64,000 bases of DNA from the NCBI RefSeq assembly GCF_921293095.1, contig NC_060253.1, positions 81,753,992-81,817,991 on the forward strand, given 5' to 3'. Numbering within the stretch: the stretch's first letter is position 1; each line of letters begins with the position of its first letter. The notes beneath the pieces are model-generated. The model saw nothing but the letters and a program-made list of their open reading frames with translations. It was not told where the DNA came from and did not search any database. Positions 1 through 64,000 of this stretch are shown piece by piece. This DNA comes from Ischnura elegans (taxonomy: Eukaryota; Arthropoda; Insecta; Odonata; Coenagrionidae). The position numbers and the translations under genes were made by a program.

Positions 1-117
1 GCACACCCACAGCACAAATATTCTCTATTTTTCCTCACACAGATCGCAAAACCCTAAGTAGTTCAGTGAATGCTGGTTTGGTTAGTGAGAGAGTTTCATC
101 GTCTTTGAAGTGTTTAT

Positions 118-1437
118 ATTAGGGATGGACGGATTCGGATCGGATCCTTGATTTTCGGAGCTGGATCTTTCGGATCTGATATTTTCGGATCCAAATGCAT
201 TTTCAAATTCCTGCTACTATAAGAAGTAATTATTCAAGTTTATTCTGAGTACACACAATCAAAGGAATACTAAGATTTTCATCATCATCACTGGTCAACA
301 ATCCTAGGATTGGTTTGACGCAGCTCTCCACTCAGTTCTCCTATCAGCTAATCTCTCCACACCTACGTATTTCTTCTCTTTCACATCCCTCTTTACTTGT
401 TCCATATATATTGTTACACATTTTATTATTTTTATAAATTAAAAATCATTTTTAAAGGCTTTCAAGTTGTTTTTTAAAAACATCTTTACATGCTCAGGAC
501 CTAAACTGTTACGCTTGGGTTTGGACATGAAAATTGGAAAAATCTTCAGATAAACCAACGACCAATGGCAAAGCGAGAGGGGGAAGTCCGGGTGGCCCAG
601 ACCCCCCGAAATATAAAAACACAATTACTTTCCTTCATAAAAGGAAACAAAATATATATTGAAAAATCACGAATTTACAATAGATTTCTATGAAAAATGA
701 AGTTTTTTGGATATGAAGGGTGTTAAAATTAGTTTGAAACCCTCGACTTTGTATCCTGTTTTTTTTTAAATTTTTTCCCAGGTTTTGAACCCACCTCCCC
801 AAAAAGAAATTCCTGGCTGCCCCACTGCCATTGACTGAATTCAAATTTTCCTCACGCACACTTCCCCCAAATTTTGTTACTTTCTCATCGCATACCGACT
901 TGTGTTTCACCCAAAAATGCTTCAGTGTGGTGAGGTGGATTTAGCACTTCCTTGCGATAATTCTACGCCATAGAGCACGAACATGGCATACATTGGTTCT
1001 CCTTATCTCAATAGAAATGTTTCTACACAATGAAAGACATTTTTATCAGTATATCATTAAATTAAATTGCAACTAGCAATCAGCAACACAATAAACAGTA
1101 TTTAAAACAGCATTAACATCACGTGCGATGAGGTGCTCGACCGCTCAGCATGAGGAAGGGGTGGGCAGCAGAAGCGCGCTCCCTCTACATTTCAAGCAAT
1201 GAGGCTACAAATGAGGGAGTCAAGGACGAACAAGTCAGATCTTGCTTCAGTGACGTCGTTGCCTTCAAAGCAAAGCCGGCGAGCTACGTGATATATGCAG
1301 TTGGCGTTTCCAATCCGTCTCTACATGTTTGAGGGGTTAATGCTGCGCTTGTTTCTTTGAAAATTATGCTATTTGGATGTTGTATCCACAGATATTTGGA
1401 TCCGAAGTATTCGATCCAACCATCCCATCCATGTAAC
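118..1437. mobile_element. hAT-like non-autonomous element
   Basis: The ends read ATTAGGGATGGACGG and CCATCCCATCCATGTAAC (imperfect inverted ends, GGATCC-rich subterminal DNA). The flanks GTGTTTAT and GTGTTTAC form an 8-bp target duplication with one mismatch. No transposase frame is seen. It carries a second MITE inside (563-833). Confidence 0.55.
563..833. mobile_element. Small hAT-like MITE (GGCAAAGCGAG.../...CCTGGCTGCCCCACTGCC)
   Basis: Imperfect inverted ends around a low-complexity core with C/G runs. The ends resemble the MITEs at 18683 and 38514, whose 8-bp duplications point to hAT; here the duplication is unclear. Confidence 0.4.
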
Positions 1438-2728
1438 GTGTTTACAAAAGTGGAGCGCATAAAAGAAGTGAGAAGAAGAAAAAACTTTTATGTTAATAAT
1501 ATCTCATAAAACTAGAGTCGTTGGCTGAACAAGAACAGTGATTCCTGTATCGATTTACTACACAATGAGAGTTTAGATAGGGATTCAGATATGTTGGGAT
1601 ATTCATATTATCATTTTAATAGCATAAAAAATCAAAGGGATAAGAGAAAATGCAACTTCGGTTTCAAAAAACTAAGTGGCATCCAACGAGTTTTTTGAAA
1701 AAATACCCTCACTGAATAAAAGCAACACACACAATCGAATATGTATTAGAATACATAAATAAATTAGTGAATGCAAGAAAAAAGCATGGAGTAATGCAAC
1801 TCCTTGGCAAAATAGTACAGTGCAACGTAAGTCATGTCAGAATGTGTTTGTCAATACTAAATAGGCAAAAAACTGATGAGTCCATATTTTTAAAAAAATC
1901 CTACGGCACTCACAAAATCTCAATGGAGACACCATTGTGTATAAATCTTAAAAAAATATTTTTTTAATAAAAATTGAGAGATGAGAAAAATTTCATTTCT
2001 ACATAGAGATTATGGGAGGGGTGCAACATTTTTTTGTACAAGATACCGAGAAATGGAAGAATACTCATTTTGGTGCGATATCTATGCAGCAAAAAGTTCC
2101 CGGACCATCCCATAAATTTTCAGTGGATCCCGACCTTCTCCAAGTGATTCAATTTTTTTCTGACCAGACATGAATATACCCACCCCACCACTACACAGTG
2201 CACAACACCCTGACACCCATCATTATCAAATTCCAAATTCAGTCATTGTGTTCAGCTGAACGAAATCAGCATTTAAGAGTTGATGCCATAGACAGAAAAT
2301 ATTTACGGAGGGGAGAGTTCATTTCTTAGGGGTTCAATTAGGACTCTGTATCCCAAACTTCTTAGGAGGAGCACAGGTTTCAAGTACTTGAGCCCCTAAC
2401 ATACATTTAACCCAACAATTTTCAGTTCCTGTCAATCCCTAGCAGTAACATATTCATGGATTTAAAAAAAATTGAGTCCCTAGAATAATAATTGGGGATT
2501 ACCCATAAAAATCACCATGTCTATACAAAATTATCCTTGCCATGGGTAGGAATCAAGAAATTTTTCCATTAAAGACAAAATTTCACTCCATAAAAGGACT
2601 AAAATTCACAGCCATATCTCTATTTCAAAGTTCAAGATTTCAAAATGGTCAGTGAAACTTTATTTCTGGAAATTAAAGAACCTGAAACTAATTCTTCCAA
2701 CTACCTCTGTACAAGCAATACAATAGTA
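1438..2728. other. Unassigned intergenic DNA
   Basis: AT-rich; no protein-like frame, RNA gene or paired termini recognised. Confidence 0.5.
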
Positions 2729-2796
2729 CGAGGTTTGTACCAAAAGTAAGGTTCCCATATTTTTTACAAATACAAAACTTTATTTGTTTATATTAA

Positions 2797-3811
2797 CCCT
2801 TTCGAGACGGCGGAGTATTCGTCTAAGCATGACTGCTGTACTAAGCCCCAAGAGACTCTTCTTTCTCATGGTACGGAGCATTTTTCGACCCCTCCCCGCT
2901 GGGACTCCACATTATCTCAGACTCCGAGAGTAGTTGTCCTCCCTCCTTTCTGGATTTACGACCATACCTGCGGCATTTGTTCGCGGTCAACTTATGCATT
3001 GCTAATATGTATTTAGCACATGGATAATTGTCGCTTGCACATAAACTGCAGATTTTGAATTCAATTCCTCATTTTCTTCTGAGCATTTTGAAATTTTAAA
3101 TGAAGTTCTAAGGTCAATATTAATGCATTTAAGCAACAATTTCCATGTTGATGTTTATACAGAACTCGAATTATAAGTTAATATTTGTCGTAGAATTTTG
3201 TTTAAAAATTGTAAACGCAGCTCAAAAGACAAAGAATTCAATTCTTAGTTTATATTTCTTGAGAAAAGAACAAATATTTATTTAAGTTGATGGTTTGAGG
3301 CGTTACTTTATGGAAGTTGCTCATGATGAATGAAAATTGTACTTTGTTTTTCCACATATATTTATTTACACACGACCGCGGTTTCTGCACCATCATCAGG
3401 CGAGGAGCTCGCCAGATGATGATGCAGTGCGTCAAAACTGCGGTCGCGTGTAAATAAATATACGTGGAAAAACAAAGTACAATTTTCATTCAACAAATAT
3501 TTATTTTGAAAACTGACTGGATAAACAATTGCATGACCGCGGTCCCTTACCGCTGAGAGCGGTAATAAAAGATGAGGGGTCAGGGTAACTGCTCCTGGAT
3601 TCCAAAGGTAAAGCCTAAACCCCACATTTTTGGGTCCCGAAACAAAGACGTCGTACACCCGCGACCGTCATAAAAGGAGGAGAGCTAGAATACGTTTAAT
3701 TACGGCTTTCGTTCTCTTGGTCAGGAAAATCTCAGACGGAAATATACGGCTTTCGTCTCCCGGGTCAAGAAAAGTCCAAGCGTATACTTACGTCTTTAGT
3801 AGGGAAAAGGG
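2797..3811 (+). mobile_element. piggyBac-like non-autonomous element, copy A, inside mariner
   Basis: Ends TTAACCCTTTCGAGAC and GAAAAGGGTAA; homologous over most of its length to 51990-53532 in opposite orientation, which has perfect TTAA flanks. No transposase. It carries a hairpin repeat at 3284-3491. Confidence 0.6.
3284..3491. repeat. Foldback hairpin with GAAAC-type core (H2)
   Basis: Arms of about 70 bp (3329-3402 and 3411-3490) around a GAGGAGCTC-type loop. The flanks carry a 15-bp direct duplication AACAAATATTTATTT (3269-3283 and 3492-3506), so it is an insertion. About 45 bases of tail lie on the left between duplication and hairpin. The left arm read on the minus strand has CCTGATGATGGTGCAGAAAC; the right arm on the plus strand has CAGATGATGATGCAGTGCG then TCAAAAC. 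Confidence 0.7.
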
Positions 3812-4675
3812 TAATTTTCACATCAATGAAAAGCTTACACTTTTGCCTATTTTTCAACGTAGTCTCCATTTTTTTCGACAAACTTTTAAAGACAGTGCTC
3901 CAGCTTTTCTATCCCCAAGTTGAAGAAGTCTCCCGCCAACCCGTTGAGGTGGTGTGTGACCTCTGCTCGGACTTCATCGTCGCTCTTGAAGTGTTTGCCA
4001 CCTAAGAGTTTTGTTTCCGGGATACAATGAAATACCCACGCCATCTCCGGTGATGATAGAGACCAACAAATTCTCCTTGTTGCCCCCCCCCCCTACAATT
4101 GTTGAAGAAATTTGTGAGCACAGTCAAGGCGTTGCTCCATGTGTCCGTCTGTCAGCATCCGGGGGACCCAGCAAGCACACATCTTGCGATAACCCAACGT
4201 TTCTGTTAAAGTTCTTTCAATTGTGCCATGGGAAGCTTCAGGAATGCGTTCAACAAGTTCACAAATAGTGACCCTTCGATCTTTAAGCAGCTCACTGTTG
4301 ATCTTCTGGACAATCAAAACCGGCGGTCTTCCACTCCGTTCTTCATTGTGAACTTCCGTGCGACCCTCAGCAAAAGCCCTGCAACATTTGCGGACATGCT
4401 GAACGGACATGCACTCTTCACTATAAAGTTCAGTCAGTTGCTAATGAATCTCCAATGGCGGTAACTTCCTTGCGAGGAAAAATCGGATTACTGCTCGATC
4501 ATCACTTTCATTGTTGACGGCTGCTAAGCCAATAATGAGCGACACAGTGAATCGCGGACTAGCGGACTCGAGAGTAGGGGAACCACTGCGCACGGCACTG
4601 TTGTGGGATTTAGCCTAGCACCTTTGCTCAACATTGTAGCTCATTGGGAACCTTACTTTTAGTACAACCCTCGTA

Positions 4676-5031
4676 AAAACTAGCATTGAATTAATAGCTT
4701 AGCCCTGCACCGATGGCCTCCTATTTGTATGGGTGAATGAAATTGATGACACTTTCATGACAATGCATCCTTGAGGAGGTTATGGCCAGGCCTGTGATTG
4801 GCAGCAAATGTACGCACAATCGATCTCATTACACATGCACACCACAAACACAAAACAAACTTAATGAGTAAATGCACGATCTGCCCAGGGGCACCTTTTT
4901 CCCTTTCTACAAGAACCGCATAATGAATTTAAGCAAAGCACTCCTCACAATATGAAACAGGTTAACGATTATCCTCAAGGATAACTACAAGAATGCCAAA
5001 AATCTACATTTCTGTGAATGCTAACACCAAC
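4676..5031. other. YKT6 intron/intergenic DNA, nothing recognised
   Basis: No exon-like or repeat structure seen; the last YKT6 exon was specifically looked for here and not found. Confidence 0.5.
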
Positions 5032-5202
5032 CAGGATAATTTTAGTTTCATCCAAGTCCTCTTGTATCTTTGTCATGGGATCTGCTTCCCGGGGATTCTG
5101 GTATTTGGTCAGGTAACTGTTGAGCTGCGGGAAGGAGACAGTCGAGTCAGTGGCCGTGGGCCAGAGTGAGGGTGCCACCTGCATCGTGAAATCATCCAGC
5201 AC
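5032..5202 (-). CDS. YKT6: YKT6 coding exon 3
   Basis: A 171-base exon (57 codons) with acceptor TTTTTCAG and donor GTTGGT. It codes VLDDFTMQV...LTKYQNPREADPMTKIQ...DETKIIL, the longin-SNARE linker and first SNARE layers. The donor leads to an exon not present in this window. Confidence 0.93.
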
Positions 5203-8200
5203 CTGAAAAATAGAATTCAAGAAATCTGTGTAAACTTCTAATGTATGTTTCGGCGGAGTTAAGGTTCACAGTTGCGCAGATTTCCGGGTAGCGTCTGTGT
5301 TGTCATTATGATGGCAACGTTTCACCTACTGTGCAGCAAAGTAGGTGTAATGTTGCCATAAAAATGACAATGTGGACGGAACCTGGAAATCTACCTAGGT
5401 ACCCTCTACCAAGCTCCATCCATTCAGTCATGTTTTCATTCACTTTCACTGCTGCCTTTTGTCCCAAATACAATGCACTTATTAGTCTTCTTTCCTTCCA
5501 GTCTACTTTCTTCATCTTCATAATTTCCATCAGTTTCTTCCAATTTACCCTATCGAAAGCCTTTTCCAAGTCTATAAAACACAGACTTATTCCTTATTGA
5601 GCCATATGTATGGTCACAAAAATTGGATGTAGAGAGATCATTTTTAATGTAAGCATAACCATGACTTAGGGACAAGGATGCCTATGGTAAGCTCATATCA
5701 CTTATCAAAGGAAAATTGTAGGATTTTTCTTTTCCTTGGGAAATTCTTTCCTTTATGTAGAAACATTAAATTATGGTTTCTAGCTAGTAGTGGCCCACGT
5801 CACCCTAATGACGGTATTGGGATTTCCCTGTCCTACTTCTTCCATCCCTATCCTTTCCTTGGAGGTGTCGTCGGGCTTTCATTGCTGCGGCACCTCCTAT
5901 CTTTTTTCCTTCCACTGTCCTTCCCTCCCAAGGGCTGGGTGAAAAGTCTCAGACTTACAGACCTGGCCATAAGGAGTGTAACCCCAGGAGCCTCCCCTGA
6001 GCCCTTGTTTCCCCTCTACGCACACTTGGTTGCTGGAGCACAAAGCTTTTGTAATATTACTGTTATTGAGATCAGAATTGACAAAAATGTAAGTAATGGC
6101 AGCAAAAATTTGCCTCTGTCCGTTAAGTCAAAAGGATTGCATATGAACAGAAGAGTGATCAAGTTCTTCAAGTCTCTTCAACTCTGCTTTAGTCTTTCCC
6201 TGTAGGTCAACATCATCAAGTTTCATCAGGTTTTCAAGGCCTACAAGCATACCGCAGACTTCCAACTTCTTTTAAGCATTAACATAGCAGAACATAACTG
6301 CAAAATTTTTCACCGATGTGTACACTTCTAAGGAGAGCGAGTGCACCAATGGCTGGAAAAATGACAAGTATTCTTGAAAAACCAAGCATTGCTTATGGCC
6401 GAATACAGTTCAGCAATCAGAAAAAGGTCCTTCAGACCATCCTTAACCTTGGAGCCTGCTTTTTAGGATGCAAGATTCTTCTCTGACAAGTTGAGACTCC
6501 AAAAAATATTCCTCCACAGCAGGTGCTTGTTCTTGCAGCCATTCATCGACTCGTTCTAATGACAATCAGCGCAAAGAAAGTTGATACAGAAGGCGATAAA
6601 AAGATTGCCTCAACTTCTACTGCATTGCTTAAAAATTCCACCCAGCATGAAGCCATGGTCGTGAATAAATATTAATGTGAAAGCACAAAGTTCTTCTTTT
6701 TAATGTTACTATATCCTTTTTCCGAACTGACGGCGGCTGACTTTGAGCGTACTCAGAACCCACCCACTCTTCTAGCCAACACAGAAGAGCGACAGGAGAA
6801 AGTTTGTAGGAGCCCGCAGTCTCCCCCCGAACTCCGTGCAGTGCAGATCGCTCTCCAGCTAGCATTGTTGCCAAACCGAATCTGTGGAGGTTGCACAGCG
6901 TTTGTCTGCCGCCCCCGAAAGTATAGTTATTTCCAAGGGCTGGTAACGCTGGCCAGCCAGATGGAAAGGAGCGGAGGGGAAAAGGAAAGGGGATGGACGG
7001 GAACAGAGAGGTGGAAGGGGCAGCGCTTCTGATTGGCTACTTGCTATTTTTCAACCAGCTGCCGTCAGTTCGGAAAAAGGGTATAGTCTTAACTAATCTT
7101 TAATAACAAGAATTAAACTATCAATAAAAAACCCAATGCAATTGAGTATAAATGTATTTATCCTGAAAATACACATTTTGACCAATCTCAGGTGAGATTA
7201 GAAGAAGGGGATAGAGGGTCCAGCCAAATATCATGATATCTCACCAAGGAGGGGTCCAAAAATCACCAAAACTACCTCAAGTAATTTATGAACGTAGCCT
7301 ATCTAATCCAAACGCAAGGAGATTGCAAACTATTACTCAAGTAGGGGTCGATTCAAGCTTTACAGAGTAATCACATATTTAGTTTTAAATTGTAGCTAAT
7401 ATTTTGCCAAAATATACATACCCGGATAAAAAAAATCAAAGTGACTAGTACAAAAATTCTAAAAATAGACAAAAAGCTAAGATATCAACATTCTACATTC
7501 ATATGCTGATACACTTGGACCGCCAAGTAATAGAAATAACATCTAGCAAAGTCCACTGCTTCATTACATTCTGTTCATGTTCTCACTACAGTTGTGCACC
7601 ATTGTAAGCTCAAGAAAACACTCCACATGAATGTATCATAATTACATAATTATTTAAATTAAAGGTAAGGGAATTTAGAATTTTGTATTAAAATATTCTT
7701 GTACAATTTTTAAAAATTCTTATAGAATTTTATATAAAATCCTATAAGGATTCTGTAAGACTCGTAAGAAATTTCCAATAGGTCCATGAAAACACACCAC
7801 ATGAATGTATCATAATTACATAATTATTAAAATTAAAGGAAAGGCAATGATTTATAAAATGACAATGTATAAACAATCAATAAGCAGGTAAATCAAGTAT
7901 TAAAAAAACATCTTAATCATACCCAAGTAACATTTTTGGTTGGCCCTCTGTTGGCAGATGGTGGGACACAGCGGTTGGCCCATGGTATGATTTGGCCACC
8001 TCGCCAACCGTATCCCAACCAACGATTCCCCAACGATGGGCCAACAGAGCATTACAGTTGGGCCTTCGTATTCCCAACCCAAGGCCAACAAATCTCCAAA
8101 GATATACCGTTGGCCCTTTTACATTCTGCCATCCGTTTCCCAACAAAAGCTATATTTTACTGGCATTTCTCATTTTTATAGAATGAAAGTTAAATTAATT

Positions 8201-11053
8201 TACCTTCTCACTTGATACGATACCGGTAGATAGAATCTTTACCTTTAACTCCCTATAAATCAAAATGAAATTAAATACATAAACAATCAATGCTATTGGA
8301 CAAAGTAAGGTTACAGTGGTTAAAAGTGGAAAACAAAAAATCAATATCAGTTCAGAAGATCCCCAACTTTTATTTTCACGAATTAGGACAATTTTTATTT
8401 GGACAAAATTAGGAAAATTTCAACAGCACCTTTCCATATTACAATATGGCACACACAAAAACTGTCCATCTTCTTTGTAGGGCAACAAAACACACTTAGA
8501 TAAAATCTGGGTGGACTGCAATTTGTATCCAGGTACTAATTTTTTTACTACAAATATACCAATGGTACCACTTCTAAGAGGTAATTCAAAGAAATCCTCC
8601 TTGTCACACTGCAAGATGTACACCCCTGAGTTATTTGATTCAATTGCCTTCACAATTCCTATTCTCTGGTCTTCGGTAACGAAATTTTTAAGTTAGGTCC
8701 ATTTTACTTAATTGGATCAGTTATAAATTAATTAATCCTAACACAATGCTATATTACTTATAGCATAGTGTTAGGATTAATCAAATATCCCACAGAAAGC
8801 CGTAAAACTCGCGATTTTGAACCATTATTCTTAAAACTTTCCTGGAGGACGACCCCGCAACTCCTACTTTCCCTGGCGGGTATGCAATACTCCCACACTC
8901 CTAAGTATTACTTGCGCCTAAACCCCCCCCCTATTGGAAAATTATTATAAGAAAATTTCTTATCAGAAATTGGACATATTTCTTATAAGAAATTTTATAA
9001 GAAATATGTCCAATAATGCTCTTATAAGAAAATTTCTTATAAAATTTTTCCATAAGAAAATTTCTTACAACTATCAGTAACAAAATGTAATTAATAAGAA
9101 ATTTTCTGATGGAAATATTTATTATAAATATCATATCAACATGCTTAAAACACTTGTGCAAACTTCTATAAAAAGCTACATAAGATATACATCTCTACTG
9201 AGAGTACAAAGTTAGCATTATACCAAATTCAATCCAAATGTAGACGCCTATATCTGGTATACATACAGCAAACCTAATGATTTCCCATGAACCAAATGTA
9301 GATGTCTATCATTGGTGTACATCAAAAAGGACACTCAAGCTCTGCAAAGTTCACCTGACTGGCCAGACAAGGCGATATACCATAGAGGACTTTCAGGGCA
9401 TGGGTTCTGTATAGGGTTAACGTCCTCACATGCTAAAAGAAACTAAAATCAATGAAACCAATGATAGCTTAGAATGATGGACTGATAATTGAATACGACT
9501 TTGGCAATCACTACACAATGAAAGATACAGGAATCGCAATATGGAATATGATTTTACCTGGAAAATTAAAGAAGCAAATGAAATAAAATTCAAGTTCGAC
9601 TGGGGATAGGTACTTCAACAAATTATATGGGAAGGAAAAGTAAAATTTGATAAATCAAATGCATATGAGCAATGTTTATTTAAGATACCAGAGAGATGAG
9701 ACCTCTACATGCAGATTTGGATAGATAATGAAAGAAATAAACAAAGCAAAATGGAATTTGATGCCATTTTGGAGAAAAGGATATGTATAGAATATGGCTA
9801 ACAATAAGTGCAAGATTTAGGGATATTAATAGGAGTCACAGAAACCCTGATTGAGTATAATAGTTTATGTATTTTCCATAAAATAATAACTGTGCAGATG
9901 TTATTTAGGTTTACTCATATAAATTCAATCTCATTCTCTTCAGAGAGGTCTAAATCACTCACTTTGTCCATTGAAACACTGTTTTCATTAAAACTTCCAC
10001 TGATACTAGATATGCCACAATCTGAAAAAAATATACATATGGATCTATCTAAAGTAATGATGAAAAGTTTAAAACTCCACGAAACTATCTGTTTAAGGTA
10101 ACATGATTTTAGGAATGCCAGTTTTGTAAGACTTACCAAATGAGGTCAATGACTTATTTTTGTTAGAAGCACTCGACTTATTTTATTTAACTGCTATCAC
10201 AAAGACATAGTGAATGATTAACATATAAAAGCAATCCCTAACAACCAAACAAGTTTTGGTTGTTAGGTTGCTAGGGAACCATGTGAACCGTATCCTGCAA
10301 CGTATGCAATCGTACTATAATGGTATGCTGTCCCAACGGTGGCCCAATGATAATCCATTTCGTAGGGCCATCGTTGGGGATTTCCGTTGGGCCAACAGCA
10401 TAAACTGTTTCGTTGGGCCGACGAACAATATCTGCGTTGGGCCAACAGCGGAATTTGGTAGGCATATCCACCCACAATGAGCCAACCGTGACTACGGTTC
10501 CCCAACCGAGGCCCAACGGTCAATGTTACTTGGGTAATGTTGACACATTCAATGGCATGAGCTATAAATTCTCTAAAGCATTAGATCAAATTAAAATTTT
10601 AACCACTAGATCAACAAGAATATTCCTACCTTTGTTAACAAAGTATGGGCTACTCTTGTGGGATATTCGTGATCCGATATCAATACACCAGCTAGAGAAT
10701 CACTCCTCACGTAGACGTGACATAAATAATCTGCAATATAAAACGGCTATCAATTTCAAAATGTAAAGATGGACAAACTAAAATTATATAACGCAAATAA
10801 TATGGTTATAACCACTGGACAAAAAATAATTTCTAGCTAAACGTCCAAACATGACATGCTCACCGGACTCCTTCACAGATTGCCTTGACGCTGGAAATGT
10901 TCTTTCAACAATTGTTTTACAAAAAACAGCCATAAACTGCTGCACCGTACTTCTTTGGAAATAATTGAAACTGGTTAAATCATAAGCTGTTTTCAGCTCT
11001 GAAGCACTATGTGGCCCTTTGAAAAGGACACTGAGCGCGTACAACTTCACCAT
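5032..11053 (-). CDS. YKT6: YKT6 R-SNARE, three of its exons (3' exon missing)
   Basis: Ykt6 is a lipid-anchored R-SNARE acting in ER-Golgi, endosomal, vacuolar and autophagosome fusion. Three exons (10864-11053, 10630-10730, 5032-5202) join in phase (1, 0, 0) to give 154 residues: the N-terminal longin domain (starts MVKLYALSVLFKG, includes SFNYFQRSTVQQFM and YLCHVYVRSDSLAGVLISD) and the start of the SNARE region (KYQNPREADPMTKIQ...DETKIIL). The start at 11053 matches the usual MVKLYALS opening; an upstream in-frame ATG at 11071 would add six residues. The last exon, expected to hold the rest of the SNARE helix with the zero-layer Arg and the C-terminal CC prenylation/palmitoylation motif, was not found on the minus strand down to base 1 and probably lies off the left edge. 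The gene is head-to-head with the ING gene. Its 5.4 kb second intron holds a TIR element, a MITE and a LINE scrap. Confidence 0.95.
5278..5392. repeat. Foldback hairpin with GAAACGTTG core (H1)
   Basis: Arms 5278-5330 and 5341-5392, about 50 bp with scattered mismatches, loop GTGCAGCAAA. The minus strand reads GTGAAACGTTGCCATCATAA then TGACAACACAGACGC. It abuts a LINE scrap at 5393. Confidence 0.6.
5393..5590 (-). mobile_element. LINE reverse-transcriptase scrap
   Basis: The minus frame reads EKAFDRVNWKKLMEIM, ISALYLGQKAAVKVNE and TEWMELGRGY, the RT block that follows the first catalytic Asp (AFD) in non-LTR elements. Only about 65 residues remain. Same family type as the copies at 24570 and 27960. 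Confidence 0.75.
5774..6050. repeat. Possible dispersed repeat, unclassified
   Basis: A GC-richer, pyrimidine-rich block with sharp edges in AT-rich DNA. It keeps an open frame by composition, but no family or termini were recognised. Confidence 0.2.
6060..6620 (-). pseudogene. Possible decayed coding sequence, family unknown
   Basis: The minus strand shows short protein-like pieces in shifting frames, such as VGLENLMKLDDVDLQGKTKA and FFQPLVHSLSLEVYTSVKNF. The second resembles the region of hAT-related C-terminal transposase proteins where a long helix stretch precedes the dimer domain. Weak evidence. Confidence 0.2.
6708..7087. mobile_element. MITE with 30-bp inverted ends
   Basis: ACTATATCCTTTTTCCGAAC...GTTCGGAAAAAGGGTATAGT, nearly perfect for about 30 bp. 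Class not assigned because no clear target duplication is seen. It lies in YKT6 intron 2. Confidence 0.75.
7088..7921. other. AT-rich intron DNA
   Basis: Contains a repeated block (ACACCACATGAATGTATCAT at about 7620 and 7795) and runs of CCTATAAGG/TTCTTATAGAATTTTATA. No gene seen. Confidence 0.4.
8731..8781. repeat. Perfect-type hairpin, 22-bp stem
   Basis: ATTAATCCTAACAC...ATGCTAT and its inverse ATAGCATAGTGTTAGG, joined by a seven-base loop. One mismatch pair. Confidence 0.8.
8938..9115. repeat. Tandem palindromic TTATAAGAAAATTTCTTATA repeats
   Basis: Five or more self-complementary TAAGAAAATTTCTTA-type words, plus an inverted pair CATATTTCTTATAAG/CTTATAAGAAATATG with TTGGACATA/TATGTCCAA. 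Confidence 0.7.
10630..10730 (-). CDS. YKT6: YKT6 coding exon 2
   Basis: Acceptor TTGCAG at the right side and donor GTAGGA at the left. It codes DYLCHVYVRSDSL...EYPTRVAHTLLTK, the second half of the longin domain. The split D codon (G + AT) restores the conserved DYLCHVYV string, which fixes the junction. Confidence 0.95.
10864..11053 (-). CDS. YKT6: YKT6 coding exon 1
   Basis: Codes residues 1-63 plus one base (phase 1). It ends in ...SVKES followed by a GTGAGC donor. It covers the first half of the longin domain. Confidence 0.95.
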
Positions 11054-11823
11054 ATTGAATTTGATAGCCACTTAGCCGAAAGTTAAGTTTTAAAACGCAT
11101 ATAATGGCAGCAACAAGTGTTCCCAAAACACAAACTTGAATGCATGGAAAGTTGACAAGGAAGTAGATGTGACCTCCTTGACGGATACTTCAAGCTGGTA
11201 CTATTCAATGAGATATCTCTGTTTTTAAAAGAACTGAAAGACCGAACACTAGAATGAATATTCAACTTGCAATCATTCCCAATTTCACATTCCGCTCTAA
11301 TTTCACTAACTACAAACACATAACTCTCGCCACAATAATCATACGCCGTCTTGTTAACAAAACACTAACGGAAAAAGCTGTGCCTAAAATCCCCACAATT
11401 CCCTAATAGGTGTCTCTTGCATCAAATCCAAAGCACGAAATTATTGGTATTTTGGATATTATATTCAATTAGAAGGGTTGTATGATACCTAAGTAATTCC
11501 GTTCAAAAGACGTTTAATCTCTACAAGAGTTGGAATTAGTGGACGGTTGATGGTCGGCGTAAGTGCTGTGTTTTTTTCGGAAGAAGATTCTTCATTTACA
11601 TTCTTAGGTTGTTGTTGCAGCTGGATGTAGAAGTTGACAAACAATACTGTGTATGAAATGTTAAAGCACGGTGGAAGTTTTGTTGCTTGTGTAGTGACGT
11701 GATCTTCCAGTACATTTGAGCTTTAAGGCTAGCTCTAGAATGTGATACAAAGCATAGAATTGTGTCATTACCGCTCTATCTTGCGAAGTTTCATCAGTTC
11801 TGTGACGAAGACTGCCCCAAAAA
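11054..11823. promoter_or_regulatory. Divergent promoter region between YKT6 and ING
   Basis: About 770 bp separate the two start codons of oppositely transcribed house-keeping genes, so both 5' UTRs and both promoters must lie here (inference). No TATA box in a convincing position and no repeat were seen. Confidence 0.55.
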
Positions 11824-11860
11824 ATGACGACCGCCCTTTATTTGGAACATTATTTGGACA
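11824..11860 (+). CDS. ING5: ING coding exon 1
   Basis: Codes [12 protein letters not shown] plus one base, followed by a GTGAGT donor. [13 protein letters not shown] is the conserved start of this family. Confidence 0.93.
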
Positions 11861-14800
11861 GTGAGTCGTTTCTCTATGAAATTATGCTGCTTTTTATTTT
11901 CTTTATAATCACCATTTCAATTGTAATTGATATGATCTTAAATTCTTTTCAGGTTTGGAGCATCTACCTATTGAACTTCAACGGAATTTTACTTTAATGA
12001 GAGATTTAGATGCAAGAGCCCAGGGTCTCATGAAAAACATTGATAAACTAGCGGATGATTTCCTTAGAAATGTCAAAAATATGGGACCAGATAAGAAGAA
12101 AGATCAGATGGACAGTATTCAGAAACTTTTTAACAAAGCCAAGGAGTATGGGGACGACAAAGTGCAACTAGCTATTCAAACATATGAACTTGTGAGTGAA
12201 TTAATTCTCCAATCCTTGAATGGATTAGTCGGGTCTCACCGACGGATCTATCTGATGAGTACATAGCTTTCAATGTGCTCTTCGGTTACGATTAGAGTAG
12301 TTTATTTTATGCCACACCAATATTCGAAACGGAAAATCATGACATCCAAATCATTGTTATAGTTTTAAGAATCTTGTTTCGTGAGTTACCATCGGTAGAC
12401 TACACTAGTATCACTAGTAGTGTTCAATTCTTCCGTGCGAGATGTTGAGCGACCTACCAAATCTATGGAACTATTGGTCTAAAATGTTAGTAGAGAAAAG
12501 GATATCTCGTTATACTACAATATCCTTTAACTGATAATCTGCTAATGTTTAATTGAAATGGTGTTTAGTTCGTAATTATTGTGTTAATAAACTGTAGGGT
12601 ATCTACAAACATAGGCGGATCTAGGGGGGGGGGGGGGGGCACGTTCCCCCTCAGACCCTTAAAAAATATGCAAGATTTTTAATACGGTCCTATTATCATT
12701 GCTTTCCTTTTGTATTACAAGGTATCCTAGTGCCCCCCCAGAACAAAATCCTGGATACGGCCTTGCTTGTGCCCCCCCCCCCCCCCTCCAGAAAGAAATC
12801 ATGGATCCGCCCTTGCTTATGCCCCCCCCAGAAAGAAATCATGGATACACCCTGTCTACAAAGCTCTCATTAGGAAATTTAACGGCAATTCGCGGAATAG
12901 CCTCGGCGTGTGAATGAAGAAGTGGCTTCCTTCCTCCTTTTGGAAAGCAAATCGCAACAATATCTGTGATATTTAGTTTTAATTTGAATCACCTTTGCTG
13001 GAGGTGCATGTTTTTGTAAACAATTACCAAGTGCATACTAAGGTTCTATGATATCATATGTGTGATTTTTGAAAGTATTGGCATCACCTTGTCAGGAAAT
13101 TACCTATAAGTATGAATTATCAGCCAATGAAATTTTTCCTGAGAAAAAAAAATCTTTAAAAGAGGACTGGGTTTGCTCTTATACATACCCGCAAATTCAT
13201 TTAGAGATTTGATAATGGAAGTGAGTTGGCCTAGGTAGTGAAGCACATTAGTGTTCAGGGGGTATCTGGTTCAAATCCTCGGTGTTGGCTTAAAATACCC
13301 ACAAATATAAATCCTCAAATGTGGCACAGGGAAAGGAGCCATCCCCCCGTCCTGAATACGTTCAATTCACGCGCTTGTGCCTTAGTCTAGGGTGAGGCAA
13401 CCCTTGATTTGAAGAGTTGAGGGTGAGTGTGACATCTCATGTGGCTTATCCATGTATCATCAGATATTCATCTGTCCTCTTGGACAGCCGAATTTCTTAC
13501 GATTTGTGTTTTTTCACTCTTTCGTGGTACATATATGCTTATGACTGTGCTGAAGATGAATATGTATGCATGGAGGACACCTGCTCATGTGTTGTCGATC
13601 GTTGCCTTCCAGGTGGACAAGCATATACGCCGCTTGGATTCAGACCTGGCTCGCTTCGAGTCTGAAATACAAGACAAGTCCAACTCAAGAGCACAAGAGG
13701 ATGCAACATCCTCTAAGAGTAAGCAGTTTATTGTTACCCAATTCTCAAAATTATGGTTTTTCATGATTAGTGCATACTGAAGTTGTAGAAGAACCCGGAT
13801 TAGAGTTGCTAACAACTTAAAACTATGTTTCAAAGGCTATTTTAGGGCAATTTTCCTGGTATAATTAGCATTTTTTTCTGCTAAATTTCATCGAAAAAGT
13901 TTGGTGCGTATTAATCCTGGCATTTTTTTACCACAAATTTCCAATTGTGCATTTTAGGGATAGATGAAAACAATTTGTAGAAGTAATAATATATGATGTG
14001 CAGTTTTACCAGGTACTGCAGCAGCATTAGTCTGTTGCGAGTGACGACAGTTTACAAAGCTAGTTTGCTTTCTTCCTCAGGTTGAAGGCCTTCGATGAAA
14101 GCAGGATGGCTTTCAAAACCGTTGTCACTCACAACAGACAAACACAACTAGACGACCGCGATTCCTCGATAAAAATGAGTCGACGCGGAATTAACGCAGA
14201 TACCAATCATCATGTTAGACTTGTTCACATTTGACACAGTTTTATCAAAATTTTCCTGATACATTTTTTCATCACTGAAACCTTGGAGTTCACTCAGCAT
14301 CCTGTGGCATCTCTTTCACACAAAAAAAAAGCTTACTTTATCTCTTCAATAATCCTCGAAGTTTCTTTACTGGTCAGAATTTTCGTCTTGTCTTCCTGCG
14401 TACCCTCTGTCTTTGTCACTGCTTTTGAAATTTTCTTGCAAAGAACCCACTATTGTTTCAGAAACAAGATTGTTTGTCTTAAGGGATTGCTCTGCTATGC
14501 AGAAACTATGGCTGCATATTTCTCTTATTCTTCGCCCTCAAAAATTTTCACTAGAATTTCCAACACTTCTTGATCACAGTTTCCACAATCTATCATGGAA
14601 TTCCATACTATGTTCCTCATCATTATAAAATCCTGCCTTAGCAATTACATACAGTTGCTCCTTCAACATCATTCAATGCTGAAATACATTATTCAATGAA
14701 TGGCATTGAGAATAGTGATACTTTTTTAATTCCATTTGCTTCTTTTTGTCTTCAATTTAAAATAAAATATGCCCCATATCATTTTTCTGCATTGGATTTT

Positions 14801-17800
14801 GAAGATTTGTATCGCCCCTAAAACCAAAAGCTGATATAAAGATTTGTATTTGGTGGAAAAAATGTAATTTCACATTTTCCGGTCTGGATTAGGTGCGGCA
14901 CTGTTGTGGAACAAAAGAACCTTTCTTTTCTCCCTACCCATTTTCTGGTTGAACTCTTTTATCCAGTCTGTCATGATGTTTTAAGTTATCCTAACAGTTT
15001 TGTTTGTATATGCTAGTGCACACTGAGATTATTTACATTTATGTTCTAAAAGTATAGTTGTCTGAAGGATTTTCCAATCACCAGAGATGTTTCAATTTGA
15101 CAATCATATTTATATTGTAACAATAATGTTTCTCTTTCTTTGGAAGCTTTTTCTTTTAAAGATTATTCTTCATGCACATGGTTTTCTCCAGTAATGCATG
15201 AAAGAAAACTCAGATCTCTCACGATTTAACATGTTCCTTTCAATGCCATTTTTACAGATATCTGTAGGTTGGACCTCCAATCTTGCACAGTTTTCTCTCT
15301 CTGCTTCTCCACATACACTTCTGAATTATATGGTGTGGCTTAATCTAAATTTTTCAAACCAGCCATTCCATTCCTACACTTATTTCTTTTGCAATTTTAT
15401 TGCCTTCTCTAGCATCAATGCACCAGGTATATTTAATGAATGTGACCTACAAAACCACTTGTGAGTGAGGCTATCAGTTGCCAGCCTGTCAGTTTTTGGA
15501 ATTTGTCTCTTGATATTTTCACCTTGGTTCTCAGTCCATTCTATCAAAATTCTCTCCTTGCTCCTAAGAAAGTCACTTACTGGCATCTTTCCGATGCCAA
15601 ATTTCTCTGCAAGCACGAACACTTAACATCTTTTTTTATGATTCACTATGTCAACTCGCATGAGCACCCCTACCTACCCCTTGTGTTCCCTTTAACACTC
15701 TGACTTTGCGCTAGATTGTGCATAGGTTTCCCTACTTTGTAAGTGTCAGTGCCAGCACTCATGATATCCGTCTCCAATTTTGAAATAGTATGGAATACCA
15801 ACATAGTTTTCTATTCTTTGACCCTGGTGCTCTTTTGTATTTGGGTATTCTTCTACTTCTGAATTCGGGTTTGTCTTTCTTCCTATCCCAGAGCCACCTG
15901 TCTTTTGTGCCTACTTGCTGCTCTTTAGTATCGTGATGTCAGGTTGGCCCTCAGGCACCAAACTGAATAATTCAAAGTCAATTCTGCAATAATTTTGCAT
16001 CCCTTAAGGACCGAAGCATTCACATTCACAGTAGACAAGCAAAGCTTGGGAGTAGAATTTGAGAGATCCCCATCCATCTTTGTAACTTCCTTTTTACATC
16101 ACTTCAGTACTTCATCTTACCTTGCTGCTTCCGAGCCTCTTCCTTCCCTTTAACTCTGTCTCCTTTTGGAAATCAGATCAGAGCCTCATAGTGCGAAAGA
16201 TCGACAGGGAAAAAATCATCCTCCTTGACCAGGATTCGAACCCAGATCCCCCGATTTCCGGTCGAGTGCTTTAGCCAGTTAAGTTACCGATGCGTCATTC
16301 TTCCCTGTGTATATTTTGGGACACTACTGGACAAGGTGTTGCTGGACTGCTGAGCATATGATGCCACAAGCAGTCCAAGTTATTAAATTTAAATTAAATG
16401 AGCCTCATTCTTATAATTTCACAATACCTACTGTATGGAATGCATGGCAGTGAAAAAGAAGGAACCATTAGACCAAATGGTGTTTCTCTCAATTTGATTG
16501 ATGTATTTTTTTTGGATAAGTTCTTTGTAAGCAATGGGCTTTCAATAAATGTTTGTTTTTTGAAGGAAGGGACATTTTCAAAAGAAATTTATAGTGTGCC
16601 TGTATTTGAACTTAATCAGGGAAAAATGTATGTTTTCTGATATCTGCATCCATTATTTAGTGTCCACTATTTAGAGGTTTTAATTTAAGGTTCAATGGTC
16701 TGCTGCTGGAGCATAAAAACGTTTTCTGCTAGGTTTGACTGTTGTACTTCAGTGCCTATACTCTATCGATAGATTGGTCATTTTGAATAATGCCCTCTTC
16801 ACTTAATTCTACTGACCATTTCCTTCTTGCTGTGTCCATTGCTTGTGGGTCTCTTGGTCAGGTCATTCAAGTGCTTTACAATTTTTTTGTTTCTGACTTA
16901 AGTGTTTGTCATAGCCACTTCCGTAGAGATGCCGACTAATAATTTAGTTTTCTTTATGTTGATTTGCAGGTCATACCTGACTCTTGTCCTTTTCATTTTT
17001 TAAAAATTCTCTACAGATCTTACACGTTAGCAAACAAAAAAATTTACATGCATCAACATGTAAATTATTTTGTTTCTTTCGGGGAATGCTGCCACAGAGT
17101 CATTTTTCCCTCAATAGATCTTTCACTCTTTCTACTAGGACTAGTCTAAGTGAATGAATTACAGCAATCTGGTGTCCCTCTCTTAAGTAGTAGGCATCCT
17201 TTGCACCATTGTTGTGGTGATTTGAATTTTTGCCAGAAGATGTTGACCAGGGGCAACATTTTCCAGCTATGCATAACGATGACGCAAGGGAGGTCTATTC
17301 CCCTACTGAAGAGAAAGAGAGCAATTATTACTTGATATTCAATTGGTAATGCTCCTAGTAGGAAGAGAAAAATTTCGCATAAAAGTGACTCACTGGCACA
17401 GGAAAAAAGGCACAAAAATGAAAGATCAAAAAAGCTGCAAAAATCTCCAAGAAGGAAGTTAGCACTTTAACCAATTGGAATCATGTGATTGTAAAAGAGG
17501 CCACTCCATTTGAATCTTCTTACATTGTGTTACTTTATTAGTGCCAACTATGGTTTCAACTTTGAATTTCGATATCAAGGTGTAGAAATGATACAAAACT
17601 ACCTACTTCTAAACTCACTCTTAAAAAAAGGATGGAAGCGTTAGGGAGAGTTTATTATTTTTCCCTTATGCAAACATGCCCCCCACGTGAATTCCAGTTT
17701 GCAAGGAGTGATTTATTAGCTTTCTCTCACTCAATGAAATTAAGCTTTGATAGTGTGCATCTATGTTTGTGTAGGGCAAGAAGTTGAATTCCCATACTGC

Positions 17801-20800
17801 TCCCAAAGCTGGCTCCTCTAGCCAAGTCTGACTAATGATTTTTCTCCCTGCTGATGCCACGCAAGAAGGACGCAAGAAGCTGAAGGAGGAGAAGAAGAAG
17901 AAGCGAGGTGCCTCAGCTGTAGCAGCAGGTGGTGCTGCCTCATCAGAGGATGATGTGCGCTCACTTAAGCTGGCACGCAAGCGGCCCAAGAAGGGAGGTG
18001 TGGGGGAGGAGACGAAGGGGGCGGGAGGTGGCTCTTCCAAGGGAGGTGGAGGAGGGGAGGAGAAGGGAGAAGGAGGTGTGGAGGGGGCAGGAGGTGATGG
18101 CAGTGGTTCCAAGGGAGGCTCCAAGGGCAGTGGCTCTAAGGCAGCCGCACCCAGTGCCATCACGCACCCCTCGGATGTGCTCGACATGCCAGTCGACCCC
18201 AACGAGCCCACCTACTGCCTCTGCCACCAGGTGTCCTACGGCGAGATGATTGGCTGTGACAACCTGGATGTGAGTTCACTCCTCAAGTCTTATTACTTGT
18301 ATGCATGTATGATTATTTTCATATCATTGTGATTGTCTTTTTCACTTAAGCAATGCTTTTATCAGATGAAAATACTTCCTAATAAAACGCCCTGAGGCCC
18401 ATAGTAGGCCCTGTGGAATATGGTTTCTGCCATGGCACAGCAATTTGGCACATGTTAAAAATTCCAGACAGTTCTTGATCTGTGATCACGTTGCTACATA
18501 TCATCGGACACTCGGCCACAGATGAATGGTTTGTGAAAACATGCTGAAATAATTAATTTTCAATATTTCATTTTCAAAATTATATTCAAATATGCAAGGT
18601 GAGCAAAAGCAGATCTTACTCATCTGTGACATAGCTCTGATATGAAATAAAAGTTGTAGTTAAAGGTGAATATGATAATGGACAGGGGCGCAGCCAGGAA
18701 TTAAGGCTGGGGGAGGTTTAGGTGCAACTAATACCGGGGTGTGTGGGGTGTGGTATACCCACCAGGATAAGCGGTGGGTGCGAGATTAGTAAATTGCAGA
18801 ATTTTAAGATAAATTGTTTAAAATGGTGAGTTTTACGGCTTTCTGAGGGGTATTTTATTAATCCCTATGCTATTCTATGAGTGATATCAGTTCAATTAAG
18901 TAAAACTGATTACACTTAAAAATTTCTCTGAGTTCTGGGGGTGGGGTTTTATCCCCCAAAACCCCCCCTCGCTGTGTCACTGATAATGGAGGGCCTTCAT
19001 CCTTCACCTTTGAATATAAAGCCGGTATGCCACGGTCAAATTTGCATCAAAGTTTTTGGACCAAAATTTTGATGCAAAAATTTGTATGCAACGGGACGGG
19101 TGTGTCCCACAATTTGGACCAAAAACAACGAATGACGATATTTATGTAAACAAATTTGGAAGCTTGTGGAAGTGAAGGATTCTGTCTTTTTTAGCAGTCG
19201 AAATTGTCTGAACTGGCCTCTTGAACATTAAAGAGGCGAAAAAAAGAAAACAAGGAATGCTGAACTTAGCCTTGGCTGGAAGGGGGGTATGAAAGCGTTG
19301 GAATAAGCGTGCTAAACATGTTGGAGAGGGAGTTGGTCGCAGATGTTCCCATATATTATCGATATTAATTGATGATAAGTGAGGATATTTTCATGTCCCT
19401 TATCAGCAAGGTTGAGGGCAGAATAAAATGCCAGGATACAAAAGTGAGGCAGTAAATTCCCGCGAAGAAAATGTTATTAATAAATGATGGACGTTGTAGT
19501 TGAGAAGATGTTATGAATAGTGCTGTAAATGTGCATTTAAATCACATTTTTTCTCTCCTAATTTAGCAGTTGCTAAAAATAAGGTCCTTATCCTATAATC
19601 ATAGTGATCAAAACTGGCAGCTGTAGTGTTTCACAGGTATAATCGTCATTTCATATTTGTCATTTCTCCAGGTGCTTACTCCCTTGGATTGCATGCCCTC
19701 CACAAAGCTAAACTGTAGAATTCGACCTCGATACCTTAAGTAAATCTTTTATTCTTTCCAAAACATCCCTCCTTGTATTGCGATTCTAAAGATTGCTTCC
19801 TTCTTATTAAACTTGAAGTAATTATTACGGATTCCTTAGTTGAGAGTTTCCATCGCATATCGAGACGAATTTTTGCTCATTTTTACTTTAAGGACCACAC
19901 CAGGCGATCACGAACATATATATGTACCCTATTTGCATGAATCTAAGACGAGGTTTTTTCCCCTCTTAACTCCTGCAGAAAAGAGGGTTCGTCTTACAAT
20001 CGGAGGCAAAATTCTCGACGTCAATCAGGTTGCATAATTTACGTCGGAAAAAATTATAGATACCTGAGTTTGCCACCTGATATCTCTACAACGAAAAATC
20101 AACGTCAAAAATAGTTGAACAGTAATTTAGCTTGTTTAATTTTGCGTTTAAGTACGAAAACATTTTCCATTTTTAAGTAACAGGCAAAGATTGGGTGTGT
20201 GCCGATCAGTCGCCGGGTGCACTTCTGCCGTGTCCACGAGATCGCCTGCTTTACCCTGGGTTCGGCTCCATTCAAGTTAAAGCTTGATCAACTCACAAAA
20301 TGTTCATGTGATTAGTTACAATTTACCTAAATTGTAAAGTGAAAGCCTCAATTCCATCGCGGAATAAACTGCTACAAAGTCGTCGCATTTTCTCAGAGCA
20401 ACGGTAAAAAGGTAACATGAATTGCCTCTGATTAGAGAGGTCGATTCAGTTGTGATCCCGTGCCTTTCAGAGTGTTACGATGGCAGAGAAAAGAAGTCAT
20501 TACACTGCCGCTTTCCAAAAAAAGTTATACAGTGGAACCCCGATCTATTGTTCCCGCATTAATTGTTTTCCCACATTCATCGTTCGCCGTTCCTGGTCCC
20601 AAATAAAGTTCATTGCAGAAAATGTAATTTTTTCCTGCATCTAACGTTCCCCGAAATATCGTTTTCCCGCATTGATCGTGGTCCCGAGGCATAATTTTCC
20701 CGCATCCATCGTTTGACGAAAATGAGACGAAATAAATGCAATGTGTCATTTATGGCTAATAACGACAGGCACACAGTTTGAATGTTTCCCTTGAGGTGGA

Positions 20801-23359
20801 ACTACCATAGGGAGAAGCTCACAATCAGGAAAGTAACATAAGCGCATTTCCCAAGATCCGCCATCCCCCTCTATTCAGCACTCGCCTCCCCCCTCTGACA
20901 CTTTCCTCTTCTCCAAAATGAAACAAAAGGTCCCAGCTCGCGCAGGGATCGTATTATGAAGATATTAGCTTTGAAAGAAAATGTCAAGTTACACGAGAAC
21001 AATACTAACCTGTTACACACCTCTCCCTTTCTCACCTGCTGAACATTTTTCAGCCTACCCGCTTCAAAGTTCCCCTTTTTTGGAGATCAACTGCTGCATG
21101 AGTCACCTATTAGACCAAAAGAAGCGTCTAACAATGAATTTCAGCAATTGCTTTTATACTTTTATTAGACTGAAATGTTAGTAATTTCCACGTAATTCAA
21201 AAAAGAACCAGACCAAACACAAAATATGATGGTGATTTTTGACGAAACTCGATATCCTCGTAGCTGAGCTTCTCGGCAGTTAATGCGGCATTTTTTTTTC
21301 GAAAACAGGATATCAGGTTATTATTAGTTATCAATTATGAGTTATACCATAAGTCTCACTTGTCAGAGTTACTGATGAAGGGATAACTTCTCAAGTTTCT
21401 CTCTACTAACAATCCGAATTCATTTGCTCATCTGGTGCTACACTAATTAGAAAAGAATGGGTATCTTTGGGGCAAAAAATTTCATGCCGCAGTCATATGG
21501 TCATGCTTCACCCTCTGCAGCATGCTCTGCGTATGCCGTATGCAATAGCATCAGTTCCGAACTTCACGTCGTACAAGTGGTTCCCTACTTTCCAGGGTGG
21601 CTTGACTTCAAACCACTGTGTTTTCCGTGTGGGTTTAATGAAGTCAGGTTTCATTTTCACCAGTTTAATTTTATTCGTCTTCGGACCATGGCCCCTCTTA
21701 AGAAACTATTGAGAACTTTAAGAGATGGACTGAAAATAATTGAACATAAAGAAAATAATCCGGGCTAGAAGTGCGTGAATATTGTGTGCGTGGGTTGTCT
21801 ACTAGCACATGACGGTAGGGGTGAGGGTAGAGCGAGCTACCTGGTAAAAACAAGTAGAGAGATCAAGCCGAGGACCCAGGTGGGGGTGCTGCTGACAATT
21901 AGCACAACATTGTTCACGCTCTCCACGCTGCCTCAATTATAATAAAAATATATTTTTTAGACAGGAACAATTCAAATAATAGACTATTTTTGGCCTTTGT
22001 GATCCATCTCACAACCAATCACTGCGCCGGTGAAAGGGGTTATTTTAGGCACAACATGCACATTGCTCTTGTGAATGCGTGTACTGGAAATGGCATTTGA
22101 TGGATGACAATTTTTACGTCAGACAGAAATCGACAACAGCATAAATGCCGAGTGGAGAACAAACATTTTTAATCAAGGTGGCGTGTTCATTTAGGATATT
22201 TGAAAGAGATATGAGTCGAATCAACAATATGGCCTAAGTGCCTCCATGAAGTACTAGTATTCCTGTATTTAGCTAAAATCTTGTTTGAATCCTTAAAAGA
22301 ATATCATAATTACACACCAAGATCCTGTGTTTCCTGGGACATAGGCAACCGAGCCAAACATTCCCGCATTGATCATTTATTCCTGTAGTTATTAGGAAAA
22401 AAATTTTTTCCCCTGGTGGAGTTCCAAAAAAGGGGGGGTCATCTTAGAATCGAGTTCGTCTTAGATTCGTGCAAATACAGTATACATTTGAAATAATTTT
22501 TTGTGAGTTCACTTCGCGGTATGGTGACATTATAGATTAAAAACTAAACCTTTTACATATAGTACCTTATTCCATACAGTATTTATGAAAAAACTCAACC
22601 GGTTTTGACCCTTTCAGGTCTTTACCAAGAGGCTTACGATAATGATAATGACCTCATAAGGTGGAAACCGGTTGGGTTTTTAATGCATACTGTGTGGAAT
22701 ACAACCAAGTTTATTTTTGTGTCCATAATATATATATTTATTTATTATAATACTCATGCATAGGCTAAGGAAGTTTAACCTGTGTGGCCTTGGTGTCAGC
22801 GCTTGGCAATGCTTAATTGTCAAAGGCCCTGTGATTGGTTGGTTACATCCAATTGGATGAAAATTTAGAACCTGTCCTATCCATTTGGAAAAAACGTTTT
22901 TGGTCCAAACCATAGGACCAAAAGCCAGTTGGATGAAAGTTTGACTGTGGGACACGGTATGTGTCAGTTGTATCAAAATTTGATGCAAATTTGACCGTGG
23001 GACATTGGCTTAACAAGCACCTGATACAGTGAGTGATTGTTCCAGGTATTATGAAGACTCGTTAAACTGAGCTACCTCAGTAGTTTGAAGGACTATGATG
23101 TCAAATTGTACCTTCAGGGAAGATAGTGGAAATTATTTATACTTTGATGACCATTGCACACCTGTGGCTGTTTCTTTTATCACTTTCGTTGCTCACTGTA
23201 ATCAGAGTCCCTTGGGGATTTTATGTTGTCCTAATGTTTCTGATTTGGTTGTTTCAGTGCCCCATCGAGTGGTTCCACTTTGCATGTGTGGGTCTGACAA
23301 CGAAGCCCAAGGGCAAGTGGTACTGTCCCAAGTGCATGGCAGACCGTAAGAAGAAGTAG
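11824..23359 (+). CDS. ING5: ING4/ING5-type inhibitor of growth protein, PHD finger
   Basis: Five exons (11824-11860, 11953-12191, 13613-13718, 17866-18269, 23258-23359) join into 888 bases, 295 residues. ING4/5 proteins are subunits of HBO1 and related MYST acetyltransferase complexes and read H3K4me3 in the nucleus. Residues 1-110 form the coiled N-terminal dimer domain ([19 protein letters not shown]). A basic [13 protein letters not shown] nuclear-localisation stretch follows near 128, then a Lys/Gly/Ser-rich linker, then [18 protein letters not shown]. The C4HC3 PHD finger spans 243-289 with zinc ligands C245, C247, C258, C263, H269, C272, C285 and C288; the methyl-lysine pocket residues Y244, M255 and W267 are kept. 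The protein ends in the basic DRKKK tail. Human ING4/ING5 have about 240-250 residues; the excess is in the linker. Which of the two vertebrate names fits best cannot be settled, since invertebrates usually have one gene. Confidence 0.95.
11953..12191 (+). CDS. ING5: ING coding exon 2
   Basis: Acceptor TTTTCAG, donor GTGAGT after CTT. It codes [12 protein letters not shown]...IQTYEL, most of the N-terminal dimerisation domain. Confidence 0.95.
12614..12860. mobile_element. MITE fragment with triplicated right end
   Basis: Left end AGGCGGATCTAGGGGGG; the right end GCCCCCCC-AGAA-AAAT-(C)ATGGAT-CGCC occurs three times at about 12730, 12775 and 12820. Lies in ING intron 2. The long G and C runs are part of the element. 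Confidence 0.5.
13215..13430 (+). repeat. tRNA-derived SINE
   Basis: Pol III B box GGTTCAAATCC at 13268-13278 with an A-box-like TTGGCCTAGGTAGTGAAG about 40 bp upstream, then a non-tRNA body. In ING intron 2, sense orientation. Confidence 0.6.
13613..13718 (+). CDS. ING5: ING coding exon 3
   Basis: Acceptor CCTTCCAG, donor GTAAGC. It codes [20 protein letters not shown] and the following polar stretch to SSK, the end of the coiled domain. It ends in phase 1. Confidence 0.95.
14030..14139. repeat. Foldback hairpin with AAAAC core (H3)
   Basis: Arms GTCTGTTGCGAGTGACGACA (14030-14053) and its inverse (14116-14139) with a few mismatches. Between them lies CGATGAAAGCAGGATGGC followed by TTTCAAAAC, a decayed version of the GATGA-stem-GAAAC layout seen in the other hairpins. 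Confidence 0.55.
14280..15960 (-). pseudogene. pogo/Tigger-type transposase remnant
   Basis: The minus strand reads [20 protein letters not shown] and [20 protein letters not shown] (15380-15622; helix-turn-helix/CENP-B-like DNA-binding part), then [12 protein letters not shown] (about 15250-15360), then [31 protein letters not shown] and [14 protein letters not shown] (about 14770-15000), which match the DDE region of Tigger (LLFIDNAPSHP ... LLQPLDLGIIQ). The catalytic Asp of the second block is lost (HNSAAP for IDNAPSH), and there are stops and shifts. In ING intron 3. The ends were not found. Confidence 0.75.
16184..16315 (-). repeat. tRNA-derived SINE head
   Basis: The minus strand has TGGCTAAAGCACTCGACCGG (A box region) and GGTTCGAATCC (perfect B box), spaced as in tRNAs. 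Acceptor-stem ends do not pair, so it is SINE-like, not a working tRNA gene. Confidence 0.6.
16316..17860. other. ING intron 3, right part
   Basis: No gene or paired termini recognised. Confidence 0.4.
17866..18269 (+). CDS. ING5: ING coding exon 4, NLS, linker and first half of PHD
   Basis: Codes [17 protein letters not shown], a long Lys/Gly/Ser-rich linker, [18 protein letters not shown] and half of the PHD finger to GCDNLD, then a GTGAGT donor. The acceptor reads CAAGAAG, so a second AG three bases downstream (start 17869) is also usable and would shorten the protein by one residue. The exon is far more GC-rich than its surroundings. Confidence 0.9.
18683..18982. mobile_element. 300-bp hAT MITE
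   Basis: CAGGGGCGCAGCCAGGAATT...CTCGCTGTGTCACTG between perfect 8-bp duplications ATAATGGA (18675-18682 and 18983-18990). The size of the duplication and the CAGGGG start are typical of hAT. In ING intron 4. Confidence 0.85.
19927..22480. mobile_element. Tigger/pogo-like element nested in the Harbinger-like element
   Basis: Left CCCTATTTGCATGAATCTAA and right TTAGATTCGTGCAAATACAG with TA on both sides; the TIR core GAATCTAAGACGA is shared at both ends. Non-coding. Confidence 0.7.
20530..22400. mobile_element. pogo-like insert, left end clear, right end uncertain
   Basis: Starts TA-CAGTGGAACCCCGATCTATT, the standard pogo/Tigger start. The first 180 bases repeat TTCCCGCAT(T/C)-(A/G)ATCGTT words. 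The matching right terminus is decayed; the 22400 limit is an estimate. Confidence 0.45.
22567..22703. repeat. Foldback hairpin with GAAACCGGTT core (H4)
   Basis: Arms TTATTCCATACAGTATTTAT...CTCAACCGGTTTT and AAACCGGTTGGGTTTTTAAT...ACTGTGTGGAATA, about 40 bp. CCTCATAAGGTGGAAACCGG precedes the right arm; the left arm on the minus strand has CCTGAAAGGGTCAAAACCGG. Lies inside the Harbinger-like element. Confidence 0.65.
23258..23359 (+). CDS. ING5: ING coding exon 5, second half of PHD
   Basis: Acceptor GTTTCAG. It codes [26 protein letters not shown], the basic tail and a TAG stop. The C258-x4-C263 pairing of the zinc site is made across the intron. Confidence 0.97.
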
Positions 23360-23813
23360 CTGCCCTGCCCCGAGTGTCTCTCTGCTCACTGCTGCTCATT
23401 CCACTGCCTTACCTTTCTGATTGCAGTGTGCACAAGATTGCCCACAAGATATTGCACATACTATGTTTTCCACAAGGCTTACAATGACGTTGAGTGCCAT
23501 TTCCTTATTACGTGTGTTGTGATATTGTGATATGGGCCAAGAACAGTGTGGTATTTTCGTATCTTGGATTGCCTTTGAAAATATTTTTTCAGATATCATC
23601 CTCAGCATTGGCTCAATGTTTTTAAAGTGAACTATGAAGTCATGAACCATTTCTAGTATTCTTAAAAATAATAGTGGTGACATAGTCACAAGTCCTTAGA
23701 CTAGAGATATAGTTTTAGTAATTTTTATTTGTTCACTGAAGAGGGACCCTTACGAAACTTCCCATTTCAATCCATCGATAAATGTGAAATTTTTGAAGTT
23801 CTGCCATGAGTTT

Positions 23814-23819
23814 AATAAA
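23814..23819 (+). promoter_or_regulatory. Candidate poly(A) signal of ING
   Basis: AATAAA about 455 bases after the ING stop codon, the first good hexamer downstream. Confidence 0.5.
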
Positions 23820-24569
23820 AATTTATTATTATAATAATTTTTTGGAAGTAGTGGCTACAATTTTTATATTGATACTCCCAATGGCTTCCTTTTCCTATGT
23901 GGATCTGCTGCTTTATGAGTCAAGTTCATTTTTTATACGTGGTTTTCCATAGCTGCTTGAGTCTTGTTTATCAGCAGTAGTCCAAAAGAACCCATCCCCA
24001 GTATTTAGGTTTTATAAGAACTTTTATTTGAACTAATAACTACAGCTGTAAATTAATGTTGTCAGGATTAAAAATTTGATTACTGAAATTTCATGGTTTT
24101 CATTTGTTGACTCCATGACTTCCTCCTGATTTTAGACTTAAAACTAGGTGCTACTGGCTGATGCCTGCATAAAGGTGTGGGTATCCCACCAACCAGTGAC
24201 AGAAAGAAGTGCATTTTTGTATGCATGAGGATTGCTCCCGTAACTTCTGCATGTAGTATTCAGGGTTGGCTTGGCCGAAATGATAACTTCCTAAAGTGAG
24301 CAATTTCTTGTCATTTTAGGTATGCATAAATGGCTTTAAAAACAGTGCAATGTATTAATGATACCTGGGCCTTGCCGAGACACATTTAGTGCCTTTGCTT
24401 CTGCTGGCACGTAATGATTCACAAAGAAATATGGAAAAGAGTAGCAGGACTAAAAAATTTGTATCAATTCAATGTGCTCATTCTATAATATTTTCATTAT
24501 AACATGGAAAATATTTGTACTAAGCACCACTTAATTCTTTTCTGCATAAATTCCCATTATCAGTATTAG
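23820..24569. other. Intergenic DNA after ING
   Basis: No gene or repeat recognised. Confidence 0.4.
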
Positions 24570-26100
24570 AGAAGATTGGTATCCTTGTATAGGTATCAGA
24601 TGTATACAGTAGGTGAGGTACCAAAGGACTTTGAAATGAACATTATAATCCCAAGTCACCAGAGGAAATGGGTGGAGAACTGCGAATGTTGTAGGACCAT
24701 AAGCCTGAAAATGTGTGTGTCAAAGGTACTGAAAATGATCATAAATAGAAGAATAAAATAAGGAGCAAAAGACTACTTGGATGAGAACCAATTCGGATTC
24801 AGAAAAAAGCAAAGGCTCAGGGGAAGCAATACTGGCCCTAAGACTGCTCGTAGAGAAGAGAATGGCAAAAAACAAGCCGATATTCGTGGTGTTTCTAGAC
24901 TTAGAGAAGGTATTTGGCAATGTGGATTGGAACAAACTGCTGGGAATCCTGGAAGAAATCAGATTTCTTCACAATGACGGGAGAATCACCCACAATTTAC
25001 ACAAAACCATGTAGCGGTGATAAGGAATAGAGAGCTAGCCTATCAGTGCACAGCAGATCAACAGAATGTGCTGTATAAGGCGGCGAAATAACAAGCATCT
25101 CACCTTTGACCTGAAGACAAAAGCAGGATGTCCTTCAAAACTTTAGAAAAACGAATTACGCTACAAACAATCGTGGCTGGATAACCCTGATAACAGCAGT
25201 CTTATGATCAGAACCCAGCTGTGAAGAAGGAAGAGTAAGGATAGGAATGAGACAAGGCAGAGCTTTGTCTTCCATAATTTTCAATGTCTACATCGGGAAA
25301 ACCATTAATGAAATAGAAGAGGCCTCGAGAGTGAATATCCATGGAGAAAAGTTAACGTGCTATTAATGCCAATGGCATAGCTTGTCATAGCAGAGCCAGA
25401 GAAGGATTTGAAAAAGATTCTGGTTAACATGGTTAGGATAATGGGTAAATAAAAGCTGAAAATAAGCACATAGAAAACCAAAATATTAGTATGCAGCAGG
25501 AGAGAAGTAAGACTAACATTAAAATCGGGAAACAAAAACTGGAAGAGGTGGATGAATTCTGGTATTTGGGAGGCAGGATAACTAGCGAAGGAAAAGTAAG
25601 AAAAGAAATCATCAGCAGAATAGTCCAGGCAAAGAGAACATTCCACCAAAAGAAAGATCTACTTACTGGGGGAAATTTAAACAAAGGAGTAAGGAAACAA
25701 TTTTGCAGAAGTTACATTTGGAGTATGCTTCTCTAGAAAAGTGAAGCATGGACAATGACAGTAGGGGAATATTCAAGGGTAGAGGCTTTTGAGTTGTGGT
25801 GCAACAGAAGAAAGATAAGGATCTAATGGATCGACAGAGTAAGTAATGAGGAAGTGGAGAAGCCTTATGAAAACCTTGATTAGAAGACAGAATGACCTTG
25901 TCGGCCACACCTTGAGACATGTAAGGCTGATAAAGGAATATTGACAAGGTAAAAGTAGGCAAAAACAGAAAAAGAAGACCTGGAGCAAAATATGTCACAG
26001 GTAAAGAAGGTTGTGACAGAATAGAAACATGTTGGTGTGAAAAGACTAGCTGGTGAGAGAATTGAGTGGAGAGCTACGTCATACCAATCTTTTTGACCAG
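24570..26100 (+). mobile_element. LINE reverse-transcriptase remnant, copy 1
   Basis: Plus-strand blocks in shifting frames: EVPKDFEMNIIIPSH, LDENQFGFRKKQ, ALRLLVEKRMAKNKPIFVVF, LDLEKVFGNVDWNKLL, RIGMRQGRALSSIIFNVYIG, KLEEVDEFWYLGGRITSEGK and a WRATSYQSF end. This is the endonuclease/RT polyprotein type often annotated in arthropods as craniofacial-development-like. The AFD motif is changed to VFGN, and about 200 bases of foreign DNA interrupt it near 25010-25210. The clade is not assigned. Confidence 0.8.
25080..25170 (+). repeat. Possible single arm of the GAAAC-type hairpin family
   Basis: ACCTGAAGACAAAAGCAGGA followed by TGTCCTTCAAAAC lies in the stretch that interrupts the LINE; it matches the layout of the 14.1 kb hairpin core. 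Confidence 0.3.
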
Positions 26101-26881
26101 TGATGATGAGGTTGGTCTTGCTTGTAACACATACTAATATAGAGATGGAATAGTTAGCAGTTATAACTCTACCAAAGATTGTTCTAATTGCTCTCTTTCC
26201 TGCTATAATCTCTAGAATTCAACAGTATAATTCACCTTACAAATGAAGTTAAAGTGGTTTCAATCATATTGCTGCCTGTCATTTCAAGACCAATATGCTT
26301 AATAGATTGGACAAACATTTTATGTCAACAATGCATTTAGACTAGATGATCAAAACAATAGGGAAAACTACAAGTAGTGAAATTGCGAGCTTCCACACAG
26401 TGCACATTGTCAATGAAAGTTCCTCCAGTGTGTCAGTTGCTACATTTCTGCTAATACTGGTCCAATGATCCAAAAAGCCCTGAGGATTATTATGAAATTA
26501 AATGATTGAGGTTTTGCAATACACTAAACAAAATGGGCGTGATGATAAAATTTCTGTTTTCTTTAAGTGCCTTGGGGGGAGGGGAGGGGCACATAACCTC
26601 CCCCCCCCCTAATTCCGCCTATGCTAATCAACGTGTTTGTTTTAAAGCTACGAATTGAAGCCATTATAATCATTCTGCCTTTTGCTCTATTTGTTTACTG
26701 AAATGCATTTTTGTAATGATTCCATAGTCCTAGGCAGGTGCCATATTTATGCTGAGTTGACTCATTTATTGGTAGTTTTCAATTCCTTGATTAAATCTTA
26801 TTTTTCTGGATGCATTACAGAATTATTTGTTTTATAGGGACGGGAGGAATTCTTTCAAGCCACAGATGTTATTTAGTAATA
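26101..26881. other. Intergenic DNA with a MITE-like G/C-rich end near 26570-26630
   Basis: GGGGGGAGGGGAGGGGCACA...CCCCCCCCCCTAATTCCGCC resembles the end of a hAT-like MITE (compare 12614). Nothing else recognised. Confidence 0.35.
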
Positions 26882-27022
26882 CCGCATTTCTCCAAATACA
26901 GTCCCCCCCTAACTTTGAGGCTTCACTTTCGGGGAAAAAAATGCATTTGAATATAGTCCAACCTTTACTTTTACCATGAGCATTTTTGGAAAATATGGGG
27001 GGCTTAATTTAGGTAAACACGG
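26882..27022. mobile_element. 141-bp MITE, TA target
   Basis: CCGCATTTCTCCAAATACAG...TTTAGGTAAACACGG with TA both sides and CCCCCC/GGGGGG just inside; the style of Tigger-type MITEs whose ends read ACCGTATTTACTCGAATA. Confidence 0.6.
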
Positions 27023-27024
27023 TA

Positions 27025-27959
27025 ATTGCAATAATTTTATTAAACAAATATAATTTGAAAGCCTTCATCATTATGTTTACAAATGCACTATGGTACAAAT
27101 ACCATATGTTATACATAACAAATGTAAAAAGCACAAGGTACACATCTGTAATTGGAAGCAACCCAGCTGGGAGAGATGGATTACTGAAACTTCTGGATAA
27201 TCACAATGTAAGTAGAGAGCAGAAAGATTATAACGAGACTGTGGACCACAGGAAAAATTAGAGGAGAAAATTAGTAAATGAATCTGGGTACCTACTTGAT
27301 AAGGCTTGAGAATGTACAAAAAAATATAGATTATGGTGGGAAAGGAAGTGGACCACAAAGGCTGGGTAGAAACAGTAGAGTGAAGAAATATAAGTTTGAA
27401 AAGGAGGGAGAGATGGGTGGGCAGAGCCCCAAGGTACAGTTGTTTAAAAAAAAAAGAGATGATGAGGCGATCATTCTGTAAAGAAATGGCTGTAGATGAG
27501 TTTGATTTATAGCAAAGGATATATACAGAGTAGAAACATGGATTTTAAGGAAGGAGGATCAGAGAAGACAGGTGGCATAAGAGATATGGGTATAAAATAG
27601 AAGGTGAGATGGATAAGAAGTAAAGAAATGAGAAAGTTCCGGACATGGTAGGCAAAGAGAGAAAACTACTTGTGATGATATGGATGGGTTGGTTTAAGTT
27701 TAGTACATAAATACACATTTAACTTATGTACAGCTAGAACAAATGAGACTGATGTAGAAATTATGCAGGGTCCAAAAGGTATATCTATTTTCACTCCTCC
27801 CTGATGAAAGAGAAAGAAAGTGATGGGTCTTACCATCACACATTTAAAACCAATCAAGACTGTATGAGAGACATTAAAATTTAAGCCACTGATAAAAGTA
27901 ACAAATGGAGGACACAATACAACAATCAGGTTTGAGTTAAGGCCCAAAAAAACTTTATT
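27025..27959. other. Purine-rich intergenic DNA
   Basis: Open frames here are compositional. It may include decayed LINE DNA upstream of copy 2. Confidence 0.3.
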
Positions 27960-28925
27960 AATTTTTCTACTGTAGTGTTCTGGTCCCAACAGTGCTGAAG
28001 CAAGAATAAGAAATGGGGTAAGACAAGGGTGTCCACTTTCCCCCATAATTTTTAATGTTCACATAGAGAAAGCCATGAATGAAATCAAGGAGATAGCCTT
28101 GGGTGTCAATATCCACGGAGATAAAATTAGTATGCTGCGATTTGCTGAAAACATAGCACTCATACCCGAGACAGAGAAGGATTTGAAGAAGACTTTGACA
28201 AATATGGAACGAACAATGGCCAGATATAAGCTGAAAATCAACAAAAAGAAGACTAAGATATTAGTATGCAGCAAAAGAGAGGAGGCTAAGGCAAGAATTA
28301 ACCTAGGAAAGCATCAGCTTGAAGAGGTGAAAGAGTTTTCTCACCTGGGGAGCCAAATTATCAACGAAGCAAGAAAGAAAGTCAGTAGAATAGCGCAGGG
28401 GAAGAGGGCTTTCTACAAAAAGAAGACTCTTCTTACAGCTGAGAATACAAGCATAGAAGTAAGGATACAATTCATCAGATGCAACATTTGCAGCATGTTT
28501 CTATGGAAGCGAGGCGTGGACGTCGACCGCTGATAGAAGAGAAGTTGAGAGTGGAAGCATTCGAAATGTGGTGCTACTGAAGAATGATGAAGACAAAATG
28601 GATTGACTATGTAAGTAATGGGGAGGTGCTAAGAAGAGTGGGAGAAAAGAGAAGTCTTATATAACCCTTAAGCAGAAGACGGGAGAACTTAGTTGGCCAC
28701 ATTTTTAGGCATGATGGCCAGACGAAGACAATCGTTGAAGGACAAGTAGAAGGGAAGAAGGGCAAGGGACAGCCCCGAATGAGTTACATAGGACAGGTTA
28801 TTGAGGATGCAAAAGAGATGTAATACATCGCTATGAAAAGGTTAGCGGATAGGAGAGGGGAATGGAGATCTGCGTCAAACCAATCTTAGGATTGCTGGCT
28901 AATGATGACAAAGAGAGTTCTGGTG
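27960..28925 (+). mobile_element. LINE reverse-transcriptase remnant, copy 2
   Basis: The plus frame reads RIRNGVRQGCPLSPIIFNVH, NEIKEIALGVNIHGDKISML, RFAENIALIPETEKDLKKTL, KLKINKKKTKILVCSK and EVKEFSHLGSQI, with a DKMD/GELSWPHF-type tail. The FADD catalytic motif reads FAEN, so the copy is inactive. Same family as copy 1 but independently truncated at its 5' side. Confidence 0.85.
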
Positions 28926-29044
28926 GTATTTTCTTACCATGTGATACATGCCTACTCAGTAATCTTTTGATTCCATAGATTTCCATTCATTATACACAGA
29001 CTTTCTCTTCCTAGGAATAAATGGTTAAGCTTTCTTTTTTCATC

Positions 29045-29129
29045 TTGTAAAGAAATAACTAGGTATCACAAAAACTGACACAATAACTAGGTATACATTT
29101 TTATGATACCTAGTTATTTCTTCACAAGG
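29045..29129. repeat. Hairpin with 25-bp stem
   Basis: CTTGTAAAGAAATAACTAGG TATCA and TGATACCTAGTTATTTCTTC ACAAG, one mismatch, about 35-base loop that contains a third copy of ATAACTAGGTAT. Confidence 0.85.
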
Positions 29130-29765
29130 TGGCATATGGAAGTTTCACCCGAGTAGGTGGATCAGTGTACTCTGCCACGGTTGGAATATAGGCCTCATGT
29201 AGTAAACCTGTAGTCTTATTTCCAAAATGGCAATATCATTTCAAAATCTAATACGCTATCTGAATAGTGGAACAGATGAATGATGCCGTGAAGCACAACA
29301 TTTACTATAAAGTTTTTTTTTTGTTATTCCAGACTTGATGTTTTCCAGGAGGAAATGATTTATACCATAGTTTGTAGAGGGTTTCTTACAATATACACGT
29401 ACAATCAGCGTCCATTTCATGATTGCCAAAATGTTTCTGCTTTGACCTCCCTTCCCCCACAGACAAAAGTGGCCGATATCCAGGTGAATCCTGCTAGCCC
29501 AGATAGAAGCGGCCATGTTTTATAGCCGGAACTTTACAATTAAGGACAGGAAAATTGTTTATGGAAAACCTAATAGTCAATATGTCAACAAAACTGGCCA
29601 CCATTAGGCATTGTGCTGCATGCTCTCATTTGGGCTATTTCCCAAGACATCCTTGATGACTTCCAAGAACATTTCGGGATGCATCATTCGAGAGTTAAGG
29701 ATAGGTGCTCTTTTTTGGATGCAGGTCATGGCTTATGGTAGAGTAATAGATCATGAAATGATAGA

Positions 29766-30439
29766 TCACGGCACAGAAGAATTTGTTCTCACACAGCACC
29801 GTGACGGTGGCACATCCCAATTGTACAAATACGAGTGCCGCAGAGCGAACTCCCCGGAAGGGCAAAACTTTCCCCGTGTCTTCAAGGAGGAGTACAGCGT
29901 TCTCATCATTTGGGGGGACACTTTGTGGGTTAGCAAGTGCTCTTCATTACAGCCACGAGAAATATATTCGGTATCAAAACGTGGATCGTGCTTCCTCTCC
30001 AAACCCCTGACCGTAGACAGCCAAGCACCCACAGCGGCGTCTTCATTCCTATAGAGCTCTAGGTAGGCTGCACGATGAGCTAACAAGTTTACCAATTCCT
30101 TAGAGAGGACATAACCTCCGCCAAGAGCGTACGGAAGATAGCGGTCACAAATAACCCAATTTGACTCAGCCCACTTTCCACTGCGGCGGACGTGAGCCCT
30201 CCCATCAAAAAAACCCCAATAAAGACGCTTCTGGGGATTCTTAGCGAACGATTTCTTTAGTTCCTTCAAGACAGCTGGCATGCGAACAAATGTATCGTCA
30301 TCACATTTAAGCACAAATGAAAAGTTGACGGCATTTGATAACCATGTGAATGAGTGAAGAAGTTTGGTAGTAAGGTCTTCGTACGAGTCGAGCACCTCAG
30401 CAAAAAGAACAAGATCCTCGTTGTCTTCATACTCCTTAA
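29766..30439 (-). CDS. B3GALT6: B3GALT6 exon 2
   Basis: Acceptor TTTTTCTCTTCAG. It codes residues 121-344, the bulk of the GT31 domain with the CDDD metal site, and ends with TGA. Confidence 0.95.
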
Positions 30440-30878
30440 CTGAAGAGAAAAACGATTATTGGTTAATATTCAGCATAAGAGAACACCTGACTATAACACC
30501 AAAAATTGCATTCTTACCCAAAACAGAACTCTGATCATTAGTTAAATTTTTAGTGCCTACAAAAAAGAAGTAACGAACATCCTGGACTTCACCGTAGGTA
30601 GCCCATGTTTCCCGAATGGACGTCCTCTGCTGGATGTTATCCGGAGAACTCATTATCATGACAACGAGGAATGATGAAATTGATTCCCTAACGTGAGATT
30701 TCAACCTGCTGTCCTTTCCTATCACTAGGACATGTTCCTGCGGCAATTTTCCAGGACCAGTTACGCCACGTTCCAAATGATCTGGACATTCGTCATACCT
30801 CATTACACACACAGATATAGTGCACCCTAATATGAAACTAAAGGAGCAATAAATAAAAAGTCTACAGTTTCTTCTCAT
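29766..30878 (-). CDS. B3GALT6: Beta-1,3-galactosyltransferase 6 (GAG linker galactosyltransferase II)
   Basis: A GT31-family Golgi type II enzyme expected to add the second galactose of the GlcA-Gal-Gal-Xyl linker of heparan and chondroitin sulfate proteoglycans. Two exons (30518-30878, 29766-30439), split by a 78-base intron, give 344 residues (human about 329). An in-frame TAA two codons before the ATG fixes the start. Seen: a short basic cytosolic tail and one membrane segment (residues 7-26), RTSIRETWATYG (85-96), YFFFVG, the metal-binding CDDD at 166-169, RLYWGFF, the LPYALGGGYVLS acceptor-side motif (222-233), the ED pair at 253-254, HDPRFDTEYISRGC and the C-terminal YNWDVPPSRCC. These last strings single out B3GALT6 among GT31 members. 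It is transcribed away from the TMBIM gene. Confidence 0.96.
30518..30878 (-). CDS. B3GALT6: B3GALT6 exon 1
   Basis: Codes residues 1-120 plus one base: signal anchor, stem and the first catalytic strand (RTSIRETW, YFFFVG). Donor GTAAGA. Confidence 0.94.
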
Positions 30879-33831
30879 CGCTTACATGCGAATTAACCCA
30901 CAACGCATCCTCCTGTAAATAGTTTTTAAGAGTGCATATTTGATCAAGTTATTGCTCCATGAAAGTAAATAACTTATAAAACCATTCACAGCATTGTAAC
31001 ATTCATTATCTTGAAAATTAAAAAGAAAAAACTTTTGAAATCACGAATACAGACACTAGCATCTCAGCAACTTCCACGGAATTTCTCTGAAAACACACGA
31101 AACATTTTCATTGTTTACATTCGTGGGTTCATGGCACAGACCTTATAAGCAAGTAGACCCGCCATTATCCCAACATCTTCCCCTCCGCTCCCTTCTCTTC
31201 CCCCCCACTTTTAAGGCGTCGTGACGTCACGGTTGGGAAGCGCATCGTTGTAGTGCATGGCCATGGAAGAAGAAGTTACTACCATTACTACCATGGAAGA
31301 TTACTACTTTGTCAAGAGTGTGAAATGTAACGGATAATTTTCTATTTTTCACGGCAGTAGGAATGATATTTCGAAGCACTTGGAGACGCAAAAGCATAAA
31401 AGATATTTAATTAAATACTGCTGCATCTTCCTCCAAAATACAGAAATTTTTAGTAAAAAAATTATGGAGACGAAGAAAAGAAACTAGCAGAAGGATGTCT
31501 TTCCATGCTATTTTTCACAGTCATTCCTTCAGACCTAATGCCTGTACAACTGGCATGGAAGGAGGAGAGAAATTTTATCTCCTCCTTCTTCCAAGCAATT
31601 GATTTGCTTTTGGTCCTATCGTTTGGACGAAAATCGTTTTTTTCCAAATGGATAGGACAGCTCGCCCCCCTCGCTGCGCCACTGTGTCAAGGTATTATGG
31701 TAAACAATCTTGTGTGCTGAAAATTTCTTGGACATTGGATTATTCAATTTTCTTCCTTGATTATTTCGTGCACCTGAGGTTAATTGGCGGATTTTCAACT
31801 TTTTTTCAGGCAGTTTAAACGGTTTCTTGTGGAGGGCGCCGGTGTGAATAATTTCACTATAGGGTTGTTCACCATATTTTTTTTATTTAAGAAATCGAAA
31901 GATCGTGCTTCAGAAGGAGCAATGACAATAATATTATGTTATTTTCTTCATTGTACATGTTTAGAGAAGGCTTTAAACAGTGACAAATTTTACGTTACGC
32001 CAAAAAGCCCTACTTCCATCTTGAATTGGTGTGTGACGTCACAAGCCTGTAGATGCCCTACTGCAGTGTTTGAAGTGGCTCAGCAGGGTTATTCCACTTT
32101 TTTTTTTAAGATCTCCAGCGTCTGCCGCCAGATCAGCGTTTAAAGAAAATCCAAATTTATCCTTTAATAAGAGTTATAATAAGCAAAATTACCCTTATTT
32201 GTACATATTTATTGCTCATCATATCACAAATAGCACTACAACGCACACATTTCACGAGCTGTCTTTTTGATACGTATAATCAGTATATTCCAAATCAACT
32301 GATTCAATAAAAAACTTGGCTCACAATAAATATAAAACACTATTATGTAACACTAATAAAACATGACAATCGGTTTTCCAATCACTCTGCACACACAAAA
32401 GAATTTGCACTCCTTGAAGTTCGTAAGGATTCTCCACACCTCACTTACCACTCATCACTAACGACTTAGAATCAGTTTACGTTATTTTACATTGATATTA
32501 CGAAGACAATGAAATGAATAGGCTGAAACAAATTATTAAACTAGCTAAACCAGTTATTGTAACATCAAAAAACTTCGAATTTCACTTTCACTATTACCGT
32601 AACCAAAATATGACCAAAACAAACAACAGCGCAGCGAAATTCGTGAAATGTAAACACTGACGAATGCTCCAAATGAATTGGCAATAGGTAATAAAATCAA
32701 ACAGAACTTAGAGGCGAACAAACGAATGAAAATTAATATACGTTCGATGTATCCTCTAAGTACAACTAGCTCAAATATGAAACATATCCTTCGCAATAGT
32801 TAAATACCTTAGATCGAAATGTATAGGGTTGATTGAACCAGCATGGAAGAAATAAATAATTTCGTCGAAGATGTTACATTCACAACTCACTTCACTTGTC
32901 GCTTCAGTCTTTACTTCATCGTCTATATGCAATCAATTCACTCAGGGGTACATTAAGGGCACAAATTTTGTTCACTTGCACTAGCGGCAAAATGAAAGTT
33001 CACTGCACGTAGGTAGTTTCCTTGCAAATGCGGCTATACAAAACTTTCAATTCCTGTCAACAATTACACTACATACGTTGCCTGCCTAACTTGAAGAATG
33101 GATTTTATGTCGCCTTGATCCATCCGGAAGCTTCATGCACAACATAGGCCATTTCAAAATAAGGAATAACCTTGGCAAATGTCCAGTCGGCATGCAGAGT
33201 GCTCAGCTTGGCATCGAGCGATCGAGGGTACAGGCCAGCCGTACAGGCTTGTTTCGTCATCACCTCTATTTCAAGATGGCCGACCGTTTTTGGCGGCGTT
33301 TAAAATTGTTCGAATTTTGATTGCTAATAATTCCATCATTACTTTTTCAACGCATCTGTCATTCATCCCAATCAAAATGAAATTACATCAGAAGTGATAT
33401 ACATTCGTTTTTTTAGACCGTTCTGATAGGCTTGAACAACCCTATTATCAGTATAAATTATAATATAATTTCACTATTAGCAGTACTGTCACAGGCATCT
33501 GCGTCCATTCCATCATATCAAATACAGATCTGACTATTATCTAATGCATCCTATCATAAAACTTAGTAAAATTCATCATTTTTCGCTATATTTGGTATGA
33601 GCCTCCCTGCGACTGCCGCCGCTCTAGCGCCCAAAGTTTGAACTTAATTTCATTTGCGACCATTGATTACATGATTCAGCGATTATGCTCGAGAGGTCGA
33701 GATAACAGGGTCACAGGGTTCTTGAGGAAAAATCCCGTCCTTTGTGTAAAGCCCCTGTATCCTTTTGTGTCGTCATATTTCAGATAACTTGTAATCCTTG
33801 TAATATATAGGTTAAAGGATATTTAAAGGAC
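30879..33831. other. Divergent spacer between B3GALT6 and TMBIM
   Basis: Expected to hold both promoters and 5' UTRs. Seen: a CRE palindrome (31222), a GGAAGGAGGAGA/TCTCCTCCTTCTTCC palindrome near 31557-31590, and at 31608-31690 a palindrome GGTCCTATCGTTTGG/CCAAATGGATAGGAC joined to a hAT-MITE-like end (CCCCCTCGCTGCGCCACTG). No gene recognised. Confidence 0.5.
31222..31229. promoter_or_regulatory. Consensus CRE palindrome upstream of B3GALT6
   Basis: TGACGTCA, the full CREB/ATF site, about 345 bp upstream of the B3GALT6 start in otherwise unassigned DNA. Function is inference only; an 8-bp match can arise by chance. Confidence 0.25.
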
Positions 33832-33889
33832 ATGTCAACTTGGCAGCAACCTCTTATACCACCCGTTGGATTTAACCCTCCGCCACAAG
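33832..33889 (+). CDS. Nmda1: TMBIM coding exon 1
   Basis: Codes MSTWQQPLIPPVGFNPPPQ plus one base; donor GTAGCT. The same Pro-rich style continues in exon 2 across a phase-1 junction. Confidence 0.85.
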
Positions 33890-36800
33890 GTAGCTACAAT
33901 TGATTCATTTGTCAGTATACAGAATAATTTGGTTGTAATGCCGTCATGACATAATGATACTGCGTAGTAACCCATAGGCTGCTATTCTGGATGGAATAGC
34001 ATTATGCTATTCTCCGTTATTGCAACCGATGTTGCTATAATATAGCGTATTGCAACGCCTATGCTATTTGGTATTCAGAACGGTTGCAATTCGTGTTTTT
34101 ACTACACCGGAAGACGTAATTCTCAGAATAGCATAGGCCCGTAGCAATTCACTATTCTGAACGGCGAATTGCAACCGGTAGGCTTGCTATAATATTACGC
34201 GGTCTTCGATGCCGAGCAATTCGGTATTGCAACCAGAAAACGTGCGCATTGCGATGTCGAATTGTTTTTCTGAGGTTAAAGTAACCTAATCAAGCATTGA
34301 AAAATGGAATAATAGCCAAAAATAAAATGATATCAGCTTTATTTTAATTAAATAATAGTAGCATAAGTGATGAATATTTAACTAGTTAAGTGATTTGGTT
34401 AGGAATTAACATTCGAGCTTAATATATGAAGCACAAGCTTGCTTCATCGACAGTACGAAAACAATAACAATTAATGCAAAGAATTACTACCATTAGCCCA
34501 AATTTTACGTGTTTTATTCATATTTACAATTCATAATTTTATTTCATCACTTGACTTGCTACTAAAAATATCCTCAATGTAGGCTATCAGGTCGATTCTT
34601 GAAAAATTTCAAGCTTGTGTTAACACACTAACTCGCCAAATATATTAATAGTTATAGCTTTCAATGAAAACCATATATTACCATAATAATACCATATACT
34701 TTGATCAGCCGTTCATTTCCTCAATTGGACAGTATATACAAATACATGCAACGAGTCGAAATTGTTTTCCCCACTATTCGCTGCCTTCTACAATTAAAAC
34801 TAAAAATTTACTAAATTATAAACACGGGCAGTCGACTTTAATTACTTGCTTGAAAACAAAGGATTTCTCCGAACACCAATAAAGTTTCCGAACAAATATG
34901 ATTCACCACAAACGTTTAATGGAATATCCATGCACTACATCATTAATGCAATATATATCATGTGGAATTGAATACAAATTGTTTCCTCTATAGACAAGTA
35001 AGTTATTCACACAATTAAGTTTCAGTTTATCGGCACAGTTCAGGGTCTATCAAAAATTTCAGTGAGCACATAATAAAATCAGCTGATACGAAAACAATGA
35101 TAACTGACACAACAGCACTTTCCACACGATTCACTTTTTCACAGTTGTTCCATCCATCCTCAAATTCACCATCACATCCCTCTGCTTTTTCCAAATCTGC
35201 AGCTGAAATATTGATACTATTCCATCATATTACATGAAAGCACAGCGGTGACGTTGCCACCTACTTCATTTCCTAAACAGAGAATGAATTGAAATTAGGG
35301 AGTCATATAATATAAAGCTAGTATTAGAAACGAAAGCTTCTAGTTCATACAGTAAAGCTATATCGTCACGATCAAAGCAATAAAAGTTGGTACATATTTA
35401 TTTTGACATGCAACGAACAGACAGACTTCGAAGCCTAAGACAATTACGAAGAAAATCAAACATATTTAGGTTTCAATGATTATTTCGCATAACATATATC
35501 TCACGATAAAGGACCGATCGGATATAGGTAAATGATTCAATATTTCTGCCCGATAAATCATCATTATAACAGTAAAATTATGACCTAACCCACCTGTCTG
35601 AAGCCATTGTGATATTATCAAAACAACAACAATCACCTGATTTCCTAAACGAGATTTTCAAAGCATATTATATAAATCCACGGTTTAATATAATTTTTAA
35701 ATGCAAATTAAGCAATTATTTGTAATTGCAAGTCAATATTCCATAAAATACAGAAAAATATATAAAATATCTTCTCCCTCATTGGTTGCGCAAACTGTTC
35801 AGAAAGTTTTTCATACGGGAAGGGGCGGAGCTTCCAAATAGCTCACGCAAGGAATAGCATGCTGCTATTCCGAACAAAATTATTACTACGCTTCATTCTG
35901 AATACGGGGTCGTTGCAATAATGACCCGCAGAATAGCATATGCTATTTTTTGCAACGCTTATCCAGAATAGCAGCCATAATCTATTTTGGGGAAGTCGTT
36001 CTTAGTATCCAAGAATCTATAAAAAAAATGATATAGAAGAGTTGTTTTGACAAACTTTGATGACCCCTCCCCTTATTTATATCTCTTCCCCAATGAAAAT
36101 CGTGGGTGTTCTGAGACTACGTTCAGGTTTTCAAGGAGGTATTTCCTCGACATCCACCTGGAAATATGCTTAAATGCTTTAGATGGTTTTGTACTTCATA
36201 CGACAACCCTGATGCTTCCGTCGAAAACCTGTGGGTTCCCCAGAAGATAGTGTAGGCTGTATTTTTCGATTTTCACCGCGTCGTGGTTTTGTTGGAGACA
36301 ATAGTTTCTCCTGCATTCCAACAGGCGTCGAAGATTCTGATTATTGACCTTTTGAATTAATGTATACGTTAATACAGTAGAAGATCAATAATCCTGGGGG
36401 ATAAGGTCGGTTGGTTTCTAAAGTGTTGGCTTTTCACTACATGGGCTAGGGTTCAAGTTCTGGCAGTGGCAGAAACTTTCAGGGGTGGCGGGATCTCAGT
36501 TCGAGTGTGTTGATGGGATGTTTTGCTGTGATCCTCTTGGTGCCTTTCGTTAATAGCTGGTTAATGCAGATACTGGGTTTCTATCAACCGTGCCCCTACC
36601 TCACGGCACAAGGAATCTCAGCTGTTGGTTACCTCCAACAAATACCATACCATCGAAAATCCAGGATTAACGTTACCCCGTGATACTACGAAATTAAGAT
36701 TTTTCTGGTGTTTCCATAGAATTTTTTTACGTAGCATGATTAGCCAAGCACTTTCTGTTAATCCGTTATCACATACAAAAATAGCTTAAGAGCCTAGAAA

Positions 36801-39800
36801 AATCTCCTTTCTTTGAATACATGTTCATCAGATAGACTATCCACAAGAAATTTTAAAAGAGTCGATTGAATCTACCGCGTAGTGCTCCTTCATCAGCATT
36901 CTTTGACGAATGCAGCACCGGGGCCTTCAACTCAAAAGCCACATGAAGCTGTCTTCACCTTATGTTTAAATCTCCCCTTCTAATCCCAACACTGATCCTT
37001 TGCTGTATAAACCTAATTGTGCTAACTCCCTTTTAAGTGAAGAGGGACAATCTTATCTTTCACTTCCTGAATTTGACTTCAATGATTATGTGAGGACTGA
37101 CAACACCAGTTAATTTCTGACAGTATTAATGGTAACATCCATTTTATTAAAAATAAACCTTCCAGTTTTCACAGTTAATGTGATACGAGGGCAGATCGGA
37201 AAGTAACGCACAATATTTTTTTTCCCAAAATTTTAATATGAACCGAAACCAACAAATCACAAATTAACTTACATCTGTGACCTACTTTTCTGCATTGCTA
37301 CAAATTTCATCAACATACATATTTCTCCCATTGTGATACCAGTTTCAATATGCCCTGTTCATAGAAGTACGTTTGTTGGGAGAATTGCTATTTGCGGACT
37401 GCTGATTTCACTTCTGCATCTGCTGTTAAGTGTTGGCCAGCCAGGAATTTTTTTCCTGGGGCCAAACCGATGAAAGTCAGATGGTGCCAGGTCAGGACTG
37501 TATGGTGTATGCTGGTCACCCAAATTTCGGTCGGAGGTGCTCCAGCTCTCCAAATCCAAATTTGTCATCATTCGCCAAATTAACCCCATTAGTTGTGAGC
37601 ATAATTTCACTAATACATCATGGTGCTATTTTAACCCGTCAACGCCCACGAGTGCCATATGGCACCCAGTGCAGTGCTGAGCCCATGCTTCTGCAATGCA
37701 CTTAATATGTGAATTTTTGCGTGCTTTTCGGTGCACATACGTAGTAGAAGATTTCCTCTATTATTCAGTCAGTTTGAATTGAGTTCATTGTGTTAAGCTC
37801 ATATGTATCATAGTTTATAAAAGTGAAAGATTTGTGATTTTGAAAAAAACTTTGGGTGCTGACGGGTTAATAATCAATAAGGTAATACAGTATAAGATCA
37901 ATAATCCAGGGGTTTAAGGTCTGTGTGGTGGCTAGAATGCAGGCTTTACACATCATGGGCCAGGGTTCTTGCAGTGGTGGCAGAGACTTTTCAGAGTTGG
38001 TGGGATCCCAGTTCAAATGCCCGGCAGATGGGATGTTTTGCTGTGATCCTCTTGGTGCCTTTCGTTAAGAGTTGGCTAATGCTGACACTGGATTTCTATC
38101 AACCCTTACCTCGTGGCACAAAGGACCTCAGCTGTTGGTAATAAAGGTGTGCATAAGTACCAGTCATACGTTGTCATCGTGTAAGAACAAGATTGTTAAC
38201 TATTGGTACTAAATTTAATTGAATAGGACAGTCTGACATGGGTTGGGAAGAGTCCTGGGTATTTAGTAAACTGTTCTACAGAATAGTTCCTACCTCGTAA
38301 AATACCTCATAATTGGTAAATTGATGTACAAATAGTGCACTGTAGCCTTTTGAATATGTCACAAGGTCAAAATAGCCATATAATGTCAATAAAAAACTAA
38401 AACAACACCAATTTTTATTTTAAATGCATCTTAGCAATAAAATACCTCCATTAATTTATATTTCTGACACCAATTATAAATTACCTGAGCACTAAAAATA
38501 TGTATTACAAATACAGGGGTGCCGACTTACAAAAAATATTGGGGGGGCCCAAACCGGGGACCTTGCCCCAATGAATTTAAAGTTTTAAAGCATTTTAGAA
38601 GAGTCTTACGATCAACATTAGAACCCTGATAACTCGAATCTCGATATCTGGACACTCCGGGGAAAATCGACAAGCCTTACACATTTTTTCCTCACATCTG
38701 TAACGAATTTTTGGGGGGGCTCGGGCCCCATGGACTCGGCGCCACTGTACAAATATAACACTTTTTGTTCACACCTATATGTGGAAAGGTCACCTGATGA
38801 AAATGAAGAGACTTCAAGGGGTTTCTCAAAGTTTCAGCAAAAATATTGAAGAGGTTTTTTGAATATCAATGATAACCTCAATGGAATCTTTCTAGAGAAA
38901 ATAAATTTGACACAAAGCTGAGTTGCCTACAGAATTCCCTGAGAATTAGAAAAGGATTCTAGAGCAAGTGAGGAAGAAAAAGGAATCCTCTTTCAATGCT
39001 ACAGTCACCATATTAAAGCGATGACAATGTCTCTATTGTTATGAACAGGTTTTCAACAGGAATTGTGGATGTTTCGCAACAGCCGAATTGGAGGGGATTA
39101 CTTCGTAGAGGTACTCTAGAAACTTGCTACAAGTTTTCTGTTTTGCCTTATCAAACGGTGTCATGATGAAACTACGAGGGGGTTTTTGAAAGGATCTGAG
39201 GTTTGGCAACATTCGGCTCAGAGGTCAGCGAGAGTTACTTAACCTCCTTAGTCCTAACCAGGGGTGTCATAATTGTTAAATGGTATTTTTATCAATTTTG
39301 CTGCCACAAAATTTCTGGTATACAAATTCGTACCCAAATTAAAAAAAATTGTTATTAAATGTAAATAACAACTTGTGAAGGCCTGGTTACACGATACATT
39401 AACACGTACGGGTTAATGTCTAAATGTATGAATGCCAAAATGCATCGTGTAACCACCCAACTTGTGTGAATGCATAAACGGAAAATAGAACCTGTTCTAA
39501 TTTGGTTCATGCATTTGTACATGTTCCGTTCCGGTCCACCAAAATCATTCACGCAAACGTACATTAACTTGTGCGTGTTAATGTACCGTGTAATCAGGCC
39601 TTAATAATATACACAGAGTAATATTTCATTTTTTAAAAAGAAAAAAAAGTGCGTTCTGGAATGCTAATTTTGCCATGACGTCACTGCTCCCAACAATATC
39701 TTTTGGTTGGTGCGAAGGCTTCCACGGTGCACTGGTAATGTAGGCTGCATTTTCCAGGTTTCACTGCGTTGTGGTTGTGTTGGAGACAAATTTTCTCCTG

Positions 39801-42800
39801 CATTCCAGCAGGCGTCTTTGATCACAGCAAAATATCCCATCTGCCGGACACGTGAACTGAGATCCCGCTAACTGTGAAAGTTTCTGCCACTGCCAGAACT
39901 TGAACCCTGGCCAATGGAGTGTTAAGCCAACACTGTAGCAACCACACCAACATTATCCACCAGGATTGTTGATCTTCTACTGTATTAACGTTTACAATAC
40001 GGTAGAAGATCAATAATCAGAATCAGGATACATATTGAACACAGTAATATCATACATCAACAGCTTTGCGAACCATCAGTCTCTCATACACTTTAGATTT
40101 CAGCACTGGAGGATAGTGCAGGTTTTACAGGTGTGTGAATGCACCATAGTTGCTACGATTGCTGGAACAACCGTAATCTGAGCAAGGCATAAGAAAATCA
40201 ACCTGGGACACATTTTTCAGGAATGCAAATTTATATTGCCCTTTTAGTGATGTGAACATCTATGGTGTTACTTTTGAGTACATAAGATTATCAGGTCTCA
40301 TTTTCGTGCCTTTAAAGATGTGTGCAGCATAGATTTCTGTGGAAAAACTAAAGAAAAGTTTGTTTTGTACCAGAGGTTTGGAAGGTAACAAATAGAGTTG
40401 TGGATTTCATGTTTTGGCAATGAAGAGGGCAGCACATAGCTAGTATTTTGTGCCAGCTGCTACTGGTTTCAGCTCTTAGTTTCCTTAATGTACCTTTTAT
40501 TCTTAGCAAAGAAATCAGTGTACATATGTTATCAGAAATGAAGTGAAATTCAACGTTAACTCTTGGTGGAGTTAATTACCCTTTAACCTCTAGCTGACGG
40601 ATTTAAATGCCAAATGGTCACCTCTTACTGTCTTTGATTTAGTGGGTCATTATGGGCATGCTAAGCAGGGAGTGGACCTTTATTTCTATACCTGATGAGC
40701 ACACTGGGCATTTAAAAGTTAATGATATAACTTACCTTTGTGATTGTAATAATTAGTGATGGGCATCGTGCGAGTGAGTCAGTTCAAATGTGCGACTCAG
40801 CAGATAGAGCTGTGATGCGAGAGAGTCTTATTTGGTGAGTCATGACTCCCTCCCCTCTGGAAACGACTCCCTCAGCGCACACTGTGCGTGTTGGAGTCCT
40901 GAGCAGTAGAAGTTGGACTCGGTCGTACTCCCTCAGCACGGAATGTGCGCATTGGAGTCGTGTACGGTGAGAGTCGGACTCCATGCGCAAACGATTCCTT
41001 CCACAAACATGTTCCGTGTCTTGCTCATCACATGTTTAGCTGATCAAAGTGAGCATATGGCACTTTTCGAGGGTAGCCCACTGTTCACCATGCTGCTTGA
41101 AATATTCTCCTGATTCATTTTCTGGGTATTGCTCTAAAGAATCTTTTAGGACCCTAATCGCAATTCTCTCTCCTGCATGCTCCATGCATCGTGAAGGAAA
41201 AGTGATTGAAGATGCTCACGTAAAAGTTTTTAGCAACAGCAAATTTATGAAAATAATACACAGACAAGAGACATGAGACAAAAATGAAAATTTGTTCTAA
41301 CACAAACAGCTGAGATTAATCGAGGAAATTAACTATGAATTGTTAACATGATCATGTAGTTTCAGAGAGAGTATTTTGTTGTAACAGAATTTTTTAAATT
41401 GTCGTCATCTCTAAGCTCAGAAGACGGAATACTATTTCCGTCTCCCATGAAAGGTATAACGTATGGGCTGAATTTGTTCCTCAGTTACATCACCTGTAAA
41501 ACATTGTGACTATGCAATACGTGATTGATTTGTAATCAAATTTTCAAATTGTGATCTAGGAAATGTTTCATTTTAAATGTTCGTTCAGAAATACCCCTCT
41601 CACCACCTTCCCCTCTTCCTCTTTCTTCCACCCCTCTTCCCCCTCCCCTCATCCCTGAAACGCTTTGTTGAGTTGGATTGTGTGAGCGGTGAGGCAGCTC
41701 CTCAAAAAGTGTCGTTTATGCCATCTCTAGTAATAATTAACAAATCTTGAAGCCAGCAGTGGCTCTAGCATGTGTCAAATGGGCGAGCTAGATAAATAAA
41801 ATGGTTGGGCCTAACCTAGGGTTAATATGGATAAGTATGAAGGATGAAATGTTATTTTAAACATTTATTTATTGACCTTACACGAATGGCACCCCTTTCC
41901 TGACATACCATGCTACAAAAGCAAATCATGCCTCAGGCCTTAATGTAAGGGTGCATTCATTTTATATTCATTTGAAAAATGGCAAAATTGATCCTACTGA
42001 GAAGAAAGTGAAAAACTTCTAAATATGTATTAATCAATATGGACAAAACAGAATCATTTAGCCAATTAACTGAGCGGTTCTCCTTATACCTATAACTGAA
42101 CACAATTTATTTTATTTTATAAAATAAAATTTTACTATGGACTTTGATTCTAAAATTTGTCCATATAATTTGGGTAGGCCCTGGCCCCTGATGCCACCAC
42201 TGCTTGAAGCAATGAAGGGGCCTAGAAGGGAGGTTTTGTTACATTTGATATTTTCACAAAAGGTTCAGGATGCATCTTGTTCACTGTTGATTTCTTTCTA
42301 TTAATATCCATTAGGTCAGGAAGAGTCTTATCCCCCACCAGGTACTGCAGGCTATGGTTCACACCCAGGGGGGTATCCCCCACATCCAGGAGTATATCCC
42401 CCGCAGCCAGGAGTATATCCCCCACAGCCTGGAGTTTACCCTCCGCAGACAGGAATGCACCCTCCACAGCCAGGAATGTACCCTCCACAGCCAGGAGTGT
42501 ACCCTCCACAGCCAGGAGTGTACCCTCCACAGCCAGGAATGTATCATCCACAGGCAGGAGTATACCCACCTCCGTATCCTGGAGCTGAACCTATTGGAGC
42601 GATGAGTGGTCTAACTCCATCATCGGAGGATGATAATGAAGATCCTTTCAAATATGATTCTGAAAACTTTCAATTCAGTTCAAAAAGTATTCGACATGCA
42701 TTTATCAGGTTAGTGTTGAAACTAAATCAAATTCCCTGAGATAAGTAAGGTAGACAGATGAGACAGAAATTGATCCTTGAGGGAACTAATTTTAGCCAAA

Positions 42801-45800
42801 TTTGGAAATTTGTTTTAATTTGGTGACAAAACAAAAATCATAGTTTTTTTATACATGCTATCATTTAGAAGGTACGTATTGTCATGTTGCACTAATGAAA
42901 TTTTACAAAAGCATCTTTGCATTACGAATTTTGAAATGAATATGTACAGAGTTCAAGTAGTCTTTCAGGCCAGCCATTCATAACCCTCTTAAATTCACAA
43001 GATGGAATAGCTGCCACTACCTTGAAAGAAACATTCTTCCTCAAAATAAATCATAGCCAATGGCACATTTGTAAATCCTTCAAGAGAAAGCCTGGACAAA
43101 GCATCTGCATAAGCAATATCAGTACCCTTCTTATAATGAATCTTGTAATGCTAAACTAACAATAACAATGCTAATCTTTATAACCTAACATTTGCAACTA
43201 AGGGTATACCCTTTCGAGGGTTGAAAATAGGCTGCAAAGGCTGATGGTCCGTGACTAAGGTAAAAGTTCTAACAGCCAGGAATTTGTGAAAGTATTTAAC
43301 CCCATATACACAAGCTATTGCTTCCCGATGTAGATCACTGTAATTCTCTTCTGCACTTGAAAGTGTTGTGGAAACAAAAGCAATAGGGTGTCCCACCCCA
43401 TCAATGACGTGCGCAAGAGTAGTGTCTACCAGGGTGCCTCCTTGTGCCTTTTTTTATAGGAGCGAATTGTGATACCCAGCAAAAGTTGCGTACTCAAATA
43501 GGTTTACAAATAAGATTTATGTTTCAAAATCGGTTAATATCTTCTGTTTGCCATTTTGCCTTGAAATTTCCAAATTTTTAACAAAAACTGTAAATAAATT
43601 AAGTTTGATTTGAGCGAGCACTCATTTTTTGCAATGGAGTATAACTTTGGACTTAAATTGATATTTTAGATTGAATACCTCGAATACCTTGAATTTTAAT
43701 TATCGAGAAAATGACTTTACTGTGTGCCTGAAAGCAGTTTTTTGGTGCTGGCAACCCGCAACACAACCTCATTTTTACGTAATGCATGCAATAAATGATG
43801 TGAATTTAGTAATTTTTTTCAGTCAAAAATGTGGAAATTAGTTATGAAAATTTGAAGAGTAGTCACTAAGATGAGAGCTCTTTTTTCTCTTTTTCTCTTT
43901 TATGCCATCAACGACTAAGTATATGTACTTTATGTTTGTGGAAAATGTCTCTGAAGTTTCTTTATAGGTACAAGCCATTTGGAAAAAAAACATCTATTCC
44001 TGCAGTCACACAGCCAATTTAATTCAACTCATCTCCTGCTGCATAATGAATGCAACAGGGCAAAGTAAATCCTGAAGAGTATTATAGTAAATAATAGAAT
44101 GTCTTGTTGAAGTGTTTTACTGAGGAGGCGACGAAACTATTTCATATAGCCTTCTGAAAATGTGCCAGCTTTCCCATATGAGTCTTATCCTAGTAAAAAA
44201 AAAAAGGGTCCTATTCTTCAGAACCAGTTTCTCATGGATCAGAGAAAGTCCAAGAATTGACCTAATTGGAACTGTTGACATCCCTGTGCCACAAAAATGC
44301 AAGAAATGGCTGAACGTTATCTATTATAATATATATTGAATAAATAATTGGCTTGAATATGAATAATTTGAATTCACAGTTTCCCTGTTGTCATTTTTGA
44401 ATGACAGTCAAAACGTTGAGGATAACCAAGATAACAATGAGAAAATCATACATATCTAGTGTTGTAGCTATGATGTGGCATTTACCAAAACAAGAGAAAA
44501 GAAGTCCAAGTCAAATTAGACTTAACCAAAAATGAGTGCTCGCTCAAACGAAACTTAAATTATTTACATTTTCATTAAAAATTTAGAAATTTCAAGGCAA
44601 AATGGCTAACAGAAGATATGAACCAATTTTGAAAAAAAATCATATTTGTAATAGCCATTTGGGTATGAAACTTTTGCTTGGTATAACGATTCACTCCTTA
44701 AAAAATGGCCAAATGAGGAACCTTAGTGCCTACCCCATGGGCACTACTATCTCATGTAGGCACCAATGACTTAAGGGGATCATTTAAAACCAAGAGTTTT
44801 TTTCTGAAATGGCATTTTCGGCCTCCTCAAAAGCTTTCCGACATTTAAATGTCTAGCGCTAGTAAACATTTTTATGTGTAAGAGCATACAGAGGCTCTAA
44901 CATTGTTGAGCTCATAGGCACCGATTGGTGATAAAAATTCAGTATGCCAATGATAGACTTCAATTCAGTCACATTGCTTGGCACTCAATCCTATTTAAAA
45001 GCATTCGACTTTTCAGGTGATGGACCTTGCCCATTTACACGGAAACCCAAAACATATAATGATCCTAAAAATAGTCTGCACTTTGATGGATTTATCTTTT
45101 CATTAAATTAATTTAATTTCGCCAATACCTTTTCTAACATCAAAGAACACTCTTGCCTAGCCTATTATGACATTGTCAAGGTAGACTTGAACCCCTGGTA
45201 CGCACTTCAAAAGAGAATCCATGACAGATTGGAAAATTGATGGCACACCTTACATGGCAAAACAAAGCCTATTTGATGTAAATAATCCAACATGTGTGTT
45301 TATGGTTAACAATTCTTTACTTTCATCACGTACCAGCAACTGTAAATGTGCATTTGTGAGGTCTAGTTCACTAAAGTAGTTACAATTCACCAAGGCTGAG
45401 TATCATCAAATCTTTGCAAGGGATAATGTCCATAACCACATGCTTTTTTATTGTAACCTTCAGGTCTGCACAGATTCTCATGTTCCCATTATTTCTTCCT
45501 CCACAAACTATGGGAGAAGCCCGTTTACTATGCCTGACCCTTGGAATGATTTTTTTGTGCCTTCAAGGGTTCTAGTTCATTTTCTACAGGTTATCTAAGT
45601 GCATATTGTACACAATATGCTCTATGAATAATCGCACAGGCGACTTCTTTAAGCATAATTGACGTTTTAAAATCCTTGAGTCACTTTGGCCAGGGACTTT
45701 TGGACACTTTTTCCGAAAATACTGGAAATCAATAACATCATCATTTGAAAACAAACTTGTTTGGTTAACCGAGCCAATGTCCAACCTTAGTAATGACTTC

Positions 45801-48800
45801 CTCCACTCCGGATTTATGACAGACAACCAGTCTCTACCAAGCAAACAACTCCTCAATTGATTATCTGTAATTATTAGAGGTAGAGTTGCAACATGATTAT
45901 GATAAGGCTTCAGAATCACCATGACTTTACCTACAATATGTAAGGCCGTGCTTAACATGGCTTTGCAGCATAACATGTTAAGGCACTATCTTGATTCATC
46001 TCGCAATCTCCCTAGTTCTCAAGTGTTGTCACTTGATTTTCATCCCGAATAATGTATCATGTGTGTGTAAGTCAAGAAAAGCAAACTTGCTGAGCCCAAT
46101 ACCAAGAAAATACAGTGAAACCTTGGTTAGTGAACACCTCTGATAACAAACAAATTTGCGTCGAATAGCGAACAAAATTTCGGCTAGCGGACAGATGTGT
46201 AGCGGCCATGTTTATGCTCCGTGCCGTGCGATCCCAAATGGATACAAAATAATACAATGTCTACAATAGTAAGTCTACAAGTATTACAATGTAGTACAAT
46301 ACCTATATACCCTGTAACTTTCATATAAGCAAGTCAATAGGAGCTTGGAACCAATTATTCCTATTACCTTTATTTCTTATATGGGAAACATTGTTTTGGA
46401 TAGCGATCATTTGGGATAACTACCAGCTTTCTGGAACGGATTGTGGTCATTATTCAACGTTCTACTGTACCACTATCCAATTAAAAAAAAATACATCCTC
46501 ATATTTTATAAGATTTCACCTATATACCCCTCTCATTTGTGAGGTAATAAATATGTGATTGTAAATAATGTCATTTCAACATTTAGTATGCTATGGTAGT
46601 GGATTTGCCTAGTGTTCCAGTTTTGGAAGACCTAATTATATATTAAATATATATAATTAGGTGTTCCAGTTTTGGAATACCTAAATATATAATTAGGTAG
46701 GCATAAATTGTTTTACTTTTAGATGATATTTTCATTTATATTTTTCCTGCAATATGTACAAGTCAATGTATACTGTCCATTTTTTCAAACCTTCAGCATA
46801 AATGGGTTATGGAAGCATTAGGTTCATTGTTTTTCTCCTTATTTTACCCAAATTTGTATCAGCTCTCAAGTCTAAGCATCAACCCCATCAAGGGAACCAT
46901 TGCATTGATATGGAAACAGGGTAAATTGAAATCACGTTCAAGGAAGTATTACGTATTCTCCAACTGTTAATCTAAGAAGTGAAACTCAAACTCATGGGCT
47001 GAGTCTACATAAAGTGGGGATGAATTTTAATCACTTCCCAAAAAATAACGTTAACAAAAAATTAACAGTTTTCCTGCAAAACTATAGCCTCTTAAGAAAA
47101 TTATGTGATTAGATTATTATCCAGCATTTGCCGCAAATGAAGAAATGTAAAGTTTTCTTTGGCCTCATTGAAATAATTAAGTTGGTGGAAGATATAAAAG
47201 GAAGGACTCATTGAGGCCCTCAAAAGCCTTTGAGCCCATAGGTAGAGGTCTGTGAATTTCGCGAAATGCGATATTGCGAAATAACACGAATGAACGCAAA
47301 ATCAGTAAATAAAAACGAAATTTTGCATTTTTAAGTGGATTAGCAAAACAATCACATCTATTGAGTAGAGGTCCCTGAATTTCGCGAGACGCGATATCGC
47401 GAAATAACACGAAATAACGCTGAATCGGTCAATTAAAACGAAATTTTGCGTTATAGGCAATTTAAGGTGGATTAGCGAAAAAATCACATCTAATGAGTCA
47501 TAATCCATTGTTTAACGCTGCCGACGTTCATTTGCTCTATCTCATTACGATTCCAAGGTCAATTGGCTCGTTTAGTCTCGCGCATAACGCATCCGCGTAA
47601 TATCTCGCACTGTAGTGATTTCTCCGCCAGAATTTTCCGTTCAATTTATCACAGCCTCTCTCTTTGATTCCCATGTATCAATCCTGAAATATTTAAAATG
47701 AGGCGCTTTCTTACCTGAAAAATTAGATATTGTGAATTAAAAATGTGCGGAAAGAAATTTAATGCGGCCACGGAAGAGCGGAAATTCAAGCTCACGCGCC
47801 CCTTACGCGTCAATGCCGAGCAGTAATTCCGGTGACTCACCGCGACGCATTAGACAGCGTTATTGGATAAAATGTTGCAGGAAAACCTTGAGTGTGGGTC
47901 TAATGTAACAATTTCGTTGACTTAAACACGGCCGCTGGCTGGGACCGGGCCGCCGTTCACGGCACGGCCCACAGCGTGGCAGAGAGTTGTCTCGTCTGAA
48001 AACGGCCTGAATTTCAAGGCGTCGTGATGTGAACGGCGGGCGGCGAAAAGTCGTCTCGTCAGAAAGCGGCCGCAATGTAGCACTGACTGTATTTCACGCC
48101 TTAGGCGGCGTACCGCCGCACAGTGGGCTGAAATCGAAAAAAGCTGGACAAAACCTCAAAATCGATTTTTTTGAGTGGGGAAATTGAAACTTTGCAAAAA
48201 AGTTGTCAATGCATTAGTGCAATTTTTAACGCAAGCCGTTTTTCATTGGCAATTTTTTTTAAACAAATTACTTGGCCTCAAAGTGGAACAAATTTTGCAA
48301 AAATTGCTCTCATTGAATTTTTATCAAAATTCAGCATGTTAAAACTAGTGCCACACCTTCTGTAGTTATTCAATAGAAACAAAAATTTACAATATTATTA
48401 TGTGGTTTATTATTGTTAATTCTTGGCAACTTTCAAAACTTAGTTGTATTATTTGTGGCGGATACGATACAAAATGGCGGACCCTGTTTTTCGTCGAAAT
48501 TTTGTGTTCTTGTAGGATTATAAAAAAAGGATCACCGAGTTACCTCAAGATATTTACGTTGAATTATATAAATCGTTTTAGAAAGTTCATCCAAAAAAAT
48601 TAACTACGACCATTAGCATCAAGCAAAATAAAAATCGATGTTTTGAACCGTGCGCAGTCCGCTCGTATAAGTTGAACCATTTCTTTCATTTAATTTTGTC
48701 AGAAATTTTGTACAGTTAAAATTGTGTTAAAAGTTATGTAAAATGCTTAATAAAAGTGTAAGTATACATGGAACATGTAGCATAAAATAATAAAACGCCC

Positions 48801-51800
48801 ATAAACATGGGATAATTGTTGCATTAAAATAACACCGCCAAGATTTTCTATAACACCGAAATCACATGGTTTTAAAACGAATTTTAGCAAAAAATAAAAC
48901 CACTTTCACGGACCTCTACTAATGAGTCATAATCTATTAAAGACTAAACCTTCATTGTTTAACGCTGCCAGCATTCATTTGCTCTATCTCATTACGATTC
49001 CAACGTCAATTGGTTCGTTTAGTCTCGTGCATAACGCATCAGCGTAATATCGCGCACTGTAGTGATTTCTCCGCCAGAATTTGCCGTTTAATTTATCACA
49101 GCCTCTCTTCGATTCCCATGTATCAATCCTGAAATATTTAGAATGAGGCGCTTTCTCACCTGAATAATTAGATAGTATGAATTAAAAATGTGTGGAAAGA
49201 AATTTAACGCAGAAGAGCGGAAATACAAGCTCATGCGCACGGTACGCATCAATGCCGAGCAGTAATTCCAGTGACTCACCGCGATGCATGAGACAGTGTT
49301 ATTGGATAACTTGTTTCAGGAAAACCTTGAGTGTGGGACTAATGTAACAATTTCGTTGACTTAAACAAGGCCGCTGGCTGGGACCGGGCCGCCGTTAATT
49401 TTCCTGAATTTCGGCCGTGCGGCCATTGTGGCGTGAACGGCGGTCGGCCAAAAGTCGTTTCGTCAAAAAGCGGCCTCAATGTAGCATTGCCTGTATTTCA
49501 CGCCGTAGACGGCGCACCACCGGATTGAAATGGGCGCCACGGCGGCCGTCAAATGTGCGATTCGATTCGTTTAAAGACGGCCATAGACACGTATGGGTAC
49601 AGTGAGTCCTTGTTTAACGTCACTTATGGTTCCTGAAAAATGTGACGATAAACGAAATGACGTTAATCGAAACATAATATACCATAAGAAACAATTGTAA
49701 AAGTGAATATCGGCTCCTAGACCTCACAATTCCTACGCGAAAAAATTTTAGCATATCATATCTGGGGCATTTTTTACGCTGGAAATGCCAAACTATGGCA
49801 TAAATATGAGTTCCCATCTTCATCGAAGACAATAGCAGCAGTGACGTAAATCCTTCTCTATTTTTGTATCTTCCCGCATTTGACTATGGTGGTCACCCGG
49901 GTGAGCGTCGCCTGGGCATCATCATAGCTGAAACATCGTCGCAGTTATAGGAACCAAAATTATTGTGAACATGGCGAAAAAAGTGACGACAAAAACTCCG
50001 AGCTCTACACGGAAAAATTCCTTGAAATAACTTTTTAGTTCCGGAAAACCATTATGTCAAGTAAAACCTTGCGCACCTACCTGAGAATTCATTTTGCAGA
50101 AAATTTGCTAAAACCGTAATCGCAATTAACAATAAACGCACCGTTTTACACTTCGTTTAGACTGAATGTATTACCGTCCACAAAACGAACAATCTGCAAC
50201 GCCCTCCGCTCCGCATTTTTTATCGCGCGATATTTAAAAGACTTGACGTTATCGGGAAGCAAAGGTGCGATAAACGAATGACGCTCTCAAAATTTTCGTG
50301 ACGTTATCGCGAAATGACGTTAAACAGGGTGACGTTGAACGAGGACTCACTGTATTTGAACGCCCGAAGCGCTAGCAGTTGAGAGAAGGGAAGGAAGGAA
50401 CGGAAAGGATAGGAGGAGAGGGGGTTCTCCTTATTAGCGGATGGATCGTCGGATATTCGGCTCCCCACTGAGCTACAATGCAAAAAAAAATCATTTTGAC
50501 ATTAGCCAAATCTAATATCTAATTCTTCAGGTGAGAAAGCGTCTCATTCTGGATTTTTCAGGATCGATAAGTGGGAAATAATTTTTTAAGTTTCTTTTAA
50601 TCCGATTATGTTTTGTTAAGTGTGCTTCTTTCCTGACCAATTGGCAACAGCTGTAATCAAAACTAAGTGATTTTGTTGTATCTAGCTGCTGTCCTACCTT
50701 CCCTCAACATCTGGGTGAGGGTTATCGAAAGTGAACCTGCGACATTAAACATTTCGGCCAATTTGTAAGTTATACAGTACTATAGTTATACCGTAGCTAC
50801 CCAGCACTAAGTTTGAAAACACCGTTGTGATAGGTTGTGTTTTGCGGTTGGTCTGTTTTTTTTTGTCGTAGTTCCAGCTTTAATTATAGAACAAAGGATA
50901 GGAATTTTAAAATGCCAAAAGCAAGAGATACTGTTCATATCAGGGCAAGTGAATTCAGCTGAGAATGATTTTATGTGAAAGACTATTAAAGAGTAAAGAA
51001 AGAAAGAGTAAAAGAAAGAAAGAGTATTACTGTGCAAAGTTTGCGATAAAATATTTAATTTGAAAGATGAGACACTTTGTTAAATCACATCAGTAGTGAT
51101 ACTCATAAACGTGCGAAAGAAAGGGGACCCGAAAAACGACAGCTATCATTTGAACACACAGTCACTCAGTCAAAGAAAGCAAAGGAGGAGCTTGTTGTTG
51201 CTACTACAGAAGCATTTTTATAGGCTTTATTTAGTGAGAGAAACTTGACAATCCAAAAATTCTGGAATGGCTCTCGAAGTATACACATACATATATGGTA
51301 GTGGGAATTTGCTGTTTGCCGATCGTATTCACCAAGACTACATATTTGAACCATTCATATATGAACCTTGAACCAATAAAAGTTAAACCATTTCTTTCAT
51401 TTAGTTTTATCAGAAATTTTGTATAATCCAAATTGTGTTAAATGATATGTAAAATGCTTAATAAAAGTATAAGTATTCATGAAACGTGAGCCATAAAATA
51501 ATAAAATGCCTAAAATTGTGGTAAAATTGTAGCATTATAATAACACCGCCAAGATTTTCTATAACACCGAAATCACATGGTTGTAAAACGAATTTTAGCA
51601 AAAAATAAAACCACTTTCACGGACCTCTACCCATAGGTAATGACCTACTTGGTCCCTTAATTGGTCTCTTACTTAGTCTATTGCTAAACCAGCTTATTTT
51701 ATTACAGTTTTCTGTTTAACAGAAAGAGGCAGTGTGTTTTTAAGGCACACTTCCCAAAATTAAATTTTTTTATTGCATTTGCTTTTAAGTTTGTTCATCA

Positions 51801-54800
51801 ACCTTTTTTTGCCAGAAAGATCAACTTTTTATGTGAAAAAATATTGAGCTTTAACAAACAAATTTTTATCCAGAGTCGATGTATACAGGATGGAGGAAAA
51901 TTATGTCTCGAAATTTTCACCCTGGATAGAGATGCCATCAGGAACCAATATTACCAATGATGTTCAGCCAGAAAACGCACCATTTTTAACCTTTTCTGTA
52001 CCAAAGATGAAAATATGCATCTGGACGTTTCTTGACCCGCGAGACGAAAGCAGCAAATTTTCGTCGGAGATTTTCCTACGCAGGTGAACAAATGCCGAAA
52101 ATATACGTTTCCTGGCTCTCCCCCTTGACGGTCGCAGGTGTGCAATGTCTTTGTTTTGCGAGCCAACACAGTGGGGCTTAGGCTTTACCCTCGAAATCCA
52201 GGAGCAGGTACCCGGGCCCCTCATCTTATATTACCCCTCTTAGTGGTAAGGGACTACGGTCATACAATTGTTTATCCAGTCATTTTGTGAAATAAATATT
52301 TGTTCCTTTCTCAAAAAACATAGACTAAGAATTGAATTGGCGGTGAATTCTTCTCGGGTTTCCATCCGGGTGAGCTCCATCTCCATCGCTGCCGACGTTT
52401 CGATAGAATCCTTTTCTATCGACATCAGGGCCGTTGACGTCATCGTCACCGTCATATCGTCATCGGCCCTGATGACGATAGAAAAGGATTCTATCGAAAC
52501 GTCGGCAGCGATGGAGATGGAGCTCACCCGGATGGAAACCCGAGAAGAATTCACCGCCATCATATGCCGGGAAAATGTGAAATCTTACATAAGAATTGAA
52601 TTATTTGTATTTTGAGCTGTGTTTACAATTTTAAACAAAATCCTACGATAAATATTTACTTATATATATATATATTGATTTCAGTATAAACATCAACATG
52701 GAAATTGTTGCTGCATTAAATGCGTTAATATTGATGTTAGAGCTTCGTTCAAAATTTTACAATTCGCAGAATAAAACTAGGAATTCAATTCAAAGTCTGC
52801 AATTTACATTCAAGCAACAATTATCCATATAGCTAATTCATATAAACAAAGCATGATTGACTGCGAACCAATGCTGCTGGTAGGGTTATAATCCCCAAAA
52901 GGAGGGAGCCCAACTACCCTCGGAGTCGGAGACAATGCGGATTCCCCACTAGGAAGGGTCGAATGTGGTTGGTGGTGAGAGTGTATGATTACTCTGGACG
53001 GCAAAAAATATTTTTTTCCCGAGCACTGATACCATTCCTGCTGACTCTCATGTAAAATGACCTCCTGAATCCGAATATGACATCCGTTTCCCTCCATCAC
53101 CCACCATTTTCAGGGGGAAACCCCCTCTGATTTTCATCACTTTTGCAATAATTTGGAGGAATGAAAAGGATTATTTTAGCATTAAAATTTTTCCAGAGGT
53201 TTAGAGGGGTGAAAAATCCTAAAAAAATAATATTTATGGTAAATATGTACATTTGGGGGGACTTAGTCTCCGTAAATAGTGTTAAAACACAGCCCCCTGA
53301 AAATGGTGGGTGATGGATAGAAACGGATTTCATATTCGAATTTAGGAGGTCATTTTACATGAGAATCAGCAGGAATGGTGTCAGGGCCGATTTTCATGCC
53401 GTCCAGTGTTATCAGCGAGACCCTTCTTCACTAATGTCCATCAAAAATGCTTCATACGGAGGGGACGGAAGAGTCTTTTGGGGCTCAGTACAACAGGCAT
53501 GCTAAGGCGAGAACTCTACTGTCTCGAATGGGTTAAACAACGGATAATTTTAATACAAGTAATTGTTTAACATGAATTTTATAAATGTAATGTAATTACA
53601 AGTAACGAGCATGATGCGCCCGCTCCCAGCGGGCTTCCCCCGCTCTTTTCAACGCAGGTCCACAGAGAGATAGGCGCGTTCTAATTTAAAAATGTAGAAA
53701 GAAGGCTGGGTCTTATGTACAAATTTAATTACGTATCAACAGGAGACTTGAATGTGTAATCAGCCGCATTTTGATAAAAGTTATTTAAAGAATGGGAGAT
53801 ATTGTTGCAAATGAACAAATGTATCAGTTTGTGTGCCGATAACGTCAGGAATATTTCCGGTTTACCTCTCGAACATTCCACCATAACCAAGATACGAAAG
53901 CAAAGAAAAGAGGGTGCCAGAGAAAAAGAGACAGAAAATGGTTCGCTATAGACTGAGTACGTGTTGAGTCCGAGACCTTTCTGTGTTAACTTGAAATAAT
54001 ATGTTGAAAGCGCGTTATATTGCAAAAAATATAATAGTATGTATCTGAAACTAAATTGGTATTAATTAAATATTCTGAAATAATACAAGTAATTGTTTGA
54101 TATCCAGGAAAAATTATAATGGAATACCACAAAGTAAATCAAGAGTTAGTGAATTTAGATGCATAAATTATTTGCCACGGGCAACGCTACTCAGGCCGCA
54201 TAATTAAAGAAGTCGTAGAGATCCACCTAAATCCCAAAAATTTCAATCGCAATACCGGCTTCAATCTTAGCAATACATCGAGACCATTATCAGCTGCATA
54301 AAAAACATAAGGGAAGCACACAAAGAATTTAAAAAGACCTTCAGCCAATCAGATGCCACCTGAGCCCTATTGTTGAGCAGGCTAAACGACGGTTGATCGG
54401 GTTCAGTGTGAAATTGGACTTTCATTGATTAAAGGCCGTTTTACACGGGGCACGGAATTGCGCAGGTTAGAGCTGCATTAATTTCTAAAATGGCGTGGAA
54501 TGCATGAAAGAAATTTGAACAGGGGCTATTTTGTGGTCTCGCATCCACGCATTCTCGCGTGTGTTCTAGCAATTCACCGCTTTACACGACGCAATTTTGA
54601 TTGCGCCTTCACACGTACGTCAGATTGCGAAATTCCGTGTACTGTGTAAAACGGCCTTAACACATGCCTGAAAAATGGGAGGCAGGTCATCTTCCAAAAT
54701 GTCGGCATGTATGAGTGATTTAACGTGGTGGGAAACCCGAGAAGAATTCATCAACAGATAATTTGATCCAAGTGCTCTGATTGGCTACGAGTTTGCCCAA

Positions 54801-57800
54801 TTGCGGGATCCTCTGGGCAAAGGCCAAGGCAAATGCAAGCGAAACATTCAAAGTTATGAGTTGTCTGGAGCATCCCGCAACAAGCACGGTGCCTGGCGAC
54901 TGGGAAAATCACGAACTGTTGTTGAATATTTAGTCCTTGGGATTAAGCATGAATTAATTATCCATGAAATTTTTGTGCCAATGGGGAATTTCAAAATCTT
55001 TCATTTCGATTTCATGTCACACAAACTTTTTCCAGTTCAACATCCATTTTATGGCATAAAATTTTTTTGTTGTAATTTTAAGTGCAGTAGCTTGGTAGAA
55101 CTTTCACAGCTGCATAGAAATGTGGAATGTCAGATGAGAAAACAGGAACGGGATTCAAAAACACAAGGAATAGATATACCACGTGACGTCAACATCTACT
55201 TGTGAGGTCGAAGCAGCATCTTGGATTGCGTTGAAAAAAATTAAATTTTTAATGCGTTTGCTAACCAACCTATTCCTTTTCCTTGTAAATTCATGAATAC
55301 AATGTTACTAGCTGACCAGGCAAACGTTGTTTTGCGATATAAATTATTTCTAGTGAATATTTTGGTGGTCAAGTAAAAAATAACTAACTTATTCCCAGTC
55401 AGCACAAAATATAATTTATTGGTAATTATTTATGTAATTTGAGGAAAATTTACGCTAGTAACCTTTACCCTTTCTTTACCACGTAATTACTCGTGTGCAG
55501 AATTGCCAAGAGTGAAGTATAAAAAATATATACAGTGGAACCTCGTTAATGCGAGTACGGGCTATAGCAACACCCCCGCTATAACGAGAGATAGCCGATG
55601 CACCGTCAATTGACCCTATAATAAGCGTGTTAAAAAATTCGTTTTTACGAGACCCTTTCGGCGTTGGCTCTCGCCATAGCGTGGGTTTCACCGCCGGAAG
55701 ACTTTCATCAAGACTCCTTAACCTCTGTAATTGCTAGCGATCTGTTAGAAATGAAGTTAATGGAGTGCTCAGTCTCAAATTTATGTGGTAAACTGTCGTT
55801 CGATAAATATAATGATTGACGAAACAATGCTTTGCATGATTTTTATTCAGTGCGGTGCTTATAAATTGTTTGAATAGTCAGTCGTTATTAGAGTAAGGAA
55901 ATTTAGTGATGCAAAAAAACATCGCCTTTCGTCTGGATTTATGCTTACGTTTATCGGATAGATGTTTATCTGTCGCCGCACCACTCCTGTTCCTGTATAT
56001 CTGTTCGCAACAGGTATACAGGCGGTCCCCGACTTTCGTACACAATGCGTTCCCGAAAACTTGTACGAAAGTCGAATGTACGAAAGTCGAACCATTGACT
56101 TCCATACTAATTAGGGGTTACGTTCCAAAAGAGCGGAATATACTGTGACATACTGACCTTATGTCACGTATTTTCTCTCGTTATGTAATGACCCGAGTAG
56201 GGGATGATCACATATGTGTGGATGAGCGTGGGTATGTCTGAGTGTGTGCGTAATAGTGTGTCATGCCCCAGGCATGAGGTAAATGTGACTCACAAATGTT
56301 CAGTGTTTGGTCAGCTCGGACCGGTGATTGCCCCACCCAACAGTAAGGCCCATGTGTAACCCCTCTTGTCCCAAAAAACCCATCCCCTGTGTATCATCCC
56401 CCTCCAATATCACTATAAAGCGGCAGACGGAGAGAGCCTCCGGGCGAGAAATTCTAGTACGGTCGACGGGCGAGAAACGCTATCCTGATCGACGCAGAAA
56501 GGGATTGATGACGTGCCAGATTGGTCGTCATCTATCTGGGTGTGCAGAAAGAGTGCTGTTAGCGGGACGAGATTGTCTACGGAGGTAGCCAGCAGCGGAG
56601 AGCAACATTGCAGACGAGCGACAAGCAGGACCAACGCCCAGAGGTCGGGAGGAAAAGTACCCCCGATCCCACGGACATTTGGGGTCCAACGTGTCGCATC
56701 ATCGACGGCTCCTACTGCTCAAGGCTCCGAGAAACCGTAAGAACGTCGCAGTCAGCGACCCGTCCCCGTGCTCGTTCACCCAGACCCGATTTAATCCCCA
56801 AACTGTGTATCCAAATTATTTGGGTATTTTCTCTCCATCCCGGTGCGCCGCATGTAATCATCAAACTGTTGACTCCTTGTCAGAAATCTAATTCAGTGTT
56901 ACCACGAGAGCAGCCTAAAAACTTAATTTGGGCAAATTGTAAACTCGGCCCACGAATCCTACCAATCACAAATTGTTGCTTTTTTTTGTATTTCTTTTGG
57001 AGGGGGGGCAATCGAACCATATCATCTTGTGCACTTGTCGTTCACCCCATTCTCATCAGGGTATTTAATTTCAATAAGTGTGTGTGTATGCTATGTTCAA
57101 AGTGGAAAATATATTTTTTTTTAATGTTTCAAAGTACTCAATAATCGTTCGATCATTCCGTACTCGGGACCATTGATGCCCTCCCCACCCAGTAAAAAAG
57201 GTGGCGTTTTCATGTTCCGCCACAATACGTACTAAAACTTTTTTTTCACGGAATTCATTTCAATTGACTTAATTTTAATAATATGTGAATAAAACTCCTC
57301 AAATCATCTAATTTCTTTCGGAAACAGGCAGAAAGTGCAAATAAAAGTTTAAAAAACAAGAACTCCGTTGGCTATCGAGTGAAACTTCCTCTTGGCGTCT
57401 AAGTTGACATTCCACTTATTACGTCCACTATAAATAAAAGGACATATCAAGAAGCATAACAAAATGTATTTGTTGAACCCGCACTCTGGATACCTTTTAA
57501 TTTTTACACCAAAATTCGATATTTGGCAGGTGACATTCGTGATCGCGTATATTCCGCATGTTATTCAAAAAAGACAAACGACAAACGGAATTCGGGTGAT
57601 ATTTCGTGCATATATCGTTGCTGAAGGTTTACATGAATTAAACAGCACTCAAACGAAAAAACACAATTAGAAAGGTCTTACTAGTTTTATTGAAAGCTAT
57701 TCGATGATGTCTAGTCAACTTCTTTTGAAAAATATCTTCAATGAAGGCTTTCTTCTTCTCTTGATAAAGGAGCCTATAGCAGGCAGTCTCTCTCCCAAAT

Positions 57801-60800
57801 AAATCACCTATATTAGAGTCAATTACCAACAATTCCCTTCATTAAATACGTTCGTATTGTTCGTATATACTGCCGATACTGACATTTGAAACAATTGAAT
57901 GTTGGGATGCACAATAAACATCGCGGGAATTTTTAAAAAATTACAGACCAACGTCCGAAAGTCCGAATTTAGTGTACGAAAGTCGAGTAAAAGGTGTCAA
58001 TTTTGAATGTACGAAAGTGCGAATTGTACGAAAGTCGAGTGTACGAAAGTCGAGGACCGCCTGTACAGGCATCCCCCAAGTTACGTAAGGGATGCGTTCC
58101 GGCAGACTCTGCGTAAGTCGAAGTTTACGTAAGTCGAACATTTGCCTTAGTGCTCCAGAGATTTCGATAGGTGCGGTGAAATTCTCAGCGGAGAAGTTTG
58201 CGGTACATTCTTGGTGGAGTGTCATTCAATTCACTGCGATATTCATTAACTCTTCCACGTATTCTTACGTTATTAGATAAAAAAATCAATAACATTAATA
58301 TAGTCTGAGAGTTCCTCTCGAGCATTGCCAATCAAAATGCGTAATATTATTCCACGAGTTGACTGATCGCGTGGATTCGGGAAAGTACGGTATCTCAATG
58401 CTACATTACTAAACTGAATACTTAAATTGATTCATTATGTTATACTGCGAACTAAGGGCCCATATTTTGTATTCTCTACTTACTTATAATCATTATATCC
58501 TCTGCCTTTTATATATTACGTAGATTGATGAATCTGGCGGTTTCATTGCCACAGTAATCTTTCACGCACGCAAACATACTTTCATATTCTCACATCTCAA
58601 TAAAATGACGTGAAAATATCATCATTTGAATATTTACTTCGCTGGAAACATAGAAGAGTATTTCCAATGCATAAAGCTAATTAAAAGTGAGCTTTTATTC
58701 AGCTAACTTGCTTTCAATGATGCAGTATTCATTTATATTTGCACACAATATGAGAGAACGAGAAAATGCAGCTTAATAAAATCTTTGCAAAATACAATAC
58801 GGCAACCCAATCGCCAGAAATATGTAAACAAGTACGCAATTAATATCGTCAGTCAACTTTTTTCCTCACTTTTTCGTAGCGTTCTTTGCCGAAAATGTCA
58901 ATGCCTTTACGCGGGTACTAACCAATTCCTTTCCGCAAAAAGATTTCGGCTCAAACTTTGTTTTCTTTTATTTCCACAGATGGAAATGTCCAAGCTTAAG
59001 TATACAATTTTTAAATGTTTGAAAGTCGGAGTTTGGGTGTGTACGCTGCGTGACAAGCTGTATCGTACAGAAGTGGGCGCAACCACTTCCATTACTAGAA
59101 CTGCTAATTTTCATGTTATTTATCGACTTGGGGTTTATAAGCGATTTTCTACAGAAATTAATGAAAATTCCTTCGAGGAATGATAAAAATGGGTTACTTT
59201 GTATTGGTTAGCTCGTAAAAAACTCGATAACTATTCGAAATTTTCTCTGCCATTGAGTGTACGAGCGAATATCTACTTCAACGCGCTCGCATTCGAAAAT
59301 TAACGTAATCACTTGAAGTACGGTTATCACTTACGTAAGTACGGATTTACGTAAGTCGAGGCATACGTAACTCGGGGGATGCCTGTATTGGCTATTCTTT
59401 GCTCCACCTCCGGTAAAGCGACAATTCGCTATAGCGAGTGTTTATTAGTGTACCGTGGGGTGTCGTTATATCGAGGTTGCACTGTAGTAAGGCATTTACT
59501 TAATTGTATGAGGTTGAGAAAAGTTTAAAATAGAAAAATAAACTTCAATATATCCACAGCAACACTGTGGTGATATTTTTCAAATTATTTTCAATTTCAT
59601 TACGTAAATAGTTTCACATTATATGCACACTATCTATGAAAGGCTTGGGTATTTAACAAAACTTCAAGTACTTAAAAATTACCGGATTATTTTCGTAGAT
59701 ACATAGAGAAGAGTACTAATTTTCATTGGATAATTATTTTCGCTTAAATAATTTTATGAAAGATCGAATTCATATCTTGATGGTTGGGTATTTTGGGTCC
59801 TCAACTGCGATTTGCAAATAGTGGACCGTAACGTTGGCTATGAGTGGACAAATAAGCAATGAAGGAGGAATATGAATGTGACTGCAAGTGCTGAAGTAAC
59901 GTGTCTAGCAATTATAATGTCTACCTATAACTGGTGCATGAAGTAAACTAAACTAGGTTACATGATATAATGCTGAAAATAGTAAAATATGATTCAGTGG
60001 AAAATTAAACCAGAGAGTTGCATCACTTTTTGTTGTGACTCCATGGTGAGACAATACTTTTTAATAACCTTTATAACTGTAATCTGGTTCCCTCAACCTC
60101 TGCTGCAGTATAGCGCTCTTTATTTACAGTGATTTCAGTGAAAAATTCAGGCGAAAAAAGTTTGGAAAAGCAGTTTTTAGGATTCTCGTTTGGGTGGATT
60201 TGTTTCCTCGTAATCATGACGTGAGGAGTTGGGTGTGGAAGCTGTTGTCACCCAGTGCTCAATGGAAGAAAATTAGTTCCAAGTTTAACATTATATCTAT
60301 TAAAAAAGATAAAATAGGCATTTCCTCTTGAAACATAAATGTTATTTATTTCGGTCATTTCTCTTTCTTTGAGTACATATGTCATCAAGGAGAACACAGG
60401 CCAAATACGCTAAAACGTCACCTTTTTTTGGATGTTTTTTTCTAAATTCATCAGGAATCACGCGGAAAACAAAATTCAGTTGCAAGAATAAGAATGTGAA
60501 ATTCTTTTTCTTTCCAATGGTATGTGTCTCAACTTAATGTGACTATTATCACTAATTTAAATATGCAAAAGAAAAAAGGTCTGCAGTCATTAAAAATGAA
60601 CTTTACATGTATTTCTTATGGAATGGCTCAGGGCCCTGGAGAAGAATGAAAAATAGTTTACAACATATTTTCGGTCCTACTGAACATACACATCAAATTT
60701 CATAGGAAATGGTCCAGCCGTTTCGGAGGAGTTTGTCTAAAAAAAACCGTGGCACGAGAATTTTATATAAAAGACTTAGAAGTATTGAAGTAATCCTGGG

Positions 60801-61814
60801 TGTTTTAAAATTTTTATCTATTGCAGTAATCACATAAGATTATCCTGGAATTTTGTGAAATTTCCCTGAAAAACTGGAATGATAGATCAATTTTTTTTGC
60901 TTTGATTGGCTGAACACTCTTGAGAGGGCAAACTCTCTGTCAATCAGAGAATTTGGCTCAAATTTTTTGTAGTTTCAAAATTGTATGTTTTCATCCTGAA
61001 CATCATCAGTTATCCAGGGTTAAAATTCTTTGACATAATTTTTATCCTCCCTGTATATTTAAAAAAATCTGTTTTTCATGCCTTTAATCTCTGCCTCTAC
61101 TTATGCTTAAATGAATTGAAATTGTTGAATTTTTCTACAGGCTGTCTTTTAAAATGATTTCCTTTCTATTTGATTTACCCTAGGAAAGTATATGCTATTC
61201 TCATGAGCCAGTTGCTGGTGACTGTGGGCATCATTGCATTCTTCATGTATCATCAGCCCACCAAAATGTTTGTTCAACATAATCCAGGCGTTTATTATGC
61301 TGCCTTCGGTGTATATTTTGGGGCTGCTATTGCTATCTCATGCTGTGAAAGTGTTCGCCGCAAATCTCCTGGCAATTACATATGCTTGCTGATTTTGACA
61401 TTGGCTATGAGCTACATGACGGGAGCTATAAGCTCGTTCTATGATACAGAAGCAGTGCTAATGGCTGCTGGGATTGCCACTGTTGTTTGTTTGTCACTGA
61501 GTATATTTGCCTTTCAAACCAAGTGGGATTTCACAATGCTTAGTGGCGTATTGTTTGTGGCTGCGGTGATTCTTTTAGTCTTTGGTATTGTTTGTATTTT
61601 TGTTCGAGTAAAAATCATGATACTGGTGTATAGTTGTCTTGGAGTTCTCTTATTTTCGGTTTATCTTGTGTACGACACTCAGCGTATGATGGGTGGCAAC
61701 CACAAGTTTACCATTTCACCAGAGGAGTATATATTTGCTGCTCTTTGTCTTTATATAGACATAGTGAATATTTTCCTTTACATTCTGCAAATAATTGGAA
61801 TGTCCAGAAAGTGA
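33832..61814 (+). CDS. Nmda1: TMBIM/lifeguard protein, GRINA/Nmda1-type
   Basis: Members of the BAX-inhibitor-1/TMBIM family are seven-pass membrane proteins of Golgi, ER and plasma membrane that limit calcium-driven and Fas-type cell death. Exons 33832-33889, 42315-42708 and 61184-61814 join in phase to 360 residues. An in-frame TAG eight codons upstream supports the start. Residues 1-145 are a Pro/Gly/Tyr-rich cytosolic arm with about ten GVYPPQP-type heptads, as in GRINA/Lfg1. Then SIRHAFIRKVYAILMSQLL opens the TMBIM domain (about 145-360), which holds seven hydrophobic segments, YDTQRMMGG, SPEEYIFAALCLYIDIVNIF and the terminal LYILQIIGMSRK. The exon 2/3 junction falls inside FI-R-KVY, a conserved string. 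Introns are 8.4 and 18.5 kb and full of transposons. The symbol follows the fly homologue; the vertebrate paralogue cannot be chosen. Confidence 0.95.
33977..35976. mobile_element. 2.0 kb TIR element with AGAATAGCA and TTGCAAC subterminal arrays
   Basis: Perfect 16-bp inverted ends GGCTGCTATTCTGGAT/ATCCAGAATAGCAGCC, flanked by ATA on both sides. About 280 bp at the left and 140 bp at the right are packed with AGAATAGCAT, GTTGCAA and their inverses. The AT-rich core has no coding frame. It starts 87 bp after TMBIM exon 1. Superfamily not assigned (a 3-bp duplication suggests Harbinger-like, but ATA is not TWA). Confidence 0.7.
36252..36329 (+). repeat. 78-bp block, copy 1 (GTAGGCTGTATTTTTC...ACAGGCGTC)
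   Basis: Close match to 39740-39816; both lie directly upstream of a copy of the SINE described at 36370. Confidence 0.7.
36370..36640 (+). repeat. tRNA-like SINE, copy 1
   Basis: Shares with 37882 and 39818 the head TAATACAGTAGAAGATCAAT, the B-box-like GGGTTCAAGTTC and the body GGGATGTTTTGCTGTGATCC TCTTGGTGCCTTTCGTTA. Confidence 0.7.
37186..37630 (-). mobile_element. mariner 3' remnant
   Basis: The left end CGAGGGCAGATCGGAAAGTA is a mariner terminus after TA. The minus strand encodes HTPYSPDLAPSDFHRFGP, the motif before the third catalytic Asp of mariner, then a KKFLAGQH-like stretch. The transposase 5' part is absent; DNA ends at a TTAA MITE. Confidence 0.8.
37635..37866. mobile_element. 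piggyBac-like MITE, 232 bp
   Basis: CCCGTCAACGCCCACGAGTG...TTTGGGTGCTGACGGG flanked by TTAA on both sides, the piggyBac target. Confidence 0.8.
37882..38142 (+). repeat. tRNA-like SINE, copy 2
   Basis: Same head (TAATACAGTATAAGATCAAT), B-box region and GGGATGTTTTGCTGTGATCC body as copy 1. Confidence 0.7.
38514..38747. mobile_element. 234-bp hAT MITE
   Basis: CAGGGGTGCCGACTTAC...GACTCGGCGCCACTG between perfect 8-bp duplications TACAAATA (38506-38513 and 38748-38755). Confidence 0.85.
38750..39375. other. TMBIM intron 1 DNA
   Basis: No gene or repeat recognised. Confidence 0.4.
39376..39602. mobile_element. Harbinger-like MITE, 227 bp
   Basis: AGGCCTGGTTACACGATACA...GTACCGTGTAATCAGGCCT; flanks TGA and TAA approximate a TWA duplication. 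Internal ACGTACATTAAC words are repeated in both orientations. Confidence 0.65.
39740..39816 (+). repeat. 78-bp block, copy 2
   Basis: GTAGGCTGCATTTTCCAGG...CAGCAGGCGTC, about 85-90% like 36252-36329 by eye. Confidence 0.7.
39818..39990 (-). repeat. tRNA-like SINE, copy 3, truncated
   Basis: Minus-strand copy of the same family: head TAATACAGTAGAAGATCAAC, then GGTTCAAGTTCTGGCAGTGG, ending at GGGATATTTTGCTGTGATC. Confidence 0.7.
40754..41729. mobile_element. hAT non-autonomous element, 976 bp
   Basis: TAGTGATGGGCATCG...TGCCATCTCTA (hAT ends of the TAGAGATGGGCA type) between perfect 8-bp duplications GTAATAAT (40746-40753 and 41730-41737). The left 240 bp repeat GACTCC(CTCAGC) and GCGCA words. 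No coding frame. Confidence 0.85.
41738..42314. other. End of TMBIM intron 1
   Basis: AT-rich; no repeat recognised. Confidence 0.4.
42315..42708 (+). CDS. Nmda1: TMBIM coding exon 2, heptad-repeat arm
   Basis: Acceptor CATTAG, donor GTTAGT. It codes GQEESYPPPGTAGYG, the run of seven-residue repeats (consensus GVYPPQP), an acidic stretch (SSEDDNEDPFKYDSENF) and SIRHAFI, the juxtamembrane start of the TMBIM domain. Confidence 0.95.
42355..42575 (+). repeat. 21-bp coding tandem repeat in TMBIM exon 2
   Basis: About ten units of 21 bases coding Gly-Val/Met-Tyr-Pro-Pro-Gln-Pro; neighbouring units differ by only one or two bases, which suggests recent unit turnover. Confidence 0.9.
42960..46040 (-). 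mobile_element. Ty3/gypsy LTR retrotransposon fossil
   Basis: Minus-strand pol remains: the end of the protease (LLGRDWL, about 45830) and its downstream linker, reverse transcriptase traces (about 44700-45560), RNase H (43178-43396, FVSTTLSSAEENYSDLHREA) and the DALSRLSL linker after it. No LTRs, gag or integrase were seen. It is broken, with many breaks, and old. A separate TIR element is inserted in it (43458-44700). It lies antisense in TMBIM intron 2. Confidence 0.8.
43458..44700. mobile_element. DNA element with about 175-bp inverted repeats, inside the gypsy fossil
   Basis: The ends TAGGAGCGAATTGTGATACC and GGTATAACGATTCACTCCTTA continue as inverted homology to the word GAGCGAGCACTCATTTTT at 43613 and its inverse at 44530. 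The core (43640-44510) has no recognised transposase. Class not assigned. Confidence 0.75.
46113..46467. mobile_element. pogo/Tigger-like MITE, 355 bp
   Basis: CAGTGAAACCTTGGTTAGTG...TTCAACGTTCTACTG with TA on both sides. Confidence 0.65.
46610..46700. repeat. AT-rich palindrome with ACCTAATTATATATT words
   Basis: CCTAATTATATATTAAATATATATAATTAGG-type palindrome followed by a second copy of GTGTTCCAGTTTTGGAA and TATATAATTAGG. Confidence 0.6.
46701..47234. other. TMBIM intron 2 DNA
   Basis: No gene or repeat recognised. Confidence 0.4.
47366..48918. mobile_element. hAT-like element, inner copy of the same family
   Basis: TAGAGGTCCCTGAATTTCGC...TTTCACGGACCTCTA between 8-bp duplications CTATTGAG and CTAATGAG (one mismatch), which lie within the outer copy. 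Its interior (47490-48110) is repeated, diverged, at 48920-49560 as part of the outer copy. Confidence 0.85.
49600..50352. mobile_element. pogo/Tigger-like element, 753 bp
   Basis: CAGTGAGTCCTTGTTTAACG...CGTTGAACGAGGACTCACTG with TA on both sides; ACGTTAATCG-type subterminal words. Confidence 0.8.
51638..51989. other. TMBIM intron 2 DNA between two elements
   Basis: No gene recognised. Confidence 0.4.
52339..52589. repeat. Foldback hairpin with CTGATGA-stem-GAAAC core (H5)
   Basis: Arms 52339 to about 52447 and about 52452 to 52558, near-perfect. A 31-base tail follows on the right. Duplication TAAGAATTGAATT (13 bp) at 52326-52338 and 52590-52602. The right arm on the plus strand reads CTGATGACGATAGAA, then AAGGATTCTATCGAAAC and GTCGGCAGCG; the minus strand of the left arm reads CTGATGTCGATAGAA with the same continuation. 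Confidence 0.8.
53010..53395. repeat. Foldback MITE with arms of about 100 bp inside copy B
   Basis: ACCATTCCTGCTGACTCTCA TGTAAAATGACCTCC...CACCCACCATTTTCAGGGGG and its inverse; absent at the matching place in copy A, so inserted after the copies split. Confidence 0.7.
53537..54436. other. TMBIM intron 2 DNA
   Basis: No gene or repeat recognised. Confidence 0.4.
54437..54656. mobile_element. Harbinger-like MITE, about 220 bp
   Basis: AGGCCGTTTTACACGGGGCA...GTGTACTGTGTAAAACGGCCT with TAA on both sides. Internal TTGCG/CGCAA words. Confidence 0.75.
54725..54765 (+). repeat. Fragment of the 52.4 kb hairpin arm
   Basis: GGGAAACCCGAGAAGAATTC ATCA matches the right-arm end of the hairpin at 52535-52558. 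Confidence 0.55.
54766..55530. other. TMBIM intron 2 DNA
   Basis: The 134-codon open frame here (54801-55205) has no recognised motif and is probably chance. Confidence 0.35.
56019..58063. mobile_element. pogo/Tigger-like element, first insert
   Basis: CAGGCGGTCCCCGACTTTCG...CTTTCG-type GTACGAAAGTCGAGGACCGC CTG with TA on both sides. Subterminal GTACGAAAGTCGA words occur six or more times. It carries a solo-LTR-like insert (56144-57224). Confidence 0.8.
56144..57224. mobile_element. Probable solo LTR fossil
   Basis: Starts TGTGACATACTGACC, ends GTTCCGCCACA (TG...CA), with a 4-bp duplication ATAC on both sides; a TATAAA at 56414 could be its promoter. No internal retroelement DNA. Family not assigned. 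Confidence 0.5.
58066..59385. mobile_element. pogo/Tigger-like element, second insert
   Basis: CAGGCATCCCCCAAGTTACG...CGTAACTCGGGGGATGCCTG; TA at 58064-58065 is shared with the element on its left, and TA follows at 59386. Subterminal TTACGTAAGTCGA words. The 132-codon frame at 58785 is unassigned. Confidence 0.8.
59488..60639. other. TMBIM intron 2 DNA
   Basis: No gene or repeat recognised. Confidence 0.4.
60640..60785 (+). repeat. Probable LINE/SINE 3' tail
   Basis: CAAATTTCATAGGAAATGGT CCAGCCGTTTCGGAGGAGTT ... GAGAATTTTATATAAAAGA resembles the 3' ends of arthropod RTE-type retroposons (known style: AAATCGGTTCAGCCGTTT followed by a TATA-rich tail). Confidence 0.5.
61184..61814 (+). CDS. 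Nmda1: TMBIM coding exon 3, all membrane segments
   Basis: Acceptor TTTACCCTAG restores the split Arg codon (AG+G). It codes KVYAILMSQLLVTVGIIAFF to the IIGMSRK end and TGA, the whole seven-segment domain in one exon. Confidence 0.96.
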
Positions 61815-62765
61815 TGTGATTGATTTGGCTTACCAAATGCTTGAAATTACTGCTTGTAGTGAATGAAAGGAATTAACATTTAATGATTTTGAATGGTTAT
61901 CCTGAAGCCATCAGCTTATTTGTTGTACAATTTTGCACTTTGCCCTTGAAATTATTTTAGTTTCAAAGTAAAAGTATAAGTTGAACACTTTTCTATGAAA
62001 TGATTAGTACCTAAATATTTGTATCATTTTTATAAACTGACTGCAAATTTGGCCTTATCCTTTGACGCTGGTAAAAGAAGCAAGAATATCTTTCAAGATT
62101 TTCATTCTTATTTATGGATAAATTCAACCATCTTGTCACGTATTCAAGTTCTCCAGAATGATACATTTCACAGAGGTCTGTAATATGTTTTATTTCTAAT
62201 GTATATTCTGCATGCTGCAGTGCTAATTTATATTGTGTTGCTAAGTATGTACATACTTGTGTAGTGTTTTGGTATCTTTATCAGGAACCCCATCCAATTT
62301 AACATTGTGTAATTTTGAATGACTAAGGATTGATTCACATATATAATGGCTATTTATCTCTGTCATGACTTAAGTACACATATACTTTCCTTCCGAAAGC
62401 CTTTTTCTGCTTATAAAGAGTTCAATAGTTATTTTATTTTTTAATGCTGCATTTAATCATTGTGAAATATATGTGTTTTATCCTAGCGGAGGAAGTGTCT
62501 TAAATTAATTTAAAGTGAAAGTTACGCTTCATCAATGGAAGGTTATGTCACTATAAAAATTTATAATGAATCTTATGAAATGAAATTGTAAATTAATATA
62601 CTGAGAGTTTTAATTTGTAAAGAAAGTTGTATTTTTATGAACCTATTTTTAATGAATAACCGAGAAGGATGTATCCTTACAGATATATATTTATTTAAAA
62701 CTTGTACATGAATAGCTTTGTATAAGTAAAATCTGGAAATAAATGTTGAACATCACATTTAGCTT
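61815..62765 (+). other. TMBIM 3' UTR with poly(A) signal
   Basis: AT-rich, repeat-free stretch after the stop. AATAAA at 62738-62743 is the best poly(A) signal and would give a UTR of about 0.95 kb. Confidence 0.6.
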
Positions 62766-62929
62766 CTCCATTCTTTTTAAGTACTGTTCGGGCTCTGAAT
62801 AGTTAGTGAATGAAAGGCTTAAATAATTGTATTTTTATTAATTATTAAGGCCTTGCATAGTAATAATAGTAATATTTATCACAAAGTAAGGAACATTTTG
62901 GAATACATATAAGGAAACTAAGTATAGTA

Positions 62930-63210
62930 AAAAGATTTTATTATATACGTCTAAATTAGCGACTAAAATAGTTTTCTACACAGTCACCATACAAATTGAG
63001 GCACTTATCATAGAGGTGGCAATCTTTGGAATTCATTCTTCATAGAATTCTGCTGCGTATGATCTAATCCACTCATGGTGTGGTCCAAAGAATGCTACAT
63101 TCGCAACAAGACGCCCCTGATGGAAGTGCTCCCGAGCACTGGCCTACAGGCACCATCAAGAACCGTGTAGGTTCTTGGGCGCTTCATTAATTGCTAAGAG
63201 AATTTCTTTT
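62930..63210 (-). mobile_element. mariner C-terminal remnant
   Basis: The minus strand reads YAAEFYEE and, one frame over, LYDKCLNLYGDCVEN, the typical RYDKCLNLHGDYVEK end of mariner transposase. The N-terminal part and right terminus were not recognised. Confidence 0.6.
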
Positions 63211-63768
63211 CGTACTGGTCAAAAGCAAAATCAAAAATGGTGGAAAGGAAAGAGGTTGGGCTAAATGGATGAAATGAGGTCTAGGAGATGGTGTTAATTG
63301 CAAATTGAGGTGATTAGGGTCGAATATAATTAAAATGAATTTTATTTTCCAATATTGTGGTTCTACAAAGTAAAGCCAGAATCTTTGGACTGGATCCAGG
63401 ATGGAGATAAGTAGGGGTAAAAATGCCAGCAGTGGTGGGGGTCGGATAAAATTACCTTTCTATCCAGTGCAAATTGGATACCCATGTTAAATAGAAGGGT
63501 TCATTTGAGTATGTTGGTCACATTAGAAATGTTTTGAATTCATGCGATTAGTTTTCTGCTTTTGCTTTGTTGTTTATGTTTATTCGATGATTGAATTGTT
63601 GTCATGTTTTGAGTCTATGAAAGTGAGATAATAAAGGAGAAAAATAATCTAACAGATTATGAGACTTAAGTGCTCGGAAGAAAGAAAGAATAAGTAAGTA
63701 AAGCCGGAAAAAGTGATAAGTTGAAGCAATCGAGCAACGCCGAATCAGATAAATCCAGATAAATCGAA

Positions 63769-64000
63769 ATGGCAGAGGATGAAGTAGTGCGAAAGTACAT
63801 CAAGTTGGTTAATACTAATTACTTTTCATGGTCACTGACCACCAAAGCAATATTGTGTCAAAGAGGATGTTGGGAAGCTGTCTCCCCGGGTTATTTGCAA
63901 GTAGGTGATACTGATGAAACAGACACATTCTCATCAGAAGAGGTAAAAGGAATGACTGGGCAGTGTCCCTCATATTATTGACCTTAGATTCTAAGACAAT
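63769..64000 (+). mobile_element. Ty1/copia-type gag start at the window edge
   Basis: The frame starts MAEDEVVRKYIKLVNTNYFS, WSLTTKAILCQRGCWEAVSP, the N-terminal copia gag pattern (L-x-NYxxW...L...W). It runs to the right edge, so whether the copy is whole cannot be told; it looks decayed. LTRs not seen. Confidence 0.6.

What the first reader, a model, noticed from the sequence alone, without database searches (positions are those of the whole stretch)
52339..52589. Hairpin insert whose arms carry a hammerhead-ribozyme-like core
Both arms (one per strand) read CTGATG(A/T), an 8-bp self-pairing stem CGATAGAA/TTCTATCG, then GAAAC, the order of the hammerhead catalytic core (CUGANGA - stem II - GAAAC). 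The unit sits between 13-bp target duplications and has a one-sided 31-base tail. Hammerheads are known in Penelope-like elements and retrozymes, but here two cores face each other as one long foldback with its own insertion hallmarks. That cores are active is inference; pairing next to A9/G12 is not ideal.
Basis: partly seen in the sequence, partly recalled or inferred. Interest (0 to 1): 0.75.

Follow-up and report, generated by a model that had tools for sequence, protein, structure and literature searches.

The report
Body-less Penelope-type hairpin insertions
Two short hairpin-shaped inserts in a eukaryotic genome look like footprints of Penelope-type jumping genes whose enzyme copied the start of its RNA onto both cut ends of the target, which would explain a puzzling feature of that transposon class.

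Summary
Window 52339-52589 (E1) is a foldback (101-nt arms, 2 mismatches, 18-nt centre) with a 31-nt right-hand tail and identical 13-bp flanks. A paralogous repeat (2884-3814, minus strand) lacks E1 and holds the 13 bp once, so E1 is an insertion. That copy carries a second, unreported insert (E2, 3284-3491, minus strand), unrelated in sequence but of the same design: foldback, one-sided 44-nt tail, identical 15-bp flanks, a CTGATGA...GAAAC core, and an empty counterpart site beside E1. The design fits Penelope-like elements (PLEs): inverted pseudo-LTRs, optional one-sided tail, minimal hammerhead motif at the ORF start, AT-rich targets, reverse transcription starting 111-118 nt into the ORF (anole PLE; 118 and 113 nt here from an inferred ATG). 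I read E1 and E2 as body-less PLE insertions in which both cut target strands primed reverse transcription, one from the inner and one from the outer start site. Ribozyme activity is not supported: no Rfam hammerhead match, the hammerhead fold is not the favoured one, one E1 core lacks A9. No parent element was seen (no genome held; a crude scan of the window found no PLE signature), so membership is provisional.

The parts
52326..52338 (.). E1 left target-site duplication, TAAGAATTGAATT
   Evidence: identical to 52590-52602; single copy at the paralogous empty site 3235-3247
52339..52439 (-). E1 left arm: antisense copy of the putative PLE start region, without the tail
   Evidence: 98% complementary to right arm; 2 differences in 101
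52397..52428 (-). E1 left hammerhead-like core; position 9 is T, not A
52440..52457 (.). E1 centre (18 nt), junction of the two arms
52458..52558 (+). E1 right arm: sense copy of the putative PLE start region
52469..52503 (+). E1 right hammerhead-like core CUGAUGA-(C)-stem II-GAAAC plus GUC, helix III without a loop
   Evidence: no Rfam match
52472..52589 (+). Open frame from the ATG inside the core to the end of the insert (118 nt); putative start of a PLE ORF
   Evidence: no Pfam match; start codon inferred
52559..52589 (+). E1 one-sided tail, 31 nt, begins ATCAT; between the inferred inner (87 nt) and outer (118 nt) RT start sites
52590..52602 (.). E1 right target-site duplication
3492..3506 (.). 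E2 target-site duplication (left in E2's own orientation), AAATAAATATTTGTT
   Evidence: single copy at 52290-52304
3284..3491 (-). E2: second foldback insert of the same design, 208 nt
   Evidence: arms 61 nt, 93% complementary by the repeat tool, whose arms run a few bases into flank and tail; 58 nt; reading
3413..3438 (+). E2 left core (CAGATGA...AAAC), 7 nt longer between the core strands than the right arm
3374..3399 (-). E2 right core CUGAUGA-UGGUGCA-GAAAC-CGCG-GUC
3284..3327 (-). E2 one-sided tail, 44 nt, also begins ATCAT
3269..3283 (.). E2 target-site duplication (right in E2's own orientation)
51986..52963 (+). Host repeat carrying E1; its E2-equivalent site (52290-52304) is empty
   Evidence: matches 2884-3814 minus in three pieces of 80%, 80% and 92% identity, aligned
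2884..3814 (-). Paralogous host repeat carrying E2; its E1-equivalent site (3235-3247) is empty

Best explanation
E1 and E2 are two independent, body-less insertions made by Penelope-like retrotransposon machinery acting on RNAs of two different PLE families. The endonuclease makes a staggered break 13 or 15 bp apart in AT-rich DNA. Both exposed DNA 3' ends then prime reverse transcription inside the first ~120 nt of the PLE open reading frame: one from the outer start site (118 nt in E1, 113 in E2), the other from the inner site (87 and 69 nt). Both cDNAs run a short way upstream, past the hammerhead core and its would-be cleavage site, so the template was not ribozyme-cleaved. The two cDNA ends are then joined near small palindromes. 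The product is a head-to-head foldback with the tail on one side only, flanked by duplicated target. Shown: insertion, duplications, arms, one-sided tails, core letters, recurrence in two unrelated inserts. Inferred: PLE identity, the start codon, two-ended priming, the joining step. The hammerhead motif is carried along and need not be active.
For: Reciprocal paralogous empty sites for both inserts. Unrelated sequences but the same anatomy, both tails starting ATCAT. Tails of 31 and 44 nt; published PLE tails are 30-40 bp (PMC11167929) and 31 bp in A. vaga Pen2a, optionally on one of the inverted pLTRs (PMC3846280). Outer ends 118 and 113 nt from the ATG in the core, against RT starts 111-118 nt into the ORF of the anole PLE, whose protein cleaves and extends both target strands, with no difference in start site between strands. 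Duplications are 25 of 28 A/T, window 62%; PLEs prefer AT-rich DNA. PLE hammerheads usually lack helix III (PMC6155905), as in E1 (GAAAC-GUC). A permissive hammerhead descriptor, written after both cores were known, finds only E1-right and E2-right in 64 kb; 100 shuffles give mean 0.15, maximum 1. Head-to-head is the most frequent inverted arrangement reported for A. vaga PLEs.
Against: No parent element was seen: no genome is held, a crude motif scan of the window found no PLE-type signature, and Pfam was run on only 10 of 168 frames of 70 residues or more, where the one RVT_1 fragment (27976-28530) looks LINE-type by a recalled motif. Only two inserts. The short frames match no Pfam family. 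E2's tail (44 nt) is longer than the published 30-40. E2's arms differ by a 7-nt indel and five substitutions, and the frame has a stop in its left arm. No Rfam hammerhead hit; the hammerhead folds are not favoured. The right-hand parts fold only modestly better than shuffles (z -2.05 for E1, -1.16 for E2). The anole start codon lies at the start of stem II, about 4 nt further on than the ATG used here. Palindromes at the junctions are equally expected under self-priming.
Confidence: 0.66

Rival explanations
1. PLE origin, but the inverted arm arises by self-priming (snap-back) of one cDNA or on an antisense template, not by priming from both target strands.
For: Proposed for A. vaga PLEs because palindromes lie at inverted junctions (PMC3846280 Discussion). 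E2's centre is GGCGAG-CTC-CTCGCC and E1's contains TGACGTCA (by reading).
Against: A snap-back copy of a tailed cDNA should copy the tail or stop at varying places. In both inserts the second arm stops exactly before a tail that begins ATCAT, and the anole PLE has two start sites bounding the tail. E2's arms differ by a 7-nt indel, easier from two templates, though later mutation is possible.
Confidence: 0.2
2. One reading: a new element in its own right, a foldback carrying two active hammerhead ribozymes (retrozyme-like), moving as processed RNA.
For: Core letters in catalytic order in both arms of E1; metazoan retrozyme RNAs are about 170-400 nt and PLEs are named as candidates for moving them (PMC7229834 passages).
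Against: E1 and E2 are single foldbacks, not tandem direct repeats. Their ends do not coincide with the would-be cleavage site (coordinates). No Rfam match, competing folds stronger, left E1 core lacks A9.
Confidence: 0.06
3. A foldback or MITE-type DNA transposon.
For: Long inverted arms and target duplications. A MITE-like foldback lies nearby at 52994-53406.
Against: Ends are not symmetrical (one-sided tails), duplication lengths differ (13 and 15), and the two inserts share no terminal repeats.
Confidence: 0.05
4. A hairpin RNA gene (microRNA or siRNA precursor) that happens to lie in a repeat.
For: Weak miRNA-family matches on both strands at E1.
Against: All are below the gathering scores (best 54.1 against 104) and several families hit both strands, as a long hairpin would; the unit is an insertion.
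Confidence: 0.02

Closest known systems
Penelope-like elements with inverted pLTRs and tail (A. vaga Pen2a; PMC3846280, passages and Discussion seen)
   Same: Head-to-head inverted terminal pieces, 31-bp optional tail on one of them, short target duplication, start of the ORF included in the pLTR
   Different: There a long ORF and direct pLTRs lie between; here nothing but the two start-region arms remains. Target duplications in the passages seen are 8-10 bp; here 13 and 15
Anole PLE PAc / Poseidon (PMC11167929, parts 1 and 2 of 4 and passages seen)
   Same: Hammerhead motif at the ORF start; two internal RT start sites bounding a tail; main start 111-118 nt into the ORF; both target strands cut and extended; AT-rich targets
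   Different: Sequence not compared (not available here); the PAc start codon is at the start of stem II, while here the ATG lies within CUGAUGA
Metazoan retrozymes (PMC7229834, passages seen)
   Same: Small, non-coding, hammerhead-like motif; possibly dependent on PLE enzymes
   Different: Retrozymes occur as tandem repeats with canonical type I hammerheads; these are single foldbacks with minimal cores
L1 twin-primed insertions (recalled, not looked up)
   Same: Second target strand used as a primer, giving an inversion
   Different: In L1 the inverted part is not a second copy of the same region; here both arms copy the same region

Membership tests
Penelope-like elements | Element encodes RT and GIY-YIG endonuclease (in the parent copy) | not testable with these tools
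   E1 and E2 are too short to encode them; no own genome held. In the window a crude motif scan found no PLE-type signature; Pfam on 10 of 168 frames found one RVT_1 fragment, judged LINE-type by a recalled motif
Penelope-like elements | Inverted pLTR ends, head-to-head, with optional one-sided tail of about 30-40 nt | tested here: met
   E1 tail 31 nt, E2 tail 44 nt (longer than published), both one-sided
Penelope-like elements | Target-site duplication on insertion | tested here: met
   13 and 15 bp, each single at the paralogous empty site
Penelope-like elements | AT-rich target | tested here: met
   25 of 28 duplicated bases A/T; window 62%
Penelope-like elements | cDNA starts inside the ORF start, about 111-118 nt from the start codon | tested here: inconclusive
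   118 and 113 nt from the ATG in the core; the start codon is inferred and the yardstick is one species
Penelope-like elements | Minimal hammerhead motif at the ORF start, often without helix III | tested here: inconclusive
   Letters and order met in E1-right and E2-right; E1-left and E2-left each carry a core change; no Rfam match; fold not favoured
Hammerhead ribozyme | Match to Rfam hammerhead models | tested here: not met
   None at gathering over the window; none up to E = 10 on E1 and E2
Hammerhead ribozyme | Three helices around the core form stably | tested here: not met
   E1-right -15.5 or -18.0 against best fold -22.4; E2-right +5.1 against -13.0 kcal/mol; tertiary contacts and proteins not modelled
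Hammerhead ribozyme | Self-cleavage | not testable with these tools
   needs an RNA cleavage assay
Retrozymes | Direct tandem repeat units with hammerheads | tested here: not met
   single foldback units
MITE / foldback DNA transposon | Symmetrical terminal inverted repeats and fixed duplication length | tested here: not met
   one-sided tails; duplications 13 and 15 bp; no shared ends

The most novel reading that the evidence does not exclude
Such hairpins are a distinct, strand-symmetrical class of non-autonomous elements moved by PLE enzymes. Each strand carries an RT start region and a hammerhead-like core, so a transcript from either strand could serve as template. When transcribed from introns, the foldback would also make double-stranded RNA against the 5' end of active PLEs, so that the footprint helps to silence its parent.
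Probability: 0.1. Interest if true: 0.65.

Novelty: new variant of a known kind. Interest (0 to 1): 0.42.

Why it matters
How Penelope-like elements come to have head-to-head inverted ends is unsettled: the 2013 A. vaga paper favoured self-priming, and in the main text of the 2024 biochemistry paper a word search found 'inverted' only for the 3' inverted dT block. Body-less hairpins are the simplest form of the problem. If both target strands prime from the two known start sites, the inverted arms, the one-sided tail and the target duplication all follow from one step. They also point to templates not cleaved by the hammerhead, in line with the in vitro result that hammerhead mutants still insert.

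Tried and rejected
Relatives outside the window. Hammerhead-PLE pattern in viral contigs: 15 stretches; I printed the context of each and judged them chance by eye, not by a test. E1 arm/tail junction pattern in viral contigs: 5 stretches, 0 of 5 with CTGANGA or GAAAC in the stretch looked at. Two genome-contig scans for E1-like patterns gave 0. The phage collection gave no match for E1 (E2 not searched there). No E2 pattern was scanned in any collection. None of these collections is meant to hold animal genomes, so these misses say little.

Other ideas. The CTGATG...GAAAC match at 60972-61009 was not followed up. A 20-nt match of E1 at 54731-54750 and a 15-nt one at 38947-38961 have no such foldback around them. 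The long foldback at 53026-53384 has no such core and no one-sided tail by reading. The first energy value for the E2-right hammerhead was an artefact of a forbidden 2-nt loop and was replaced.

Literature. Listings seen (titles and starts of abstracts): 5 of 5; 2 of 2; 20 of 71; 20 of 29; 20 of 21; 20 of 388, mostly off topic; 13 of 13; 7 of 7. I saw none there on body-less PLE hairpins or on inverted pLTRs from priming of both strands. Passages seen: PMC6155905, PMC7229834, PMC12910113, PMC8969392 (notes inverted pLTRs and short 3' extensions in PLEs), PMC3846280 (34, Discussion in 46), PMC11167929 (parts 1-2 of 4 in 28 and 30, passages in 56). The library is open-licence PMC only; the 2021 MBE paper on PLE structure is not held, and the 2014 paper on PLE hammerheads (recalled) was not looked for by id or seen.

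Full report
CHECK. The insert at 52339-52589 (E1) is as described: two arms of 101-102 nt, 98% complementary, an 18-nt centre, a 31-nt tail on the right only and identical 13-bp flanks. The two cores read CTGATG(T or A), an 8-bp stem with a 5-nt loop, and AAAC after the closing G. The window is eukaryotic by its genes: Bax1-I, galactosyltransferase and ING domains among the 10 frames given to Pfam. No genome is held for it.

EMPTY SITES AND A SECOND INSERT. A self-comparison shows that 51986-52963 matches 2884-3814 on the other strand in three pieces (80%, 80% and 92% identity). Aligned with E1 and one duplication left out, the paralogue runs straight through the E1 site; TAAGAATTGAATT occurs twice in the E1-bearing copy and once in the other. 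The paralogue in turn carries a 208-nt insert (E2, 3284-3491, minus strand) between two copies of AAATAAATATTTGTT, which occurs once in the E1-bearing copy, at 52290-52304. E2 is a foldback (61-nt arms, 93%, by the repeat tool; by reading, pairing resumes in the centre around GGCGAG-CTC-CTCGCC) with a 44-nt tail on one side. E1 and E2 share no general similarity by alignment, yet both tails begin ATCAT, both right arms contain CTGATGA...GAAAC, and both sit in the same orientation in the host repeat.

HAMMERHEAD. E1-right can be written as CUGAUGA, one extra C, a 7-bp stem II, GAAAC, then GUC at once, i.e. helix III without a loop, with a 3-bp helix I. E2-right has CUGAUGA, UGGUGCA, GAAAC, CGCG, GUC. 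A permissive descriptor, written with these in mind, finds just these two in the window; 15 of 100 shuffled windows have one, none has two. Against activity: no Rfam hammerhead match; E1's hammerhead fold scores -15.5 or -18.0 against -22.4 for the best fold of the same piece; E2-right scores +5.1 (the first value was an artefact of a forbidden loop) against -13.0; E1-left has U at position 9 and E2-left has A for the U of CUGAUGA. Folded whole, the right-hand parts are only modestly more stable than shuffles: z -2.05, 4 of 200 shuffles as good, for E1 with its flank; z -1.16, 29 of 200, for E2. The anole PLE hammerhead cleaves only with protein present, so a weak fold does not exclude the family.

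PENELOPE ANATOMY. In the anole PLE (parts 1 and 2 of 4 of PMC11167929) the protein cuts and extends both target strands, reverse transcription starts inside the template most often 111-118 nt into the ORF, the 30-40 bp tail corresponds to the sequence between two start sites, and the hammerhead lies across the ORF start. In A. vaga (passages and Discussion of PMC3846280) PLEs have inverted pLTRs with an optional 31-bp tail on one, 8-10 bp duplications in the cases quoted, most often head-to-head, with palindromes at the junction. PLE hammerheads usually lack helix III (passages of PMC6155905). Here the outer ends lie 118 nt (E1) and 113 nt (E2) from the ATG inside the core, and the inner ends at 87 and 69 nt; the right-hand frames are open to the end of the insert, while E2's left arm has a stop in that frame. 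Counted from stem II, where the anole ORF starts, the outer ends are about 114 and 109 nt away (from the coordinates).

MECHANISM. The economical reading is that each 3' end of a staggered break primed its own cDNA, one from the outer and one from the inner start site, and the two short cDNAs were joined. This gives the inverted arms, the one-sided tail and the duplication together. Both cDNAs pass the would-be GUC cleavage site, so the templates were uncleaved. In the anole assay the two strands showed no difference in start site, so one inner and one outer start per insert is a matter of chance in this model. Self-priming remains possible, but does not by itself explain why the second arm stops exactly at the tail boundary in both inserts. 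Two inserts cannot settle it. E2's arms differ by a 7-nt indel between the core strands and five substitutions; this could mean two templates or later mutation.

LIMITS. The parent elements were not seen. A crude motif scan found two loose GIY-YIG-like matches, one inside the Bax1-I frame and one in an 81-residue frame without other support, and no YVDD-type RT motif. Pfam was run on 10 of the 168 frames of 70 residues or more; it found one RVT_1 fragment at 27976-28530, which I take for LINE-type from its RQGCPLSP motif, recalled and not tested. The 39- and 37-residue frames of E1 and E2 match nothing in Pfam. Membership in the PLEs is therefore provisional and rests on anatomy.

Noticed in passing
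window 52994-53406: Another long foldback (arms 53026-53117 / 53293-53384, 92 nt) with outer ends CTGGACGGCA...TGCCGTCCAG; MITE-like, without such a core or one-sided tail by reading.
   Followed up: partly
window 42305-42736 and 61158-61811 (+): A Pro-rich YPPQ-repeat frame (no Pfam hit) and a Bax1-I frame. If they are exons of one lifeguard-type gene (recalled resemblance), E1 lies in its intron in sense orientation.
   Followed up: no
window 39378-39602 and 54432-54658: Two foldbacks beginning AAGGCC and carrying TTACACG near the end, MITE-like by eye.
   Followed up: no
window 4096-4440 (-), 43181-43453 (-), 27976-28530 (+): Transposon remnants: a mariner-like frame (by eye; no Pfam hit), an RT-type RNase H (PF17917) and a reverse transcriptase fragment (PF00078).
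   Followed up: no
window 52389-52508: E1 gives miRNA-family scores on both strands, all below gathering; a long hairpin may do so by itself.
   Followed up: partly
window 42360-42567: 21/42/63-bp tandem repeat coding for YPPQPG(V/M)-type units.
   Followed up: no
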